From NCBI RefSeq assembly GCF_936916975.1, contig NZ_CAKZGO010000042.1, forward strand, positions 1-64,000: 64,000 bases of DNA, in the 5' to 3' direction. The DNA is from an uncultured Dongia sp. GTDB lineage: Bacteria > Pseudomonadota > Alphaproteobacteria > Dongiales > Dongiaceae. Position numbers and translations under genes: made by a program. Positions 1 to 64,000 of the stretch are shown here, piece after piece. A model generated the notes under the pieces. The model was given only the letters and a program-made list of their open reading frames with translations. It did not search any database and was not told where the DNA came from. Every line of letters starts with the position of its first letter. The stretch's first letter is position 1.

Positions 1-155
1 TCCCATTGCTTCAGTTCGTCGCGCGAGAAGATGATCAGCCGTTTCGGCTTCCAGTCCTGGAGCACGCGCTTGATGAATGCCTTGCCGAACGAACCCGTCC
101 CACCCGTCACCAGGATCGATTTCCCGTTCAGGTCGGGAAGTGCCGTCTCAAACAT
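1..155 (-). CDS. pseB: UDP-N-acetylglucosamine 4,6-dehydratase (inverting), N-terminus only
   Basis: Partial gene running off the left edge; it is missing from the ORF track because only about 51 codons are present. The reverse strand reads MFETALPDLNGKSILVTGGTGSF and continues to FSRDELKQW. The glycine-rich TGGTGSFG is the Rossmann nucleotide-binding loop of short-chain dehydrogenase/reductase sugar enzymes, and FSRDELKQ is very characteristic of PseB. PseB performs the first step of pseudaminic acid synthesis in the cytoplasm (C4 oxidation, C5 inversion and C6 dehydration of UDP-GlcNAc); that sugar usually decorates flagellin. The next enzyme, PseC, is encoded at 43980-45188 on the other strand. 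The start is the ATG at 153-155. CapD-like homologues are a weaker alternative. Confidence 0.85.
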   Translation of the reverse strand, partial: MFETALPDLNGKSILVTGGTGSFGKAFIKRVLQDWKPKRLIIFSRDELKQW

Positions 156-230
156 GTCGCTGAACCTCGCCAAATATATCGCTGGTAGGGCCTAACGGCC
201 AGTTCCCGCCCTGTCAATCGCTGACCGCCC

Positions 231-261
231 AAAGAAAAGGGGCGCGACAATGCGCGCCCCT
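231..261 (-). terminator. Rho-independent terminator after gcdH
   Basis: On the minus strand an 8 to 9 bp GC stem (AGGGGCGCG pairing with CGCGCCCCT, 6-nt loop) is followed at once by TTTTCTTT. It sits about 25 bases beyond the gcdH stop codon and would insulate pseB from gcdH transcription. Confidence 0.8.
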
Positions 262-284
262 GGAAATGGCCGATTATGCGTGAT

Positions 285-1484
285 TCAGGCCCCGGTAAAG
301 GCCTGCAGCCCCGTTTGTGCTCGGCCCAGGATCAGGGCGTGAACGTCGTGGGTGCCTTCATAGGTGTTGACGGCCTCCAGGTTCATGACATGGCGGATGA
401 CGTGGAATTCATCGGAAACACCGTTGCCGCCGTGCATATCGCGCGCCATGCGGGCGATGTCGAGTGACTTGCCGCAGGAATTGCGCTTGATCAGTGAAAT
501 CGCCTCCGGCGGGCAGTTGTTGGCGTCCTTCATGCGACCCACCTGCAGGCAGGCTTGCAGGCCCAAGGTGATCTCGGTCTGCATGTCGGCAAGCTTCTTC
601 TGAATGAGCTGGTTGGCCGCCAAAGGCCGGCCGAACTGCTTGCGGTCGAGTGTGTACTGTCGCGCAGCATGCCAGCAGAACTCAGCCGCACCCAGGGCGC
701 CCCAGGCGATGCCGTAGCGCGCATTGTTGAGGCAGCCGAACGGACCGCCGAGGCCTTTTACATTGGGCAGCAGGTTCTCTTCGGGCACGAACACATTGTC
801 CATGACGATCTCGCCGGTGACCGAGGCGCGCAGGCTGAACTTGCCCTCGATCTTGGGTGTCGAGAAACCCTTCATGGCGCGTTCGAGGATGAAGCCACGG
901 ATGACGTCGTCATCGGTCTTGGCCCAGACCACCGCAATATCGGCGATCGGCGAATTGGTGATCCACATCTTGGCGCCGGTGACGGCATAGCCGCCATCGA
1001 CCTTCTTCGCGCGCGTCACCATGCTGCCCGGGTCCGAGCCATGATCGGGCTCGGTGAGGCCGAAACAGCCGATCAATTCGCCGGTCGCGAGCTTGGGCAG
1101 GTACTTCTCGCGCTGTGCTTCGGTGCCGTAGGCATTGATCGGGTGCATGACCAGGCTGGACTGCACCGACATCGCCGAGCGATAGCCAGAATCGACCCGT
1201 TCCACTTCGCGCGCCACCAAGCCGTATGAAACGTAATTGGTGCCGGCGCAGCCGTAGCCGTCGATGGTCGAGCCCAGCAGGCCAAGTTCGCCGAGCTCGT
1301 TCATGATCTCGCGGTCGAAACGCTCATGCCGATTGGCCTGCACGATACGCGGCATCAGCTTGTCCTGGGCATAGCCGCGGGCCGTGTCGCGGACCAGCCG
1401 CTCTTCCTCGCTCAGCTGGGCGTCTAGGAAGAGGGGGTCTTCCCACTGGAATTGGGGCTTGGCGGTGTGGCGGGCGGAACTCAT
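285..1484 (-). CDS. gcdH: Glutaryl-CoA dehydrogenase
   Basis: FAD-dependent acyl-CoA dehydrogenase of 399 residues that would oxidise and decarboxylate glutaryl-CoA to crotonyl-CoA in lysine, hydroxylysine and tryptophan breakdown. The N-terminal helical domain ([15 protein letters not shown]), the middle beta domain ([27 protein letters not shown]) and the C-terminal helical domain are all complete. The C-terminal [17 protein letters not shown] carries the catalytic-base Glu and is typical of the glutaryl-CoA branch rather than short-chain enzymes. The track ORF begins 22 codons upstream; I prefer the ATG at 1484 (MSSARHT), which has GGAG about nine bases before it. It is transcribed alone and ends in a clear terminator. 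Confidence 0.92.
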
Positions 1485-1682
1485 TGTCGTACTCCAGGTG
1501 CAATTCACTAGATTCTGGTTGCAGGATTCTGGCCGCAGTATCCTGGTCACTGGCGGCGGATGCTATATCATGCTGCCCGGCTGTGCGACAGGCAGCCCGG
1601 CGCAGGGCGCGCATGTCTGCAGCCGTCAGCCAACCGGCCGGCGCATGCGAGCCATGCATTTGGCAGCAAAGCGGGAGCACTC

Positions 1683-1898
1683 TTGTCCGACGACGCTTAC
1701 ATCATCGAGTTTCACCAGGTCGGGTCCTACGTCAAGGTCTCGGTCATGGACCCCGTCACCCTGACCGAGGTTTCCATGGTGGCGCCGGCCAGTATGCCAC
1801 AAGGCCAGGCGGCCCAGGCGGCGATCCGCAAGCTGAAATACGTCATGGCCCGGCGAAATGGCACGGATGCTGACGGAACGGCTGGCGAACTCAAATAA
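1683..1898 (+). CDS. Small conserved protein, DUF6898-like
   Basis: A 71-residue protein read from a TTG start preceded by GGGAG (LSDDAYIIEFHQVGSYVKVSVMDPVTLTEVSMV). It has no signal peptide or membrane segment. The EFHQVG...VKVSVMDP...TEVS pattern followed by a basic tail (AIRKLKYVMARR) matches my recollection of a small alphaproteobacterial family of unknown function (DUF6898); that assignment is from memory. The longer ORF start at 1560 would add an unlikely His/Ala-rich leader. The gene lies between gcdH (divergent) and the liv operon. No function can be assigned. Confidence 0.6.
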   Translation: MSDDAYIIEFHQVGSYVKVSVMDPVTLTEVSMVAPASMPQGQAAQAAIRKLKYVMARRNGTDADGTAGELK

Positions 1899-2162
1899 CA
1901 CCTTGTCCGTCCGGAATTGTCACGATAGGTTCCGCAGCAATGACGAGCTGCATTGCCGACAGGCCCGAAACGGCTGGCAAGAAGCGGCCGGAATGGGGGC
2001 CTTTCGTTTGACGTGACGCCGGTACGTTTGGGTCGATTCCAAGGATTCGATTCTTTGTGCCGCGCTGGGGGCATTTCCTTTCCGACCGATTCTTTTTGGT
2101 GTGCAGCTCAAGTCGGGACCAGGGCGACCTGTGACCCCAGAACAGAGGGGACTGCGCGCGAG

Positions 2163-3092
2163 ATGGATTGGTTTCCATATTTCCTGCAGCAGCTGATCAA
2201 CGGGCTGACGCTCGGATCCATCTACGGCCTCATCGCCATCGGCTACACGATGGTCTATGGCATCATCGGCATGGTCAATTTCGCCCATGGCGACGTCTAT
2301 ATGATCGGCGCCTTCCAGGCGATGATCGTGCTGCTGCTATGCGGCACGCTGGGCATCACCTGGATCCCTTTGCAATTGCTGATCATGCTGGTCGTGGCGA
2401 TCGTCCTCACTGCGGCCTATGGCTGGACGGTCGAGCGCATCGCCTATAGGCCCTTACGCGGCGCGCCAAGGCTTGCGCCGCTGATCTCGGCCATTGGCAT
2501 GTCGATCGTGCTGCAGAACTATGTGCAGCTGCTGCAAGGCCCGCGCCCAAAGCCGGTCGAACCGCTCATCCGCGGTGGTGTCGAGATCATGAGCCGCGCC
2601 GATGGCAGCTTCGTCGTGCAGCTCGGATATCTGCAGATGATCATCATCGTGCTCACCATCGTGCTGATGATTGGCTTTGCCCTGCTGATCTCGCGTACCA
2701 CGCTCGGCCGCGCGCAACGCGCCTGCGAGCAGGACATGAAGATGGCCTCGCTGCTGGGCGTCAACGTCGACCGCACCATTTCATTGACATTCGTGATGGG
2801 TGCGGCGCTCGCTGCGGTCGCCGGCATGATGGTCACGCTCTACTGGGGCAACAACGATTTCTACATGGGCTTCATCGCCGGCATCAAAGCGTTCACGGCA
2901 GCTGTGCTGGGTGGTATCGGCTCGCTGCCGGGTGCCATGCTGGGCGGCATTCTGATCGGCCTTATCGAGGCGCTGTGGTCAGCTTATTTCTCGGCTGAGT
3001 ATAAAGACGTGGCGGCGTTCGGTGTGCTGATCCTGGTGCTGATCTTCCGGCCCACCGGTCTCCTTGGCCGGCCTGAAGTGGAAAAGGTCTAA
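2163..3092 (+). CDS. livH: Branched-chain amino acid ABC transporter, permease LivH
   Basis: Inner-membrane permease of 309 residues with about eight hydrophobic helices. The N-terminal [38 protein letters not shown] is a hallmark of the LivH family, and the C-terminal [19 protein letters not shown] is the conserved permease loop. The track ORF extends 70 codons upstream into Arg/Gly-rich non-family sequence, so the ATG at 2163 (MDWFPYF) is taken as start. It is the first gene of livH-livM-livG-livF and forms the translocation channel with LivM. The family imports Leu/Ile/Val but related systems also carry amides, urea or aromatic compounds, so the substrate is not certain. Confidence 0.93.
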
Positions 3093-3097
3093 GCGCC

Positions 3098-4687
3098 ATG
3101 ACCGACATCACGCACGGCCGCAACGCCCGCACCGCCGACACCGGTCCGGCCGCTCCCAATGCATACGTCGAAGCCGGCAAGGAGGCTGTCTACACGGCTG
3201 TGCTCGTCTTTCTGTTGGGTTTCCTGATGGTCGGCTACCAGACTCAGGTGCTCCAGGGCGAGCAGATGAGCTATGTCACGCGTTACAGTGACGTGATCTG
3301 GGCCATGCTGCTCATTCCTGCCGGCCGCTTCCTGCTCACGCTGACACGGTTCGACCGCACGCTTCCCGCGGTCGTACTGGGCGGCCTCGGTTTCGTCTAC
3401 CTTTTTGGCGCCGGCGTCATCGGTGTCCTCGAATTGCCGATCTATGGCTCGCTGCTCGTGCCGGTCGACACGCTGCAGCCCCATATCCTGCCGTTTGAGC
3501 AGCCGATGGTGAATGTCATCTTCGGCCTCGGCGCGCTGTTTGTCTTTGCCTCGGCGGCGCGGACGCGTCGCCGCAAGACAACCGGCGGACAATCGATCGA
3601 CATCAGGGAAGCAGCGGAAGCGCGCCAAGCTAAGGTGGCACGCAATCTCTCCAGCGTGCTGGGCCCGATCCTCATCATTGCCGCACTGGTCATTCCGCTG
3701 ACGCCCTGGGGCGATCGCAAGCTGGTTGATAGTCTCGTCCTGGTGATGACCTATGTCATGCTGGGCTGGGGCCTCAACATCGTCGTCGGCCTTGCTGGCC
3801 TACTCGACCTCGGCTACGTCGCTTTCTACGCGGTCGGTGCCTATACCTATGCCAAGCTCTCGACCACGCTGGGGTTCAATTTCTGGGAGAGCCTACCGCT
3901 CGCTGGTGCCATGGCCGCGACTTTTGGCCTCGCTCTCGGCTTCCCGGTCCTGCGCTTGCGCGGTGACTATCTGGCCATCGTGACGCTCGGCTTCGGTGAG
4001 ATCATCCGCATCATTCTGATCAACTGGCAGGCCTTTACCGGCGGTCCCAACGGCATCGGCAACATTGCCAAGATCGACTTCTTCGGCATTCCGTTCGAGC
4101 GCAACCCGGCCGAAGGCACGACGGCTTTCCACACCTTGTTCGGGCTCGAATTCAGCACCGCGCACCGCGTTGTCTTTCTTTATTACGTGATCATCGGTTT
4201 GGCGCTCATCACAAATTTCGTGACCATCCGTCTGCGCAAGATGCCGATCGGCCGCGCCTGGGAAGCCCTGCGCGAGGACGAGACGGCGTGCCGGGCGCTC
4301 GGCATCAATCCCACCAATACCAAGCTCACCGCCTTTGCCATCGGCGCCATGTTTGCAGGCTTTGCCGGCTCGTTTTTTGCGACACGGCAGGGCTTCGTCA
4401 GCCCGGAAAGTTTCACCTTCATCGAATCCGCCGTGATCCTGGCGATCGTCGTGCTGGGCGGCATGGGCAGCCAGGTCGGTGTGGCGCTCGCCGCCATCCT
4501 GCTCATCGGCCTGCCGGAAGTGCTGCGAGAATTATCGCTCTATCGCATGCTGGTTTTCGGCGGTGTCATGGTTCTTATCATGCTGTTGCGGCCCAAGGGC
4601 CTGCTCTCCTATCGCGTTCCCACCATCCAGCTCCATAAAGGCAAGCCCAAGACGATGGCCCCGCCCATCGTGGGAGCCGTGAAATGA
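3098..4687 (+). CDS. livM: Branched-chain amino acid ABC transporter, permease LivM
   Basis: Second permease subunit, 529 residues, which is longer than the roughly 425 of E. coli LivM. The extra length is an N-terminal region (about residues 1-190) with several hydrophobic segments before the conserved core. The core is recognisable from [49 protein letters not shown] and [18 protein letters not shown], the last being the cytoplasmic coupling loop that contacts the ATPases. It starts five bases after livH and its last codons overlap livG by four bases (ATGA), so the four genes are translationally coupled. Confidence 0.93.
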
Positions 4688-5502
4688 GTGCGGCCGCCGC
4701 AACCGATACCTTGCTTGAGGTCGAACGACTGACCATGCGCTTTGGTGGCCTGATCGCCATCAACGATGTCAGCTTCTCGGCGCGCAGCCGCCAGATCACC
4801 GGCGTCATCGGCCCGAATGGTGCCGGCAAGACCACGCTGTTCAACTGCATCACCGGTTTCTACAAGCCGACCGTCGGCCGGCTGCTGCTGCGCGGCGCGG
4901 GCGGTATGCCGTTCATGCTGGAACGGATGGACGGTTTCCGCATCGGCCAGAAGGCAAAGGTCGCGCGCACCTTCCAGAATATCCGTCTTTTCCCCGGCAT
5001 GTCGGTGCTGGAAAATCTGATGGTGGCGCAGCACAACAAGCTGATGCACGCCTCGGGCTGGACGGTGCTGGGTCTCCTTGGCCTGCCATCCTTCCGTCGC
5101 GCCGAAGCGGCCGCTCGTGATCTTGCCATCGGTTGGTTGGAGCGCATCAAGCTCACCCACGTCGCGGATGAGCCCGCCGGCAGCCTGCCCTATGGCGACC
5201 AGCGGCGCCTTGAAATCGCCCGTGCCATGTGCACGGAACCGGTGCTGCTCTGCCTTGATGAACCGGCCGCCGGCCTCAACCCGAAGGAATCGGCTGAACT
5301 CAATGCCCTGCTACTCTCGATCCGCGATGAGTTCGGCATCGGCCTGCTCTTGATCGAACATGACATGAGCGTCGTCATGGGCATCTCGGACCACATTGTC
5401 GTGCTGGATTACGGCAGCAAGATCGCCGACGGGTCGCCGCTGGAAATTCGCAACGACCCCGCGGTCATTCGCGCCTATCTCGGTGAAGACGAGAAGGAAT
5501 AG
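4684..5502 (+). CDS. livG: Branched-chain amino acid ABC transporter, ATPase LivG
   Basis: Cytoplasmic ATP-binding subunit of 272 residues. Walker A is GPNGAGKTT, the Q-loop segment is [21 protein letters not shown], the signature region is [15 protein letters not shown] (a common LivG variant of LSGGQ), Walker B is [13 protein letters not shown] and the switch His lies in [12 protein letters not shown]. The segment [12 protein letters not shown] and the insertion after the Walker A domain fit LivG rather than LivF. Its start overlaps the livM stop. It would pair with LivF as the ATPase dimer that powers LivHM. Confidence 0.94.
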
Positions 5503-5510
5503 ATCTGACG

Positions 5511-6221
5511 ATGCTCAAGATTTCAGGCGTTCATACCTATTACGGCCATATCGAGGCGCTGAAGGGCGTCGACCTCGACGTGAAAGAGGGCGAGATCGTG
5601 ACCTTGATCGGTGCCAACGGCGCCGGCAAGTCGACCTTGCTGATGACGATCTGCGGCACACCGCGGGCTCGCAACGGCCGCATCATCTTTGAAGGCCGCG
5701 ATATCGCCCAGATGCCGACCTACGAGATCATGCGCCTCGGTATTGCCCAATCGCCGGAAGGGCGTCGCATTTTCCCGCGCATGACGGTCATGGAAAATCT
5801 GCGCATGGGCGCCATCACCGGCGATCCGCAGCATTTCGACGGCGATCTGGAACGCGTGTTCGCGATCTTCCCGCGCTTGAAGGAACGTGCTGGACAGCGT
5901 GGCGGCACCTTGTCGGGCGGCGAACAGCAGATGCTGGCGATTGCGCGGGCTCTGATGAGCCGGCCGCGTTTGCTGCTGCTGGATGAGCCGTCGCTGGGCT
6001 TGGCACCCCTTATCGTGAAGCAGATCTTCAGCGTTATCCGCGAGATCAACGAGCAGCAAGGCATGACCGTGTTTCTGGTCGAGCAGAACGCCAATCACGC
6101 GCTGAAACTTGCCCATCGCGGTTATGTCATGGTCAACGGCACCATTACCTTGTCGGGAACGGGCGCCGAGCTTCTCAGCAATGCCGAAGTCCGCGCCGCC
6201 TATCTTGAGGGAGGGCACTGA
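5511..6221 (+). CDS. livF: Branched-chain amino acid ABC transporter, ATPase LivF
   Basis: Second ATPase, 236 residues, the normal LivF length. It opens with LKISGVHTYYGHIEALKGVDLDV, with Walker A GANGAGKST, signature GTLSGGEQQMLAIARAL, Walker B LLLLDEPSLGLAP and switch His-equivalent VEQNANHALKLA, where the usual His is replaced by Gln-Asn as is normal for LivF. The start lies eight bases after the livG stop. It completes the livHMGF transporter; a small membrane gene follows after a single base. Confidence 0.94.
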   Translation: MLKISGVHTYYGHIEALKGVDLDVKEGEIVTLIGANGAGKSTLLMTICGTPRARNGRIIFEGRDIAQMPTYEIMRLGIAQSPEGRRIFPRMTVMENLRMGAITGDPQHFDGDLERVFAIFPRLKERAGQRGGTLSGGEQQMLAIARALMSRPRLLLLDEPSLGLAPLIVKQIFSVIREINEQQGMTVFLVEQNANHALKLAHRGYVMVNGTITLSGTGAELLSNAEVRAAYLEGGH

Positions 6222-6222
6222 C

Positions 6223-6564
6223 ATGCAGGACTTCATGGTTTTTCTGTTCCTGACGGTCATTATTTTCGGTGGCGCGTCATTCATGATGGGGCAGGCCCTC
6301 GCCGAGACGTGGCGGCCCGTGTGGCAGAACATCGTTTATGGCCTGCTGCTTGTCGCCGCCGAGCGCTTCTTTGCCTGGGCCCTTTTCAAGGCGCCGCCGA
6401 TCAATATCCCGGCGATCCTGCTGAATACCGTGGTCGTGATCGGATTCGCCCTTTTTGCCTACCGCATCACGCAGGTGCGAAAGATGGTGACGCAGTACCC
6501 CTGGCTTTATGAGCGCGCGGGGCTGTTTTCCTGGCGTGATCGGGGCAATAACTCGCCAAAATGA
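6223..6564 (+). CDS. Small inner-membrane protein of the liv operon
   Basis: A 113-residue protein beginning MQDFMVFLFLTVIIFGGASFMMGQALAETW, with three hydrophobic segments (about residues 4-25, 38-55 and 63-83) and a basic, aromatic tail ending WLYERAGLFSWRDRG. The start is one base past the livF stop and follows GAGGGAGGGC, an excellent ribosome site, so it is co-translated with the transporter. I recall a family of unknown function (DUF6867-like) in this position in related bacteria, but this is memory, not a search. The position suggests an accessory or stabilising role for LivHM; nothing in the sequence proves it. The longer ORF start at 6109 lies inside livF and is rejected. Confidence 0.75.
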   Translation: MQDFMVFLFLTVIIFGGASFMMGQALAETWRPVWQNIVYGLLLVAAERFFAWALFKAPPINIPAILLNTVVVIGFALFAYRITQVRKMVTQYPWLYERAGLFSWRDRGNNSPK

Positions 6565-6587
6565 CCGTAATTGGCCAGTCATTTCGT

Positions 6588-6615
6588 TTGACGGTTGCAT
6601 GCCAAGTGCTAATTT
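6588..6615 (+). promoter_or_regulatory. Candidate sigma-70 promoter for the first binding-protein gene
   Basis: TTGACG, a 16-base spacer and TAATTT lie about 90 bases before the start of the substrate-binding protein at 6706, in the gap after the small membrane gene. It would let the abundant binding protein be expressed separately from the permease genes. Confidence 0.45.
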
Positions 6616-6705
6616 GTGCCGAAGGCAAAGAGGTGGCCCCTGTGGGCTGCCCTTAAGCCTCGCCTGCATTTGTTTGTGGGGTAAACGTGATAGAGGGAGT
6701 GCACC

Positions 6706-7905
6706 ATGAGTAGGAAATTGACGCTGGCGACGCTGGCGTTCGCATCGATACTTGCTGTCGGTTGCGGTGAGGAGAAAAAGGAAGAAGCCGCGGCCACGGG
6801 TAATGCCGCCCCGACTCAAGAAGCTGCGACGGCGCCGGCCGCACCGGCTGGCGGCGACATCGTCATCGCCGTCGCTGGTCCGATGACCGGTGAGCTGGCT
6901 GCCTTCGGCGAACAGCTGAAGCGTGGCGCGGAAAAGGCCGTGGCCGACATCAACGCCAAGGGCGGCGTTCTCGGCAAGCAGCTGAAGCTTGAAATCGGCG
7001 ACGACCAGTGCGATCCGAAGCAGGCCGTGCAGGTTGCCAACGATCTGGTGAAGAAGGGCGTTGCCTTCGTCGCCGGTCACTTCTGCTCGGGCTCCTCGAT
7101 CCCGGCCTCGGCTGTCTATGCCGAAGAAGGTATCGTGCAGATCACCCCGGCCTCGACCAACCCGGCCTTCACCGAAGACATGGCCGCCAAGGGCGTGAAG
7201 ACCGTGTTCCGCACCTGCGGTCGCGACGACGCGCAAGGCGTGTTCGCGGGTCCGTGGCTGGCCACGACCTATACCGGCAAGAACGTCGCCATTCTCGACG
7301 ACAAGTCGGCCTATGGTCAGGGTCTCGCCAACGAAACCGCCAAGAACTTTGAAGGTGCCGGTGGCAAGATCGCACTCCGCGACACCTACACCGCCAAGGA
7401 AAAGGACTTCTCGGCGCTCATCAGCAAGCTGAAGGACGCCAAGATCGACGCCGTTTACATCGGCGGCTACCACAACGACGTTGGGTTGATCGTTCGTCAG
7501 GCACGTGAGCAGGGCCTCGAAGCCGCTGTGATCTCGGCTGACGCGCTCAACACGGCTGAGTTCTGGTCGATCTCGGGTCCGGCCGGCGAAGGTCTGCGCT
7601 ACAGCGACGGCGCCTCGGCGGTCAATCTCGACTCCGCCAAGGACGTGGTTGCCGCGTTCCGCGCCGACAAGTACGAGCCGGAAGGTTACACGCTGAACAG
7701 CTACGCCGCGATCCAGGCTTGGGCCGCTGCCGCGACGAAGGCGAATGCGACCGATGGTGCCAAGGTGGCCGAAGCGCTCCGCGCTGCTCCGGTTCCGACT
7801 GTCATCGGCGATCTGACCTTTGATGCCAAGGGCGATCTCACCAAGGTGAACTACGCCTGGTACGTCTGGCACGATGGCAAGGCGGTCCAAGAGCCGTTGA
7901 ACTAA
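6706..7905 (+). CDS. Periplasmic branched-chain amino acid binding lipoprotein (LivJ-like)
   Basis: A 399-residue type I periplasmic binding protein. The signal peptide ends in LAVGC (Cys20), predicting lipidation, followed by an Ala/Glu-rich linker to about residue 45. The mature domain begins DIVIAVAGPMTGELAAFGEQLKRGAEKAVADIN. The pair of cysteines in DDQCDPKQ and GHFCSGSS matches the disulfide of E. coli LivJ, and the neighbouring SSIPASAVYAEEGIVQITPAST is the LivJ ligand-site segment. It should deliver substrate to LivHMGF. A strong terminator follows, and the next gene is a diverged copy. Confidence 0.92.
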   Translation: MSRKLTLATLAFASILAVGCGEEKKEEAAATGNAAPTQEAATAPAAPAGGDIVIAVAGPMTGELAAFGEQLKRGAEKAVADINAKGGVLGKQLKLEIGDDQCDPKQAVQVANDLVKKGVAFVAGHFCSGSSIPASAVYAEEGIVQITPASTNPAFTEDMAAKGVKTVFRTCGRDDAQGVFAGPWLATTYTGKNVAILDDKSAYGQGLANETAKNFEGAGGKIALRDTYTAKEKDFSALISKLKDAKIDAVYIGGYHNDVGLIVRQAREQGLEAAVISADALNTAEFWSISGPAGEGLRYSDGASAVNLDSAKDVVAAFRADKYEPEGYTLNSYAAIQAWAAAATKANATDGAKVAEALRAAPVPTVIGDLTFDAKGDLTKVNYAWYVWHDGKAVQEPLN

Positions 7906-7933
7906 ACCCTGCGGCTCAGCTTTGAGCCAAAGG

Positions 7934-7964
7934 AAAAAGCCCGGGCCTCGGCCCGGGCTTTTTT
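7934..7964 (+). terminator. Rho-independent terminator between the two binding-protein genes
   Basis: AGCCCGGGCC and GGCCCGGGCT form a near-perfect 10 bp GC stem with a 2-nt apex, flanked by an A run before and six T after. It ends the transcript of the first binding protein about 30 bases past its stop codon. Confidence 0.93.
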
Positions 7965-8074
7965 GTTGCGCCGCAGTAACGCGACCTTTGCGTGCCAGGA
8001 CTTGCGCGGCGCATCACCGCTCAGTATTCGTTATCGCGACCGAAGAAATCTCGGCAAGGGTTCTGGGGGGAAAT

Positions 8075-9280
8075 GTGACGGTAGGTCGTCTTCTTGCGAC
8101 TCAGCTCCTGGCTGCTTTGTTGCTGGGCGGCTGCGTCGGTGTTGAAACAGGTCCGACCAAGGCGGAGACAGAAGCCGCGGCCGCGCGCGTCGTGGCTGAC
8201 GCAACGGCGGCTCAAGCGGCGGCCGAGCAATCAGGTACCATCCATATCGGTGTCGCCGGTCCGATGAGCGGCGATCTCGCTGTCTTTGGCGAACAGTTGC
8301 AGCGCGGCGCAGAAATGGCGGTGCGCGATATCAACGCGGCCGGCGGAGTCCTCGGTCGCACGCTGACACTCGACATCGCCGACGATCATTGCAGCGCCAG
8401 GGAAGATGCCGATAACGCCGCCAACGACCTGGTCGCAAAGGGTGTCGTCTTCGTCGACGGGCATTTCTGTTCAGGCTCCTCGATCCGCGGATCGAAGATC
8501 TATGCGCCGGCCAATGTCCTGCAGATCACGCCGTCTTCGAGCAACGCGTTGCTGACCGACACGGCGGCGCAGAGCAAAATCACCACGCTGTTGCGCGTCG
8601 TCGGGCGTGACGAAATGCAGGCCGACTTCGCCGCCGATTGGCTGACCCATGTCTATGCCGGCCAGCCGATCGTCGTGGTCAGTGACAACAGTCTTTACGG
8701 CAAGGGCATCGCCGCACGCCTTCTGGCGGGCTTGAAGGAAAGGGGGGTGACGCCGGTCCTCAACGCCTCCTTTGCGCAAGGCCAGACCAGTTACGGCAAC
8801 CTTGTCGCCAAGCTGAAGGAGATCAAGCCCAGCGCGCTCTATGTCGCGGCCTATCACGACGACATCGGCCGTCTCGTCTGGGCGATGCGCGCATCGCGCG
8901 TGGATGCGGAGATCGTCGGTCCCGACTCCCTCAACACCCCGGAATTCTGGTCCTATGCCCAAGGCCGCGGCAATGGCGTCCGCTTCAGCAATGCGGCACT
9001 CGCCGTCGAGCGGCCGGAAGCCGCCGAGGTCGTAGCAAGCTTCCGGGCGGCGGGCCAAGAGCCGGACGGCTATACCCTCAACGCCTACGCCGCGGTCCAG
9101 GTCTTTGCCGCCGCAGCGACGGCCACCAAGGGCACGGACGCCAAGGAGATTGCCGCCTATCTGCGCCAGAATACGGTCAAGACGGTCCTGGGCGACCTCA
9201 GCTGGGACGAAAAGGGCGATCTCACCCAGGCCGGCTACATCTGGTATGTCTGGCGGGACGGCTTGGCCGTCCGCGAATAG
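8075..9280 (+). CDS. Second LivJ-like periplasmic binding lipoprotein
   Basis: A 401-residue paralogue of the preceding protein. The chosen GTG start is preceded by GGGGGGAAAT and gives VTVGRLLATQLLAALLLGGC, a clean lipoprotein signal with Cys at about residue 20; the track start at 7922 lies in the terminator and is rejected. The mature part repeats IGVAGPMSGDLAVFGEQLQRGAEMAVRDINAAGG and keeps both LivJ disulfide cysteines (DDHCSAR, GHFCSGSS). Ligand-side residues differ (QITPSSSNALLTD against QITPASTNPAFTE), so it may widen the substrate range of the single LivHMGF permease. It has no permease of its own nearby. Confidence 0.88.
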   Translation: MTVGRLLATQLLAALLLGGCVGVETGPTKAETEAAAARVVADATAAQAAAEQSGTIHIGVAGPMSGDLAVFGEQLQRGAEMAVRDINAAGGVLGRTLTLDIADDHCSAREDADNAANDLVAKGVVFVDGHFCSGSSIRGSKIYAPANVLQITPSSSNALLTDTAAQSKITTLLRVVGRDEMQADFAADWLTHVYAGQPIVVVSDNSLYGKGIAARLLAGLKERGVTPVLNASFAQGQTSYGNLVAKLKEIKPSALYVAAYHDDIGRLVWAMRASRVDAEIVGPDSLNTPEFWSYAQGRGNGVRFSNAALAVERPEAAEVVASFRAAGQEPDGYTLNAYAAVQVFAAAATATKGTDAKEIAAYLRQNTVKTVLGDLSWDEKGDLTQAGYIWYVWRDGLAVRE

Positions 9281-9416
9281 CCCTTTTCCAGGCTTCAGAC
9301 GGCATAGTTTGTGGTTGGCGCGGACCCCGGCCCAGCTATATGGTAGCCCCGCCTGAACCCGTCGATTTCGGCCGGTTTGGGCATCTTGCATATTGGGCCG
9401 GGTGAGACGTCAAGAG

Positions 9417-9848
9417 ATGGCTGAGAAGATCGCAATTGCCAGCGACCATGGTGGGTTTGATCTGAAAACCCAATTGAAGCAGGAGCTTGAACGGCTCGGC
9501 TTCGAGCCGTTGGATCTTGGCACCGATGGCCCCGCCTCGGTCGACTACCCCGATTTCGCCGTCAAGATGGCGCAGACCCTGAAAGCGGGCGATGCGACAC
9601 GCGGCGTCCTGATCTGCGGCTCCGGCATCGGTATCTCGATCGCCGCCAACCGCCATACCCATATTCGCGCGGCCCTTTGCCATGATCATCTGACCGCCTA
9701 TCTCGCGCGCTGGCACAACAACGCCAACGTCCTCTGCTTAGGGGGCCGCACGACGGGACCGGATGTCGCTAAGGACTGTTTGCAGGTGTTTCTTGGGACA
9801 GATTTCGAAGGTGGCCGTCACCAAAATCGCGTCGCCAAGCTGGGATAA
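9417..9848 (+). CDS. rpiB: Ribose-5-phosphate isomerase B
   Basis: A 143-residue RpiB/LacAB-family isomerase that interconverts ribose 5-phosphate and ribulose 5-phosphate in the pentose phosphate pathway. It opens with KIAIASDHGGFDLK, contains the phosphate loop GVLICGSGIGISIAANR with the active-site Cys, and shows DHLTAYLARWHNNANVLCLGGR, the second conserved block. The ATG at 9417 (MAEKIAIAS) is preferred to the track TTG eight codons upstream. It lies 59 bases before glyA; rpiB-glyA-nrdR-rib is a familiar alphaproteobacterial order. Confidence 0.93.
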   Translation: MAEKIAIASDHGGFDLKTQLKQELERLGFEPLDLGTDGPASVDYPDFAVKMAQTLKAGDATRGVLICGSGIGISIAANRHTHIRAALCHDHLTAYLARWHNNANVLCLGGRTTGPDVAKDCLQVFLGTDFEGGRHQNRVAKLG

Positions 9849-9907
9849 GGCTTGCTGAGAGCCGGCGGCGTTTCATGCCGCGGTGATGGCCAGGAAAGGT
9901 TAAGAGA

Positions 9908-11212
<1,305 letters not shown>

Positions 11213-11241
11213 TCGGGGTTAATTAGGGGAAGAGGGGAAAT

Positions 11242-11700
11242 ATGCGCTGCCCGTTCTGCGGCAATGAAGACACCCAGGTGAAGGATTCGCGGCCGACCGA
11301 CGACAACGCCGCGATCCGACGCCGGCGCCAATGTGGCAATTGTGGCGCCCGCTTCACCACATTCGAGCGCGTGCAGTTGCGTGAGCTCGTGGTGGTGAAA
11401 AGCAATGGGCAGCGCGAACCCTTTGAACGCGAAAAGCTGATGCGCTCGATGCAGACCTCGCTCAGGAAGCGTCCGGTCGATGCCGAGCGGCTGGAGCGGG
11501 TCGTCAACGGCATCGTCCGTCGCCTGGAAAGCTCCGGCGAAAGCGAAGTGCCGACCTCGATGATCGGCGAAGCCGTCATGGATGCGCTGGCCAGTCTCGA
11601 CAAGGTAGCTTACGTGCGCTTTGCCTCGGTCTATCGCAATTTCCGCGAAGCCAAGGATTTCGAGACCTTTATCGGCAAGCTCGGTGGCGAGAACGACTAA
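11242..11700 (+). CDS. nrdR: Transcriptional repressor NrdR
   Basis: A 152-residue nucleotide-sensing repressor of ribonucleotide reductase genes. The N-terminal zinc ribbon uses Cys3, Cys6, Cys31 and Cys34 ([21 protein letters not shown]). From about residue 47 comes the ATP-cone domain ([21 protein letters not shown]), which senses ATP against dATP. The ribosome site is AGGGGAAGAGGGG. The gene sits between glyA and ribD and probably overlaps the ribD start; the nrdR-rib-nusB order is widely conserved. Confidence 0.96.
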
Positions 11701-12811
11701 GGTCCCCAGTGATAGCGACCGCGCCCATATGGGTGCGGCGCTGGGCCTGGCCCGTCGCGGGCTCGGCCGCGTTTGGCCAAATCCCAGTGTTGGCTGCGTT
11801 ATCGTCGGCGCGGATGGTCGCGTCGTCGGGCGCGGACACACGCAGCCAGGCGGGCGCCCGCATGCCGAAGCCGAGGCTTTGGCCCTGGCCGGCAAGGCGG
11901 CGCGCGGAGCTACGGCTTATGTCACCCTGGAACCCTGCGCCCATCACGGCAAGACGCCGCCTTGTGCCGACGCGCTGGTGGCCGCGGGCATCAGGCGCTG
12001 CGTCATCGCGACCGGCGATCCGGATCCACGCGTCGCTGGCGGTGGCACGGCCATCCTGAAAACTGCCGGAATTGAGATCCTCGAAGGCGTCCTGGAAGAA
12101 GAGGCGCGGGAACTCAACGCCGGCTTCTTCGCCCGCATCGAGCTTGCCCGTCCGCTGGTCACCTTGAAGCTTGCAACCTCCCTCGACGGCAAGATCGCGA
12201 CTCTGTCGGGCGAAAGCAAATGGATCACCGGTCCGGCGGCGAGGGGCGTCGGCCATCAGCTCCGCGCCAACCATGATGCCATTCTGGTCGGGTCGGGTAC
12301 GGCCCTGGCCGATGACCCGGAACTGACCTGCCGCCTGCCCGGATTGGAAACCCGCTCACCCATCCGGATCGTCCTCGACAGTCGCCTGCGCCTGCCGCTC
12401 ACGGCCAAACTGGCCACCGGCCAGGCCCGTCATCCGACCTGGTTGGTGACAGGCGCCGACCATGCCCCGGCCAAGCTCGCCCATTACCGAGAGGCGGGGG
12501 TCACCCTCATCCAGCTACCGACGGGGACGTCCGGGCGGGTCGATCTGCCCGCCGTCCTCGTCGCCCTGGGCGAGCGGGGCTTGACCCGCCTGCTGGTCGA
12601 AGGCGGCGCCAATCTCGCCACGAGCTTGCTCGCCGCTGACCTTGTCGACCGCCTCGCCTGGTTCCAGGCGCCGCTGGTGATCGGCGATGACGGCATGGCT
12701 GGTATCGGTGAATTGGGCAGGGCGCAGCTTGACCGGATCCAGCGTTTTGCGCTTCTGTCCGACCAACGCATGGGGCCGGATGGCTTCGCCTTCTATCGCC
12801 GCGTGATCTGA
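11684..12811 (+). CDS. ribD: Bifunctional riboflavin deaminase/reductase
   Basis: About 375 residues. The N-terminal deaminase domain has the zinc motifs HAEAEAL and [11 protein letters not shown] and the family block [20 protein letters not shown]; the C-terminal reductase begins around residue 145 ([17 protein letters not shown]) and includes [14 protein letters not shown]. It converts the pyrimidine product of GTP cyclohydrolase II to the ribityl-aminouracil precursor. The start is uncertain: the family usually begins a few residues before D-x-x-HM, so I favour the GTG at 11684, overlapping nrdR by 17 bases, over the ATG at 11729 that would begin inside this motif. Confidence 0.9.
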
Positions 12812-12854
12812 TATTCAAGATTCAATCAAGTGGCTAAGATACGGATCATAAAAG

Positions 12855-13448
12855 ATGTTTACAGGAATTGTGACGGACCTCGCCACGGTTCGTGCGCTGA
12901 AGCCAGGTCCAGTGACCCGGCTTGAGATCGCGACGAGCTACGACACGGCCGGCATTGCCTTGGGGGCGTCGGTTGCCTGCAACGGCTGCTGCCTCAGCGT
13001 CGTCGAAAAGGGCGCTGGTTGGCTGGCTTTCGAGGCCGCGCAGGAGACCCTCAACGTCACCACGCTCAAGGATTGGCAGGTCGGCCACCGCATCAATCTC
13101 GAACGCCCCATGCAAGTTGGCGACGAGCTGGGCGGGCATATCGTGGCCGGTCACGTCGATGGTATCGGCACGGTGGTGATCGCTGCGGAAGATCAGGGCA
13201 GCCTGAGGTTGACCGTCGAAGTCCCTGAAAATTTGGCAAAATATATCGCCTCCAAGGGTTCGGTGACGATCGACGGGGTATCCCTCACGGTCAATGAAGT
13301 GGCCGGAAACCGTTTCGGCGTCTGCCTCATTCCGATCACGCGCGAGGCCACCAATCTGGGCAAGGCCGTTGTCGGCCAGCGGGTCAATCTGGAGATCGAC
13401 CTCATCGCGCGTTATGTCGCGCGGCTATTAGGCCAGGACGGAAACTAA
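12855..13448 (+). CDS. ribE: Riboflavin synthase, alpha subunit
   Basis: A 197-residue protein with the two tandem lumazine-binding half-domains of riboflavin synthase. It begins MFTGIVTDLATVRALKPG, the near-universal N-terminus, and the first half contains GASVACNGCCLSV; the second half starts near residue 98 with GHIVAGHVDGIGTV and carries GSVTIDGVSLTVNEV. It dismutates two 6,7-dimethyl-8-ribityllumazine molecules into riboflavin. It lies 43 bases after ribD and 69 before ribH; no ribB/ribBA is found between them. Confidence 0.96.
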   Translation: MFTGIVTDLATVRALKPGPVTRLEIATSYDTAGIALGASVACNGCCLSVVEKGAGWLAFEAAQETLNVTTLKDWQVGHRINLERPMQVGDELGGHIVAGHVDGIGTVVIAAEDQGSLRLTVEVPENLAKYIASKGSVTIDGVSLTVNEVAGNRFGVCLIPITREATNLGKAVVGQRVNLEIDLIARYVARLLGQDGN

Positions 13449-13517
13449 AGCGATCCTCGACCTTGCCGGCCGAAGCCGCTAAGAAGGCGCCAACAATCCC
13501 TTCAGAGTTTAGGAATT

Positions 13518-13997
13518 ATGACCGTTAAGCCACATATCATGGCCTCCCATATTCCACATATTATGGTCGTCGAGGCGCGCTTCTACGAAGACCTGTCCGA
13601 CGCCCTTTGGGAGGGCGCCCAGCGCGCCCTCGACACCGTCGGCGCCACCTATGAGCGCTTCACGGTGCCAGGTGCCTTGGAAATCCCGGCCGTCATTCGT
13701 CTGGCCCACCTCGCGGCCGAGGCTGGCCAGATGACCAAGCCGTTCGACGGCTATGTGGCGCTGGGCTGTGTCATCCGCGGCGAGACCACCCATTACGAGA
13801 CGGTCTGTAACGAGAGCGCCCGCGGCCTCATGACGCTCGCCACCGATTTCGGCCTGTGCATCGGCAACGGCATCCTCACTTGCGAGAATGACGAGCAGGC
13901 CTGGGTCCGCGCCAAGGCCAATGAGCTCGACAAGGGCGGCGGGGCCGCCCTCGCGGCGTTGAGCCTGATCGCCGCGCGCAAGCTGCTGGTGTCATAA
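13518..13997 (+). CDS. ribH: 6,7-dimethyl-8-ribityllumazine synthase
   Basis: A 159-residue lumazine synthase. Family blocks are HIMVVEARFYEDLSDALWEGA, FTVPGALEIPAVI, GYVALGCVIRGETTHYETVCNESARGLM (with the catalytic His-His pair replaced by THYE, as is usual) and LCIGNGILTCENDEQA. The N-terminus has extra Met codons (MTVKPHIMASHIPHI); the first is preceded by AGGAATT and is used here. It condenses the aminouracil with 3,4-dihydroxybutanone phosphate. Its TAA stop abuts the nusB ATG with no gap. Confidence 0.95.
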   Translation: MTVKPHIMASHIPHIMVVEARFYEDLSDALWEGAQRALDTVGATYERFTVPGALEIPAVIRLAHLAAEAGQMTKPFDGYVALGCVIRGETTHYETVCNESARGLMTLATDFGLCIGNGILTCENDEQAWVRAKANELDKGGGAALAALSLIAARKLLVS

Positions 13998-14528
13998 ATG
14001 GCCGACGAAAAAGCCGTCAGCGGCAAGGAACGCAGTCAGCAATTGGCGCTGGAGCGCCGGGCGGCGCGCCTGGCCGCCGTGCAGGCGCTCTATCAGTGGG
14101 AGCAGACCGGCACCAAGCCGGACGTGATCATTTCCGAATTCAGCGTCCATCGTATCGCCCGCCGTCCCCAGGAAGGCGAGGATGCCGAACTGCCACCGGC
14201 TGACCGCAAGCTCTTTACCGAACTGGTCCGCGGTGTCGCCGCTGGGGTTTCCGAACTCGACGACATGCTCTCGGCCGTCATCTCCGATGAATGGCGGGTT
14301 GAACGACTGGAATCGATCCTGCGCGCCATCATGCGCTGCGGGGCCTATGAGCTCGCCCATCGCCAGGACGTGCCGCCCAAGGTCGTGATCAGCGAATATG
14401 TCGCCGTGGCCGACGCCTTCTTCGGCGAGAAGGAGACCGGCATGACCAACGGTGTCCTCGACAAGCTGGCACAGTCGCTGCGGCCAGGTGAATTAGGGGC
14501 GGGGCGCGGTGGCAAAACTACCGGGTGA
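13998..14528 (+). CDS. nusB: Transcription antitermination factor NusB
   Basis: A 176-residue NusB, slightly long because of an N-terminal basic extension. The RNA-binding helix is ARLAAVQALYQWEQTG and the C-terminal half has ILRAIMRCGAYELAHRQDVPPKVVISEYVAVADAFFGEKETGMTNGVLDKLA, which is diagnostic. NusB with S10 (NusE) binds boxA of rRNA leaders to form the antitermination complex. It follows ribH without spacing and overlaps the thiL start by 20 bases, the usual ribH-nusB-thiL arrangement. Confidence 0.95.
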   Translation: MADEKAVSGKERSQQLALERRAARLAAVQALYQWEQTGTKPDVIISEFSVHRIARRPQEGEDAELPPADRKLFTELVRGVAAGVSELDDMLSAVISDEWRVERLESILRAIMRCGAYELAHRQDVPPKVVISEYVAVADAFFGEKETGMTNGVLDKLAQSLRPGELGAGRGGKTTG

Positions 14529-15498
14529 GTTTGATCTCATCGCGCGCTACTTCGCGCCGCTTGCGGCCGGCATGCCCGGCGCTCTAGGTCTCACCGACGA
14601 TGCGTGCACGCTGACGCCGCTACCCGGCCAGGACCTTGTCCTGACGGTTGATGCGCTGGTGGCTGGCGTCCATTTCCTGCCCGACGATCCCGCCGACCTC
14701 GTTGCGCGCAAGATGCTGCGGGTCAACCTCTCCGACCTTGCCGCCAAGGGTGCCAAGCCCATCGGCTATCTGATGGCGACCGCCTTCTCCCCTGACATCG
14801 ATGAAAAGTGGGTGGCGGATTTCGCCCGTGGCCTCGCGGCCGACCAGGCTGAATTCGGCATCTCCCTGATGGGTGGCGACACCGTGGCGACGCCAGGACC
14901 CTTGAGCCTGTCGCTGACCGCGATCGGTTCGGTGCCCTCCGGCCGCGCCCTCCGGCGCAACGGGGCCAGGCCTGGCGACATCGTGCTCGTCTCCGGCTCG
15001 ATCGGCGACGGGGCGCTCGGCCTCAAGGTATTGCGCCATGAATTTCTGGGAGCACCCAGCGCCGACCGGAATTACTTGAGCGGCCGCTATCATCTGCCGC
15101 AACCCCGCGTGACCTTGGGCCAGGCCCTGCTGAAGACCGGCCATATCCACGCGATGATGGATGTGTCCGACGGCCTCGTGGCCGATCTCGCACACATCGC
15201 TGAGGCCTCGGGCGCTGGCGCCATCCTCCGCGCCAATGACGTGCCGATCTCGGAACCCGCCGCTGCCATCCTCGCGGATGAACCCGATCTGCTGCCCCTG
15301 CTGCTCACCGGCGGTGACGATTACGAACTGCTGCTGACCGCGTCACCGGCAGCGGTCGCTGATCTCATGGGCCTAGCCGCCGAACTCGACATCCCCCTGG
15401 CCGTGATCGGCGAGATCGTCGCCGGCAGCGGCGTCTCCGTCAAAGACCGCGACGGCGCCGCACTTGAAATCGGCAGCAGCGGCTTTCGGCACTTCTGA
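14509..15498 (+). CDS. thiL: Thiamine-monophosphate kinase
   Basis: A 329-residue PurM/ThiL-family kinase that phosphorylates thiamine monophosphate to the active cofactor thiamine diphosphate. It begins from GTG with KLPGEFDLIARYFAPLA; the metal and ATP sites appear as LTDDACTL, VLTVDALVAGVHFLPDD, SLMGGDTVATPG, and HAMMDVSDGLVADLAHIAEASG. The GGGGCGGGGCG upstream supplies the ribosome site inside nusB. It is the last gene of the nrdR-rib-nusB-thiL run, and a large inverted repeat follows. Confidence 0.94.
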   Translation: MAKLPGEFDLIARYFAPLAAGMPGALGLTDDACTLTPLPGQDLVLTVDALVAGVHFLPDDPADLVARKMLRVNLSDLAAKGAKPIGYLMATAFSPDIDEKWVADFARGLAADQAEFGISLMGGDTVATPGPLSLSLTAIGSVPSGRALRRNGARPGDIVLVSGSIGDGALGLKVLRHEFLGAPSADRNYLSGRYHLPQPRVTLGQALLKTGHIHAMMDVSDGLVADLAHIAEASGAGAILRANDVPISEPAAAILADEPDLLPLLLTGGDDYELLLTASPAAVADLMGLAAELDIPLAVIGEIVAGSGVSVKDRDGAALEIGSSGFRHF

Positions 15499-15524
15499 CT
15501 ACTCAGACGGCAGCATAATAAACT

Positions 15525-15614
15525 CGTCATGGTCCGCGAAGGCGGACCACCCACGAGTTTGATTGCGATTGAAGAAAGTAAGTCGTGGGTGGTCCGCCTT
15601 CGCGGACCATGACG
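15525..15614. repeat. REP-like inverted pair (BIME-type) after thiL
   Basis: Two arms of 32 bases (15525-15556 and 15583-15614) are perfect reverse complements separated by 26 bases. Each arm contains its own small hairpin, GGTCCGC-GAAG-GCGGACC, between CGTCAT and CCCACGA. The layout matches the second element at 31506-31584. It lies between the convergent ends of thiL and a HAD gene and probably also acts as a bidirectional terminator or mRNA stabiliser. Confidence 0.85.
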
Positions 15615-15633
15615 ATTGGTGAATGAGCGAGAC

Positions 15634-16242
15634 CTAAACCCCCAGTCCCAGCGCCCTCAATTCCGCCAGCGCCGTCCCATCATTGCGGAAATGCACGGCC
15701 TTGATGCCGAGCTTGCGCGCGGCGTCGATATTGGCCTGGTTGTCGTCGATGAAGGCGCATTGCTCCGGCGGCAGGGCGATCTTCTCCAGCAGGTGGTGAT
15801 AGATCTCCGGATCCGGCTTGATCATCCGCAGATGCCCGGAGACCGCGACATATTTCATCTGCTTGACGAAGGGCAGGTGATGGCTGCCGGTCTCATAGGT
15901 CTCGGCCGACCAGTTGGTGAGGCCATAAGCGGGAATACCCGCCGCCAGCACCCGATCCAGAATGTCATGCCCCTCGGCGACCGGGCCCGACACCATCTCG
16001 TCCCAGCGTGCGTGGAAGGCTTCGATCAGCGGGGCATGCTGCGGATGCAGGGCGCTCAAGCTGGCGATGGCCTCGGCCCAGGTGCGGCCGCGGTCCTGTT
16101 CCAAATTCCAGGCGGGGCTGCAGACATCGCGCAGAAACGCTTTCCGTGCCGCGGCATCGGGGATCAGTCGGCGATAGAGGTTTTCCGGGTCCCAGCCGAC
16201 GAGAACGTTGCCGAAATCGAAAATGACGGCGCCTATGGTCAT
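15634..16242 (-). CDS. HAD-superfamily phosphatase (YihX-like)
   Basis: A 202-residue HAD subfamily IA hydrolase. Motif I is VIFDFGNVLVGW: the nucleophile Asp is kept but the usual second Asp is Gly, as in E. coli YihX. Motif II is GLTNWS, motif III is the Lys of MIKPDPEIY and motif IV is FIDDNQANID. A helical cap lies at about residues 15-85. YihX relatives act on sugar phosphates such as glucose 1-phosphate; a haloacid dehalogenase-type role cannot be excluded. The start is the ATG at 16242 (MTIGAVIF); the track ORF begins 77 codons upstream in a Ser/Pro/Arg-rich stretch antisense to the next gene. It faces thiL. Confidence 0.85.
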   Translation of the reverse strand: MTIGAVIFDFGNVLVGWDPENLYRRLIPDAAARKAFLRDVCSPAWNLEQDRGRTWAEAIASLSALHPQHAPLIEAFHARWDEMVSGPVAEGHDILDRVLAAGIPAYGLTNWSAETYETGSHHLPFVKQMKYVAVSGHLRMIKPDPEIYHHLLEKIALPPEQCAFIDDNQANIDAARKLGIKAVHFRNDGTALAELRALGLGV

Positions 16243-16339
16243 GAAAATCCTCTGCTTTCGGGGAATCAGGCGGTTCGTGTAGAGTGGCCCGGAATGTGAA
16301 GGCCGAATATGGCAATTTTTGGCGCGCGTCGGTAGGTGC

Positions 16340-16780
16340 ATGAAGAAGCTGATCATCCTGCTTGTCGTTCTGCTCCTGCTCGGTGGCGGTGGCGCTGCGG
16401 CGTGGTGGTTTTTCCTGAAACCGCCAGAAGATGGGGCGTCGGTGGTCGAGGAACTGCCGCCGCCGGTCCTCACTCAGGTCGATCTGCCGCTGATCTCGAT
16501 CTCCATCATCAAGAACAACAAATCGACCCAGCGCCTCGACTTCCTCATCTCCGTGGTGTTCGACGCCCCTGAGAAGCAGACACTCATGAATGAACGCATG
16601 CCGCAATTGATGGACGCCATCGTGACGGAACTCCACGGCCTGCTGCCGCGCAAGATGGTGGAGCAGGGCGGCTTCGACCGCGTCTATCTCGAGGAGCGCC
16701 TGACCAAGATGGCCGAGACGCAGTTCGGCAAGGGCACGCTCAACAAGATCTATATCCGGGACATGCAGGTCTATAAATGA
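16340..16780 (+). CDS. FliL-like membrane-anchored protein
   Basis: A 146-residue protein starting at the ATG after GGTAGGTGC. One N-terminal membrane segment (KLIILLVVLLLLGGGGAAAWWFFL) is followed by a Pro/Glu linker and a periplasmic domain of about 100 residues with LDFLISVVFDAPEKQTLMNERMPQLMDAIVTELHGLL and the end KIYIRDMQVYK. This topology and the final strand pattern resemble FliL, which associates with the flagellar stator and basal body. No other flagellar structural gene is next to it, so the flagellar role is only suggested. It overlaps the following MFS gene by four bases (ATGA). Confidence 0.6.
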   Translation: MKKLIILLVVLLLLGGGGAAAWWFFLKPPEDGASVVEELPPPVLTQVDLPLISISIIKNNKSTQRLDFLISVVFDAPEKQTLMNERMPQLMDAIVTELHGLLPRKMVEQGGFDRVYLEERLTKMAETQFGKGTLNKIYIRDMQVYK

Positions 16781-17988
16781 CTGCAGTGCACCTGCCTGTG
16801 GTGAGCGCGCATCGCGCGGTCTTCGTGCTGGCGATGGCGCAGGCCACCGCCATGATCTGCAACACGATCATGATCGTGACCTCGGCACTCACCGGCCAGA
16901 TGCTGGCGGCCGACAAGGGCTGGGCCACATTGCCGCTCGCCTGCCAGTTCATCGCCACCATGCTGACGACCTTTCCAGCCTCGTTCCTGATGAAGCGCAT
17001 CGGCCGCAAGCGCGGCTTCATGGTGGGCGCCCTCATCGGCATCATCGGCGGCCTGATCATGGCAGGCGCCACCTATGTCGCGAGCTTCTGGCTGTTTGCG
17101 CTCGGCAACACGATCTTTGGCGTCTCGGCAGCCTTCACGCTGTTCTATCGCTTTGCCGCGGCGGAAGCAGCCGACGACGCCTTCCGGCCGAAGGCGATCT
17201 CGCTGGTAATGGCCGGCGGCGTCATCGCCGCATTGGTGGGGCCGGAGCTGTCCAAGCTCGGCCAGGATTTCCTGATGCCCCATCTCTTTGCCGGCGACTT
17301 CCTCTTCATCGTCGGCCTCTCGGTCCTGGTCGTGCTGTTGCTTGTGCCGCTGCAACTGCCGCCGGTTGCCGGCATCGGCCCCAACATCACGCTGGAACCG
17401 GCGCGGCCGCTGCTGGAGATCGTGCTGCAGCCGCGCGCCTTGTCGGCGATCCTGGCGGCCATGCTGGGCTACGGTGTCATGTCCTTCGTGATGACGGCGA
17501 CGCCGCTGGCCATGACCTTCTGCGGCTTCAACCTCAAGACCGGCATCGCCTTCGTCATCCAATGGCATGTGCTGGCGATGTTCGCCCCCAGCTTCGTCAC
17601 CGGCCATATCATCAAGCGCTTCGGCGAGTTCCGCGTCATGTCGGCTGGCGTGCTTTGCTACGTGGTCTCAATCGCCATGGGCATGAGCGGCATCGACATC
17701 CACCATTTCTGGATTGCGCTGGTGCTACTGGGATTGGGTTGGAATTTTCTTTATGTCGCCGGCACCAGCCAGCTCACCAAATGCTACCGTCCCTCTGAAC
17801 GCGCCAAGATCCAGGCCTTCAACGATTGCATGATCTTCTCCGCCGTGGCGCTGTGCTCCTTCATCGCCGGTACCGTCGAGCAGGCCTTCGGCTGGGATTG
17901 GGTCCTGCGCGGCGCTATCGTGCCGGTGTTCTTCATCGCCGCGGCGCTGGTGTTCGGCTGGCGGCGGGAAGTTGCTTTGGCAAAGTGA
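16777..17988 (+). CDS. Major facilitator superfamily transporter
   Basis: A 403-residue inner-membrane carrier with about twelve hydrophobic segments. The loop between helices 2 and 3 reads FLMKRIGRKRGFMVGALIG, the basic MFS signature, with a second basic loop IIKRFGEFRVMSAGVL at the start of the C-terminal half. It overlaps the FliL-like gene by four bases and is followed seven bases later by a methyltransferase, suggesting a three-gene transcript. Nothing in the sequence identifies the substrate; drug or metabolite export is common for 12-helix proteins of this size. Confidence 0.85.
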   Translation: MTAVHLPVVSAHRAVFVLAMAQATAMICNTIMIVTSALTGQMLAADKGWATLPLACQFIATMLTTFPASFLMKRIGRKRGFMVGALIGIIGGLIMAGATYVASFWLFALGNTIFGVSAAFTLFYRFAAAEAADDAFRPKAISLVMAGGVIAALVGPELSKLGQDFLMPHLFAGDFLFIVGLSVLVVLLLVPLQLPPVAGIGPNITLEPARPLLEIVLQPRALSAILAAMLGYGVMSFVMTATPLAMTFCGFNLKTGIAFVIQWHVLAMFAPSFVTGHIIKRFGEFRVMSAGVLCYVVSIAMGMSGIDIHHFWIALVLLGLGWNFLYVAGTSQLTKCYRPSERAKIQAFNDCMIFSAVALCSFIAGTVEQAFGWDWVLRGAIVPVFFIAAALVFGWRREVALAK

Positions 17989-17995
17989 GGTCACC

Positions 17996-18775
17996 ATGAC
18001 CGACGCCATGGAAGAATATGACGGCCGCATGCTGACCCTCCTGCAGATGATCTGGGGGGAGGGGTATCTGTCGCCGGGTGGCCCGCAGGCGGTGCGCGAT
18101 ATCGCACATGGTGTTGATCTCGGGCAGAAGCATGTGCTGGATATCGGCTGTGGCCTCGGTGGTCTCGATCAGGTGCTGCTGACCCTGGGCGCCCGCCATG
18201 TCACCGGCATCGATGTTTCGCCCGCCATCGTCGAGCGCGGGCAGGAACGCATCCGCCGCTCCGGCCTCGGCAACCGGCTGGAGATCAAGCTGGTGGCACC
18301 AGGACCGCTGCCCTTCGCCGATGCCAGCTTCGATGTCGTCTTCGGCAAGGATGCCTGGCTGCATATCCCGGACAAGGCCGCGCATTTCGCCGAAGTGCGC
18401 CGCGTGCTGAAGCCAGGCGGGCGCATTGCCGCGGGCGATTGGATGAAGGCGCCCGGTCCCTACAGCCGCGACATGGCGTATTTCTTCGAGATGGAGGGGC
18501 TCACCTACCATCTCGTTACTCTTGCCGACTACGGCACGCTGCTGCATGAGGCGGGCTTCACCGACATCCGGCTCGAGGACATCACCGAGCGTTACCGCGC
18601 CGAAGCCCATGACGAACTGGCCCGCATGCAGGGCGAATTGGCGAAAATGATGCTGGCCGAACTAGGCCCGGAGGCGAACGCCCATTTCATCGAAGACTGG
18701 CGCGCGCTCACTGTCGTCCTCGACAAGGGCGAGCTGCGCCCGGCGCGCATTTGGGCGACCAAGCCGGCCGCCTGA
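17996..18775 (+). CDS. SAM-dependent methyltransferase (phosphoethanolamine/betaine type)
   Basis: A 259-residue class I methyltransferase. The SAM-binding motif I is HVLDIGCGLGGLDQVLL, the acidic strand 2 end is VTGIDVSP, and motif post-II is PLPFADASFDVVFGKDAWLHIPDKAAHFAEVRRVLKPGGRI. The KDAWLHI-DK segment and the following GDWM resemble phosphoethanolamine N-methyltransferases and dimethylglycine/sarcosine methyltransferases, so a small amine acceptor is likely but not proven. The start ATG follows GTGAGGTCACC, seven bases after the MFS stop. The longer ORF start at 17972 lies inside the MFS gene. Confidence 0.8.
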   Translation: MTDAMEEYDGRMLTLLQMIWGEGYLSPGGPQAVRDIAHGVDLGQKHVLDIGCGLGGLDQVLLTLGARHVTGIDVSPAIVERGQERIRRSGLGNRLEIKLVAPGPLPFADASFDVVFGKDAWLHIPDKAAHFAEVRRVLKPGGRIAAGDWMKAPGPYSRDMAYFFEMEGLTYHLVTLADYGTLLHEAGFTDIRLEDITERYRAEAHDELARMQGELAKMMLAELGPEANAHFIEDWRALTVVLDKGELRPARIWATKPAA

Positions 18776-18883
18776 GTTCGCGCTGCAGCGCAACATAAAT
18801 TGCGACTCGTATTTTCGGCATCTTTGCCGGGGCTTGGGCGTTCAATACCCCTGCGGCGCGAATGGCGGGCAGGGCCCCTTCGG

Positions 18884-18912
18884 TTGCAACAGCATGCCTA
18901 TTCCTTTATGTT
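18884..18912 (+). promoter_or_regulatory. Candidate promoter of hppA
   Basis: TTGCAA, 17 bases, then TATGTT, about 110 bases before the hppA start in a 247-base gap that otherwise holds no gene. Confidence 0.4.
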
Positions 18913-19022
18913 CCGGCCACTTTTAATGATCGCCGTAGGTGATCTCCCGGTCCCACACCCAAGGCCCGCGAGCGACCCCAAACGGCGGCACGCCAACTCA
19001 ATTCTGAATAGGGGATACAAGA

Positions 19023-21098
19023 ATGGATTCGTGGCTTTGGGGAGTAATCGCCTGCGGCGTCTTCGCGCTGCTCTACGGCGTCTGGGCGACCAGATCCGTC
19101 CTGGCGGAGAGTGCCGGTAATGCGCGCATGCAGGAAATCGCTGCAGCGATCCAGGAAGGCGCCAATGCCTATCTGAACAAGCAATATACCGCGATCGCGA
19201 TCGTCGGCGTCATCGTGACCGTCGTCCTTCTCGTTTTCCTGTCGACCCTGTCGGCGGTCGGCTTCGTCATCGGCGCCGTGCTGTCGGGGATCACCGGCTA
19301 TGTCGGTATGAATGTCTCGGTCCGCGCCAATGTGCGCACGGCTGAAGCGGCGCGCCGCGGCATGGCCCCGGCGCTCGACGTAGCGGCGAAGTCTGGCGGC
19401 ATCACCGGCATGCTGGTGGTCGGCCTCGGCCTCATCGGCGTTGCCGGCTATTACGGCATTCTGAAATCGTCGGGCGTCGAAATGCGCGCGATGCTGGAAG
19501 CGCTGGTCGGTCTCTCCTTCGGTGCCTCGCTCATCTCCATCTTCGCCCGTCTCGGCGGCGGCATCTTCACCAAGGGCGCCGATGTCGGCGCCGATCTGGT
19601 CGGCAAGATCGAAGCTGGAATCCCGGAAGATGATCCCCGCAACCCCGCCGTCATCGCCGACAATGTCGGTGACAATGTCGGCGATTGCGCCGGCATGGCC
19701 GCCGATCTCTTCGAGACCTTCGCCGTCACCGTGGTCGCCACGATGCTGCTGGGCTCGATCTTCTTCACCGGCCCGGCCCAGGAAATCCTGATGCTGCTGC
19801 CGCTGCTGATCTGCGGCGCCAGCGTCATCGGCTCCGTCGTCGGCATGTTCGCCATCAAATTGGGCGCCAGCCAGAACATCATGGGCGCCCTCTATAAGGG
19901 CCTCATCACGGCCAGCGTCATCTCGATCGTCATCATCGCCGGCCTGGTCCAGTACCTGTTTGGCTTTGGCGTGATCGAGGGCACGACGCTGACCGGCAGT
20001 GCCATCTTCTGGTGCGCGGTCGTTGGCCTTGCGGTCACCGGCCTCCTGGTCTGGATCACCGAATACTACACCTCGACGGCCTACCGTCCGGTGCGCTCGG
20101 TGGCGCAGGCTTCGACCACCGGCCATGCCACCAACATCATCCAGGGTCTCGCGGTTTCGATGGAAGCCTGCGCACTCCCGGTGCTGGTGATCTCGGCAGC
20201 CATCGTCGCGGCCTTCAGCCTCGGCGGTCTCTATGGTATCGCCATCTCCGCCACCACCATGCTGTCGCTGGCCGGCATTGTCGTCGCTCTCGACGCCTAT
20301 GGCCCGGTCACTGACAACGCCGGCGGTATCGCGGAAATGTCCGAACTCCCGCCGGAAGTCCGCAAGGTCACGGATGCGCTGGATGCGGTCGGCAACACCA
20401 CCAAGGCGGTCACCAAGGGCTATGCCATCGGTTCGGCAGCGCTCGCGGCCCTGGTGCTGTTCGCGGCCTATACCGAGGATCTGAAGCACTACTTCCCGCA
20501 GCTGATTGATCAGATCAAGTTCGAGCTGAACAATCCCTACGTGGTCATCGGCCTGTTCATCGGCGGCGCCCTGCCGTTCATGTTCGCGTCCATGGGCATG
20601 ATGGCGGTGGGTCGTGCGGCGGCCTCGGTCGTCGTCGAAGTGCGCCGTCAGTTCAAGGAAATCCCGGGCATTATGGAAGGCACGGCCAAGCCGGAATACG
20701 GCAAGGCGGTCGCCATGCTCACCACCGCGGCGATCAAGGAGATGATCATCCCCTCCTTGCTGCCGGTGGCGGCACCGATCGTGCTCTACTTTGTCATCGC
20801 GACCGTTGCGGGGCAGGCCGAGGGCTTCATCGCTTTGGGCGCCATGCTGCTGGGCACGATCGTCACGGGCCTCTTCGTGGCCATCCAGATGACCTCTGGT
20901 GGTGGCGCCTGGGACAATGCCAAGAAGTACATTGAAGACGGCCATCACGGCGGCAAGGGCTCCGACGCCCACAAGGCCGCAGTGACCGGTGATACGGTCG
21001 GTGATCCCTACAAGGACACCGCCGGTCCCGCCGTCAACCCGATGATCAAGATCACGAACATCGTGGCCTTGCTTCTGCTGGCAGCACTCGCCCACTAA
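19023..21098 (+). CDS. hppA: K+-insensitive proton-translocating pyrophosphatase
   Basis: A 691-residue membrane pyrophosphatase with about 16 hydrophobic helices that couples PPi hydrolysis to proton export. The pyrophosphate site is [38 protein letters not shown] (about residues 184-221), with a second acidic site [19 protein letters not shown] near the C-terminus. In [18 protein letters not shown] the residue after GNTT is Lys, which marks the K+-independent class (K+-dependent enzymes carry Ala). AGGGGATACAAGA precedes the start. It is monocistronic with its own terminator; it may recycle PPi from biosynthesis and support the proton gradient. Confidence 0.96.
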
Positions 21099-21123
21099 GC
21101 GAGGCAAGTCATCGCTGAAACGG

Positions 21124-21158
21124 AAACCCCGGCCGAGCAATCGGCCGGGGTTTTCTTT
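21124..21158 (+). terminator. Rho-independent terminator of hppA
   Basis: AACCCCGGCCGA and TCGGCCGGGGTT form a perfect 12 bp stem with a GCAA tetraloop, followed by TTTTCTTTT. It lies 26 bases after the hppA stop. It could also partly serve mlaA on the other strand. Confidence 0.93.
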
Positions 21159-21200
21159 TGGCTGAAGGGAAGGTTGCATGCCGTGGCGCCAGGGTTCGCC

Positions 21201-22016
21201 TCAGGGCATGGTGGGCGGCGACATCCCATTCGTTTGCGCGGGCAAGCCACCGGCTTTGCCTTCCTCGATGAGTGCCGCCCGGCGCTGCGCATACATGCTG
21301 CGCAGCGCGGCGTAGTAATCGAGCGAATTCTTCTCCAGATCATCGGTGACGTCGAGCATGCGAGCGCGTCCGTCGATGGCGTCCGCCACCGAGCCCGTCA
21401 TCCGGACAACCTGCATGGTGCTGCCGGGAACGTAAGCGACCGGATCGCCGAAGAGTCCGATAGCCGTACCGACGGTGTCGCGCAGGTTCGACGGGCCAAG
21501 CAGCGGAAGCTGTACACTCGGTCCGGGACCGACGCCCCAGACGCCCAAGGTCTGCCCGAAATCGGCCTCGTGCGCTGGCAGGTCCCAGTCGGTCGCGACA
21601 TCAAACAGCCCGGCGCCGCCGACCGTCGTGTTGACGACAAACCGCTGCGTGATGGTCCAGGCCCGATTCATATTCCCTTGCAGCACGTCGTTCACTGCAA
21701 TGACAGGTGCCTTAAGGTTCTGGCCGAAATTGCGCACGCCGTTACGGACGCCGCCCGGCACGTACTCCTGGTAGGTGCGCGCCACCGGCTGCAGGGCGTT
21801 GCGGTCAACCCACTGATTGCCGTCAAAGATAACCCGGTTGGTCGGTTCGGCGGGATCATTCGCTTCATCATAGACCGCACGCGCGATCGGATCGGTTGGA
21901 ACCTGCGCGCAGGCGCTAAGAACCATGAGCGAGATTAGCATGGTCGCTCGGCCGAGGGGAGCAGTCGCGAAAAGTCTACGGCGTGCGATATCAGCGTGCG
22001 AACAGTGCGGAGACAT
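21201..22016 (-). CDS. mlaA: Outer-membrane lipid asymmetry lipoprotein MlaA (VacJ)
   Basis: A 271-residue lipoprotein. The MlaA family is shown by DPAEPTNRVIFDGNQWVDR, YVPGGVRNGVRNFGQNLKAPV, NTTVGGAGLFDVATDWDLPAHEADFGQTLGVWGVGPGPSVQLPLLGPSNLRDTVG. MlaA sits in the outer membrane and removes misplaced phospholipids for return through the Mla system. The start is uncertain: the ATG at 22016 follows GAGAGG and gives a long pre-signal, while an internal ATG just before LISLMVLSAC gives a compact lipobox. It begins 10 bases after mipA, so the two are co-transcribed; no mlaBCDEF genes are in the window. Confidence 0.88.
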   Translation of the reverse strand: MSPHCSHADIARRRLFATAPLGRATMLISLMVLSACAQVPTDPIARAVYDEANDPAEPTNRVIFDGNQWVDRNALQPVARTYQEYVPGGVRNGVRNFGQNLKAPVIAVNDVLQGNMNRAWTITQRFVVNTTVGGAGLFDVATDWDLPAHEADFGQTLGVWGVGPGPSVQLPLLGPSNLRDTVGTAIGLFGDPVAYVPGSTMQVVRMTGSVADAIDGRARMLDVTDDLEKNSLDYYAALRSMYAQRRAALIEEGKAGGLPAQTNGMSPPTMP

Positions 22017-22026
22017 GAGCGACCTC

Positions 22027-22851
22027 TCAGAAGTTGAAGACAAGGCCGAGGGCAACGACACCCTGCGTCGCACTTCCTGCGTCATCGACGATCGGGCTGT
22101 CGGCCGCATCGCCGACCAGCTGCATGACTTTCGCGTTTCCCGTGATGGCCCAATGCTCCGTCATCATGTACGTCGCATTGACGGAGAGGCCGAGATCCTT
22201 GATGCCGCCCTCGGCATCATAGGCTGCTAAGCCGCTCCGCAGAGCGTTGTTGGCGTCGATGCCAAAATAGGTCTCGTTGTACCTGTCATTGGCGTAAGTG
22301 GCGGAAGCATTGAAGCCGAGCCGCAGGCTGTCCCAGGGCGAAAAACTATAGGACGGCCCGAACGTGATGAGCGTTCCGTCACGATCGCTGCCGACACCGC
22401 TCAGGATTTCGACGTCAAAACCCAGTTGGTCGCTCTCATCCAGCACTGCCTTGACGTACATCTTGGCAAATCCGCCCATCGCGACGGTGCCCTCAATGTC
22501 CCGCAAGGCGTCGACGGCATCGTTTTTCACGTCATCGCGGCCGAAGCGATAGGCGAGGGACGGCCCAAGCTCCAGACCAAAGGGCAACACGCCCGCCGGC
22601 ATGACGTTGGCGCGGAGCTTGGATCCGCGCGCCTCGATATAATATTCGTCATAGGCCAACTTGCCGGCGGCGAACGGCGCCGGCTGATAGTCATCGGAAC
22701 CCTCATAGTCCGGCACGATCGCGCCGCCGAGGGTGAGGTAGCCGGTGAAGCCCTTTTTATCCTCCGCCTGTGCAAGCGCAGTCGCAAGACACCCGATGAG
22801 CCCCACAAGCAATGCCGTCCCTGCCCGAATGACAAATTGAGTTGATGTCAC
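22027..22851 (-). CDS. MipA/OmpV-family outer-membrane protein
   Basis: A 274-residue outer-membrane beta-barrel. A signal peptide ends at LATALAQA, followed by GFTGYLTLGGAIVPDYEGSDDYQPAPFAAG, the MipA/OmpV entry motif, alternating amphipathic strands, and a C-terminal GVVALGLVFNF ending in Phe as barrel proteins do. It starts from GTG with AAGGAGAG just upstream. It is divergent from a TetR gene across a 134-base gap carrying a palindrome, and leads an operon with mlaA. Family members include MltA-interacting proteins and envelope stress or solute porins; the exact role here is unknown. Confidence 0.87.
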   Translation of the reverse strand: MTSTQFVIRAGTALLVGLIGCLATALAQAEDKKGFTGYLTLGGAIVPDYEGSDDYQPAPFAAGKLAYDEYYIEARGSKLRANVMPAGVLPFGLELGPSLAYRFGRDDVKNDAVDALRDIEGTVAMGGFAKMYVKAVLDESDQLGFDVEILSGVGSDRDGTLITFGPSYSFSPWDSLRLGFNASATYANDRYNETYFGIDANNALRSGLAAYDAEGGIKDLGLSVNATYMMTEHWAITGNAKVMQLVGDAADSPIVDDAGSATQGVVALGLVFNF

Positions 22852-22919
22852 GGTTCTCTCCTTGAATGGTGGCGCCTCTTAGGCCGGCCTTTGATTGCGC
22901 CACCATATCGTTTGAAATA

Positions 22920-22944
22920 ATAGAACGCAACCGTATCGTTCTAT
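22920..22944. promoter_or_regulatory. Palindromic operator between mipA and tetR
   Basis: ATAGAACG, nine bases, then CGTTCTAT: perfect 8 bp arms within an AT-rich island, and the outer flanks (AATA on the left, TTATT on the right) continue the symmetry imperfectly. Its place between divergent mipA and tetR makes it the natural binding site for the TetR protein next door. Confidence 0.65.
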
Positions 22945-22985
22945 TTATTTTCGCCGCATGCGAAATCCTGTGCTAAACACGAGTC

Positions 22986-23672
22986 ATGACGCCGAAGAAG
23001 ACATCGCCTCTCAAAGAATCCAGCCGTGCCAAACGACCCTATGGTGGCCGGCCATCGCTGGAAGAAGCCGAACAATTGCACGGCCGCATTCTCGATGCCG
23101 CTGCCGAGCTGTTCACAAAAAATGGTTACGGCGAGACCAGCGTCGAAGCTATTGCCACCCATGCCGGCATCGGAAAGCTGACGCTCTACCGCCGCTTCGC
23201 CGACAAGGAGGCGTTGTTTCTGGCCGTGGTGATTCGCATGGCCGAGGAGGCCCGCGCGGCGCTGGCGAAGGTGGGCGAGAGCGAGGGAAGTCTGCCCGAA
23301 ATCCTCACGGCCACCGGACGGCAATTGCTGAGCGTCGTTCTGTCGCCGCAGTCCATCGCCTTTCACCGCATTCTGTTCGCGGAATCGGCGCGGTTGTCCG
23401 AGGTCCGCGCACGCGTCTCCCGGTACGTCAGCTCGGAGAACGAGGATTCAATCCGCTTGCTCTTCCGCCGCCTGGCGGACCGCGGCATGGTGAAGAGCGA
23501 GGATGTTGCCTTTCTCGACCAGCAATTCGTTCATGCGATCATGGGCAGGCCGCTCCGGCAGGCTCTGCTCGGGGCGCCACCGATGAGTGCACGCGCGCAG
23601 GACGAGCATGTCCGCAAAGCCGTGGCGCTGTTTCTGCACGGCATGGCCATATCGTCACCACGCTCAAAATAA
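22986..23672 (+). CDS. TetR-family transcriptional regulator
   Basis: A 228-residue regulator. The N-terminal basic stretch precedes the helix-turn-helix ILDAAAELFTKNGYGETSVEAIATHAGIGKLTLYRRFADKEALFLAVV (about residues 35-80), which is typical TetR/AcrR; the rest is a ligand-binding helical domain with no recognisable ligand signature. It is divergent from mipA-mlaA with a palindrome between, so it probably represses that pair and itself. It ends 29 bases before the convergent PEP mutase-like gene. Confidence 0.9.
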   Translation: MTPKKTSPLKESSRAKRPYGGRPSLEEAEQLHGRILDAAAELFTKNGYGETSVEAIATHAGIGKLTLYRRFADKEALFLAVVIRMAEEARAALAKVGESEGSLPEILTATGRQLLSVVLSPQSIAFHRILFAESARLSEVRARVSRYVSSENEDSIRLLFRRLADRGMVKSEDVAFLDQQFVHAIMGRPLRQALLGAPPMSARAQDEHVRKAVALFLHGMAISSPRSK

Positions 23673-23701
23673 TCGCCGCTCGCGAGCGTAGCCTCGATGT
23701 C

Positions 23702-24526
23702 TCAGCCTTTGGTATTACCCGTGAAAAAGCCCTGCAGCTCCGCGAAACCCATGGCTTTTTCGGAAAATCGGAACGTGCCTTGCGTGCGCATTTCCCGGGC
23801 GGCGTCCACAAAGGCACCATAGGCAAGCCGCGCCAAGGCCGAGCCGACACTGATGCGCTTGACGCCGGCATCCGCCAGTTCTGCAACACCAAAGGTGGTT
23901 CCGGGTAAGCCCATCACGATGTTAACCGGCTTCGTCAATGCGCTGCAAACAGCTCGGATGGTTTCGAGGTCATGGAGGCCCGGCGCATAGAGCACATCGG
24001 CGCCCGCCCTTTCATAAGCTTGCAGGCGTTTCAGCGTGTCGTCGAGGTCACGCCGTCCCCAGAGGAAATTCTCGCAGCGCGCCGTCAGCACAAAATCATG
24101 CGGCAAGGCGTTGCGCGCTTGCGCGGCTGCCGCGATCCGTTCGACTGCCAATGCAAAATCATAGATCGGATCATCCGGCCGACCCGTGTGATCCTCCAGC
24201 GAACCCCCGGCAAGGCCGATATCCGCCGCGGCGCGGATGGTTTCGGCAGCACTCTCCGGACTGTCGCCGAATCCCTTTTCGAGATCGGCGGAGACGGGCA
24301 GGGGTGTTGCCGCGACAATGTCCCGGCAATGAGCCAACGTGGCTTCCCTGGGGACCGCCCCTTCTGCAAGCCCCAGCGAGAACGCCATGCCGGCACTCGT
24401 GGTGGCGAGTGCCTCAAAGCCCATGACCGCCAGAATCCGCGCGGTGCCGATATCCCAGGGATTGGGGATGATGAAGGTACCCGGCTGCTCATGCAGCCGA
24501 CGAAACGCCGCGCCCTTATGTTCCAT
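23702..24526 (-). CDS. Isocitrate lyase/PEP mutase-family enzyme
   Basis: A 274-residue (beta/alpha)8 enzyme of the ICL/PEP mutase superfamily. Conserved pieces are NPWDIGTARILAVMGFEALATTSAGMAFSLG, PVSADLEKGFGDSP with the metal Asp/Glu, GGSLEDHTG, VLTARCENFLWG and a C-terminal SVGSALARLAYG. The lyase motif KKCGH is absent, so it is not a classical isocitrate or methylisocitrate lyase; such proteins are often called carboxyphosphonoenolpyruvate mutase-like or oxaloacetate hydrolase-like, and the reaction here is unknown. The start is the ATG at 24526 after GGGAAG; the track start seven codons upstream is weaker. Confidence 0.8.
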   Translation of the reverse strand: MEHKGAAFRRLHEQPGTFIIPNPWDIGTARILAVMGFEALATTSAGMAFSLGLAEGAVPREATLAHCRDIVAATPLPVSADLEKGFGDSPESAAETIRAAADIGLAGGSLEDHTGRPDDPIYDFALAVERIAAAAQARNALPHDFVLTARCENFLWGRRDLDDTLKRLQAYERAGADVLYAPGLHDLETIRAVCSALTKPVNIVMGLPGTTFGVAELADAGVKRISVGSALARLAYGAFVDAAREMRTQGTFRFSEKAMGFAELQGFFTGNTKG

Positions 24527-24576
24527 CTGTATCTTCCCTTCGCCCACAGGAATAGTGAGGCGACACGATAACCAGA

Positions 24577-24595
24577 AAGGAACAAATAAGGAACA
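24577..24595. promoter_or_regulatory. Two AAGGAACA direct repeats 11 bases apart
   Basis: AAGGAACA occurs twice with starts exactly 11 bases apart, in the promoter-distance region upstream of the PEP mutase-like gene. An 11-base period places both copies on one DNA face, as activator sites often do. No regulator can be named. Confidence 0.3.
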
Positions 24596-24643
24596 TTAAT
24601 TATCACTATCGAATCCGCCGCCGGCGCACCCGTTGGCACCAGC

Positions 24644-25273
24644 TTAGCGAGCCAACTGCGCCTTGATCCAAGGATGTTCTGCGCAATCTTCCAGGTCGTC
24701 GAAGAGCACGCCTTCCCAGCCGGCTTCGTTTGCCGCTGCGACGACCGCAGGTGAATCGTCGAACATCAGCGGCCTTTCATGTTGGGTGCCGACGATTTCT
24801 ACGATGCGATCAAAGAAACCGCGCGCAGGTTTCATGACCCCAAGCCGCGCCGAATTGAACATGTCGTCGAACAATCCACCGAGACCGAGATTATTCCACA
24901 GATGGAAAGCGCGCAGATGCTCTTGATTGGTTGCGACACACAATTTGGCGGCGCCGGTTCGTTGAAGATCGCGGATGAGCCGCAGGAGGGGATGATTGAT
25001 CTGAGAGTCCCGCTCAAGCCAATAGCTGACGAGCGACCATGACGATCCCGTAAAGCCCAATTCTGGCAGCGTCTGGTCGAGGGCCGATATCAGCGCCATC
25101 TGGCCGGTGAGGACATGGCTCTCAAACAGGCTCTTGATGAACCGGTCGCGAAAGATATCGGGAGAAATTCCCAGATCATCCTCCATATGCTCATCCCACC
25201 GGCGCCGCTTCTCTGGTCGGGTGTGATAGCCATGCACCAGCACGCCGTCGACATCGAAGAGAACGAGCCGCAT
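24644..25273 (-). CDS. HAD-superfamily hydrolase
   Basis: A 209-residue HAD protein with motif I LVLFDVDGVLVHGY, motif II CVATNQEHL, motif III Lys in VMKPARGFF and motif IV PLMFDDSPAVVAAANEAGW. Unlike the HAD at 15634 both motif I Asp residues are present. A helical cap of about 80 residues carries several Trp and Arg (RRRWDEHMEDDLG). The ATG at 25273 with GAGAGG upstream is used, five codons inside the track ORF. The substrate is unknown. It lies between the PEP mutase-like gene and an oxygenase gene, all on the same strand but with gaps of over 30 bases. Confidence 0.83.
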   Translation of the reverse strand: MRLVLFDVDGVLVHGYHTRPEKRRRWDEHMEDDLGISPDIFRDRFIKSLFESHVLTGQMALISALDQTLPELGFTGSSWSLVSYWLERDSQINHPLLRLIRDLQRTGAAKLCVATNQEHLRAFHLWNNLGLGGLFDDMFNSARLGVMKPARGFFDRIVEIVGTQHERPLMFDDSPAVVAAANEAGWEGVLFDDLEDCAEHPWIKAQLAR

Positions 25274-25307
25274 GCCGAGACCTCTCACTCGCCGGTAGCG
25301 CCTTGCG

Positions 25308-26105
25308 TCAAATCCTTGGGTAGATGCCGAAGAAGATCCCAGCGCGTTGCAGCCGCCGCCGGCATCGCTTTTTCAGGTTCCCGTCCACGTAATAGGTCAG
25401 CATGATCGATCGACGCTCGCCATCCGCCTCGGTCGTCGTTGGCGCGCTGTGCCAGCTTTCCTTCTGGCGGACGGGGAAGGCGTAGCCGCTGGAAGGCAGA
25501 AACTGCATTGCCGTCGGCCGATCGCTCCCATCCTTTTGCTTGGTGGTATGGAAGATCGTTCCGAGATGTGCCTGTGACGTGTCGCTCGGCAGGTAGAACT
25601 GTACCGTGATCGCCTTGCTCGGGACGTCGGAGTGGATGCCGATGCGATAGCCGGGAAGATCGCGCACCAGAATCGGCACGGGATAGAGCGGAATGCCTTC
25701 CGCCTCCTGCTGAAAGCGATCCTCCAATGCGGTCCGGAATTTCCGCTTGAACGCGTTTTCTAGTTCCGGCGAGCTGAGGGCCGCAGCGACCTTGCTCCAG
25801 AGCGAGCGTTGCGGGCGCGGAAGGCGCCAGAGGTTTTCAGGATAGAGATACATGCGCATGCGCGTGCTGCTGCCGTCGGGGCGCAACGCATCGCGTTGAT
25901 GCAGCGGATGATACTGCTCAACGGCCGGAAGTTTTTCCAAGAGTTCCCGATAGAACTCCGCCGGAAAAACATTCTCCATGCAGATGTGGTCGAAAGGCGC
26001 GTTGCGCAGCGCGGCCTTGTCCACAACCCGGACAAGATCAAGCTCTCGCGTCGTTTCGAAAGCCCCCGAAGCGTTTGCGGTGCCTTCAACAAACTGCTGC
26101 GACAT
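25308..26105 (-). CDS. 2OG-Fe(II) oxygenase-family protein
   Basis: A 265-residue protein whose double-stranded beta-helix iron site can be read directly: His158 and Asp160 in RIGIHSDVPSKAITVQFYL, His219 in ESWHSAP, and the 2-oxoglutarate Arg231/232 in ERRSIMLTYYVDG. This His-x-Asp ... His ... Arg pattern is that of 2-oxoglutarate and iron(II)-dependent hydroxylases. The N-terminal 150 residues (PAEFYRELLEKLPAVEQYHPL) form a helical lead-in seen in prolyl-hydroxylase-like bacterial proteins. The substrate is unknown; modification of a sugar, lipid or protein residue is possible. The C-terminus is very basic (KKRCRRRLQRAG). Confidence 0.75.
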   Translation of the reverse strand: MSQQFVEGTANASGAFETTRELDLVRVVDKAALRNAPFDHICMENVFPAEFYRELLEKLPAVEQYHPLHQRDALRPDGSSTRMRMYLYPENLWRLPRPQRSLWSKVAAALSSPELENAFKRKFRTALEDRFQQEAEGIPLYPVPILVRDLPGYRIGIHSDVPSKAITVQFYLPSDTSQAHLGTIFHTTKQKDGSDRPTAMQFLPSSGYAFPVRQKESWHSAPTTTEADGERRSIMLTYYVDGNLKKRCRRRLQRAGIFFGIYPRI

Positions 26106-26137
26106 GGGTGACTCCGAAACTCGGCCGTGGGCTGATC

Positions 26138-26668
26138 TTACACGCCGCCGGGCGCGCCCGTCGTGCCGGTCGGGCCGGTCTTCGGACCGCCGTCATCCGG
26201 GCTGAAGCGGCCCAGATTGCCGAGCATCTGCTGGATGATGGTGAGTTCGTTGCCATGGGTCGGCGTTTCGCGGTCGACCATCGCGACCAGGCGACCATCG
26301 GCCTGGTCATAGACCTTCATGTCCTGGACGATGCCGGCACCATCGAAGGCGATGGCCAGCACGCCCTGGTCGATCACGTCGGGTTCGAAGAACGCCGTCT
26401 GGCTGGTGCGCTTGGAGACGTAATACCAGACGTCGTCGCCAAAGGTGCCGGTGGTCGAGGGCGAGCCCAGCAGCTGCTCGACCCGGTTCTTGTCGTCCTG
26501 GCCGGGCTGGATCTGCACGACCTGCTCCTCATCCGGCACGTTGCCGTGCTGGAGGATCTTCTGCTGGCAACCACCGAGGAGGACCCCCAGGCCAAGAGCG
26601 CTGGCCAGCAAAGTCAGTCTAAAGGTGGCCGGGCGGAGAGAGGTGGAGCGCGTCGTCAGGCTGGCCAT
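26138..26668 (-). CDS. bamE: Outer-membrane protein assembly factor BamE
   Basis: A 176-residue lipoprotein of the BAM complex, which inserts beta-barrel proteins into the outer membrane. The start ATG at 26668 gives a signal ending LGVLLGGCQQKI (lipid Cys); the track ORF adds 55 unlikely upstream codons. The SmpA/OmlA core is PDEEQVVQIQPGQDDKNRVEQLLGSPSTTGTFGDDVWYYVSKR, the typical BamE block. The C-terminal tail is Gly/Thr/Pro-rich (GPKTGPTGTTGAPGG). It is divergent from the cytochrome chaperone gene, as in many alphaproteobacteria. Confidence 0.9.
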   Translation of the reverse strand: MASLTTRSTSLRPATFRLTLLASALGLGVLLGGCQQKILQHGNVPDEEQVVQIQPGQDDKNRVEQLLGSPSTTGTFGDDVWYYVSKRTSQTAFFEPDVIDQGVLAIAFDGAGIVQDMKVYDQADGRLVAMVDRETPTHGNELTIIQQMLGNLGRFSPDDGGPKTGPTGTTGAPGGV

Positions 26669-26824
26669 GGGCGTGGTTCCGGGAACTGCCAAATATGTTG
26701 CGCCAGGTCCGGCCCGAAAGTACGGTCCCCAAAGTTTGGGCCCCGTACCGTCATCTGGGCCAAATCGGTGGCGCGCGGTGGCAAATTCGCACCGGCGCTG
26801 GCGGACGTCAAGGAAGGGTTCAAG

Positions 26825-27424
26825 TTGGCGCAATCGGCATTAGGCGGCCTCATTTCCCGCATGCTGCAAGGACCGGGCGAGGTCAAGCAGGTGGCGGCCA
26901 AGCTGTTCAACCGGCTGGTAGCCCAGGCCCGTGAGCGGGTGTTCTATGAAAAGCTCGGTGTCCCGGACACGGTCGATGGCCGGTTCGACATGGTGGCACT
27001 GCACACATTTCTCATTTTCCAGCGGCTGAAGGGGCGGGGCGACCGCTCCGCGATCCTGGCTCAAGCGCTCTACGATACGCTCATCAACGACATGGAGGCC
27101 TCGCTGCGGCAGTTGGGCGCCGGCGATGTCGGGGTCGGCAAGCGGATCCGGGTGATGACTGAGGCGCTCCAGGGCAGAATTAATGCCTATGAAAAGGCGC
27201 TGGCCGGCAGCTCCATGGAAATCGAAGGGGCACTGCGGCGCAACCTCTATGGCACGACGGAGCCTGAGACGGATGCCGTGCGGGCGGTCGCCAACTATCT
27301 GCGCCGGGCCAAGGATCTATCGGATACGCAGCCGATCGACCGCATCATGCGCGGTGTTTTTGACTTCCCGTCACTGCCGTCGGGCGGCGGCAGTGGGCCG
27401 CAACAAGGTTACGGAATTGATTGA
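26825..27424 (+). CDS. Ubiquinol-cytochrome c chaperone (CBP3 family)
   Basis: About 199 residues matching the CBP3/UQCC1 chaperone domain: VAQARERVFYEKLGVPDTVDGRFDMVALHTFLIFQRLKG and QALYDTLINDMEASLRQLGAGDVGVGKRIRVMTEALQGRINAYEKAL. In mitochondria CBP3 assists cytochrome b synthesis and bc1 complex assembly; a related role is likely here. Start choice: a TTG at 26825 with AAGGAAGGG seven bases before it is better supported than the ATG at 26861, which has no ribosome site. The 450-residue track ORF reads through antisense bamE and is not real upstream. The DUF177 gene begins two bases after its stop. Confidence 0.85.
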   Translation: MAQSALGGLISRMLQGPGEVKQVAAKLFNRLVAQARERVFYEKLGVPDTVDGRFDMVALHTFLIFQRLKGRGDRSAILAQALYDTLINDMEASLRQLGAGDVGVGKRIRVMTEALQGRINAYEKALAGSSMEIEGALRRNLYGTTEPETDAVRAVANYLRRAKDLSDTQPIDRIMRGVFDFPSLPSGGGSGPQQGYGID

Positions 27425-27426
27425 GA

Positions 27427-27984
27427 ATGACTAAGGAAGCTGCTGATATTTCAGTTTTTTCGCGAATAATCGAGGTTGGGTCGGTGGGCGTGCGCGCCCA
27501 TGACCGTCAGCTTGAAGCCAATGCGGCCGAGCGGGCTGCCCTGGCGGAGGTCCTTGACCTGCAGGCGATCGACCGGCTGGTGGCGCAGCTCAGTTTGCGG
27601 CGCTTGAGCTCCGGCCTCATTGAGGTGAAGGGCAGACTGGAGAGCGATGTGGTGCAGACCTGCATCGTCACCCTCGAACCTGTCCCGGCCAAGGTCACGG
27701 AGAGCTTCCGCCTCAATTTCGGCGATGTGCAGCCGGAGCCTGATCTCACTGAAATCGATATCGATTTTGAAGATTCCGACCCGCCGGAACCGATTCTCGA
27801 TGGCCAGATCGACCTTGGCGCGCTGGTTGCGGAACAGCTGTCGCTGGGCCTCGACCCCTATCCCCGCAAGGCGGGGGCGTCGGTGCCGCAGGAATTTGGC
27901 CCCAATGACGCCGAGATCGCCGCGGAGAATGAACGTGCGGGTACGCGTAAACCGTTCCTGGGTTTGGATAAATTAAAGAAATAG
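27427..27984 (+). CDS. DUF177 (YceD) protein
   Basis: A 185-residue YceD/DUF177 protein. The diagnostic centre is GLIEVKGRLESDVVQTCIVTLEPVPAKVTESFRLNF followed by an acidic stretch (DIDFEDSDPPEPILDGQIDLGALVAEQLSLGLDPYPRKAG). DUF177 genes almost always precede rpmF (L32); plant homologues affect 23S rRNA accumulation, so a ribosome biogenesis role is likely. The ATG at 27427 is preferred to the track TTG two codons earlier. A GC hairpin with a T run separates it from rpmF. Confidence 0.88.
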   Translation: MTKEAADISVFSRIIEVGSVGVRAHDRQLEANAAERAALAEVLDLQAIDRLVAQLSLRRLSSGLIEVKGRLESDVVQTCIVTLEPVPAKVTESFRLNFGDVQPEPDLTEIDIDFEDSDPPEPILDGQIDLGALVAEQLSLGLDPYPRKAGASVPQEFGPNDAEIAAENERAGTRKPFLGLDKLKK

Positions 27985-28071
27985 GAAATCGTGGGTCAGG
28001 CGGGTACAAAACCTGCGCGCTTGGTAATTGGCTTGCCATCCCCCGGGATTTTCGTTATCTACCCGCCCATT

Positions 28072-28100
28072 GGCGGCACGCTTGCCGCCGCTATTTTTTT
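28072..28100 (+). terminator. Hairpin with T run in the rpmF leader
   Basis: GGCGGCA-CGCT-TGCCGCC forms a perfect 7 bp stem with tetraloop, then GCTA and seven T, ending 16 bases before the rpmF ATG and just before its ribosome site (GTGAAGAGAG). It could be an attenuator or a partial terminator of the DUF177 transcript. Confidence 0.6.
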
Positions 28101-28116
28101 GTGAAGAGAGTGGATC

Positions 28117-28311
28117 ATGGCAGTCCCCAAGAAGAAAACCAGCAAGTCGCGCCGTGACATGCGTCGCAGCCATCATGCGCTGACGGTTACCACGTCGGCC
28201 GAATGCCCGAATTGTGGCGAGCTGAAGCGCCCGCACCATGTGTGCGGCTCTTGCGGTCATTATGATGGCCGTGAGGTCGTCGCGCAGGGCACCGAGGCAG
28301 ACGCAGCGTAA
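28117..28311 (+). CDS. rpmF: 50S ribosomal protein L32
   Basis: A 64-residue L32 beginning [22 protein letters not shown], the universal basic N-terminus, with a C-terminal zinc ribbon of two CxxC pairs ([26 protein letters not shown]). It is a component of the large ribosomal subunit near the peptidyl transferase exit region. It lies between DUF177 and plsX, the classical order linking ribosome and membrane lipid genes. All four zinc cysteines are present, so this is the C+ form. Confidence 0.97.
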
Positions 28312-28351
28312 CTCCAGACCCGCTGCTATGATGGCCGGGAAGGAGTGACGG

Positions 28352-29401
28352 GTGAGCACCAGCCTGGCTATATCTCTAGATGCGATGGGTGGCGATAACG
28401 CTCCTGATATGGTGATCAGGGGCGCAGATATTGCACGCCAGCGATTCCCCAATGCCCACTTCCTGATGTTCGGCGATGAAGCGCGTCTGAAGCCGATGCT
28501 CGATGCGCTGCCCGCCCTCGCCAAAGTCTGCACCATCCGCCATACCGATTCCGTCGTCTCCATGGACGACAAGCCGAGCCAGGCCTTGCGCGGCGGCCGC
28601 AACTCGTCGATGCGCCTTGCCATCGATGCCGTTCATAACGGCGAAGCCGGCGCCATGGTATCTGCCGGCAATACTGGCGCGTTGATGGCGATGGCGAAGT
28701 TTGTCTTGAAGACCATGCCCGGCATCGACCGCCCGGCGATCGCCTCGTTCTTCCCGACCATGCGCTCGGAAAGCGTCATGCTCGATCTCGGCGCCAATGT
28801 GCAATGCGACGCCAACAACCTCGTGCAGTTTGCCGTCATGGGCAACGTGTTCGCGCGGCTGGTTCTAGGTGTTCAGGAGCCCAGCATGGGCATCCTCAAT
28901 GTCGGCGCTGAGGAGTTGAAGGGCCATGACGCGGTCAAGGTGGCAGCCGCCATTCTGCGCGACGTGCCTTTGCCCGGCAAATTCGTCGGTTTCGTCGAAG
29001 GCGATGACATCGCCAAGGGCACGGTCGATGTGGTGGTGACCGACGGCTTCACTGGCAACATCGCCCTCAAGACCATCGAAGGCACCGTAAAGCTTTACGG
29101 TCATTGGCTGAAACAGACCTTTTCCGCCACATTATGGTCAAAGATCGCCTATATATTCGCCAGACCCGCCCTCAATGGCCTCCGGGCCCAAGTCGACCCG
29201 CGGCGCTATAACGGGGCCATTCTGATGGGCCTCAACGGCATTTGTGTCAAAAGTCATGGTGGCACCGATTCCTATGGTTTTGCCAACGCCATCGGAGTTG
29301 CGGTAAATATGGTACAGAATGACGCCATGGAACGCATGAAGCAGGACTTCGCCCAGCTCATGGCCGTACCCGGGGCGGAAGCCGTCGCAGCTGCTCTCTA
29401 G
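28352..29401 (+). CDS. plsX: Phosphate acyltransferase PlsX
   Basis: A 349-residue enzyme that makes acyl-phosphate from acyl-ACP for PlsY in phospholipid synthesis. Blocks are SLDAMGGDNAPDMVIRGA at the N-terminus, SAGNTGALMAMAKF, GIDRPAIASFFPT, LDLGANVQCDANNLVQFAVMG and DGFTGNIALKTIEGTVKL. It starts from GTG with GAAGGAG seven bases before. It is 40 bases after rpmF and 49 before fabH. Confidence 0.95.
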   Translation: MSTSLAISLDAMGGDNAPDMVIRGADIARQRFPNAHFLMFGDEARLKPMLDALPALAKVCTIRHTDSVVSMDDKPSQALRGGRNSSMRLAIDAVHNGEAGAMVSAGNTGALMAMAKFVLKTMPGIDRPAIASFFPTMRSESVMLDLGANVQCDANNLVQFAVMGNVFARLVLGVQEPSMGILNVGAEELKGHDAVKVAAAILRDVPLPGKFVGFVEGDDIAKGTVDVVVTDGFTGNIALKTIEGTVKLYGHWLKQTFSATLWSKIAYIFARPALNGLRAQVDPRRYNGAILMGLNGICVKSHGGTDSYGFANAIGVAVNMVQNDAMERMKQDFAQLMAVPGAEAVAAAL

Positions 29402-29450
29402 CTGAACGTCCATTCAACTTTTGAACGACCTTTCAAAGATTTGAGCCCCG

Positions 29451-30425
29451 ATGGCCCGCAGATCGCTCCTCCTCTCCGCCGGCAGCTATCTCCCCAAAGA
29501 GATTTTGACCAATGCGGAACTCGCCAAGCGCGTCGACACGACCGATGAGTGGATTTCGCAGCGCACCGGCATCAAACAGCGCCATATCGCAGCCCCCGGC
29601 GAGCTGACCTCGGACCTCGCCGTCCATGCCGCCGAGCAGGCGCTCCACCATGCGGGCCTCCGTGGTGCCGATATCGACATGCTGCTGGTGGCGACCACCA
29701 CCCCCGACCATACCTTTCCGGCAACCGCCACCAAGGTGCAGCAGCGCATCGGCATGCGCGGCGGGTTTGCCATGGACATCCAGGCGGTCTGCTCGGGCTT
29801 CGTCTTTGCACTCGCGACCGCCGACAATTTCATCCGCACCGGCCAGGCGCACCGCGCGCTGGTGATCGGTGCCGAGACCTTCTCGCGCATCCTCGACTGG
29901 AACGACCGCAACACCTGTGTGCTGTTCGGCGATGGCGCCGGTGCTGTCGTGCTGGAAGCGGGCGAGGGCAACGGCACCTCGCAGGACCGCGGCATCCTCT
30001 GCACCCATCTCTTCTCGGACGGTGCCTATTACGACAAGCTCTATGTCGATGGCGGCCCGTCGACCACGCAGACCTCGGGCTTCGTCCATATGGAAGGCAA
30101 GGAAGTCTTCCGCCATGCCGTCGTGAACCTGGCCGCTGCGGTCGATGCCGCCATCGCCTCGGCCGGCATCAAGGCCGACGATGTCGACTGGCTGGTGCCG
30201 CATCAGGCGAATCGGCGCATCATCGACAGCATGGGCAACAAGCTCAAACTGGCCCCGGAAAAAGTGGTGGTCACGATCGACCGCCATGCCAACACCTCAG
30301 CGGCCTCGATCCCGCTCGCACTCGCGGAAGCGGTCAATGACGGGCGTATCCAGCGCGGCCAATTGGTCCTCATGGAAGCTATGGGTGGTGGCTTCACCTG
30401 GGGTTCGGCCCTGATTCGCTACTGA
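29451..30425 (+). CDS. fabH: 3-oxoacyl-ACP synthase III
   Basis: A 324-residue KAS III that starts fatty acid chains by condensing acetyl-CoA with malonyl-ACP. The catalytic triad is visible: Cys114 in [13 protein letters not shown], His in [12 protein letters not shown] and Asn in [14 protein letters not shown]. The N-terminal block [17 protein letters not shown] and C-terminal [13 protein letters not shown] are family hallmarks. It follows plsX in the conserved plsX-fabH pair and is followed by ihfA after 128 AT-richer bases that probably hold an ihfA promoter. Confidence 0.96.
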
Positions 30426-30553
30426 ATCTTCGGTGACATTGCTGAACCAATCCACACACATATGATTGCAGATCAATGTCGCTCTCTAATTGACTGATTT
30501 CAGAGTAAACGATACGCTCATTCATCAAAAGCCGCTTTGAAAGGCAGGGGGCG

Positions 30554-30862
30554 ATGAAGGGCAATACCATCACGCGAGCGCATCTGGCCGAAGCCGTCTA
30601 TCAAGAGGTGGGCCTGTCGCGCAACGAATCCGCCGAGCTGGTCGACACCGTACTCGACGAAGTTTCCCATGCACTCGTCCGCGGCGAGAGCGTCAAGATC
30701 TCATCCTTCGGCAGCTTCCTCGTGCGCCTCAAAGGCGAGCGCGTCGGCCGCAATCCGAAGACCGGTGAAGAGGTGCCGATCAAGCCGCGCCGGGTCCTTG
30801 TCTTCCGCGCGTCCCACGTGCTGAAGGACCGGGTCAACAAGGGCGCTGAAAAACAACCATGA
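30554..30862 (+). CDS. ihfA: Integration host factor alpha subunit
   Basis: A 102-residue HU/IHF-family DNA-bending protein. It has [77 protein letters not shown]; the Pro in [12 protein letters not shown] is the intercalating residue of the arm. The gene order fabH-ihfA-merR identifies it as IhfA rather than HU. GCAGGGGGCG precedes the start, and the stop overlaps the next gene by four bases. Confidence 0.93.
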
Positions 30863-31470
30863 GCTCCTCGGCAGAACGCCTTCCCACGGCCGACCGACTC
30901 TTGAGTTCGGATCAGGCCAACCAGAAATCGGATGCCGCTGCCCAGCGCCGGTCAGCGGCACGCCGGGTCGAGAAGGCCGCCGGTGCCTTCCGCACGATCT
31001 CGGAAGTGGCCGACGACCTCGAAGTGCCGCAGCATGTGCTCCGGTTCTGGGAAACCAAATTCCCCCAGATCAAGCCGATGAAGCGGGGCGGTGGCCGCCG
31101 CTATTACCGGCCGGAAGACGTCGATCTGCTGCGCGCCATCCGGGGCCTGCTCTATGACCAGGGCTATACCATCAAAGGCGTCCAGAAGCTGATCCGCGAG
31201 GGTGCCCTGCGCCTCGGCGGCGAGTATTCGGATGCCGAGGCCTTAGGGCTTGCCGCCGAAGCCGCCAGTAACGGCCATGGCGGAACCACCGAATTGGCCG
31301 ATGGCACCGGCGACCCGACCCTGGCCGCCAAGATCGGCCAGGCCCAGGCGATGCTGGACCTGCCCTTGTTCAAGGCGGCTTCCCTCGACGAGCGCCAGGT
31401 CCGGGAAGTGAAGGCCATCACCAGCGAACTCGAGGAACTGCGCGACCGCCTCAGGAAAGTTCTGGGCTGA
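30859..31470 (+). CDS. MerR-family transcriptional regulator
   Basis: A 203-residue protein with a MerR helix-turn-helix at about residues 40-110: [69 protein letters not shown]. The N-terminal 35 residues are Ser/Ala-rich and the C-terminal half ends in a coiled coil ([21 protein letters not shown]). There is no cysteine cluster, so metal sensing is unlikely. It overlaps ihfA (ATGA), and this ihfA-merR pairing is conserved in alphaproteobacteria; its targets are not known to me. Confidence 0.9.
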
Positions 31471-31505
31471 GCAAGGTCTTGAGCTAGGCCTAACCATCCC
31501 CCATT

Positions 31506-31584
31506 CGTCATGCCCGGACTTGATCCGGGCATCCACGCCCTCAACTGCCGCAGTGGATCCCCGGGTCAAGCCCGGGGATGACGG
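31506..31584. repeat. REP-like inverted pair (BIME-type) after merR
   Basis: Left arm CGTCATGCCCGGACTTGATCCGGGCATCCACG (31506-31537) and right arm, read on the minus strand, CGTCATCCCCGGGCTTGACCCGGGGATCCACTG. The two are imperfect reverse complements and each folds into its own CCCGG stem. Both share the CGTCAT ... CCAC frame with the element at 15525. This CGTCATNCCCGG-CTTGA-CCGGG type is widespread between genes in alphaproteobacteria. Confidence 0.88.
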
Positions 31585-31634
31585 CCTTAGAGGCGAGGGT
31601 CCGTTAACTAATCCGCCCCAACCCGGTTTCTACA

Positions 31635-31663
31635 TTGCGCAGGCCCCTTGGCCCCGCTATATA
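31635..31663 (+). promoter_or_regulatory. Promoter of tRNA-Pro
   Basis: TTGCGC, a 17-base spacer and TATATA, followed by AAAGCGCGCCG, about 90 bases before the mature tRNA. Spacing and -10 element are close to consensus. Confidence 0.65.
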
Positions 31664-31756
31664 AAGCGCGCCGTCGGCACCCCCTAAGGTTTGGTGTTTT
31701 CCAGCCCTTTCGCCGGTCGGTCCGGGCCCCGTCTCACGGGCGGCCCGAAAGAGTGT

Positions 31757-31833
31757 CGGAGCGTGGCGCAGCCTGGTAGCGCACTAGACTGGGGGTCTAG
31801 GGGTCGCAGGTTCAAATCCTGTCGCTCCGACCA
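31757..31833 (+). tRNA. tRNA-Pro (anticodon GGG)
   Basis: A 77-base cloverleaf with the CCA end encoded. The acceptor stem is CGGAGCG/CGCTCCG; the D arm is GCGCAGCCTGGTAGCGC; the anticodon arm is CTAGA-CTGGGGG-TCTAG with GGG at positions 34-36; the T arm is GCAGG-TTCAAAT-CCTGT. The C at position 1 and the GGG anticodon identify proline. It reads CCC and CCU codons. Confidence 0.97.
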
Positions 31834-31945
31834 TTTTCTTGCAGTTTCACTTCGCGGGTGGGAGCTGTTTCCGCTGAGCTTTCAGCGATTGAACACGCGC
31901 CTGGTATCCCAAGTCGCTTTGCCGAAATCATTAGAGTGTCCCTCT

Positions 31946-31962
31946 ACGCGCTTTAAGCGTGT
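31946..31962. promoter_or_regulatory. Palindrome upstream of the orphan membrane gene
   Basis: ACGCGCTT-T-AAGCGTGT has 8 bp arms with a single mismatch, 44 bases before the gene start and next to TATTATTTG, a possible -10. It may be an operator or a hairpin. Confidence 0.35.
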
Positions 31963-32006
31963 ATTATTTGGCGAACTAAATTCAACCTATTGGAGAAGAG
32001 GTTGTT

Positions 32007-32849
32007 ATGCAGTTCGGTGCCAAGAAATCGCAACTCGTCATTCAAGTCTCTCCAGCATCACTGTCTGACGCGGAAAAGGAAAAAGGCTGGTTCGAGAAAA
32101 ACCAGACAGCCGTCTCTGCTATTGTATCTATCGCAATAGCGGCGATCGGCTTTTTTTCCGCCGTCATGGTCGTGAACATTCAGCTCGGGGCAGAAGATGC
32201 GCGAAGAGATCTCGAGCAAGCGACGGACATCGACACATCTGCGATGCTGCTGCAGAAGGCCTTACAAGAGTTCGATCATCATTTTAAGGCGTTTGACGAC
32301 GGAATGTATAAATCTCAGGCTTCCGCCACTTTCGACGGTCGGGGACTGACTGAAGAGTACCTATTATCGCTGGACGCTGCGCAGAATACAGCAAGACTAC
32401 ATGTTCAGGGTGCCATCGGCCATATAGCGACCAACACCAGTAATCTTCGCAGTGCAATGCTGCTGGCAATAGACAGAGCCGATAAAGCGCTCGCCCACTG
32501 GACCAACCTTCGGTTTCGCCTGAAATGGATCAAAGAAAACAGCAGCGATCGTCTCTTCAGTCTCCAAACTAAATATATCCTTGGTCAACGCGAAATTGCG
32601 AATATCGTTATCAGCCGCGCGTTTTGTGCGGTTTCCGACATTAATGCCCAATACCAAAGCATTTATACTCAAGAAAGGAACCAGAAATTCAACTCGTGGG
32701 GCGTCGAGATTGAGCCGCTGATCTGCAAGGAGAAGTCCCCCTATTGGAACGATCGGGAGTTGGATATTGAGATCGAGCAATCTGAAACGGTAAGAGAGAT
32801 GCTAATAATTGTCGAGAAACTGGGGGGCGAGAAATCGGGAGCAGAGTGA
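32007..32849 (+). CDS. Orphan single-pass membrane protein next to tRNA-Pro
   Basis: A 280-residue protein I do not recognise. After a charged N-terminus (residues 1-32) there is one membrane segment, AVSAIVSIAIAAIGFFSAVMVVNI (about 35-58), then a long soluble region rich in helices and charged residues (EDARRDLEQATDIDTSAMLLQKALQEFDHHFKAF) and a Glu-rich tail. The start has an excellent ribosome site (GGAGAAGAGG). Its base composition is clearly more AT-rich than the neighbours and it uses codons such as ATA, AGA and TTA rare elsewhere in the window, which with the tRNA-adjacent position suggests horizontal arrival. No integrase is present. Function unknown. Confidence 0.7.
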   Translation: MQFGAKKSQLVIQVSPASLSDAEKEKGWFEKNQTAVSAIVSIAIAAIGFFSAVMVVNIQLGAEDARRDLEQATDIDTSAMLLQKALQEFDHHFKAFDDGMYKSQASATFDGRGLTEEYLLSLDAAQNTARLHVQGAIGHIATNTSNLRSAMLLAIDRADKALAHWTNLRFRLKWIKENSSDRLFSLQTKYILGQREIANIVISRAFCAVSDINAQYQSIYTQERNQKFNSWGVEIEPLICKEKSPYWNDRELDIEIEQSETVREMLIIVEKLGGEKSGAE

Positions 32850-32965
32850 GATTCTGATGAGGTCAGATTGAGAACGAATTTCTGCACGCGGGATGGCGCC
32901 CATGTTGTTGATCGCTGACCAATGGTGAGGTCGTTCCGGCTATTTGTCGTCCGAGCCTTATAACG

Positions 32966-33373
32966 TCACGCCTTCTTCTTTGCCCCGGCCGACACCTTGT
33001 TCCGCGCCGCTGCGGTGCGGATCAGGGATTTGAAGGCGTCGGCGTCGATCTCATCACCCTCATGGAGATCGATCGCGCGCCTTGTGTTGCCATCAAGGCT
33101 GGAGTTGAACAGCCCGGTGGGGTCTTTGACTGACGCGCCCTTGGCGAAGGTCAGCTTCACGGCTTTCTTGTAGGTCTCGCCCGTGCAGATGATTCCGTCA
33201 TGCGACCAGACGGGCACGTTCCATTTCCACTCTTCGACCACGTCGGGGTCGGCCTTTTTGATCAGCAACCGGATATGGGCCAGCGTCTCGCCGCGCCAGT
33301 CGTCCAGTTCCTTGATCCGCGTATCGATCAGCTGCGCCGGTGATTCGCCCTTGCTCGGTGCGCTCTTTGCCAT
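32966..33373 (-). CDS. DUF1801 (YdhG-like) protein
   Basis: A 135-residue protein with the DUF1801 pattern: LIDTRIKELDDWRGETLAHIRLLIKKADPDVVEEWKWNVPVWSHDGIICTGETYKKAVKLTFAKGASVKDPTGLFN. The family is small, soluble and of unknown function; some members are linked to iron or frataxin-like folds. I use the ATG at 33373 (MAKSAPSKGES); the track ORF adds about 124 residues antisense to the cyclase gene. The C-terminus is Lys-rich. It is divergent from the cyclase with a 154-base gap. Confidence 0.83.
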   Translation of the reverse strand: MAKSAPSKGESPAQLIDTRIKELDDWRGETLAHIRLLIKKADPDVVEEWKWNVPVWSHDGIICTGETYKKAVKLTFAKGASVKDPTGLFNSSLDGNTRRAIDLHEGDEIDADAFKSLIRTAAARNKVSAGAKKKA

Positions 33374-33527
33374 GATGTCCGCTGCCTCATGCCGCTGTTT
33401 TCTGGTCCTCCCGAGGGTAGCAATCACCTGTGATCCACGCCAGTCCAGCGGGTGCTCGCCCACGGTCCCGGAATAGCATATTCTCCGTCTATCCGAGGTG
33501 ACCGCGTTTGAGGAAGGTGTCGGGACT

Positions 33528-34259
33528 ATGTCGGGCCAGTCAAAGATCTGCGTGGGCTGCTGGCAACAGATGCATGTGCCGGTGCCGCTGCATGGCGTGC
33601 TCTCGATACCGTTTCGCCTGTTCGGCATTCGCCCGAGCAAGATGAACCCCAATACCTGCACGATCTGCGAGTTGATGTTCACCAAGGTAATGAAAACGCG
33701 CAAGATCACCATAGATGCGACGATTCTGTTTGCGGATCTGCGCAACTATACCGGCCTGTCGCAGTCCCAATCGCCGGATGCCATGTCGGCGCTGCTGGAC
33801 GCCTTCTATGACGAATGTGCCGGCGCCATCTGGGAACATGACGGGCTTCTCAACAAGACGATCGGCGACGCCGTCATGGCTGTCTTCAACTTTCCGATCC
33901 GGCAAGATGATCATGCGCAGAAGGCGGTCCTTGCCGCGCGTGCGATCCAGGCACGCTGGCGCGACCGGCGCGAAAAGCTCATCTCAGCATTCGGACCAGC
34001 TGCCAGCGAACTCAGCATTGGTGCCGGCATCCACTGTGGCGAACTCAGCTTCGGCGAGTTCGGCCAATCGCACCGCGATCTCACCGCCATCGGTACGGTC
34101 GTCAACACGGCGGCCCGCGCGCAATCGGCCGCGCTCGCCGGCGAGATTCTGCTGACCCAGGCCGTCTATGACCGGTTCTCGCCGGCATTGACGGTGAGCG
34201 GGATGCAAGACTACGACCTCAAGGGGTTTGAGAAGCCGGTCAGGCTGTACGCAGCGTGA
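33528..34259 (+). CDS. Small class III nucleotidyl cyclase with N-terminal four-Cys motif
   Basis: A 243-residue soluble protein. Residues 1-50 hold Cys8, Cys11, Cys44 and Cys47 (KICVGCWQQ, NTCTICEL), a CxxC pair typical of a zinc ribbon or metal cluster. The cyclase domain begins about residue 60 (ITIDATILFADLRNYTGLS), with metal Asp70 and Asp114 (LNKTIGDAVMAVFNFP), and NTAARAQ supplies the transition-state Asn193 and Arg197. Lys110 and Asp184 (HRDLTAIG) match the adenine-selecting Lys-Asp pair, so it probably makes cAMP. The ATG at 33528 follows AGGAAGG; the GTG ten codons earlier is an alternative. Confidence 0.85.
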   Translation: MSGQSKICVGCWQQMHVPVPLHGVLSIPFRLFGIRPSKMNPNTCTICELMFTKVMKTRKITIDATILFADLRNYTGLSQSQSPDAMSALLDAFYDECAGAIWEHDGLLNKTIGDAVMAVFNFPIRQDDHAQKAVLAARAIQARWRDRREKLISAFGPAASELSIGAGIHCGELSFGEFGQSHRDLTAIGTVVNTAARAQSAALAGEILLTQAVYDRFSPALTVSGMQDYDLKGFEKPVRLYAA

Positions 34260-34296
34260 GGTTGACGAAACGGCCATACCGGCATGACCGCGCCTC

Positions 34297-34680
34297 TTAA
34301 AGACACTCGCCAATCGCGATGTAGGCCCATACGGCTTCACCGTTTTCATCCTTCGGGGTGAGGTCAATATGCTTTGTTCTGGCCGACCCGCTGGCGCACA
34401 TCGCGGTGAACTCGCCAAAGACCTCGGCCTTTGCCCGCGCCTCATCATCTGTGAAGGGCAGGACTCCCCGCAGGACCAGCAACTCGTGGGATGCTTTTTT
34501 TCCGATCTTGGGGCATCGATGAAGTGGTTCCGGCTGCGGCGGCTCGCCTGCTACTGTCGGGGCGGTCCTGTTGCATGCGGTCCCATCGGCGCGCGCTGGC
34601 GCGTGCATCATGATGGCGATCAGGTATACAGCGACGAGCAGTGTCGTCGGCGCCCAGATTCTGCAACCCGTATACGTCAT
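34297..34680 (-). CDS. Secreted hypothetical protein
   Basis: A 127-residue protein starting at the ATG at 34680 (MTYTGCRIWAPTTLLVAVYLIAIMMHAPARADG), a clear signal peptide cleaved after ARA or ARADG. The mature part has cysteines in TACNRTAP, HRCPKIGK, AMCASG and GECL, an even number fitting disulfides in the periplasm, and an E-rich middle (FTDDEARAKAEVFGEF). I do not recognise the family. It is convergent with the cyclase gene. Confidence 0.55.
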   Translation of the reverse strand: MTYTGCRIWAPTTLLVAVYLIAIMMHAPARADGTACNRTAPTVAGEPPQPEPLHRCPKIGKKASHELLVLRGVLPFTDDEARAKAEVFGEFTAMCASGSARTKHIDLTPKDENGEAVWAYIAIGECL

Positions 34681-34833
34681 GTTTTGCCGCCCGTTACCGC
34701 GCCAACAGGTCTTTCCAACAGGCATTCAGAGGGCGCGGCGGCACAAGTTTGACAGAAAGCACCGCAAGCCGCATAGCCAATTTGATTGGCTGTGTGCGCC
34801 GCGTCACTCAATTTTCCTGTTCAGCGCCGGGGA

Positions 34834-35532
34834 CTACAGCTCAGCGACGGCCCGCCATTTGGCGGCGGAGAGGTCATCGACCTCGGCGGTGGAGTTCAGA
34901 AAATAATCTTCGATCACGAGACACCGATCGACCGCGGTCGGTCCTCTGAACGGGCAGATGAGATATTCTGTTTTCAGCCTGGGCTCACCGTCCACGATCG
35001 AGAGGGCCATGCCGGCGCCGGCCAGGCCGCTCTCTCTGACGGCACGATAGGCTTCCTTGATAGCCTCGAGATTGAACTGGTCCATCTGCAATTCGTCGAG
35101 GTAATGGCCGACGAAATCCAACCCCGTAAACCTGATGACCTCTTTGCCCACCAAGCGATAGAAGACCCGGAGCGGCTCGCCGGACAATTCGACGACCATG
35201 ATATTCGGCAGCACCACGTGCAACGCCGCCGGATCGACATCGTCATATGCCGGTAGCCCGTCCTGGGCCAGATCTTGCCAGTAGCTGAACAAGAGGCGGA
35301 GCCGCGGCGATTGAAACCGTGGGCTCAGCTCGCGATTGATCAATTCAAAGAAATCTTCGGTGGCCGTCGATCTGTCCAGGCGCTGATAAGGCGAGACGAA
35401 GAGAGCGGCTTCGTCGATCGCATCAGAGACTTTCGATTGCTGTCTGTTCTGCTGGCGGAAGGCATCGAGCGCGTCCCAGCCAGTTGATCTGCCAGTTGAT
35501 CTATCTGGCGACCTATCAGGATCTTTTCCCAT
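34834..35532 (-). CDS. PAS-type sensor protein (PAS_5-like), copy 1
   Basis: A 232-residue soluble protein. From about residue 78 it shows the pattern SPRLRLLFSYWQDL...PAYDDVDPAALHVVLPNIMVVEL...LRVFYRLVGKEVIRFTGLDFVGHYLDEL...AYRAVRESGLAGAGMA...LKTEYLICPFRG...CLVIEDYFL, a single-domain PAS variant common in Rhodospirillales. The N-terminal 75 residues are charged and low-complexity, encoded partly by a 12-base tandem repeat (GCCAGTTGATCT twice, 35479-35502). The ATG at 35532 follows GGGGGG. There is no output domain, so it probably acts through a partner. It is closely related to the protein at 36391. Confidence 0.78.
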   Translation of the reverse strand: MGKDPDRSPDRSTGRSTGWDALDAFRQQNRQQSKVSDAIDEAALFVSPYQRLDRSTATEDFFELINRELSPRFQSPRLRLLFSYWQDLAQDGLPAYDDVDPAALHVVLPNIMVVELSGEPLRVFYRLVGKEVIRFTGLDFVGHYLDELQMDQFNLEAIKEAYRAVRESGLAGAGMALSIVDGEPRLKTEYLICPFRGPTAVDRCLVIEDYFLNSTAEVDDLSAAKWRAVAEL

Positions 35533-35715
35533 GCTACCCCCCCATCCGCATGTCCGCCTCAGGACTAACGCGTGCACTGTCGATTGGTTGCGGTGGTGGT
35601 GAAATATAGGCTGACGGGCTCGGGCGTCAGGGTCGGGCTAGCGCCGGACCACCATTCCCGTCAAAGCGCTGCGTGTCGTCTTGCGGCAAAGGCCAGAGGT
35701 TCTCATCGGCAGTGC

Positions 35716-36126
35716 TCATCGGTCGCGTGGCTGGCGCCGATCCTGCTCCGCGCGCCAGTTGAGGAACTCCATGTCCATGAGCAGGACATTGCGCAGCAGT
35801 TCGGTGAAGCAGTTGACGGCAATTTTTCCAAGGGTGGCCGGATCGGACCGCACCTTATCCGTCATCTCTTCCAGCGTCTTGATGGTGCCGGTGTGATGGG
35901 ATTCATGGGCGTGCTTGCGCGGATAGGATTCCATGTCGAGATAGTCTTCCTCACTGCGGAAGTGGCGAAACAAGGCATCCTTGAACGCGGTCAACTGGAC
36001 CACAACCTCGGGCGCGTCGCCGTTCTGCTCGGCGGCGTCTATCCGGTTGATCACGGTCACAAGGTCCTGATGCTCGGAGTCCAGACGGGCAACACCGGTC
36101 AACATGGCCTCGGTCAGAGCATACAT
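35716..36126 (-). CDS. Bacteriohemerythrin-like protein
   Basis: A 136-residue hemerythrin-fold protein that would bind oxygen at a non-haem di-iron site. Ligands visible: His19 (SEHQDL), His55 and Glu59 (HFRSEE), and His74 and His78 (HAHESHH). The last pair of the family, His and Asp in the H-x4-D motif near the C-terminus, appears to be Asp118 and Asn123 (LLMDMEFLNW). This is an unusual site that may alter oxygen binding. It lies between two related PAS proteins, in the same direction as copy 1. Confidence 0.75.
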   Translation of the reverse strand: MYALTEAMLTGVARLDSEHQDLVTVINRIDAAEQNGDAPEVVVQLTAFKDALFRHFRSEEDYLDMESYPRKHAHESHHTGTIKTLEEMTDKVRSDPATLGKIAVNCFTELLRNVLLMDMEFLNWRAEQDRRQPRDR

Positions 36127-36349
36127 CGGTACACCTAAATATTTTATGATACTATGCTGTCACATCCATGGTTTGAGTCAATCAAGTGGGCCGGCGCACC
36201 CGGCGGAACCCTTGAGAACGGTCACTGAACAGCGGGAGCTTGGGTGATGCCGACAAACGACCGCGGGATCGCCATTGTCGCTGAATTAAGAACTCCTGCA
36301 GATACTGCGTGCCATGTGGTGGGCCCATGACTAGAGTCTGACCCACGAT

Positions 36350-36377
36350 TAAATTTCGGCGACTAAATTCCGGCGAC
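36350..36377. repeat. 14-base tandem duplication
   Basis: TAAATTTCGGCGAC and TAAATTCCGGCGAC stand end to end, one mismatch, just before the TTG start of the next gene. Each copy carries an in-frame-looking TAA, which blocks upstream extension of the ORF. Confidence 0.6.
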
Positions 36378-36390
36378 AACGGGCTCGGCG

Positions 36391-36930
36391 TTGACAATTG
36401 ACGACACCGCAACTGGTTCCTTTTTCGACTTGGTTCGGACAGGCTTGCCGGCCAGCCTTCGATCGGTGCGCCTTCGCGCCTTCCACGAATATTGGCTCGG
36501 ATTGGCGAACGGTGACGTCCCTGCACGTGGCGATATCGACCCGGTAATGATCAAGCCGCTGCTGCCCTATATGATGATGGTCGATCTGACCGAAGAGCCG
36601 ATGAGAGTTCTTTACCGTCTGGTCGGGACCGAGGTCGTTAGTTTTACCGGGTTGGAGTTCACTGGGCATTACCTCGATGAACTCGACTTCGATGAGTTCG
36701 ATCTGGGGAATCTGACAGATGCGTATCGGGCCGTTCGAGATGCGCGCCTGCCTGGGGCAGGTCTCGCGCAATACCGCGAGAACGGGTTGCTGCTGATCGA
36801 GACCGAGTATCTGATTTGCCCGCTCAGATCCGGATCGGGCAAGATCGACAAATGCGCGGCGATCGAGGATTACTTCCTTGGCGGCACATCCGTCTTCCAT
36901 CTGCCGCCGGCGCGCTTTCGGCGCAGCTGA
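36391..36930 (+). CDS. PAS-type sensor protein (PAS_5-like), copy 2
   Basis: A 179-residue paralogue of the protein at 34834, on the opposite strand. It repeats the domain from about residue 24: SVRLRAFHEYWLGL...DIDPVMIKPLLPYMMMVDL...MRVLYRLVGTEVVSFTGLEFTGHYLDEL...AYRAVRDARLPGAGLA...IETEYLICPLRS...CAAIEDYFLGG. It lacks the low-complexity N-terminus of copy 1. The start is uncertain: TTG at 36391 is the only in-frame start before the domain and its ribosome site is poor. The Pho-box array of the next gene begins ten bases past its stop. Confidence 0.72.
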   Translation: MTIDDTATGSFFDLVRTGLPASLRSVRLRAFHEYWLGLANGDVPARGDIDPVMIKPLLPYMMMVDLTEEPMRVLYRLVGTEVVSFTGLEFTGHYLDELDFDEFDLGNLTDAYRAVRDARLPGAGLAQYRENGLLLIETEYLICPLRSGSGKIDKCAAIEDYFLGGTSVFHLPPARFRRS

Positions 36931-36939
36931 AGCGTTGCG

Positions 36940-36979
36940 CCGTCATCCAGCTGTCATTATTTCGCAATCCACCCGTCAC
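36940..36979 (+). promoter_or_regulatory. Pho-box array: four 11-base units
   Basis: CCGTCAT-CCAG-CTGTCAT-TATT-TCGCAAT-CCAC-CCGTCAC: seven-base elements at exact 11-base spacing, three of them matching the PhoB half-site CTGTCAT/C with at most two changes. PhoB boxes are direct repeats of CTGTCAT with four-base linkers, so the period is diagnostic. The array sits 55 bases before a phytase-like gene, as expected for phosphate-starvation control. Confidence 0.75.
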
Positions 36980-37033
36980 GGTCGAGAGCTACGCAATGGT
37001 CTCTCCACATTTGCGGGATAGGGATAGATTCGC

Positions 37034-39238
37034 ATGACACTCGTCGGAAAGACGGCGCTGCTCGCAGCGCTCTTCGCCAGCACGGCTTTGACGCCGGCTT
37101 TTGCCGATTCCTTCAACCGGATCGCGACCTTTCATGTCGTCGACAACCTGCCGGCGGATGCCGACCCGAAGGTGCCGACGGTGTCCGAGATCATCACCGC
37201 CACCGAAGACGGCATGACGCTGGTCTATACCGACAGCCCGGGTGAGCGCATCGGCCTCATCGACATCACCGATCCCAAGGCGCCGAAAGCCGCCGGTACC
37301 GCGGCATTGGGCGACGAGCCGACCTCGACCGTCGTCATCAAGGGCAAGGCGCTGGTCGGTGTCGTGACCTCCGAGACGAAGGCGGCACCCGCCGGTCATA
37401 TCGCTGTCGTCGATCTCGCCAGCAAAAAGGTCGAGCAGAGCTGCGATCTCGGCGGCCAGCCGGATTCGGTCGTGCTCAGCCCGGACAAGACATTCCTTGC
37501 CGTCGTCATCGAGAACGAGCGCGATGAAGAAGTGAACGAAGGCGCGATCCCGCAATTGCCGGGTGGCAATCTCACGGTCTTCCAGCTCAAGGACGGTGTG
37601 TTCGATTGTACGACGAAGAGGGTGGTCGATCTCACCGGCCTTGCTGCCATCGCACCGGAAGATCCGGAGCCGGAATATGTCGATATCAATGCCAAGAACG
37701 AAGCGGTGGTGACGCTGCAGGAGAACAACCACATCGCGCTGGTTGATCTTGCCAGCGGCAAGGTGACGGCGCATTTCTCGGCCGGCACGGTTGATTTGAA
37801 GAACATCGATACCAAGAAGGACAAGGTCATCAGTCTCACCGGATCGATGGACGGTGTTGCGCGCGAGCCGGACACGGTGCAGTGGGTCGATAACGACCGT
37901 TTCGTCACCGCCAATGAAGGCGACTGGAAGGGTGGCAGCCGAGGTTTCACGATCTTCAACAAGGATGGCACGGTCGATTACGATAGCGGTACGCAACTGG
38001 AATATCTGACCGTGCGTCTCGGCCATTATCCCGAAGGGCGCAACAAGAAGGGCAACGAGCCGGAAGGTGCGGAAGTCGCCACCTTCGGCAGCGACCGGAT
38101 CATTTTCGTGGCGTCAGAACGCGCCTCGCTGGTTGGTGTCTACAAGGATGCGGGTGCCGGCAAAGAACCTACTTATCTGCAGGCGCTGCCGGGCGGCATC
38201 GGACCGGAAGGCACGCTGGCTCTCCCGGCGCGCGACCTGTTCGTGACGGCGGCAGAAAACGATCTGCGCGAAGACGGCCTCATCGGGTCGGTGGTGACGC
38301 TCTATCAGCGTTCGGCCGACGCGCCCGCGTATCCCACCATCGTCTCCGCGGACAGCGATGATGGCCTGCCGATCGCCTGGGCGGCACTCTCAGGCGCTGC
38401 AGCCGATCCGAAGACGCCCGGCAAAATTTATGAGGTGAGTGACAGCGCCTTTGCCGAAGCGCAGATTTTCACCATCGACGCCAATGCCAAGCCCGCCGTG
38501 ATCACCAGCGCGCTTACCGTCACCAAGGATGGCGCGCCGGCGAAGCTGTTGGATCTTGAGGGGATTGCGGTGGCGAGCGATGGCGGCTTCTGGCTCGCCT
38601 CCGAAGGCAATCCGGAACGCGAGAAGGATCCCACTGAAAACCATCTGATCAAGGTCGCGGCGGATGGCAGCATCGAACAGCAGATCGCTCTGCCGAAGGA
38701 ACTGGCGGCGCAGGCTGTACGCTTTGGCTTTGAAGGTGTCGCGGTCACCGGCAGTGGTGCAGACGAGACCGTCTGGCTGGCTGTGCAACGCGAATGGAAG
38801 AATGATCCGAAGGGCTTCGTGAAGCTGCTCGCCTACAAGCCCGCCGATCAGGCCTGGGGCCAGGTGCACTATCCGCTCGACAAGGCAGAGAAGGGCTGGG
38901 TCGGCCTCTCTGAAGTGACGGCCGCGAAAGATGGGCTGGTGTTCATCGAACGCGACAACCAGGTCGGCCGTGATGCGAAGATCAAGCAGCTGACCTTCGT
39001 GCCGCTCAAAGGTGTGATGCCGGTGGCACTCGATGCAACCGACGTTCCGGTGGTGACGAAGACGGTGGTGCGGGACCTGTTGCCCGAGTTGCGTGTGCCC
39101 GGCGGCTATGTGCTCGACAAGGTCGAGAGCTTTGCCATCGATGCGGCGGGCGAGGCTTTCGTCATCACGGATAATGACGGCGTCGACGACCACTCCGGCG
39201 AAACGCAGTTCATCCGGCTGAGCAAGCCCGTCCTATAG
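37034..39238 (+). CDS. Secreted phytase-like esterase / alkaline phosphatase-like protein
   Basis: A 734-residue exported protein with signal peptide MTLVGKTALLAALFASTALTPAFA. The first 430 residues are blade-like repeats (HIAVVDLASKKV, SPDKTFLAVVIENERDEEVNEGAIPQLPGGNLTVFQL, PDTVQWVDNDRFVTANEGDWKGGSRGFTIFN), a choice-of-anchor/alkaline phosphatase propeller. The C-terminal half (LLDLEGIAVASDGGFWLASEG, GFEGVAVTG, LDKVESFAIDAAGEAFVITDNDGVDDHSGETQFIRL) is the esterase-like phytase domain. It probably releases phosphate from organic esters outside the cytoplasm. The Pho-box array upstream fits this role. The exact substrate is not known. Confidence 0.85.
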   Translation: MTLVGKTALLAALFASTALTPAFADSFNRIATFHVVDNLPADADPKVPTVSEIITATEDGMTLVYTDSPGERIGLIDITDPKAPKAAGTAALGDEPTSTVVIKGKALVGVVTSETKAAPAGHIAVVDLASKKVEQSCDLGGQPDSVVLSPDKTFLAVVIENERDEEVNEGAIPQLPGGNLTVFQLKDGVFDCTTKRVVDLTGLAAIAPEDPEPEYVDINAKNEAVVTLQENNHIALVDLASGKVTAHFSAGTVDLKNIDTKKDKVISLTGSMDGVAREPDTVQWVDNDRFVTANEGDWKGGSRGFTIFNKDGTVDYDSGTQLEYLTVRLGHYPEGRNKKGNEPEGAEVATFGSDRIIFVASERASLVGVYKDAGAGKEPTYLQALPGGIGPEGTLALPARDLFVTAAENDLREDGLIGSVVTLYQRSADAPAYPTIVSADSDDGLPIAWAALSGAAADPKTPGKIYEVSDSAFAEAQIFTIDANAKPAVITSALTVTKDGAPAKLLDLEGIAVASDGGFWLASEGNPEREKDPTENHLIKVAADGSIEQQIALPKELAAQAVRFGFEGVAVTGSGADETVWLAVQREWKNDPKGFVKLLAYKPADQAWGQVHYPLDKAEKGWVGLSEVTAAKDGLVFIERDNQVGRDAKIKQLTFVPLKGVMPVALDATDVPVVTKTVVRDLLPELRVPGGYVLDKVESFAIDAAGEAFVITDNDGVDDHSGETQFIRLSKPVL

Positions 39239-39520
39239 TCGGAGAATTCGTTAATCGCGGCATTTGAGCGAATTCGAGGGCTTTTCCAAGGGCATGGGGT
39301 TTGAACGCGACCGGCACCGTATGTGGCGGTCAAAAAACCCGGCATTTCCCTAAAATGCGCGGGAAAAATGGAGACCTTACATACTGGTGTATCAGGTACG
39401 GGGAATCGGCAGTTCTCATGGCGACTCGAAAATGCGATAAACGAGTCGGAAACAGACAGTTGAGGCGAATGCAGTCCTTTAGGGGCTGGGCAGCTTGGCC
39501 TTCGCTGAAGCGAGAATGAG

Positions 39521-39838
39521 ATGATTGACGCTCCTGAGACTATGCAACCTTTTGTACCTTCAACTGATGGCGACGCCGGCAACGGTGACGCCATCAGCCT
39601 TTCTCTTGCCGACTTGCTGCCCGATAGCGGCGGCGCCATCGTCATCGAAGGTGATGGCATGGATCTGTCGATCCGCATCATGACCGATGAAACCGTGGTC
39701 GATGCCGGTGTGATTGATCAACTGGTGACGGCGACCGGTGAAGATGTGTCCGGCCATGCCTATTTCTCGTTCGGCAACGGCACCACACTCTACGCCCCGC
39801 GCGAAATGGATCTGGCGATCGTCAACCTCGACGTTTGA
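39521..39838 (+). CDS. Small acidic hypothetical protein
   Basis: A 105-residue, strongly acidic protein without a signal peptide (MIDAPETMQPFVPSTDGDAGNGDAISLSLADLLPDSGGAIVIEGDGMDLSIRIMTDETVV). Its Asp/Gly-rich strands and the end GHAYFSFGNGTTLYAPREMDLAIVNLDV recall short pieces of type I-secreted adhesins, but no nonapeptide calcium repeat is present. The codon pattern is like the surrounding genes and the ribosome site is GAGAATGAG. It is an isolated gene after a 282-base gap in which I see no other coding sequence. Function unknown; it could be a remnant. Confidence 0.5.
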   Translation: MIDAPETMQPFVPSTDGDAGNGDAISLSLADLLPDSGGAIVIEGDGMDLSIRIMTDETVVDAGVIDQLVTATGEDVSGHAYFSFGNGTTLYAPREMDLAIVNLDV

Positions 39839-39957
39839 CTGACCGCTCGGCTGCCAATCCGCCTGCGACCGACCTCCAAATATCTTTATCACTGAGTTTC
39901 TGTAGCGACGTTCAATCGCCGCAATGACGCGTGGGTGATTGTCAGCTGGCAGGTAGA

Positions 39958-40821
39958 TCAGAAGCTGCTGCCGCTGTCGTGGTCATGTCCGCCGTCGTTA
40001 CCCCCCGACTTACCGCCGGACCCGTCATGGCCTCGGTCGCTATCGCGCCCCCCGCGGCAATTGAAGCTATCGGGGTCCTGGCACAGCTTTTTGCCCTTCC
40101 CGTCCGTTTTTTTGGTCGGCGTCTGGGGTGCGACGGGAGCAATCGGTGTGAGGTCGAGAGCCGGCGCGCTGCCGAGATCGAAGCCGATCTCCGGCCCGGG
40201 CACGTCGGTTGCGGCCATCAGCGCGGCGACTTGCGCTTCGGTCCAGCGCGTGATCTGGCTAAGGCCCTGATCGGTCACCGTGACACCCAGCGTCCGGGTG
40301 AGGGAAATGGCGCTCTTCCCCGATATTTCATTCTTGCGGACACCCACGCGGCCGGTGAGCACCAGGATATCGCTCTGCGCCGCCGAGGCGAGAATGCCCC
40401 ATTCGGTCCCGCGCACCGCGGTGATGGCCTTGGGTGTGCGGATTTCGAAGCGGGAATCCGACGTCGCCGGTGCCGCGAAGGCGCGCAGCGCGCCGATCCA
40501 GAGATCGAGGCCAATTTGCCGCTCGGTGCCTGGCCCCTGCGAGACGACATCGTCGATCGACAGTTGCGAAGCTGAGCCGAGATTGATCACGGAGCCGTCG
40601 ATCAATTGCAGCCGCACACGGCTGCTGGCATCCGTCGTGAGTTTATCACCAGGTTCAAGAGCCGCCCCCAGGACAACGGGCGCCGTCGCGTTGTCACGCG
40701 TTACTGCCACAGTGCCGCTGAGTTTGACCACCTGTGCGACCGGGTCGGCCCAGGCAAGAGTCGTAGAACCCAGAAGGGCGAGTATCCCCCAAGAGAGTTC
40801 GCGCAAGAACATGGTTCTCAT
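39958..40821 (-). CDS. Exported FecR-domain protein
   Basis: A 287-residue protein with a signal peptide (LSWGILALLGSTTLAWA) and a FecR domain at about residues 30-190: VAQVVKLSGTVAVTRDN, LGAALEPGDKLTTDASSRVRLQLIDGSVINLGSASQLSIDD and FEIRTPKAITAVRGTEWGILA. Classical FecR is an inner-membrane anti-sigma regulator; this type is exported and has no transmembrane helix or sigma factor gene nearby, so it is more likely a periplasmic or surface protein. After residue 230 comes a Pro/Lys linker and a Gly/Asp/His-rich tail (GGKSGGNDGGHDHDSGSSF), a possible metal-binding end. The ATG three codons in is an alternative start. Confidence 0.8.
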   Translation of the reverse strand: MRTMFLRELSWGILALLGSTTLAWADPVAQVVKLSGTVAVTRDNATAPVVLGAALEPGDKLTTDASSRVRLQLIDGSVINLGSASQLSIDDVVSQGPGTERQIGLDLWIGALRAFAAPATSDSRFEIRTPKAITAVRGTEWGILASAAQSDILVLTGRVGVRKNEISGKSAISLTRTLGVTVTDQGLSQITRWTEAQVAALMAATDVPGPEIGFDLGSAPALDLTPIAPVAPQTPTKKTDGKGKKLCQDPDSFNCRGGRDSDRGHDGSGGKSGGNDGGHDHDSGSSF

Positions 40822-40971
40822 TGTCCGTTCCAGGCCTTCCTAACCGTAGAGCACACCTTGCGGTCCGTCCAGACGCGCCTCTTCATCGGCCGTCATAGAT
40901 TGGTCGGTTGGCTTGTCGGATCGGTTCGGGACCCGCTCACACGCAAATGAGAGCCGGACGCGATGACCGCA

Positions 40972-42957
40972 TCAGATATCCAGGTTCTGGGCGAAGCGGG
41001 CGTTTTCCTGGATGAACTGGAAGCGCATTTCCGGCTTTCGGCCCATCAGGCGTTCGACCAGATCGGCGGTCTCGCGCGCCTCGTCACGCTCTTCCTCGTT
41101 GTAGCGATGCGGAATGCGCACCTTGAGGAGGGAGCGGTAGCGCGGGTCCATGGTCGTTTCCTTGAGCTGCGCTGCCGGCATCTCCCCAAGCCCTTTGAAG
41201 CGGCTGATCTCGACCTTACCCCGGCCGGAGAAATCGCCGGCCAGCAGGGCTTCCTTATGCGCATCGTCGCGCGCATAGGCGACCTTGCCGCCCTGGGAGA
41301 GGCGATAAAGCGGTGGCTGCGCCAGGAACAGATGGCCGTTTTCGATCAACTGCGGCATCTCGCGATAGAAGAAGGTCATCAGCAGCGATGCGATGTGTGC
41401 GCCGTCGACATCGGCGTCGGTCATGATGACGACCTTTTCGTAGCGCAGGCGCTCTTCGCTGTATTTATCGCGGCTGCTGCAGCCCAAGGCCTGAATAAGA
41501 TCGATCAGTTCCTGGTTGCCGGCGAGCTTGTCGCTGGTGGCAGAGGCGACGTTGAGGATCTTCCCGCGCAGAGGAAGCACCGCCTGGGTCTCGCGGTTAC
41601 GTGCCTGCTTTGCCGAGCCGCCGGCGCTATCGCCTTCCACCAGGAAAATCTCGGTGCCGGCCATGGCGTCCTTGGTGCAATCGGTGAGCTTGCCGGGCAG
41701 GCGCAGCTTACGCGTCGCGGTCTTGCGTGAGAGTTCCTTGTCCTGCTTCTTGCGCAGGCGCTCTTCAGCTTTCTCAATGACCCGGTCCAGCAGATCCTTG
41801 GCACGGTTAGGATCGTTCGACAGCCAGTGATCGAAGTGATCCTTGATCATGTTGTCGACGAGGCGGGCCGCTTCCGGCGAGGCCAGGCGTTCCTTGGTTT
41901 GGCCCTGGAACTGCGGGTCGCGGATGAAGACCGAGAGCAGCATCGCCGCGTTGCCGCAGATGTCGTCCGAGGTGACGAGGCCGATCTTGCGGTTGCCGAC
42001 AAGATCGCCATAGGCCTTCAGCGACCGGGTGAGGCCCGTGCGCAAGCCGCTTTCATGGGTGCCACCTTCGGGTGTCGGCACGGTGTTGCAATAGGAGTTC
42101 ACGAAGCCGTCTTCATCGACCGGCCAGGCGATCGCCCATTCCAGGCGGCCCTGCTCGTCGGTGAAATCGACCTGTCCGGCATAGGGGGCGGCCGTGATGG
42201 TCTTGCGATTGCCCAGCACCATGCCGAGGTAGTCCATCAGACCGCCGGGGAAATGGAGGACGGCCTGGGCCGGTGTCTCATCGCCGTCATGGATGAGGGA
42301 GGGATCACAGGACCAGCGGATCTCGACGCCGCGATAGAGATAGGCCTTCGAGCGGCACATGCGGTAGAGCCGGCTCGGCTTGAAATGGTGCTGAGGGCCG
42401 AAGATCTCCGGGTCGGGGTGGAAGCGGACCGAGGTGCCACGGCGGTTGACGTTGCCCATGTTCTTGAGCTTGGTGACCGGCTTGCCGCGCTTGTAGTTCT
42501 GCACCCAGAGCTGCTTGTCCTTGGCCACTTCAACGACGAGATCGTCGGAGAGGGCGTTCACCACCGAGCTGCCGACACCATGCAGGCCGCCGGAAGTCTG
42601 GTAGACCTTGCCGCTGAACTTGCCGCCGGAATGGAGCGTGGTGAGGATCACTTCGAGGGCCGACTTGTCCTTGAACTTCGGATGCGGGTCGATCGGAATA
42701 CCGCGGCCGTTATCGCGCACGGTGACATAGCCATCGGCACCCAGTTCCAATTCGATGCGGCTGGCATGGCCGGCGACGGCTTCGTCCATCGAGTTGTCGA
42801 GCACTTCGGCGACGAGGTGATGGAGGGCGCGTTCATCGGTGCCACCGATATACATGCCGGGACGGCGGCGGACAGGCTCCAGGCCCTCCAGAACTTCGAT
42901 GTCCTTGGCGGAATAGTCGCCGCCTTTTTTGCCGGTGCCTTCAAAAAGATCGCTCAT
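40972..42957 (-). CDS. parE: DNA topoisomerase IV subunit B
   Basis: A 661-residue type IIA topoisomerase ATPase subunit. The GHKL ATPase region shows VAEVLDNSMDEAVAGHA, GRGIPIDPHPKF and QTSGGLHGVGSSVVNALS; the TOPRIM domain has EGDSAGGSAKQARNRETQAVLPLRGKILNV and MTDADVDGAHIASLLMTFFY. The short form of about 660 residues with N-terminal GDYSAKDIEVLEGLEPVRRRPGMYIGGT fits ParE rather than the longer GyrB. With ParC it unlinks replicated chromosomes. parC is not in the window. A pentapeptide-repeat gene lies upstream on the same strand. Confidence 0.95.
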   Translation of the reverse strand: MSDLFEGTGKKGGDYSAKDIEVLEGLEPVRRRPGMYIGGTDERALHHLVAEVLDNSMDEAVAGHASRIELELGADGYVTVRDNGRGIPIDPHPKFKDKSALEVILTTLHSGGKFSGKVYQTSGGLHGVGSSVVNALSDDLVVEVAKDKQLWVQNYKRGKPVTKLKNMGNVNRRGTSVRFHPDPEIFGPQHHFKPSRLYRMCRSKAYLYRGVEIRWSCDPSLIHDGDETPAQAVLHFPGGLMDYLGMVLGNRKTITAAPYAGQVDFTDEQGRLEWAIAWPVDEDGFVNSYCNTVPTPEGGTHESGLRTGLTRSLKAYGDLVGNRKIGLVTSDDICGNAAMLLSVFIRDPQFQGQTKERLASPEAARLVDNMIKDHFDHWLSNDPNRAKDLLDRVIEKAEERLRKKQDKELSRKTATRKLRLPGKLTDCTKDAMAGTEIFLVEGDSAGGSAKQARNRETQAVLPLRGKILNVASATSDKLAGNQELIDLIQALGCSSRDKYSEERLRYEKVVIMTDADVDGAHIASLLMTFFYREMPQLIENGHLFLAQPPLYRLSQGGKVAYARDDAHKEALLAGDFSGRGKVEISRFKGLGEMPAAQLKETTMDPRYRSLLKVRIPHRYNEEERDEARETADLVERLMGRKPEMRFQFIQENARFAQNLDI

Positions 42958-43056
42958 GGGACTCCAGACCGTACACGACTCGTTCGCACCTAGGGGTGCC
43001 GCGTGGGCGCAGTGATACCCAGCCAGGGCCGATCACCGCAAGAACTGCGTTCGCCT

Positions 43057-43087
43057 GTTTTATTTATTTGATTTTAAACGATAAAAT
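43057..43087 (-). promoter_or_regulatory. AT-rich tract upstream of parE
   Basis: GTTTTATTTATTTGATTTTAAACGATAAAA stands out sharply in GC-rich surroundings, between the pentapeptide gene stop and parE. It probably holds the parE promoter or UP element; no exact -35/-10 pair is convincing. Confidence 0.35.
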
Positions 43088-43750
43088 TTAGTCGGGCGGC
43101 TGATTGCTGCCGGGGTGGCGGCAGGAAAGGGCGCGGTGGAGCACATCCGGCGCCACCTCGACCCCCATCAGATTGGCGCGCCACAGATCGGCGCCGTCGA
43201 GATTTGCGCCGGATAAATTGGACCCCTTGAGGTTGGCATCCGAGAGGTCGGCGCCACCGAGGTCGGCATCCTTTAGATTGGCGCCGGCGAGGTTGCAGCC
43301 CGCGAGGTTGGCACCCTGCAACTGGCTTTCCGAGAGATCGGCGCCGGAAAAATCGCAGCCGGCGAGATTGGCCATGGAGAGATCGAGCCGCGGCAGCTTG
43401 AGGCCGGAGAGGTTTCGGCCGGTGAAATCCGCCCGTTCGCCACCTAACCCACGCAACCAGTCGTGGTGCGAGCGCAGGATATCCAGCAGCATGCGCAGAT
43501 TGCGCGACTTGGCGGCCCGCTCGGCCGCATCGACCTCAGCCTTTTCCACGAGATTGACGTGGGGTGGCAGGGTGGGGGCCAGCAGTTTCAGGCGCAGCTG
43601 GCGTTCGGCATCGGCCTCGTTCTCGGCTAAAATTTCGCCGTGGAGCGTGGGCAGGCCTTTACGCTGCTGAATTCGGTAGATGAAAACCTTGGGCTGAGCC
43701 TCGCCATCCCCCTGGCTTTCCGGGGCGTCCGTCTCGTCCAACTCACTCAT
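43088..43750 (-). CDS. Pentapeptide-repeat protein
   Basis: A 220-residue protein. Residues 1-105 are an acidic start, a small strand region (PKVFIYRIQQRKGLPTLHGEIL) and a charged helix (EADAERQLRLKLLAPTLPPH...VDAAERAAKSRNLRMLLDILRSHHDWL). From about 107 to 197 there are some 18 consecutive A(D/N)LXX repeats (ADFTG RNLSG ... ANLAG CDFSG ADLSE ... ADLWR ANLMG), giving a right-handed beta-helix of four to five coils. Such helices can mimic DNA, as in Qnr and MfpA. The ATG at 43750 is used, four codons inside the track ORF. It ends 130 bases before parE on the same strand. Confidence 0.85.
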   Translation of the reverse strand: MSELDETDAPESQGDGEAQPKVFIYRIQQRKGLPTLHGEILAENEADAERQLRLKLLAPTLPPHVNLVEKAEVDAAERAAKSRNLRMLLDILRSHHDWLRGLGGERADFTGRNLSGLKLPRLDLSMANLAGCDFSGADLSESQLQGANLAGCNLAGANLKDADLGGADLSDANLKGSNLSGANLDGADLWRANLMGVEVAPDVLHRALSCRHPGSNQPPD

Positions 43751-43979
43751 CTGCGGGAACACTCCCTGCCTTCTTTGGTCGATGCCCGCATCGATCGGGC
43801 CACATCGGTAAGCCTGGGCGGCGGCGACTCAGATCTTGTGGATAACTATAGCAAGCCTGGGCTTGGGCCACTCTAAGGAAGATTGGTTAATACCTTATGT
43901 CTCGATACGCCTCCCTACTGGCGTGGGGTCGATTGGCCCGGTATAGGTCATCATCCATTTCAGCCGCGTTAATGAGATC

Positions 43980-45188
43980 ATGAGCAGCAATTCCTTCCTT
44001 CCCTATGGTCGCCAGAGCATTGACCAGGATGACATCGCCAGCGTCGCCAAGGCGCTGCAGGCAGACTATTTAACCACCGGACCTGGTGTCGGGCGTTTCG
44101 AGCAGGCCTTCGCCGAGATGGTGGGCGCGCGCTACGCCATCGCCAGCAATAGCGGGACGGCAGCACTGCATCTCGCCTGCATTGCACTGGGGCTGCAGAA
44201 GGGCGATGCGGTCATTGTGCCGACGCTGACCTTCCTCGCCACGGCGAATGCGGCACGCTTCTGCGGCGCCGATGTCATCTTCGCCGATGTCGATGCTGAT
44301 ACCGGACGGTTGACGGCCGCGACCCTGGAAGCGGCTTTCGCCAAGGCCGGGTCGGCCAAGGTGAAGGCGGTGCTGCCGGTGCACCTCAACGGCCATTGCG
44401 CCGACCTCACCACCATCCGCGCCATGACGGAGCCGCGCGGCATCAAGGTGATCGAGGATGCCTGCCATGCGCTGGGTGGCATCCATCAATCAGGCAATAG
44501 CAGCACGGCTAAGGTCGGCGCCTGCGCGCTTTCGGAGCTTGCCTGCTTCTCGCTCCACCCAGTGAAGACGATGACCACGGGCGAGGGCGGTGTCACCACC
44601 ACCAACGATCCGAAGCATTACAAGATCATGCAGCTCTATCGCAGCCACGGCATGGTACGCGATGCGGCGGACTTCCGGCATCGCGATCTGGGCTTTGCAC
44701 CCGACGGCCAGCCGAACCCGTGGTATTACGAGATGCAGGCGCTGGGCTGGAACTACCGGATCACCGACTTCGCCTGTGCGCTGGGCGAAAGCCAGCTTGC
44801 CAAACTGCCGCGGTTTGTTGAGCGGCGGCGCGAGTTGGTGGCGCTGTATGACCGGCTGCTGCCGGCGCTGTCACCCAAGCTCAAGATCGTGCCGGCGCAG
44901 GCCGGCGACAATGCCGCCCTGCATCTTTATGCTGTGCTGATCGATTTCGCCGGCATCAAGAAATCGCGGGCGCAGGTGATGGCGGAACTCAAAGGCCAGG
45001 GTGTCGGCACCATGGTGCATTACCTGCCGGTCCATCAGCAGCCCTATTACCGCGATCTCTATGGCAAGCAGGACTTGCCGGGTGCCGATTCCTATTACGC
45101 GCGCCAGCTGTCGATCCCGCTTTATCCAGACATGACGGACGCAGATGTGACAAGGGTGGTCCACGCCTTGCGGTCCGTATTGGGCTGA
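43980..45188 (+). CDS. pseC: UDP-4-amino-4,6-dideoxy-N-acetyl-beta-L-altrosamine transaminase
   Basis: A 402-residue DegT/DnrJ/EryC1/StrS aminotransferase, the second step of pseudaminic acid synthesis. The opening LPYGRQSIDQDDIASVAKALQADYLTTGPGVGRFE is typical of PseC; ASNSGTAALHLA and VIEDACHALGG are PLP-binding blocks and FSLHPVKTMTTGEGG carries the PLP Lys196. The C-terminal VGTMVHYLPVHQQPYY is also family-typical. It acts on the product of PseB, whose gene begins at the left edge of the window, 44 kb away. It is followed by mscL after 41 bases; the later pse genes are not in the window. Confidence 0.87.
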   Translation: MSSNSFLPYGRQSIDQDDIASVAKALQADYLTTGPGVGRFEQAFAEMVGARYAIASNSGTAALHLACIALGLQKGDAVIVPTLTFLATANAARFCGADVIFADVDADTGRLTAATLEAAFAKAGSAKVKAVLPVHLNGHCADLTTIRAMTEPRGIKVIEDACHALGGIHQSGNSSTAKVGACALSELACFSLHPVKTMTTGEGGVTTTNDPKHYKIMQLYRSHGMVRDAADFRHRDLGFAPDGQPNPWYYEMQALGWNYRITDFACALGESQLAKLPRFVERRRELVALYDRLLPALSPKLKIVPAQAGDNAALHLYAVLIDFAGIKKSRAQVMAELKGQGVGTMVHYLPVHQQPYYRDLYGKQDLPGADSYYARQLSIPLYPDMTDADVTRVVHALRSVLG

Positions 45189-45229
45189 CCTAACCTGCGG
45201 ATGTCGAGATGACGAAGAAGGGGGCGGCC

Positions 45230-45643
45230 ATGCTTAAGGAATTCCGGGATTTTGCCGTACGCGGCAATGTGGTGGATCTCGCCGTCGGTATCATCATCGG
45301 CGCGGCCTTTACCGGCATTGTCAGTTCGCTGGTCAAGGACATCATCATGCCGCCCATCGGTTTCATCATGGGTGGGATCGATTTCAGCGACTTTTTCATC
45401 GCCCTCAGCAGCACGCACTATGACTCGTTGAAGGCGGCGCAGGATGCCGGGATCGTCACCATCAATTACGGCCTGTTCCTCAATGCCTGCATCAACTTTC
45501 TGATCGTGGCATTTGCGATCTTCCTGCTGGTCAAGCAGATCAATCGCTTCAAGAAGGCGGAAGAAGCGGCACCGGCACCTGGCCCCTCGGAAAGCGAGAA
45601 GCTGTTGGCGGAGATCCGCGATCTCCTCAAGAGCGGCCGCTAG
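45230..45643 (+). CDS. mscL: Large-conductance mechanosensitive channel
   Basis: A 137-residue MscL that opens under membrane tension as an osmotic safety valve. It begins [44 protein letters not shown], with the conserved first helix and pore segment, and has TM2 at [29 protein letters not shown] followed by the cytoplasmic helix [18 protein letters not shown]. The ATG at 45230 has AAGGGGG six bases before it and matches family starts; the track start adds MTKKGAA. It is convergent with the SGNH gene, with no bases between stops. Confidence 0.95.
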
Positions 45644-46810
45644 CTATTTCTGGCAGCCGAGGCCGTTGAAATCGGCTTCCGGCACGCGGCCATCGCGCTT
45701 TAGCGTGGCACGTCCGGCATTTTCGGCAATGAGGCGCTCGATCATGGCGCGATCGACAGCCTCCTCGAGGTGGCTGCTGGGATCTGCCGCGATACTGTTG
45801 AGTGCGCGCAGATAGGTCACTTCACCCCCATGGATGCCGTCGACAAATTCGCACCCGTCGGTACCGATACTGTGCGGGTCGTGAAAGTCAAAGGTCAGCA
45901 CCGGCAGCGTCGCAAGGCGACGGCGGATTTCGTTGACCAGGTTCGGTTCCGGCTGCGATGTCAGCCAGTCATAGATCTGCGGTGCCACAGGTGGCAGCAC
46001 CAGGATGGTTTCGACGTCATGCTCCTGCAGCTGTTTCACCAGCGCCTCCAACCGTTGCCAGTTGGGTTCCGAGAATGGGTGCCAGGGCGCTTTGTCATTG
46101 CGCTTTGATGTTCGCGCGATGTCGTCGAGCGTTGCCTTGAAGTCGACATCGCTGCCAGCGGAGGGCGATGTGAGGGCACTGCCGTAATCGTAGTGGCCGA
46201 AGGGATCCCAGCCGGCATCCTTGAAGAGGGCTGGTACGCCAATGTCGTGCGATAACGCGTCCCGTGCGAACAGCAACTTGCCGAACTCGGACGGGCTCAG
46301 TGTGCCATCCCACAACCATACCGCCGGCTGCGTGAGCTCGTGCAGCGTGAGTGGGGTCAGCGGCGATGCATCCGCTGGATTGTCCGGCCGGCGCGTCGTG
46401 CTGAGCCACCACCAGTCCAAGGTGATGATGATCTGTTTCGGGCGATAGGTATCGAGGACGGCATTGACGAAGATCTCGCCCGATTCCATATCGCGCATGG
46501 TGCCGCCTGCATTGATCGCCGGCACCTTCCAGGGATCCTTCACGAACTGCATGGCGCGCGATGATCCCAGCAGAATGACATCCGCTTTGGCGAGCTTGGC
46601 GCGTTCGATTTTGTATGGGCGGGGCCGATAAAACAGGCCCGAGCTGTAACGGATGTCGGCGCTTTGCTGCATCTGAGCGGCGGTTATGGGGTCAATCGTC
46701 TCCCCCGCGCGCGACAGGATCAAGCAAGAGAGGCCAAGCACGGCGCCGGCGATCAGCAGCGGCGCGGTGAAGATCAGCGTATAGCGACAGTAGCGGGAAG
46801 ATTTTTTCAT
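45644..46810 (-). CDS. SGNH/AlgJ-like membrane-anchored protein, catalytic-type copy
   Basis: A 388-residue protein with one N-terminal membrane anchor (LIFTAPLLIAGAVLGLSCLIL) and a periplasmic domain. ADVILLGSSRAMQF puts Ser83 at the SGNH nucleophile position, and CEFVDGIHGGEVTYLRAL supplies Asp324 and His327, the D-x-x-H of this fold. Between are the conserved IIITLDWWWLS and ETILVLPPVAPQIY. Such proteins accompany MBOAT acyltransferases such as AlgI and transfer or remove O-acyl groups on exported polysaccharide. It is the last gene of a three-gene operon, three bases after the MBOAT gene, and is a paralogue of the first gene. Confidence 0.72.
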   Translation of the reverse strand: MKKSSRYCRYTLIFTAPLLIAGAVLGLSCLILSRAGETIDPITAAQMQQSADIRYSSGLFYRPRPYKIERAKLAKADVILLGSSRAMQFVKDPWKVPAINAGGTMRDMESGEIFVNAVLDTYRPKQIIITLDWWWLSTTRRPDNPADASPLTPLTLHELTQPAVWLWDGTLSPSEFGKLLFARDALSHDIGVPALFKDAGWDPFGHYDYGSALTSPSAGSDVDFKATLDDIARTSKRNDKAPWHPFSEPNWQRLEALVKQLQEHDVETILVLPPVAPQIYDWLTSQPEPNLVNEIRRRLATLPVLTFDFHDPHSIGTDGCEFVDGIHGGEVTYLRALNSIAADPSSHLEEAVDRAMIERLIAENAGRATLKRDGRVPEADFNGLGCQK

Positions 46811-46813
46811 GGG

Positions 46814-48307
46814 TCAGAACTGGAAATAGAGGAATTCGGACTGCCAGCCGAGAATGGCAACCGCGCCGGCGGTCGTCACCAAGCCTGCCGCCAGCGCCCA
46901 TACCGTGACCGGGCGCCACTCCAGATATCGTTCATAGCGGCCGAGATGGCGTTGCGCCAAGGTCACCAGCTTGAGCGTGGGCGCATAGCGACGGAAGATT
47001 TCCGTGCTGTTGGGGGCGAGGGTCGCTATCAAGCCAGCGATCAGGATGACCGGCCAACCATTCAGCGGCAAGTCGGGCAGGTTGGGCGTCTTCAAGCCGG
47101 GACCGCCAGCGCCCACCAGCGCACTCAGCACGCTGTGCGCCGTGGCGACATCAGGCGCCTTGAAATAGACCCAGGCGATCATCACAACGAGCATGGTGAT
47201 GAGCCAACCGACCGGTCGCGGCAGCGTGAAACCACGGCTCCTGGAAAATCCAGACCACAGGCGTTGCACCGCGAGGAAGACGCCGTGCAGCGCCCCCCAG
47301 ATGATGAAGGTCCAGCCGGCACCATGCCACAGGCCGCCCAGCAGCATGGTGAGGAACAGATTGGCGATCTGGCGGGATGGGCCGCGGCGATTGCCACCAA
47401 GCGGGATATAGAGATAGTCGCGCAGGAAACGCGACAGGGTCATGTGCCAGCGGCGCCAGAAATCGGCGATGTTGACGGCCTTGTAAGGCGAATGGAAATT
47501 GGCAGGGAAGCGGACGTTGAACATGCGCGCCAGGCCGATCGCCATGTCGGAATAGCCGGAGAAATCAAAATAGAGCTGCAGACTGTAGGCGAGCGCGCCC
47601 ATCCAGGCTTCGACCAAGGTGAGATCCGCACCGGCATGGGCAGCAGCGAAGGCTGGATTTGCGATCTGCGCCAGTGTATCGGCAATCACGGTCTTCTTGA
47701 ACAGGCCGAGGCCGAACAGCGACAGGCCCACGAGGATATTGATGGCACGGGGCTTCAGGAAGCCCGGCCGCCTGATCTGAGGGATGGCTTCGTTGTGATG
47801 GACGATGGGGCCGGCAACCAGCTGCGGGAAGAAGGTGACGAACAGGCAGAAATCGATCAGGCGGTAGTGCTTCGCGGAGCGACGATAGGCATCGACCAGA
47901 TAGGCAATCTGCTGGAACGTGTGAAAGGAAATACCCAGCGGCAGGATGATGAGGCCGAGGCTCCAATCGGTGCCGGCCGTATCGTTGACAATGCCAAGGA
48001 AGAAATTCACGTATTTGAAATAGCCCAGAACCACCAGGATGATCGCGATGGCGGCGGTCAATATCCAGCGGCGGGCGGCATTGGTGAGATCGGTGCGCTC
48101 CAACTGTCGGCCAACGAGGAAGCTGAACACGACTTCTGCCAAGATCAGCAGAATGTAGATCGGACTCCACCACGCATAGAAGAACACCGAGGCCAAGGCG
48201 AGGAAGCCCACTGCCATGTCCCGTGCGGCGAAACGGCCTAACAGGAAGAAGAGTGCCAGCGTCACCGGCAGAAAGACGAACATGAACTGGTAGGAATTGA
48301 AGAGCAT
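46814..48307 (-). CDS. MBOAT-family O-acyltransferase (AlgI/DltB-like)
   Basis: A 497-residue membrane protein with about eleven hydrophobic helices. The MBOAT core is QLVAGPIVHHNEAIPQ, YSLQLYFDFSGYSDMAIGLARMFNVRFPANFHSPY, WRRWHMTLSRFLRDYLYIPLGGNRRG and LLGGLWHGAGWTFIIWGALHG, with the catalytic His328 in GGLWHGAGW and a second His288 in WRRWHMTLS. It would carry acyl groups across the inner membrane for transfer to an exported polymer, as AlgI does for alginate. Three bases separate it from each neighbour, so it is tightly coupled with two SGNH-like proteins. No polysaccharide synthase is nearby, so the acceptor is unknown. Confidence 0.92.
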   Translation of the reverse strand: MLFNSYQFMFVFLPVTLALFFLLGRFAARDMAVGFLALASVFFYAWWSPIYILLILAEVVFSFLVGRQLERTDLTNAARRWILTAAIAIILVVLGYFKYVNFFLGIVNDTAGTDWSLGLIILPLGISFHTFQQIAYLVDAYRRSAKHYRLIDFCLFVTFFPQLVAGPIVHHNEAIPQIRRPGFLKPRAINILVGLSLFGLGLFKKTVIADTLAQIANPAFAAAHAGADLTLVEAWMGALAYSLQLYFDFSGYSDMAIGLARMFNVRFPANFHSPYKAVNIADFWRRWHMTLSRFLRDYLYIPLGGNRRGPSRQIANLFLTMLLGGLWHGAGWTFIIWGALHGVFLAVQRLWSGFSRSRGFTLPRPVGWLITMLVVMIAWVYFKAPDVATAHSVLSALVGAGGPGLKTPNLPDLPLNGWPVILIAGLIATLAPNSTEIFRRYAPTLKLVTLAQRHLGRYERYLEWRPVTVWALAAGLVTTAGAVAILGWQSEFLYFQF

Positions 48308-48310
48308 GCG

Positions 48311-49474
48311 TCAGTGTCCCTTGTCGCAGCCACTGTCGCGGAAGGGCGCCTCGGGCGGTGCCCCCGATGGCAACAGTTCCACGAGGCGCGTATGGCCGGC
48401 ATTGCTGGCGATCAGGCTGGTTACCATGTCCCGATCGATGGACTGGCTGAGAATAGTGCCGCCGAATTCGGCAATTGCATCCAGCGTGCGGAGATAGGCG
48501 ACCTCGCCGGCGGACAGGTCGTCGACGAACTCGCAATCGGAAGAGCCGAGCACGACGATGTCGTCGAAATCGAAAACCCGCTGCCCCAAGGGACGAATGG
48601 CATCGCGCCACAAGGGTATCAACCGATTGTCGGGATCCTTGGCCAGCGATGCGCGGAGGGACGACGCCATCGGCGGCATCATGAGAATGACTTCGACGGA
48701 TTTGTCGTTAAGCTCGGCGATCAGATCGGTGAGCTGCTGCAATGCTGCCGGCGAAGGCGCCACACGAACATCACGCAAGCCGTCCGGCTCGTCGTCGGGC
48801 TCGGGGCCGTCATAGCGACCATAGGCGTCCCAGCCTTGCCCGTTCAAGATCGCCAAGGCGCCGATGCCGCGCGCTCTGTCGGTCGTGGGCAACAGGCCGT
48901 GAAGCCACGCACTGGGCGAGACTTTACCGGTCAGGAGCCAGAGCGGCGGGTCGACGAGATGTGCGGCGAAATCTTGGGTGTCGGGAGCGGGCGCAGGCAC
49001 CGGCAGCGCCGCGGGATTGAACCACCAGAAATCAAGGCCGATCAGAATTGATTTCGGCGCATGGAGCGCCACCGCCTCGCGGACGAATGTACTGAGCTGG
49101 TCAAGAGACGCCACGGCACCAGCCGCATTATAGGCCGTGGTCGCAAAGGCCTCGCCAGGCAAACCGGACATGCGGCGGGAGCCGACAATGAGAATCTCGG
49201 GTCGCGCCAGGCGATAGCGCTCAAGCTTATAGGCGTAGGTGCCGTCATCCGACGCCGGGCCATAGAGGCCGCCCTGGGTTTCCTGCAGGCTGGCAGCGAG
49301 GGCCGGCGCCATCAATTCCTGGCTCCGCCACAGAAGAATCGCACTGGCGCCGCAGAGCAGGCCGAGGAGCAGCACCAGGATGGCGACAAGGACCAGCCAA
49401 CGAACAGGACGGGTGTCCCGCGTATTACGCCGGAAGGATAGGCGGGATGACCTGATGGCGCGGTTCGAGGGCAT
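48311..49474 (-). CDS. SGNH/AlgJ-like membrane-anchored protein, degenerate-dyad copy
   Basis: A 387-residue paralogue of the protein at 45644 with the same plan: basic N-terminus, one anchor (WLVLVAILVLLLGLLCGASAILLW) and a periplasmic domain with PEILIVGSRRMSGL (Ser99 at the nucleophile position), ILIGLDFWWFN and EVILMMPPMAS. In the D-x-x-H block it reads CEFVDDLSAGEVAYLRTL, so the His of the sister protein is Ser321 here and catalysis by the usual dyad is doubtful. It is the first gene of the operon, and its start overlaps nothing; ribosome site weak (CTGAGAAAAC). Confidence 0.7.
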   Translation of the reverse strand: MPSNRAIRSSRLSFRRNTRDTRPVRWLVLVAILVLLLGLLCGASAILLWRSQELMAPALAASLQETQGGLYGPASDDGTYAYKLERYRLARPEILIVGSRRMSGLPGEAFATTAYNAAGAVASLDQLSTFVREAVALHAPKSILIGLDFWWFNPAALPVPAPAPDTQDFAAHLVDPPLWLLTGKVSPSAWLHGLLPTTDRARGIGALAILNGQGWDAYGRYDGPEPDDEPDGLRDVRVAPSPAALQQLTDLIAELNDKSVEVILMMPPMASSLRASLAKDPDNRLIPLWRDAIRPLGQRVFDFDDIVVLGSSDCEFVDDLSAGEVAYLRTLDAIAEFGGTILSQSIDRDMVTSLIASNAGHTRLVELLPSGAPPEAPFRDSGCDKGH

Positions 49475-49625
49475 GTTTTCTCAGGTCATCTGCGCCAAAG
49501 AATCACTCGCGGGAATCGATCGGTTGAAGATTGCCAAGGCCGGGGCCGGGTTATATCAATTGGCGGGCCTGCTGTCATGCCCCGGCGGCTCCGCCACGAT
49601 CCTTGCTCATCAAAAGGTTAACCAC

Positions 49626-50627
49626 ATGGCCCGATTCACCTTCTCCTGCATCGATGCGCATACCTGCGGCAATCCGGTGCGGGTCGTCTCGGGCGGCGGA
49701 CCGCAACTGACGGGCGCCAGCATGAGCGAGCGGCGCCAGCATTTTCTCAAGGAATTCGACTGGATCCGCACCGGGCTGATGTTCGAGCCGCGCGGCCACG
49801 ACATGATGTCGGGCAGCATCCTCTATCCGCCGACGCGCCCGGATTGTGATGTTGCCATCCTGTTCATCGAGACGTCAGGCTGCCTGCCGATGTGCGGGCA
49901 TGGCACGATCGGGACCGTCACCGTTGCCATTGAAAACGGGCTGGTGCGGCCGAAGAAGCCGGGCGAGCTGCGCCTCGATACGCCGGCAGGGCTGGTGGTG
50001 GCCACGTATGAGCAGGTCGGCGACTACGTCGAATCGGTGCGCCTCACCAACGTGCCGGGCTTCCTCCATTCCGAGGGGCTGGAGATCGACTGCCCGGAGA
50101 TCGGCATGATCAAGGTCGACGTGGCCTATGGCGGCAACTTCTATTGCATCGTCGAGCCGCAGCCGGGCTATCGCGACATGGCGGATTTCACCGCCGGTGA
50201 GCTCATTGCGATGAGCCGCGAGTTGCGCCGCAGGATGAACGAACGCTACACCTTCCAGCATCCCGACAACCCGACCATCCAAGGCCTCTCTCACATCCTG
50301 TGGACCGGCAAGCCGACGGTCGCCGGTGCCGATGCCCGCAATGCCGTGTTCTATGGCGACAAGGCGATCGACCGCTCGCCCTGCGGCACGGGAACTTCGG
50401 CGCGCATGGCGCAGCTGGCCGGCAAGGGCAAGCTCAAGGTCGGCGACAATTTTGTGCATGAGAGCATCATCGGATCGCTGTTCAAGGGCCGGGTCGAAGC
50501 GGCTGCCGCAGTCGGCAACAAGCCGGCCATCGTACCGTCGATCGAAGGCTGGGCGCGGGTGACCGGCTACAACACCATCTTCATCGATGATCGAGACCCT
50601 TATAAACACGGCTTCCAGGTCATCTGA
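49626..50627 (+). CDS. 4-hydroxyproline 2-epimerase (proline racemase family)
   Basis: A 333-residue cofactor-free epimerase. The two catalytic cysteines are Cys90 in [12 protein letters not shown] and Cys253 in [14 protein letters not shown]. Having Cys at both sites excludes the Thr/Cys dehydratase branch; it separates 4-hydroxyproline epimerase or proline racemase, and the former is commoner in alphaproteobacteria. It would convert trans-4-hydroxy-L-proline to the cis-D form for degradation. The ATG at 49626 ([21 protein letters not shown]) is the family start; the track ORF adds 82 codons antisense to the SGNH gene. No other hydroxyproline catabolic gene is adjacent. Confidence 0.88.
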
Positions 50628-50677
50628 CGCGTCATCCAAGAAACAACAATCCCGGCAACGGGAACAGGGAGCGGCCC

Positions 50678-51331
50678 ATGGTCAAGACATTCCAGGAATT
50701 TCCCACACTCCACGTACTCGACCATCCGCTGATCCAGCACAAGCTCTCGATGATGCGCGACAAGTCGACGCCGACGACGCTGTTCCGACAGCTGCTGAAG
50801 GAGATCGCGCTGCTGATGGGCTATGAGCTTACCCGCGACCTGCCGATGACGACGCAAGAGATCGAGACGCCGCTTACGAAGATGGATGCGCCGGTGATCA
50901 TGGGCCGGAAAATCGCCGTGGTGCCGATCCTGCGCGCGGGCCTCGGCATGGCCGATGGCTTGATGGAACTCGTCCCGGCCGCGCGCATGGGCCATATCGG
51001 ACTCTACCGCGATCACGATACCAAGAGGCCAGTCGAATATTTCGTGAAGCTGCCCGAGCCTGAGGGCCGCATCTTCATCCTGGTCGATCCGATGCTGGCG
51101 ACCGGCCATTCTGCGGCGGGTGCTATCGACATGCTCAACAAGCGCGGCGTCGCGGACGACCAGATCCGCATGATGTCGCTGGTGGCCGCCCCCGAAGGGG
51201 TCCGGGTGGTTCAAGCCGCGCATCCGACCGTGCCGATCTATGTTGCGTCGCTGGATTCCCATCTCAATGAGCTTGCCTATATTGTGCCTGGCCTTGGCGA
51301 TGCCGGCGACCGGCTCTTCGGCACGAAATAG
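50678..51331 (+). CDS. upp: Uracil phosphoribosyltransferase
   Basis: A 217-residue pyrimidine salvage enzyme that makes UMP from uracil and PRPP. It has [38 protein letters not shown] at the N-terminus, [19 protein letters not shown], the PRPP loop [17 protein letters not shown] and the uracil-binding tail [17 protein letters not shown]. All are characteristic and the length is normal. AACAGGGAGCGGCCC precedes the start. It lies between the epimerase and glpK, 11 bases before the latter. Confidence 0.97.
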
Positions 51332-51342
51332 GGGCGCCGATC

Positions 51343-52824
51343 ATGGCCAAAGCAGATCTCATCCTCGCCATCGACCAGGGCACCACCAGCACCAGGGCGA
51401 TCGCCTTCAGCCTGCGCGGCGAACCGCAGGCAACCGTGCAAAAGGAACTGCCGCAGATCTACCCGGCCGATGGCTGGGTCGAGCATGACCCGGAGGAGAT
51501 CTGGCGGGCGACCGTCGAGGTCAGCAAGGGCGTCATCGAAAAGGTCGGGGCGGAGCGCATTGCCGCCATTGGCATCACCAACCAGCGCGAAACAACGGTG
51601 GTGTGGAACCGCAAGACTGGTAAGGCCGTGCACAACGCCATCGTCTGGCAGGATCGTCGCGGTGCGCCTTTGTGCAAGCAGCTGATCGCGGATGGCTGGG
51701 AGCCGAAGATCCAGGCCAAGACCGGCCTGCTCATCGATAGTTATTTCTCGGCGACCAAGATCGCCTGGATCCTGGCGAATGTGGCCGGTGCCCGTGAAGC
51801 GGCTGATCGCGGCGAGTTGGCGTTTGGCACGATCGATACGTTCCTGCTGTGGCGCCTGACGGGCGGCAAGGCCCATGCGACCGATGTTACCAATGCCTCG
51901 CGCACCATGCTGTGCGATATTCACAAGCTGGCCTGGGACGATGAGTTGCTGACGCTGTTCAAGATCCCGCGGTCGATGTTGCCGGAGATCAAAGAGAACG
52001 CGGCCGATTTCGGCACGACCGATCCGCGCGAGCTAGGTGTCGCTCTGCCAGTGGCGGGCATGGCGGGTGACCAGCAGGCGGCGCTCATCGGCCAGGCTTG
52101 TTTCACGCCTGGCATGATCAAGAGCACCTATGGCACGGGCTGCTTTGCGCTGATGAACACAGGCACCAAGGCCGTACTGTCGAAGAACCGGCTGCTCACG
52201 ACGGTCGGTTATCGCCTGAAGGGCCAGACGGCCTATGCCGTTGAGGGCAGCATCTTCATTGCCGGCGCTGCGGTGCAATGGCTGCGCGACGGCTTGAAGC
52301 TCATCCATCAGGCCGGCGAGACCGAAGCATTGGCGCGGTCGGTGCGTGGCACGGGTGGTGTCTATCTGGTGCCGGCCTTTACGGGTCTCGGCGCACCCTA
52401 TTGGGACCCGATGGCGCGCGGTGCGCTCTTGGGCCTCACGCGCGACACCGGTATCGCCGAGATCGTGCGCGCGGCGTTGGAGGCCGTCTGCTATCAGACG
52501 CGCGATTTGATGAGCGCCATGATCGGCGATACCGGCACCGATGTGCAGAGCCTGCGGGTCGATGGCGGCATGGTGCGCAACGATTGGGTCATGCAGTTTC
52601 TGGCCGATCTGCTGGACGTGCCGATCGGCCGCCCGGTGGTGGTCGAGACGACGGCGTTGGGGGCTGCGATCGCGGCCGGGCTCGGCACCGGCATCATTCC
52701 AGATCTCAAGACCGCGGCGGCCAATTGGCAGCAGGAGCGGGAGTTCATGCCGGAGATGGCGGAGGCGGATCGCGATCGGCTTTACGCCGGCTGGAAGACG
52801 GCGATCGGTCGGATCAGGTCATGA
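51343..52824 (+). CDS. glpK: Glycerol kinase
   Basis: A 493-residue FGGY kinase that phosphorylates glycerol to glycerol 3-phosphate. It opens with [21 protein letters not shown] (phosphate loop), has [37 protein letters not shown]-type [17 protein letters not shown], and the second FGGY signature in [51 protein letters not shown] and the YWDP segment are specific to GlpK. It is preceded by upp and overlaps a small lipoprotein gene by four bases. No glpF or glpD is adjacent. Confidence 0.96.
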
Positions 52825-53471
52825 TGCAGACGTTGGCACGTATCGCGCTCGGCATCTTCGTCGCCCTGGCTTTGGCCGCTTGCGGGACAGCACCACAGAG
52901 TTCGATGCCCAAGGCCGCGCTGGCGAGCAAGGAAGATTTGTGGCGGATGAGCGGAACGAAGGATGCGATCGCAGGCCTTCATCAAGGCTTGTCCGATGCT
53001 TGCCATGTGGCGCTGGATGTACCGGACGATTTTCTCAAGCTGTCGCCGACCGATGCGGCCTGCGTGCGGACGAAACTGGTCTCAGCTTTCGACGCGACGG
53101 AGGGGAACGGATTTTGCGCCCCTAAGCCGAACCTCAAGCAGTTTGTCAGCTGCATCCTGGAAGGCCAGTTCATCGGCCGCGTAATCGACAACAGTGAGTC
53201 GCCACACATGACGCCGGAACTCCAATGGGGCGATGCCGATGAAGCCGGGCGACAGGCCAACAAGATTCTGACGGATAAAATCAAGGCGTTCTGCGTCTCG
53301 CCAAGTGATGCTGCGCGCAAGGAGTGCGCCGAAACGGAAATGCTCCGCTATTTCGGGATCGACGCAGCCGCCATACGTTTTTGCCCAAACATCGATCAGC
53401 GTGACGCCTGCATCTACTGGGCGGGATTTGCGCACTCTATCAAGAGCAAGTTGGAGCGCGTCACACCGTGA
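52821..53471 (+). CDS. Cysteine-rich lipoprotein, copy A
   Basis: A 216-residue lipoprotein starting at ATGATG inside the glpK stop (ATGA overlap). Signal [25 protein letters not shown] gives lipidation at the Cys of LAAC. The mature region is helical with paired cysteines ([63 protein letters not shown]), suggesting several disulfides in the periplasm. No family is recognised. The next gene encodes a protein of the same plan. The track ORF start at 52278 is out of frame inside glpK and is rejected. Confidence 0.68.
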
Positions 53472-53535
53472 CGACTGGTCGTCCGCGGAACGGCAAGACG
53501 CAACAAATTTCATGTTTGGCCCGTGGCAGGAACGC

Positions 53536-54168
53536 ATGATTGGGAGATTCGCCATTCTGATGATCCTGCTCGTGACTGTGGCGAGTTGTACGTCGTCAAG
53601 TGCGAAGGTCTCTGGCGGCCAACTGGCAGCGGACGAAATGGCGGAGGCCGCCTATCGTGCCGAGATCGCTGCCGTTGGTTTGGACATGCGTTTGCGACTT
53701 ATGAAGGCATGCTCAAATGTCGATCCGGAATTGCCTGCGTGGGCACAAGCAGGAAACGGAGGTACGCAATGCATGCGAGAGAAAATCGAAAATGCATTTA
53801 ACGAGCCAGACGGGATCGCTGCCTGTGCTGGGAGCTTTGATCTGGGGCGGCATTTTGCCTGCCTGGCCGCTGGCAGCTATCTTAATGAGCTTCGCCGCAA
53901 TATAAGGAGTCCGAAGCTGCTATCCGCTCAAGAGTGGAGCGATCCGACGCAGGCAATCAAGAACACGCTCGACGAAGCGAAAGTCCAGGCAATTTCGCAA
54001 TGCATCAGCTCCTCCTCAACAGATTGCGAGGAGCGATTCTTGTTGACGATGTTCGGAATCGACTCAGATATTGAGCGAAATTGTGCAGTCTTGGCATCGC
54101 CGGCACAATGCCTGCTGCGGAAGTCGATGATGGCCTTCATGCGCAATCGCGCGATGATGATCTGGTAG
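53536..54168 (+). CDS. Cysteine-rich lipoprotein, copy B
   Basis: A 210-residue lipoprotein starting at the ATG after GCAGGAACGC, with signal MIGRFAILMILLVTVASCTSSS (lipid Cys in VASC). The mature part aligns in order with copy [149 protein letters not shown] and [20 protein letters not shown]. It is AT-richer than copy A. It faces trmFO, 27 bases away. Confidence 0.68.
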   Translation: MIGRFAILMILLVTVASCTSSSAKVSGGQLAADEMAEAAYRAEIAAVGLDMRLRLMKACSNVDPELPAWAQAGNGGTQCMREKIENAFNEPDGIAACAGSFDLGRHFACLAAGSYLNELRRNIRSPKLLSAQEWSDPTQAIKNTLDEAKVQAISQCISSSSTDCEERFLLTMFGIDSDIERNCAVLASPAQCLLRKSMMAFMRNRAMMIW

Positions 54169-54195
54169 GTCATCGTCCGGTGAGGGCGACTGGTT

Positions 54196-55563
54196 TCACA
54201 CGCCCAACCAGCCCGCGAGATCTCCTAGCGCGCGCTGACTCAGGCGTGGCTTGCGGCCGGATTTCCATTCGCGCAGCAGCGCCTTGGTGAGACCCTCCGG
54301 CGGATCGATCTCCGGGAACAGGCCGAAATTCACGTTCATCGGCTGGAAGGTCTTGGCATCCGCCTGACCGGTGATATGGCCGATGAGGGCACCCAAAGCC
54401 GTCGTGAGCGGCGGCGGTGTGATTGCCTGGCCGCGGCGCTCGGCGGCGGCAAAGCGGCCGGCAAGCAGGCCGATCGCAGCACTCTCGACATAGCCTTCGA
54501 CGCCGGTGATCTGGCCGGCAAAGCGCAGACGCGGCTGTTGCTTCAGGCGCAAGGCCTGGTCCAGCAGCTTGGGGCTGTTGATGAAGGTGTTGCGGTGGAG
54601 ACCGCCCAGCCGCGCGAACTCGGCGTTTTCCAGGCCAGGAATGCTGCGGAAGACGCGCACCTGTTCAGCATATTTCAGCTTCGTCTGGAAGCCGACCATG
54701 TTGTAGAGCGTGCCCAGCGCATTGTCCTGGCGCAGCTGCACGACAGCGTAGGGGCGGCGTTGTTCGCGCGGATCGAACAGGCCGATGGGCTTCATCGGGC
54801 CGAAGCGCAGGGTGTTGGCGCCCCGTGCGGCCATGATCTCAATGGGCAGGCAGCCTTCGAAATAAGGGGTGCCTTCCCACTCCTTGAATTCGGTTTTCTC
54901 GCCGACCAGCAACGCTTCGATGAAGGCCAGGTATTGCGGCTTGTCGAGCGGGCAGTTGATGTAGTCGGCGCCGTCGCCCTCGGGTCCGACCTTGTCATAG
55001 CGCGACTGGAACCAGGCCTTGTCGAGATCGATGCTGTCCTTGTGTACGATGGGGGCGATGGCGTCGAAGAAGCTCAAGGATGCTTCGCCGGTCAGCGACA
55101 GGATCGCTTCGGCCAAAGCGGGGGAGGTGAGGGGGCCGGTCGCCACGATGACGCTGTCCCAATCGGCCGGCGGCAATCCTTCGATCTCGCCGCGGGTGAA
55201 GGTGACGAGGGGATGCGCGGTCAGGGCTTCTGTCACCCGTTCAGCAAAGCCGTCTCGGTCGACGGCGAGCGCGCCGCCCGCAGGCAGCTTGCTGGCATCG
55301 GCGGATTTCAAGATCAGCGAGCCCGCTCGGCGCATTTCCTCATGCAGGAGGCCCACGGCATTGTTCTCCGCATCGTCCGAACGGAACGAGTTGGAGCAGA
55401 CAAGTTCGGCGCAGCGATCGGTCTGGTGGGCGTCGGTGGCGCGGTGCGGCCGCATTTCATGGAGGATCACCGGCACGCCGGCCGAGACGAGTTGCCAGGC
55501 AGCCTCGGAGCCGGCCAGACCGGCGCCGATGATATGGACGGGTTTAAGCGTGTTTTCAGTCAT
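54196..55563 (-). CDS. trmFO: tRNA (uracil-5-)-methyltransferase, folate-dependent
   Basis: A 455-residue FAD protein that makes m5U54 in the T loop of tRNA using methylene-tetrahydrofolate. It begins [31 protein letters not shown] (FAD-binding Rossmann motif), then [57 protein letters not shown] and [25 protein letters not shown], all TrmFO-specific rather than GidA. The ATG at 55563 (MTENTLKPV) is preferred; the track ORF adds 41 residues over the divergent RidA promoter. Confidence 0.94.
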
Positions 55564-55669
55564 GGCGGGGTGATAGCCCCCTGGATGCGTTCGGGCAAGA
55601 GGAGATGGGGTATTGACGGGGGCCGGGAGACGTCGGAACCATTGATGTGACGAACCAAAGGAGAAAAAC

Positions 55670-56059
55670 ATGCTGAATTTCCTCAATCCGCCTGCGGCAC
55701 CACCGCCCTTCAGCCGCTATTCGCAGATGGTCTCGGCTCCGGCCAATTATCGCTGGCTGCATATCAGCGGGCAGGTGGGCTGCGATCGCCAGCACAAGGC
55801 CGCGCAAGGATTCGATGCCCAGGCGGCGTTGGCCTGGAGCAACCTCGTCGCCTGCCTGGAGGCGGATGGCATGACGGTTCATGATCTGGTGAAGGTGAAC
55901 GTCATCCTGACCCGGACCAGCGACGTGCCGGCCTCGCGCGTGGCGCGGGACCGGGTCCTGGCCGGGGCGCAGCCGGCCTCGACCCTGATCGTGGTGTCGT
56001 CACTGGCCCATGCGGATTGGTTGATCGAGGTCGAGGGCATTGCAGCCAGCGCTGCGTAG
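55670..56059 (+). CDS. RidA-family protein
   Basis: A 129-residue YjgF/YER057c/UK114 (RidA) protein. The family marks are [46 protein letters not shown], the [34 protein letters not shown] end with the active-site Arg, Pro-x-Ser-Thr and EVEGIA. RidA hydrolyses reactive enamines and imines from PLP enzymes; divergent family members have other activities. AAAGGAGAAAAAC is a strong ribosome site. It is divergent from trmFO and convergent with the glutathione transferase. Confidence 0.9.
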
Positions 56060-56086
56060 CTGCGTATCAGGGCCGGATCCGCGAAG

Positions 56087-56725
56087 TCAGGCTGCCTGCT
56101 CGATCCCCTGATCCTTCAGCATTTGTGCATAGGCGGGGCGGGCGAATGCGGTCCTGATCAACTTGTTGAGATGCGGATAGAGATGGCCGGGTTTTTCGGT
56201 CTTCCTGGACCAGCGCACCAGCATCACCAGGAAATAGTCGCAGGCATAAAAGGGAGTCCCGCACAGATGTGGCCCCTTGGTGGCGAGCTCGCTATCGAGG
56301 AAGGTCCACATTTTGGCAAGCCGCTCTTCAGCTTTTGCCTTGAGCTTCGCTTGCTCCGCGGCGCCGTCGATAAAGTTCTCAGCATGCCACCAGTGCATCA
56401 GCGCTTCCTGCACGGTGTTGGTGAGGTAGGCCATCCATTGCAGATAGAGTGCGCGATCAGCGTGGTCGATGGCAGGCGCCAGCTTGAGCTCGGGATGCCG
56501 CTCGACCAGGAACTGGCAGATGGCCGCACTCTCATACATCACCTGATCATCGTCATAGACCAAGGTCGGCACGCGGCCATGCGGGTTGAGCTTCATATAC
56601 GCGGCGCTCTTCTGCTCGTTCTTCTCATCGTCGACGAGAATGAACTCAGCCTTGGCGCCGGATTCAAGGATGATTGCCTGCGGTGCCATCGCGGCACTGC
56701 CGGGACTGTAATAGAGCTTGTACAT
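56087..56725 (-). CDS. Glutathione S-transferase
   Basis: A 212-residue GST. The N-terminal thioredoxin-like domain reads MYKLYYSPGSAAMAPQAIILESGAKAEFILVDDEKNEQKSAAYMKLNPHGRVPTLVYDDDQVMYESAAICQFLVE, where NPHGRVPTL and ESAAI are the glutathione site. The C-terminal helical domain ends YACDYFLVMLVRWSRKTEKPGHLYPHLNKL. The ribosome site is AAGGGGGAACG. It begins 20 bases after a methyltransferase gene on the same strand, forming a pair; a detoxification or small-molecule modification role is likely but the substrate is unknown. Confidence 0.9.
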   Translation of the reverse strand: MYKLYYSPGSAAMAPQAIILESGAKAEFILVDDEKNEQKSAAYMKLNPHGRVPTLVYDDDQVMYESAAICQFLVERHPELKLAPAIDHADRALYLQWMAYLTNTVQEALMHWWHAENFIDGAAEQAKLKAKAEERLAKMWTFLDSELATKGPHLCGTPFYACDYFLVMLVRWSRKTEKPGHLYPHLNKLIRTAFARPAYAQMLKDQGIEQAA

Positions 56726-56745
56726 CGTTCCCCCTTGTAACGTCG

Positions 56746-57750
56746 TTACGTCTTGGTCGCACGGATCACCGCCGAGCCGCCACGGACCGTCATCTGAACC
56801 GGATCGGCACAGCCGGCTGCCTTCAGCCAGTCGACATGCTCCGACGTGGTATATGACCGCCCCGAGGGGTAGAAATTCATCAGCGTTACGTTGAGATAGA
56901 CACCGGCGGGCGGCGACAAGCGGTCGTCGTTCAAGATGCCGCTCCCGGTAATATAGATATGCCCGCCGGGTCGCAGTCCCGCGACGGCATGCCTGATGGC
57001 CTTTGCCGCATCTTCCGGCGCCAGTACCTGGACGAGGGCGCGCAGCAAGGCGGCGTCATGCTTGCCTTTGAGTGGCGCGGCGGTGATGTCGCCGGTCTCG
57101 ATGGCGATCCGGTCCCGGCAAGGAAAATCATCCAGCAGTGCAGCTGTGGCCTTGGCGACGCTCGGCAGTTCGAACAGCGTACCGCGCATCGTAGCGTGCT
57201 GTTCCATGAGGCCGGCCAGGGCGGCGCCCGACCCGCCGCCGACATCGACGATGCTGCCGACGCTTGAGAAATCGAATTGCTTGCCGAGTGCGCGGCCGGT
57301 CGCCATCGCGAAGGGGATCATGCCGCGCAGGAAGGCGGTGAGGCTCGCTTCATCCATTTCGGCGAAATCGTGGAGAGCGGCGGGTGCGCCGCGCCGAATC
57401 GATTCCGCAGTTTTGAGATCCGCTTCCCAAATTTCCCGTCTCAGTTCATGGCCACCACCGATATAGCGCGGACTCCCCTTGACCAGGAACGCGGCCGCCT
57501 CGGGTGAATTGGCGAAATGGCCGTTCTCATAGGTGAGGAGATTGGTGAGGACCAGCGCGTAGAGGAGGCGCGATAACCGATCCTCGTCGAGGCCTAGATC
57601 GGTCGCCAGCATCGCCGCTGAGCGTGGCCCATTTGCCAACAGGCTGAACACATCGAGGTCCATGCCGGCCAGCAGCGCCAGAGCCGGTGCCACGCCTGCC
57701 TCCAATCGGTCGATGGTGTCGGGTGTCAGATTCGATATTTCTTCGCTCAA
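56746..57750 (-). CDS. O-methyltransferase-family protein (OMT type 2)
   Basis: A 334-residue class I methyltransferase of the plant-type O-methyltransferase family: N-terminal winged-helix dimerisation region (about residues 15-95: ALALLAGMDLDVFSLLANGPRSAAMLATDLGLDEDRLSRLLYALV), then the SAM site SVGSIVDVGGGSGAALAGLMEQH, FELPSVAKAT, DITAAPLKGKHDAALLRALVQVLAPEDAAKAIRHAVAGLRPGGHIYITG. It starts from TTG with GGAG six bases before it, but this ribosome site lies in a hairpin. Acetylserotonin or polyketide OMTs are relatives; the acceptor is unknown. It is co-directional with the GST gene. Confidence 0.85.
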   Translation of the reverse strand: MSEEISNLTPDTIDRLEAGVAPALALLAGMDLDVFSLLANGPRSAAMLATDLGLDEDRLSRLLYALVLTNLLTYENGHFANSPEAAAFLVKGSPRYIGGGHELRREIWEADLKTAESIRRGAPAALHDFAEMDEASLTAFLRGMIPFAMATGRALGKQFDFSSVGSIVDVGGGSGAALAGLMEQHATMRGTLFELPSVAKATAALLDDFPCRDRIAIETGDITAAPLKGKHDAALLRALVQVLAPEDAAKAIRHAVAGLRPGGHIYITGSGILNDDRLSPPAGVYLNVTLMNFYPSGRSYTTSEHVDWLKAAGCADPVQMTVRGGSAVIRATKT

Positions 57751-57751
57751 G

Positions 57752-57782
57752 ACAATCTCCGTTGTCGTGGAGCCGAGATTGT
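57752..57782 (-). promoter_or_regulatory. Hairpin covering the ribosome site of the O-methyltransferase gene
   Basis: On the minus strand ACAATCTC, 15 bases, then GAGATTGT: perfect 8 bp arms. The GGAG ribosome site overlaps the 3' arm and the TTG start follows two bases after the stem, so folding would hide the start. Confidence 0.55.
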
Positions 57783-57818
57783 TACCTCGTGCTCAAGCGA
57801 CCGACTGCAATGTCACGT

Positions 57819-57832
57819 GTTACCGCTGTAAC
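57819..57832. promoter_or_regulatory. GTTAC-N4-GTAAC palindrome
   Basis: GTTAC-CGCT-GTAAC lies about 70 bases upstream of the O-methyltransferase start and 25 bases after the uvrA stop. A related palindrome (GTAAC-GTC-GTTAC, 56737-56749) precedes the GST gene. It may be an operator. Confidence 0.3.
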
Positions 57833-57856
57833 CTGCTTGCTTCTCCCGGTTCCGCT

Positions 57857-60730
<2,874 letters not shown>

Positions 60731-60914
60731 GGGCAAGCAACCGCACTTTCAGGCTGAATCGGGATATTTCGGGGATCGAGTTAGGGCGCATCATAGCGAC
60801 CTTCGCCCCCTCGTAATACCCCTTTTGTTCTTCTTTCCAGGATGCTAGGAAAATGGACTGCGAAGCGCTATACGGGCGCACCAGTTCAATCGGATTCCAG
60901 CAGGGGGCAGCGTC

Positions 60915-61427
60915 ATGGCGGGCAGCGTCAACAAGGTCATTCTCATCGGCAATCTCGGGCGTGACCCCGAAATCCGCGCAACGCAAGACGGCACCAAGGT
61001 CGCCAACCTGTCGATCGCGACCTCGGAATCCTGGCGCGACAAGAGTTCCGGCGAACGCCGCGAGAAGACCGAATGGCACCGTGTCGTGATCTTCAACGAA
61101 CGCTTGGTCGACGTGGCCGAGCGCTTCCTGAAGAAGGGCTCCAAGGTCTATCTCGAAGGTCAGCTGCAGACCCGCAAATGGACCGACCAATCCGGTGCCG
61201 AGAAGTACACCACCGAAGTCGTGCTACAGCGTTTCCGTGGAGAACTCACCATGCTCGACGGCAAGGGTGAAGGCGGCGGTGCGATGGCCGACAATGGCGA
61301 TGCCGGTTATGGCGGCGGCGCTGGTGGTGGCGGTTACGGCGGCGGCAGCGGTGGCGGCTCGTCCGGCGGCGGCGCATCGGGTGGCGGTCGCAGCGGCGGC
61401 GACCTCGATGACGACATTCCGTTCTGA
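60915..61427 (+). CDS. ssb: Single-stranded DNA-binding protein
   Basis: A 170-residue SSB. The OB-fold occupies about residues 1-110 ([86 protein letters not shown]), followed by a Gly/Ser-rich linker ([26 protein letters not shown]) and the acidic protein-docking tip DLDDDIPF. It coats single-stranded DNA and recruits repair and replication proteins. CAGGGGGCAGCG precedes the start. It is divergent from uvrA across 184 bases that should carry both promoters. Confidence 0.97.
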
Positions 61428-61434
61428 TGCAGGG

Positions 61435-61464
61435 CTGAGGTGTTTTGGAGACTTAACGCCTCAG
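61435..61464 (+). other. Hairpin after ssb without T run
   Basis: CTGAGGTGTT and AACGCCTCAG form a 10 bp stem with one G-T pair and a 10-base loop, eight bases after the ssb stop. There is no T tract, so a terminator role is uncertain. Confidence 0.35.
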
Positions 61465-61599
61465 AAACGCCCACTCCTGGGAGTGTAACCGACCGCGACA
61501 GCACGCCACTGCAATTGCGTGTCGAACACTCAGGCGCCAAACGCTGCGATTTCAGCAGCGGCGCGGCTACATCTGAAAACTATCACTCGGTGTCAACTC

Positions 61600-61815
61600 T
61601 TATTCGGTAACAGGGACCGAGGTATCCGGCGAGGCATCGGTCTGGGCCGCGATCATCGCTTCCTCGGTCGACGGGGCACTCACGTCGTCATTCGTGCTGG
61701 TCTGCTGGTCTGTGGTTGGCGCCGGCACGGAGGCGGAAACGTGACCAGGGCAGTCCGCCATCGCGGAAGCTCCAAAGAGGCTAAGAATTGCTGCAAGTCC
61801 AAGTACTCGCTTCAT
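61600..61815 (-). CDS. Small exported Ser/Thr/Asp-rich peptide
   Basis: A 71-residue protein with a clear signal peptide MKRVLGLAAILSLFGASAMA and a mature chain of about 51 residues rich in Ser, Thr, Asp and Pro (SASVPAPTTDQQTSTNDDVSAPSTEEAMIAAQTDASPDTS), with one Cys at its start (DCPGH). The ribosome site GGGAGGAAGAC is excellent, which supports it as a real gene despite its size. The mature part looks disordered. I recognise no family. It lies between ssb and the P-type ATPase on the ATPase strand. Confidence 0.55.
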   Translation of the reverse strand: MKRVLGLAAILSLFGASAMADCPGHVSASVPAPTTDQQTSTNDDVSAPSTEEAMIAAQTDASPDTSVPVTE

Positions 61816-61963
61816 GTCTTCCTCCCATAGTGGCGTTCAAGTCGGCAGCATCATCAGTCTAGCAGAAATTCTGGCTGCTGATGAGTCCGGCGAGTGGCGC
61901 CTCTTTCCCTGATCGGTCGCTGATCACAAGATTGTCACGGAAGCCCGCCGGGTTCGGCTGCAA

Positions 61964-64000
61964 TCAAGAACGCTCAGCGGGCGCAAACCATGTCTTGAAG
62001 CCCTCCAGCACGACCAGCAGGATTGAGGTTGTCGAGATAATCAAAAGCAGGTCGTCGCCGTGAAGGGGACCCAGATGAAACATTTCCTGCCCAAGGGGGG
62101 TAAATAAGGTCAGGCCGAGCAGGCAGGTGACGCCCAGCAGCACGTAGGCGAGAGCTGCATTGGGACGAACGATCGCTCGTATCAAGGAGGTGCTGAAGGA
62201 GCGATTGATCAGAATGAGGGCGACAATCCCAATGACTAGCGATGCAAAGGTCACAGCTCGAACTTCATTCTCGGCCATGCCGCGTTCCAAAGCGAAGAGA
62301 TAGATGCCGACGGTGAGCAAGAAGACACTCAGTCCCTGAAGAATGCTCCAGCCGATCACCTGGCGGGAGAAAAGCGTCGCTTCGGGATGGCGCGGCGGCC
62401 TGCGCATGACATCCCGCTCATCGACTTCTGACTCGAACGCCAGGGTGCAAACGGGATCAATGACCATTTCGAGAAAAGCGATATGCATTGGGCCGAAGAG
62501 GACCGGAAGACCGAATAGCAGGGGTAACAGAGCCAGCCCCGCAATCGGTACATGGACTGCGATGATGAAACTCATCGCCTTGCGGAGATTGTCGTAGATG
62601 CGGCGCCCCAGCCGGATCGCTTTGACGATCGACCCGAAGTCGTCATCCAGCAGCACGATCGAGGCAGCTTCGCGTGCCACATCGGTGCCGCGTCCTCCCA
62701 TCGCAATACCGATATGGGCAGCCTTCAAGGATGGCGCGTCGTTGACCCCATCGCCCGTCATCGCCACGACTTCGCCGCGCGCTTTGAAGGCATTGACGAT
62801 GCGCAATTTCTGTTCGGGGAGAATGCGGGCAAAAACCGGCGCGCCAGCTATCTTCTGCCCTAAGCCGGCTTGATCGAGGGCATCGATTTCGCTGCCAGTG
62901 ACGACTTCCGATGCAGCAATACCCGCCTCATTGGCGATGGCGAGAGCGGTCGCCGGATAGTCACCGGTGATCATGACGACCTTGATTCCGGCGGAACGGC
63001 ATTCGGCAACCGCGGCGGGAACGCCGATACGCAGAGGATCGGCCAACCCCACCAGGCCAAGGAACTCAAGGGCGAGGCCGTGCTGGGAGTCCGGCAGGTG
63101 GCCGGCGGACACTTGCCCTCGCGCGACGCCGAGTACGCGCATGCCACTGCGCCCCATATCGTCGACCGACTGCTTGAGCAGAGCAAGATCTTCAGCGCTC
63201 GCGCGGCACAGCCGTGCCACAGCTTCCGGAGCACCCTTCGTTGCCACAAAGCTGAAAGTGGGATCGCCCACCATCTCCCAGGCGTTGGACATGGCCAAGA
63301 GGTCGGGCCGCAAGCCATATTCACGAACGATGTGGTGCCCGGTATCTCGGAGATATAAGGGTTCATGCAATCGGCTGCCGAGGTCGTGGAAAGCCCGCTC
63401 CATCGGATCGAAAGGGATGGGAGCGCTGCCAAGGATGCCGCACTCGACCAGGGGCGTGAAGGACACCGGCGGTGCCGTATCCGGTCTCTCGGACAGTTTG
63501 AAGGCTAGTCCGTTGCCATAGCCGAGACGAAGTTCGGCGATGGTCATGCGGTTCTCGGTGAGGGTCCCGGTCTTGTCGGTGCAAAGAATTGTCGCCGCAC
63601 CCAGCGTTTCGATGGCGGCAGCGCGGCGCGTCAGCACGCGGGCGCGGGAAATCCGCCAGGCACCCATGGCCATGAACACGGTAAGAATGACCGGAAATTC
63701 TTCCGGGATGAGTGACATGCCGATCGCGATCGCGGCCAGAATGCCTTCCAGCCAATTGCCGCGCATCATGCCATAGAGCAGAACCACCAACAGGCTGACG
63801 GCGCCTGCGATGCCTGCGAAAATTCGGACGAGGCGCCGGATCTGGGTCTGGAGCCGTGGTGGTTCCGGCCGCAACGATCGCAATGTTTCGCCGATCTTGC
63901 CGATCTCACTGCGTGGCCCGGTTGCCGACACCGCGCCAAGGCCGCCCCCTCGTACCACCAACGACCCTGAATAGGCGTATGGAAGGTCGTCACCGCCCGG
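61964..64000 (-). CDS. P-type cation-transporting ATPase, C-terminal part
   Basis: The gene continues past the right edge; about 678 residues are present, and reading on upstream of the track start (GDDLPYAYSGSLVVRG) shows the actuator domain is cut. Catalytic Asp is in ILCTDKTGTLTENRMT; hinge TGDGVNDAPSLKAAHIGIAMGGRGTDVAREAASIVLLDDDF. Helix M4 carries LIPEEFPVILTVFMAMGAWRISRARVLTRRAAAIETLG: PEEFP replaces the calcium-pump PEGLP. C-terminal helices M5-M10 are present (YDNLRKAMSFIIAVHVPIAGLALLPLLFGLPVLF). It is a P2-type pump; the ion (Ca, Mg, Mn or H) cannot be told from this. No metal-binding N-terminal CxxC is visible. Confidence 0.9.
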   Translation of the reverse strand, partial: PGGDDLPYAYSGSLVVRGGGLGAVSATGPRSEIGKIGETLRSLRPEPPRLQTQIRRLVRIFAGIAGAVSLLVVLLYGMMRGNWLEGILAAIAIGMSLIPEEFPVILTVFMAMGAWRISRARVLTRRAAAIETLGAATILCTDKTGTLTENRMTIAELRLGYGNGLAFKLSERPDTAPPVSFTPLVECGILGSAPIPFDPMERAFHDLGSRLHEPLYLRDTGHHIVREYGLRPDLLAMSNAWEMVGDPTFSFVATKGAPEAVARLCRASAEDLALLKQSVDDMGRSGMRVLGVARGQVSAGHLPDSQHGLALEFLGLVGLADPLRIGVPAAVAECRSAGIKVVMITGDYPATALAIANEAGIAASEVVTGSEIDALDQAGLGQKIAGAPVFARILPEQKLRIVNAFKARGEVVAMTGDGVNDAPSLKAAHIGIAMGGRGTDVAREAASIVLLDDDFGSIVKAIRLGRRIYDNLRKAMSFIIAVHVPIAGLALLPLLFGLPVLFGPMHIAFLEMVIDPVCTLAFESEVDERDVMRRPPRHPEATLFSRQVIGWSILQGLSVFLLTVGIYLFALERGMAENEVRAVTFASLVIGIVALILINRSFSTSLIRAIVRPNAALAYVLLGVTCLLGLTLFTPLGQEMFHLGPLHGDDLLLIISTTSILLVVLEGFKTWFAPAERS

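Follow-up and report, generated by a model that had tools for sequence, protein, structure and literature searches.

Does the row of short direct repeats in front of an exported, phytase-like protein gene of a Dongia-like bacterium act as a PhoB-activated promoter, and does the gene serve the acquisition of phosphorus? The question arises from a preliminary description of the window (the whole stretch of DNA that was analysed, 64 kb long), in which four 11-base Pho-box units were reported upstream of a gene taken to belong to the Pho regulon.

The repeat array and the Pho promoters of the host

Positions 36940-36979 read CCGTCAT-CCAG-CTGTCAT-TATT-TCGCAAT-CCAC-CCGTCAC on the forward strand, with an exact period of 11 nt and linkers of 4 nt. 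The Pho boxes of E. coli and Sinorhizobium meliloti likewise consist of 7-nt units in 11-nt repeats (PMC4415409). The units were scored with a weight matrix built from five other Pho promoters of the host (pstS-family, phoX, CYTH-CHAD, ppk and pstS-pstC), the window array being left out. Half-site 1 (CCGTCAT, 36940-36946) obtained 10.1 bits, half-site 2 (CTGTCAT, 36951-36957, a perfect consensus) 11.9 bits and the promoter-proximal half-site 4 (CCGTCAC, 36973-36979) 8.3 bits, so that slots 1, 2 and 4 are good PhoB half-sites (+8 to +12 bits), whereas slot 3 (TCGCAAT, 36962-36968) is degenerate at -2.4 bits. The spacing and the letters reported in the preliminary description therefore stand, while the third slot is not borne out as a true unit, and the four units are really three good units and one poor slot. 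A search of the window for CTGTCATN4CTGTCAT gave a single match with 1 mismatch, which is the array; at up to 3 mismatches there were 6 matches against 3.5 expected, a number so near the chance count that 3-mismatch matches alone are uninformative. The array is more than chance.

The 5.48-Mb genome of the host contains the two-unit pattern in 7 places at 1 mismatch and, at up to 2 mismatches, 48 times against 13 for the reversed control. When the search was made for CYGTCAYN4CYGTCAYN15CYGTCAY with up to 2 mismatches, only 3 places were found in the whole genome and 0 for the reversed control. These are the window array, a site before a PstS-family gene (C4:752366; TIGR02136 157 bits, below the cut-off of 206.6, and PF12849 above its cut-off) and a site before a gene for a PhoX phosphatase (C6:147776; PF05787, 521 bits). 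The third slot is poor in all three (ACGAAAA before the pstS-family gene, CCGGCCC before phoX and TCGCAAT in the window). Two-unit sites are also located before a CYTH-CHAD gene and before ppk, and the pstS-pstC gene has weaker units in front of it. Scanning with a PhoB matrix from the host's own pst and pho promoters, which had been proposed earlier as a check, placed 36940-36979 first in 225 kb of host DNA on both strands; the scanned DNA was chosen partly for its pattern matches, and the genome-wide comparison consists of the pattern searches and the fetched stretches. The host has a phoB gene (342 bits, above the cut-off) that is adjoined by phoU, pstB and pstSC.

Some other host loci may be mentioned here. 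The TIGR00975 profile found no PstS in the host, and TIGR02136 gave two. Beside phoU-phoB on the minus strand (L119:8718-11036, contig C36) there is a 772-aa frame, apparently a PstS-PstC fusion, with the PstS match (PF12849) in its first part and the PstC match (TIGR02138) in its last. The host carries two PhoX genes in tandem, and about 50 nt before the second lies a weaker four-slot array (L127:3664-3703, contig C6) of CGGTCTT, TCGTCAC, TTGACCC and GTGTCAT, the third slot again being poor. The gene of a CBS-domain histidine kinase, a second signalling gene that is possibly under Pho control, has a Pho-box pair with 1 mismatch (L120:6802-6819, C4:331801) 24 nt upstream of its ATG. Pho-box-like pairs before both the CYTH-CHAD gene and the ppk-ppx genes (L121:6986-9197, contig C7) point to polyphosphate metabolism as a part of the Pho regulon of the host.

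Core promoter, conservation and origin

No ordinary sigma-70 promoter was found on the forward strand at this position. A probable -10 hexamer, TACGCA (36990-36995), lies 10 nt after the last half-site and is a weak match to TATAAT; it has no -35 hexamer, as is usual for PhoB-activated sigma-70 promoters. At all three host places a -10-like hexamer is found 10 nt after the last unit (TAATAA for the pstS-family gene, TATCTG for phoX and TACGCA in the window), and across the promoters of 60 homologues the -10-like score is highest at this same offset of 10, with 5.1 as against 0.5-3.7 elsewhere. A probable ribosome-binding site, AGGGA (37020-37024), is placed 9 nt before the ATG. The upstream PAS_5 (MopJ-like) gene (36391-36930, forward strand) ends 9 nt before half-site 1 and is outside the promoter. 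Control of this gene by the array was considered and ruled out, as the array sits past its stop codon. It is one of two PAS_5 genes, the other at 34834-35577 on the reverse strand, that flank a hemerythrin gene just upstream of the Pho promoter.

The region 36940-36995 is thus very probably a PhoB-activated promoter that places the gene at 37034 in the Pho regulon, a reading on which the pstS-family and phoX promoters of the host, the conservation in homologues and a likely orthologue (SMc01907) agree with the preliminary description. At low phosphate, phosphorylated PhoB would bind head-to-tail on the 7-mer array with its 11-nt period, and the promoter-proximal half-site at 36973-36979 would stand in for the -35, bring sigma-70 RNA polymerase to the -10 at 36990 and so start transcription of the gene with a short leader. 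The exported product would then most likely hydrolyse phosphate esters, and the Pst system would import the phosphate that is released. PhoB binding, induction, the start site and the catalytic activity are here inferred. Such a switch is of an ordinary, already known kind and its mechanism is textbook.

To see the array among relatives, 80 homologues with 55-83% identity, almost all from Hyphomicrobiales, were fetched, and 79 had enough upstream sequence. In 58 of the 79 (73%) the 250 nt upstream contained a box with at least 12 of 14 matches on the sense strand, as against 0 of 79 reversed or reverse-complemented upstream regions and 14 of 3160 windows (0.4%) elsewhere in the homologue loci; linkers other than 4 nt occurred in at most 5% of the upstream regions, and in 7 of the 79 the best box reached only 10/14. 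The homologues are related, so these counts are not independent events, although the sequence around the boxes differs widely. Between 2 and 5 units are detectable per homologue, about half having only two, which puts the four slots of the window inside normal variation. In the closest homologues, from a Dongia MAG (L039) and a Bauldia MAG (L040), the four slots recur and the third is again poor (CCGCAAT and CGGCAAT). Upstream of the distant copy in a second species of the host genus no convincing box was found. One further copy, on a contig titled Bacillus subtilis SK6B4, is nearly identical to that of Pseudochrobactrum; the record is probably mislabelled or contaminated.

Two other readings of the array have to be weighed against a PhoB promoter of this layout. 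The functional box may consist only of the first two units (36940-36957), with chance letters in the other two slots and a start site further upstream. The many homologues with just two detectable units and the poor slot 3 speak for such a box, but slot 4 is good and in phase, and the same spacing of 10 nt between slot 4 and the -10 is seen in the phoX and pstS-family promoters of the host as well as in the Dongia and Bauldia MAGs, while the hexamer at the same offset from unit 2, TCCACC (36968-36973), is not -10-like; we regard the two-unit box as quite unlikely. More improbable still, to the point of being nearly negligible, is that the array is a chance similarity or belongs to another regulator of the OmpR type. 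The PhoB family profile has about 17 full-length matches in the host, and other members of the family also bind direct repeats. Against this, the layout is common, genome-wide, only to the pstS-family and phoX genes and the window site, and the box is conserved upstream of the homologues. We therefore retain the PhoB-activated promoter with its proximal half-site at slot 4.

Of 17 genomes from the host family, 3 have the gene; all three belong to the host genus, and one of them has the distant copy (54%). In a quick tree of the homologues, made with FastTree only, the proteins of the window and the Dongia MAG nest with Bauldia in a Kaistiaceae-rich clade of Hyphomicrobiales with local supports of 96 and 95. 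Among the fetched homologues a neighbourhood with a FecR gene is common only to these same two. The simplest reading of this tree is that the gene was probably acquired from Hyphomicrobiales together with its promoter.

The exported product and its probable activity

The gene (37034-39238, forward strand) encodes, as judged from the open frame, the profiles and a structure model, an exported double beta-propeller protein of 734 aa. It begins with a Sec-type signal peptide, MTLVGKTALLAALFASTALTPAFA (37034-37105), read from the sequence and probably cleaved between AFA and DS; residues 1-21 are of low confidence and unstructured in the AlphaFold2 model, which is otherwise nearly all beta (mean pLDDT 89.8, pTM 0.90). 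Residues 448-715 match PF13449 'Phytase-like' (E = 7e-55, 187.3 bits against a cut-off of 27.6), and the earlier statement that an exported protein with a phytase-like domain lies downstream is thereby confirmed. The N-terminal half matches choice-of-anchor I (NF038117) with E = 1e-30 and 106.7 bits, where the cut-off is 300; the protein is not a member of that family, but the likeness is real. The choice-of-anchor I profile also gave a match in Synechococcus elongatus, an organism with a known atypical alkaline phosphatase, which may or may not be the protein matched. At E <= 0.001 PF13449 and choice-of-anchor I were the only profile matches of the window protein, and none was obtained to the family models of the established phytase classes (His-acid, beta-propeller PF02333, PTP-like, purple acid). 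A structure search with the model returned only beta-propellers, of WD-type and similar, and when the homologue profile was run against the sequences of the PDB, the matches were likewise generic propellers only, namely hydrazine synthase beta (E = 5e-5) and a surface-layer protein. Since the structural matches are generic propellers only, they have no bearing on catalysis.

In Sinorhizobium terangae the homologue is found in the order lon-hup-X, lon being identified by PF05362 and others and hup read from the sequence. The lon gene of S. meliloti is SMc01905 (PMC8175422), and for SMc01907, a putative alkaline phosphatase, a strong, PhoB-dependent induction at limiting phosphate is reported (PMC3596328). 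By this gene order and the numbering, SMc01907 is the probable orthologue of the window gene, and the regulation of its family is therefore probably already known in another species. At first SMc00620 ('phytase type', PMC8829014) was regarded as the counterpart; it gave way to SMc01907 on the basis of the lon-hup-X order.

The protein is likely to have phosphoesterase activity. Across 29 homologues both halves contain many invariant Glu/Asp/Arg motifs, for example ENERDE (160-165), ANEGD (293-297), EG (509-510 and 567-568), ERDN (639-642) and TDNDG (712-716). Such acidic and basic motifs would fit a metal-dependent phosphoesterase at the axis of the propeller. In Nodularia a protein annotated as 'atypical alkaline phosphatase (esterase-like activity of phytase family protein)' belongs to those whose genes are strongly induced when phosphate is limiting (PMC9846622). 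The scavenging of phosphate from organic esters, as the preliminary description had it, is plausible, its grounds being only the family name, the export and the regulation.

PhoB may instead control a gene for a binding or anchoring beta-propeller with no phosphoesterase activity, which we consider the less probable course at a rather low but appreciable likelihood. Double propellers are often non-catalytic, the fold search yields nothing beyond generic propellers, and in its N-terminal half the protein is similar to choice-of-anchor I and YncE-type proteins. On the other side are the many invariant motifs in both halves, the annotation of the S. meliloti counterpart as a putative alkaline phosphatase (PMC3596328), and the place of the annotated PF13449-type phosphatase of Nodularia among its most strongly P-induced genes (PMC9846622). 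Keeping to the phosphoesterase, we would suggest with some reserve that the window protein may belong to a class of secreted, Pho-induced two-propeller phosphoesterases that is uncharacterised and widespread among the Hyphomicrobiales, and that a Dongia-like bacterium may have received it from them along with its PhoB promoter.

Comparison with known systems

The earlier observation is correct and its interpretation largely so, the locus being an ordinary PhoB promoter before a phosphorus-acquisition gene. What is gained is a confident regulation, and hence a likely role in phosphorus acquisition, for a large alphaproteobacterial family known mainly under the possibly misleading name 'phytase-like'. 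The layout of the array also seems to have survived a probable transfer from one order to another.

The window array resembles the PhoB Pho boxes of E. coli and S. meliloti in unit sequence, 11-nt period and direct orientation. As with the window and host sites, those boxes replace the -35 and precede pst, phoX and ppk-region genes; the window array differs from them by its four slots with a degenerate third. With SMc01907 of S. meliloti the gene shares its Pho regulation, and the lon-hup-X order makes the two probable orthologues, but its own context is another, between the PAS_5 gene and FecR/parE genes. The C-terminal domain is shared with the PF13449 'esterase-like activity of phytase' proteins (187 bits against 27.6), from which the window protein differs by the extra N-terminal propeller with its sub-threshold likeness to choice-of-anchor I. 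To the beta-propeller phosphatases and phytases (PhoX PF05787 and PF02333) it is similar as a secreted propeller with conserved acidic motifs and, for PhoX, in its Pho regulation, but it has no sequence match to either, and the two PhoX genes of the host are separate from it.
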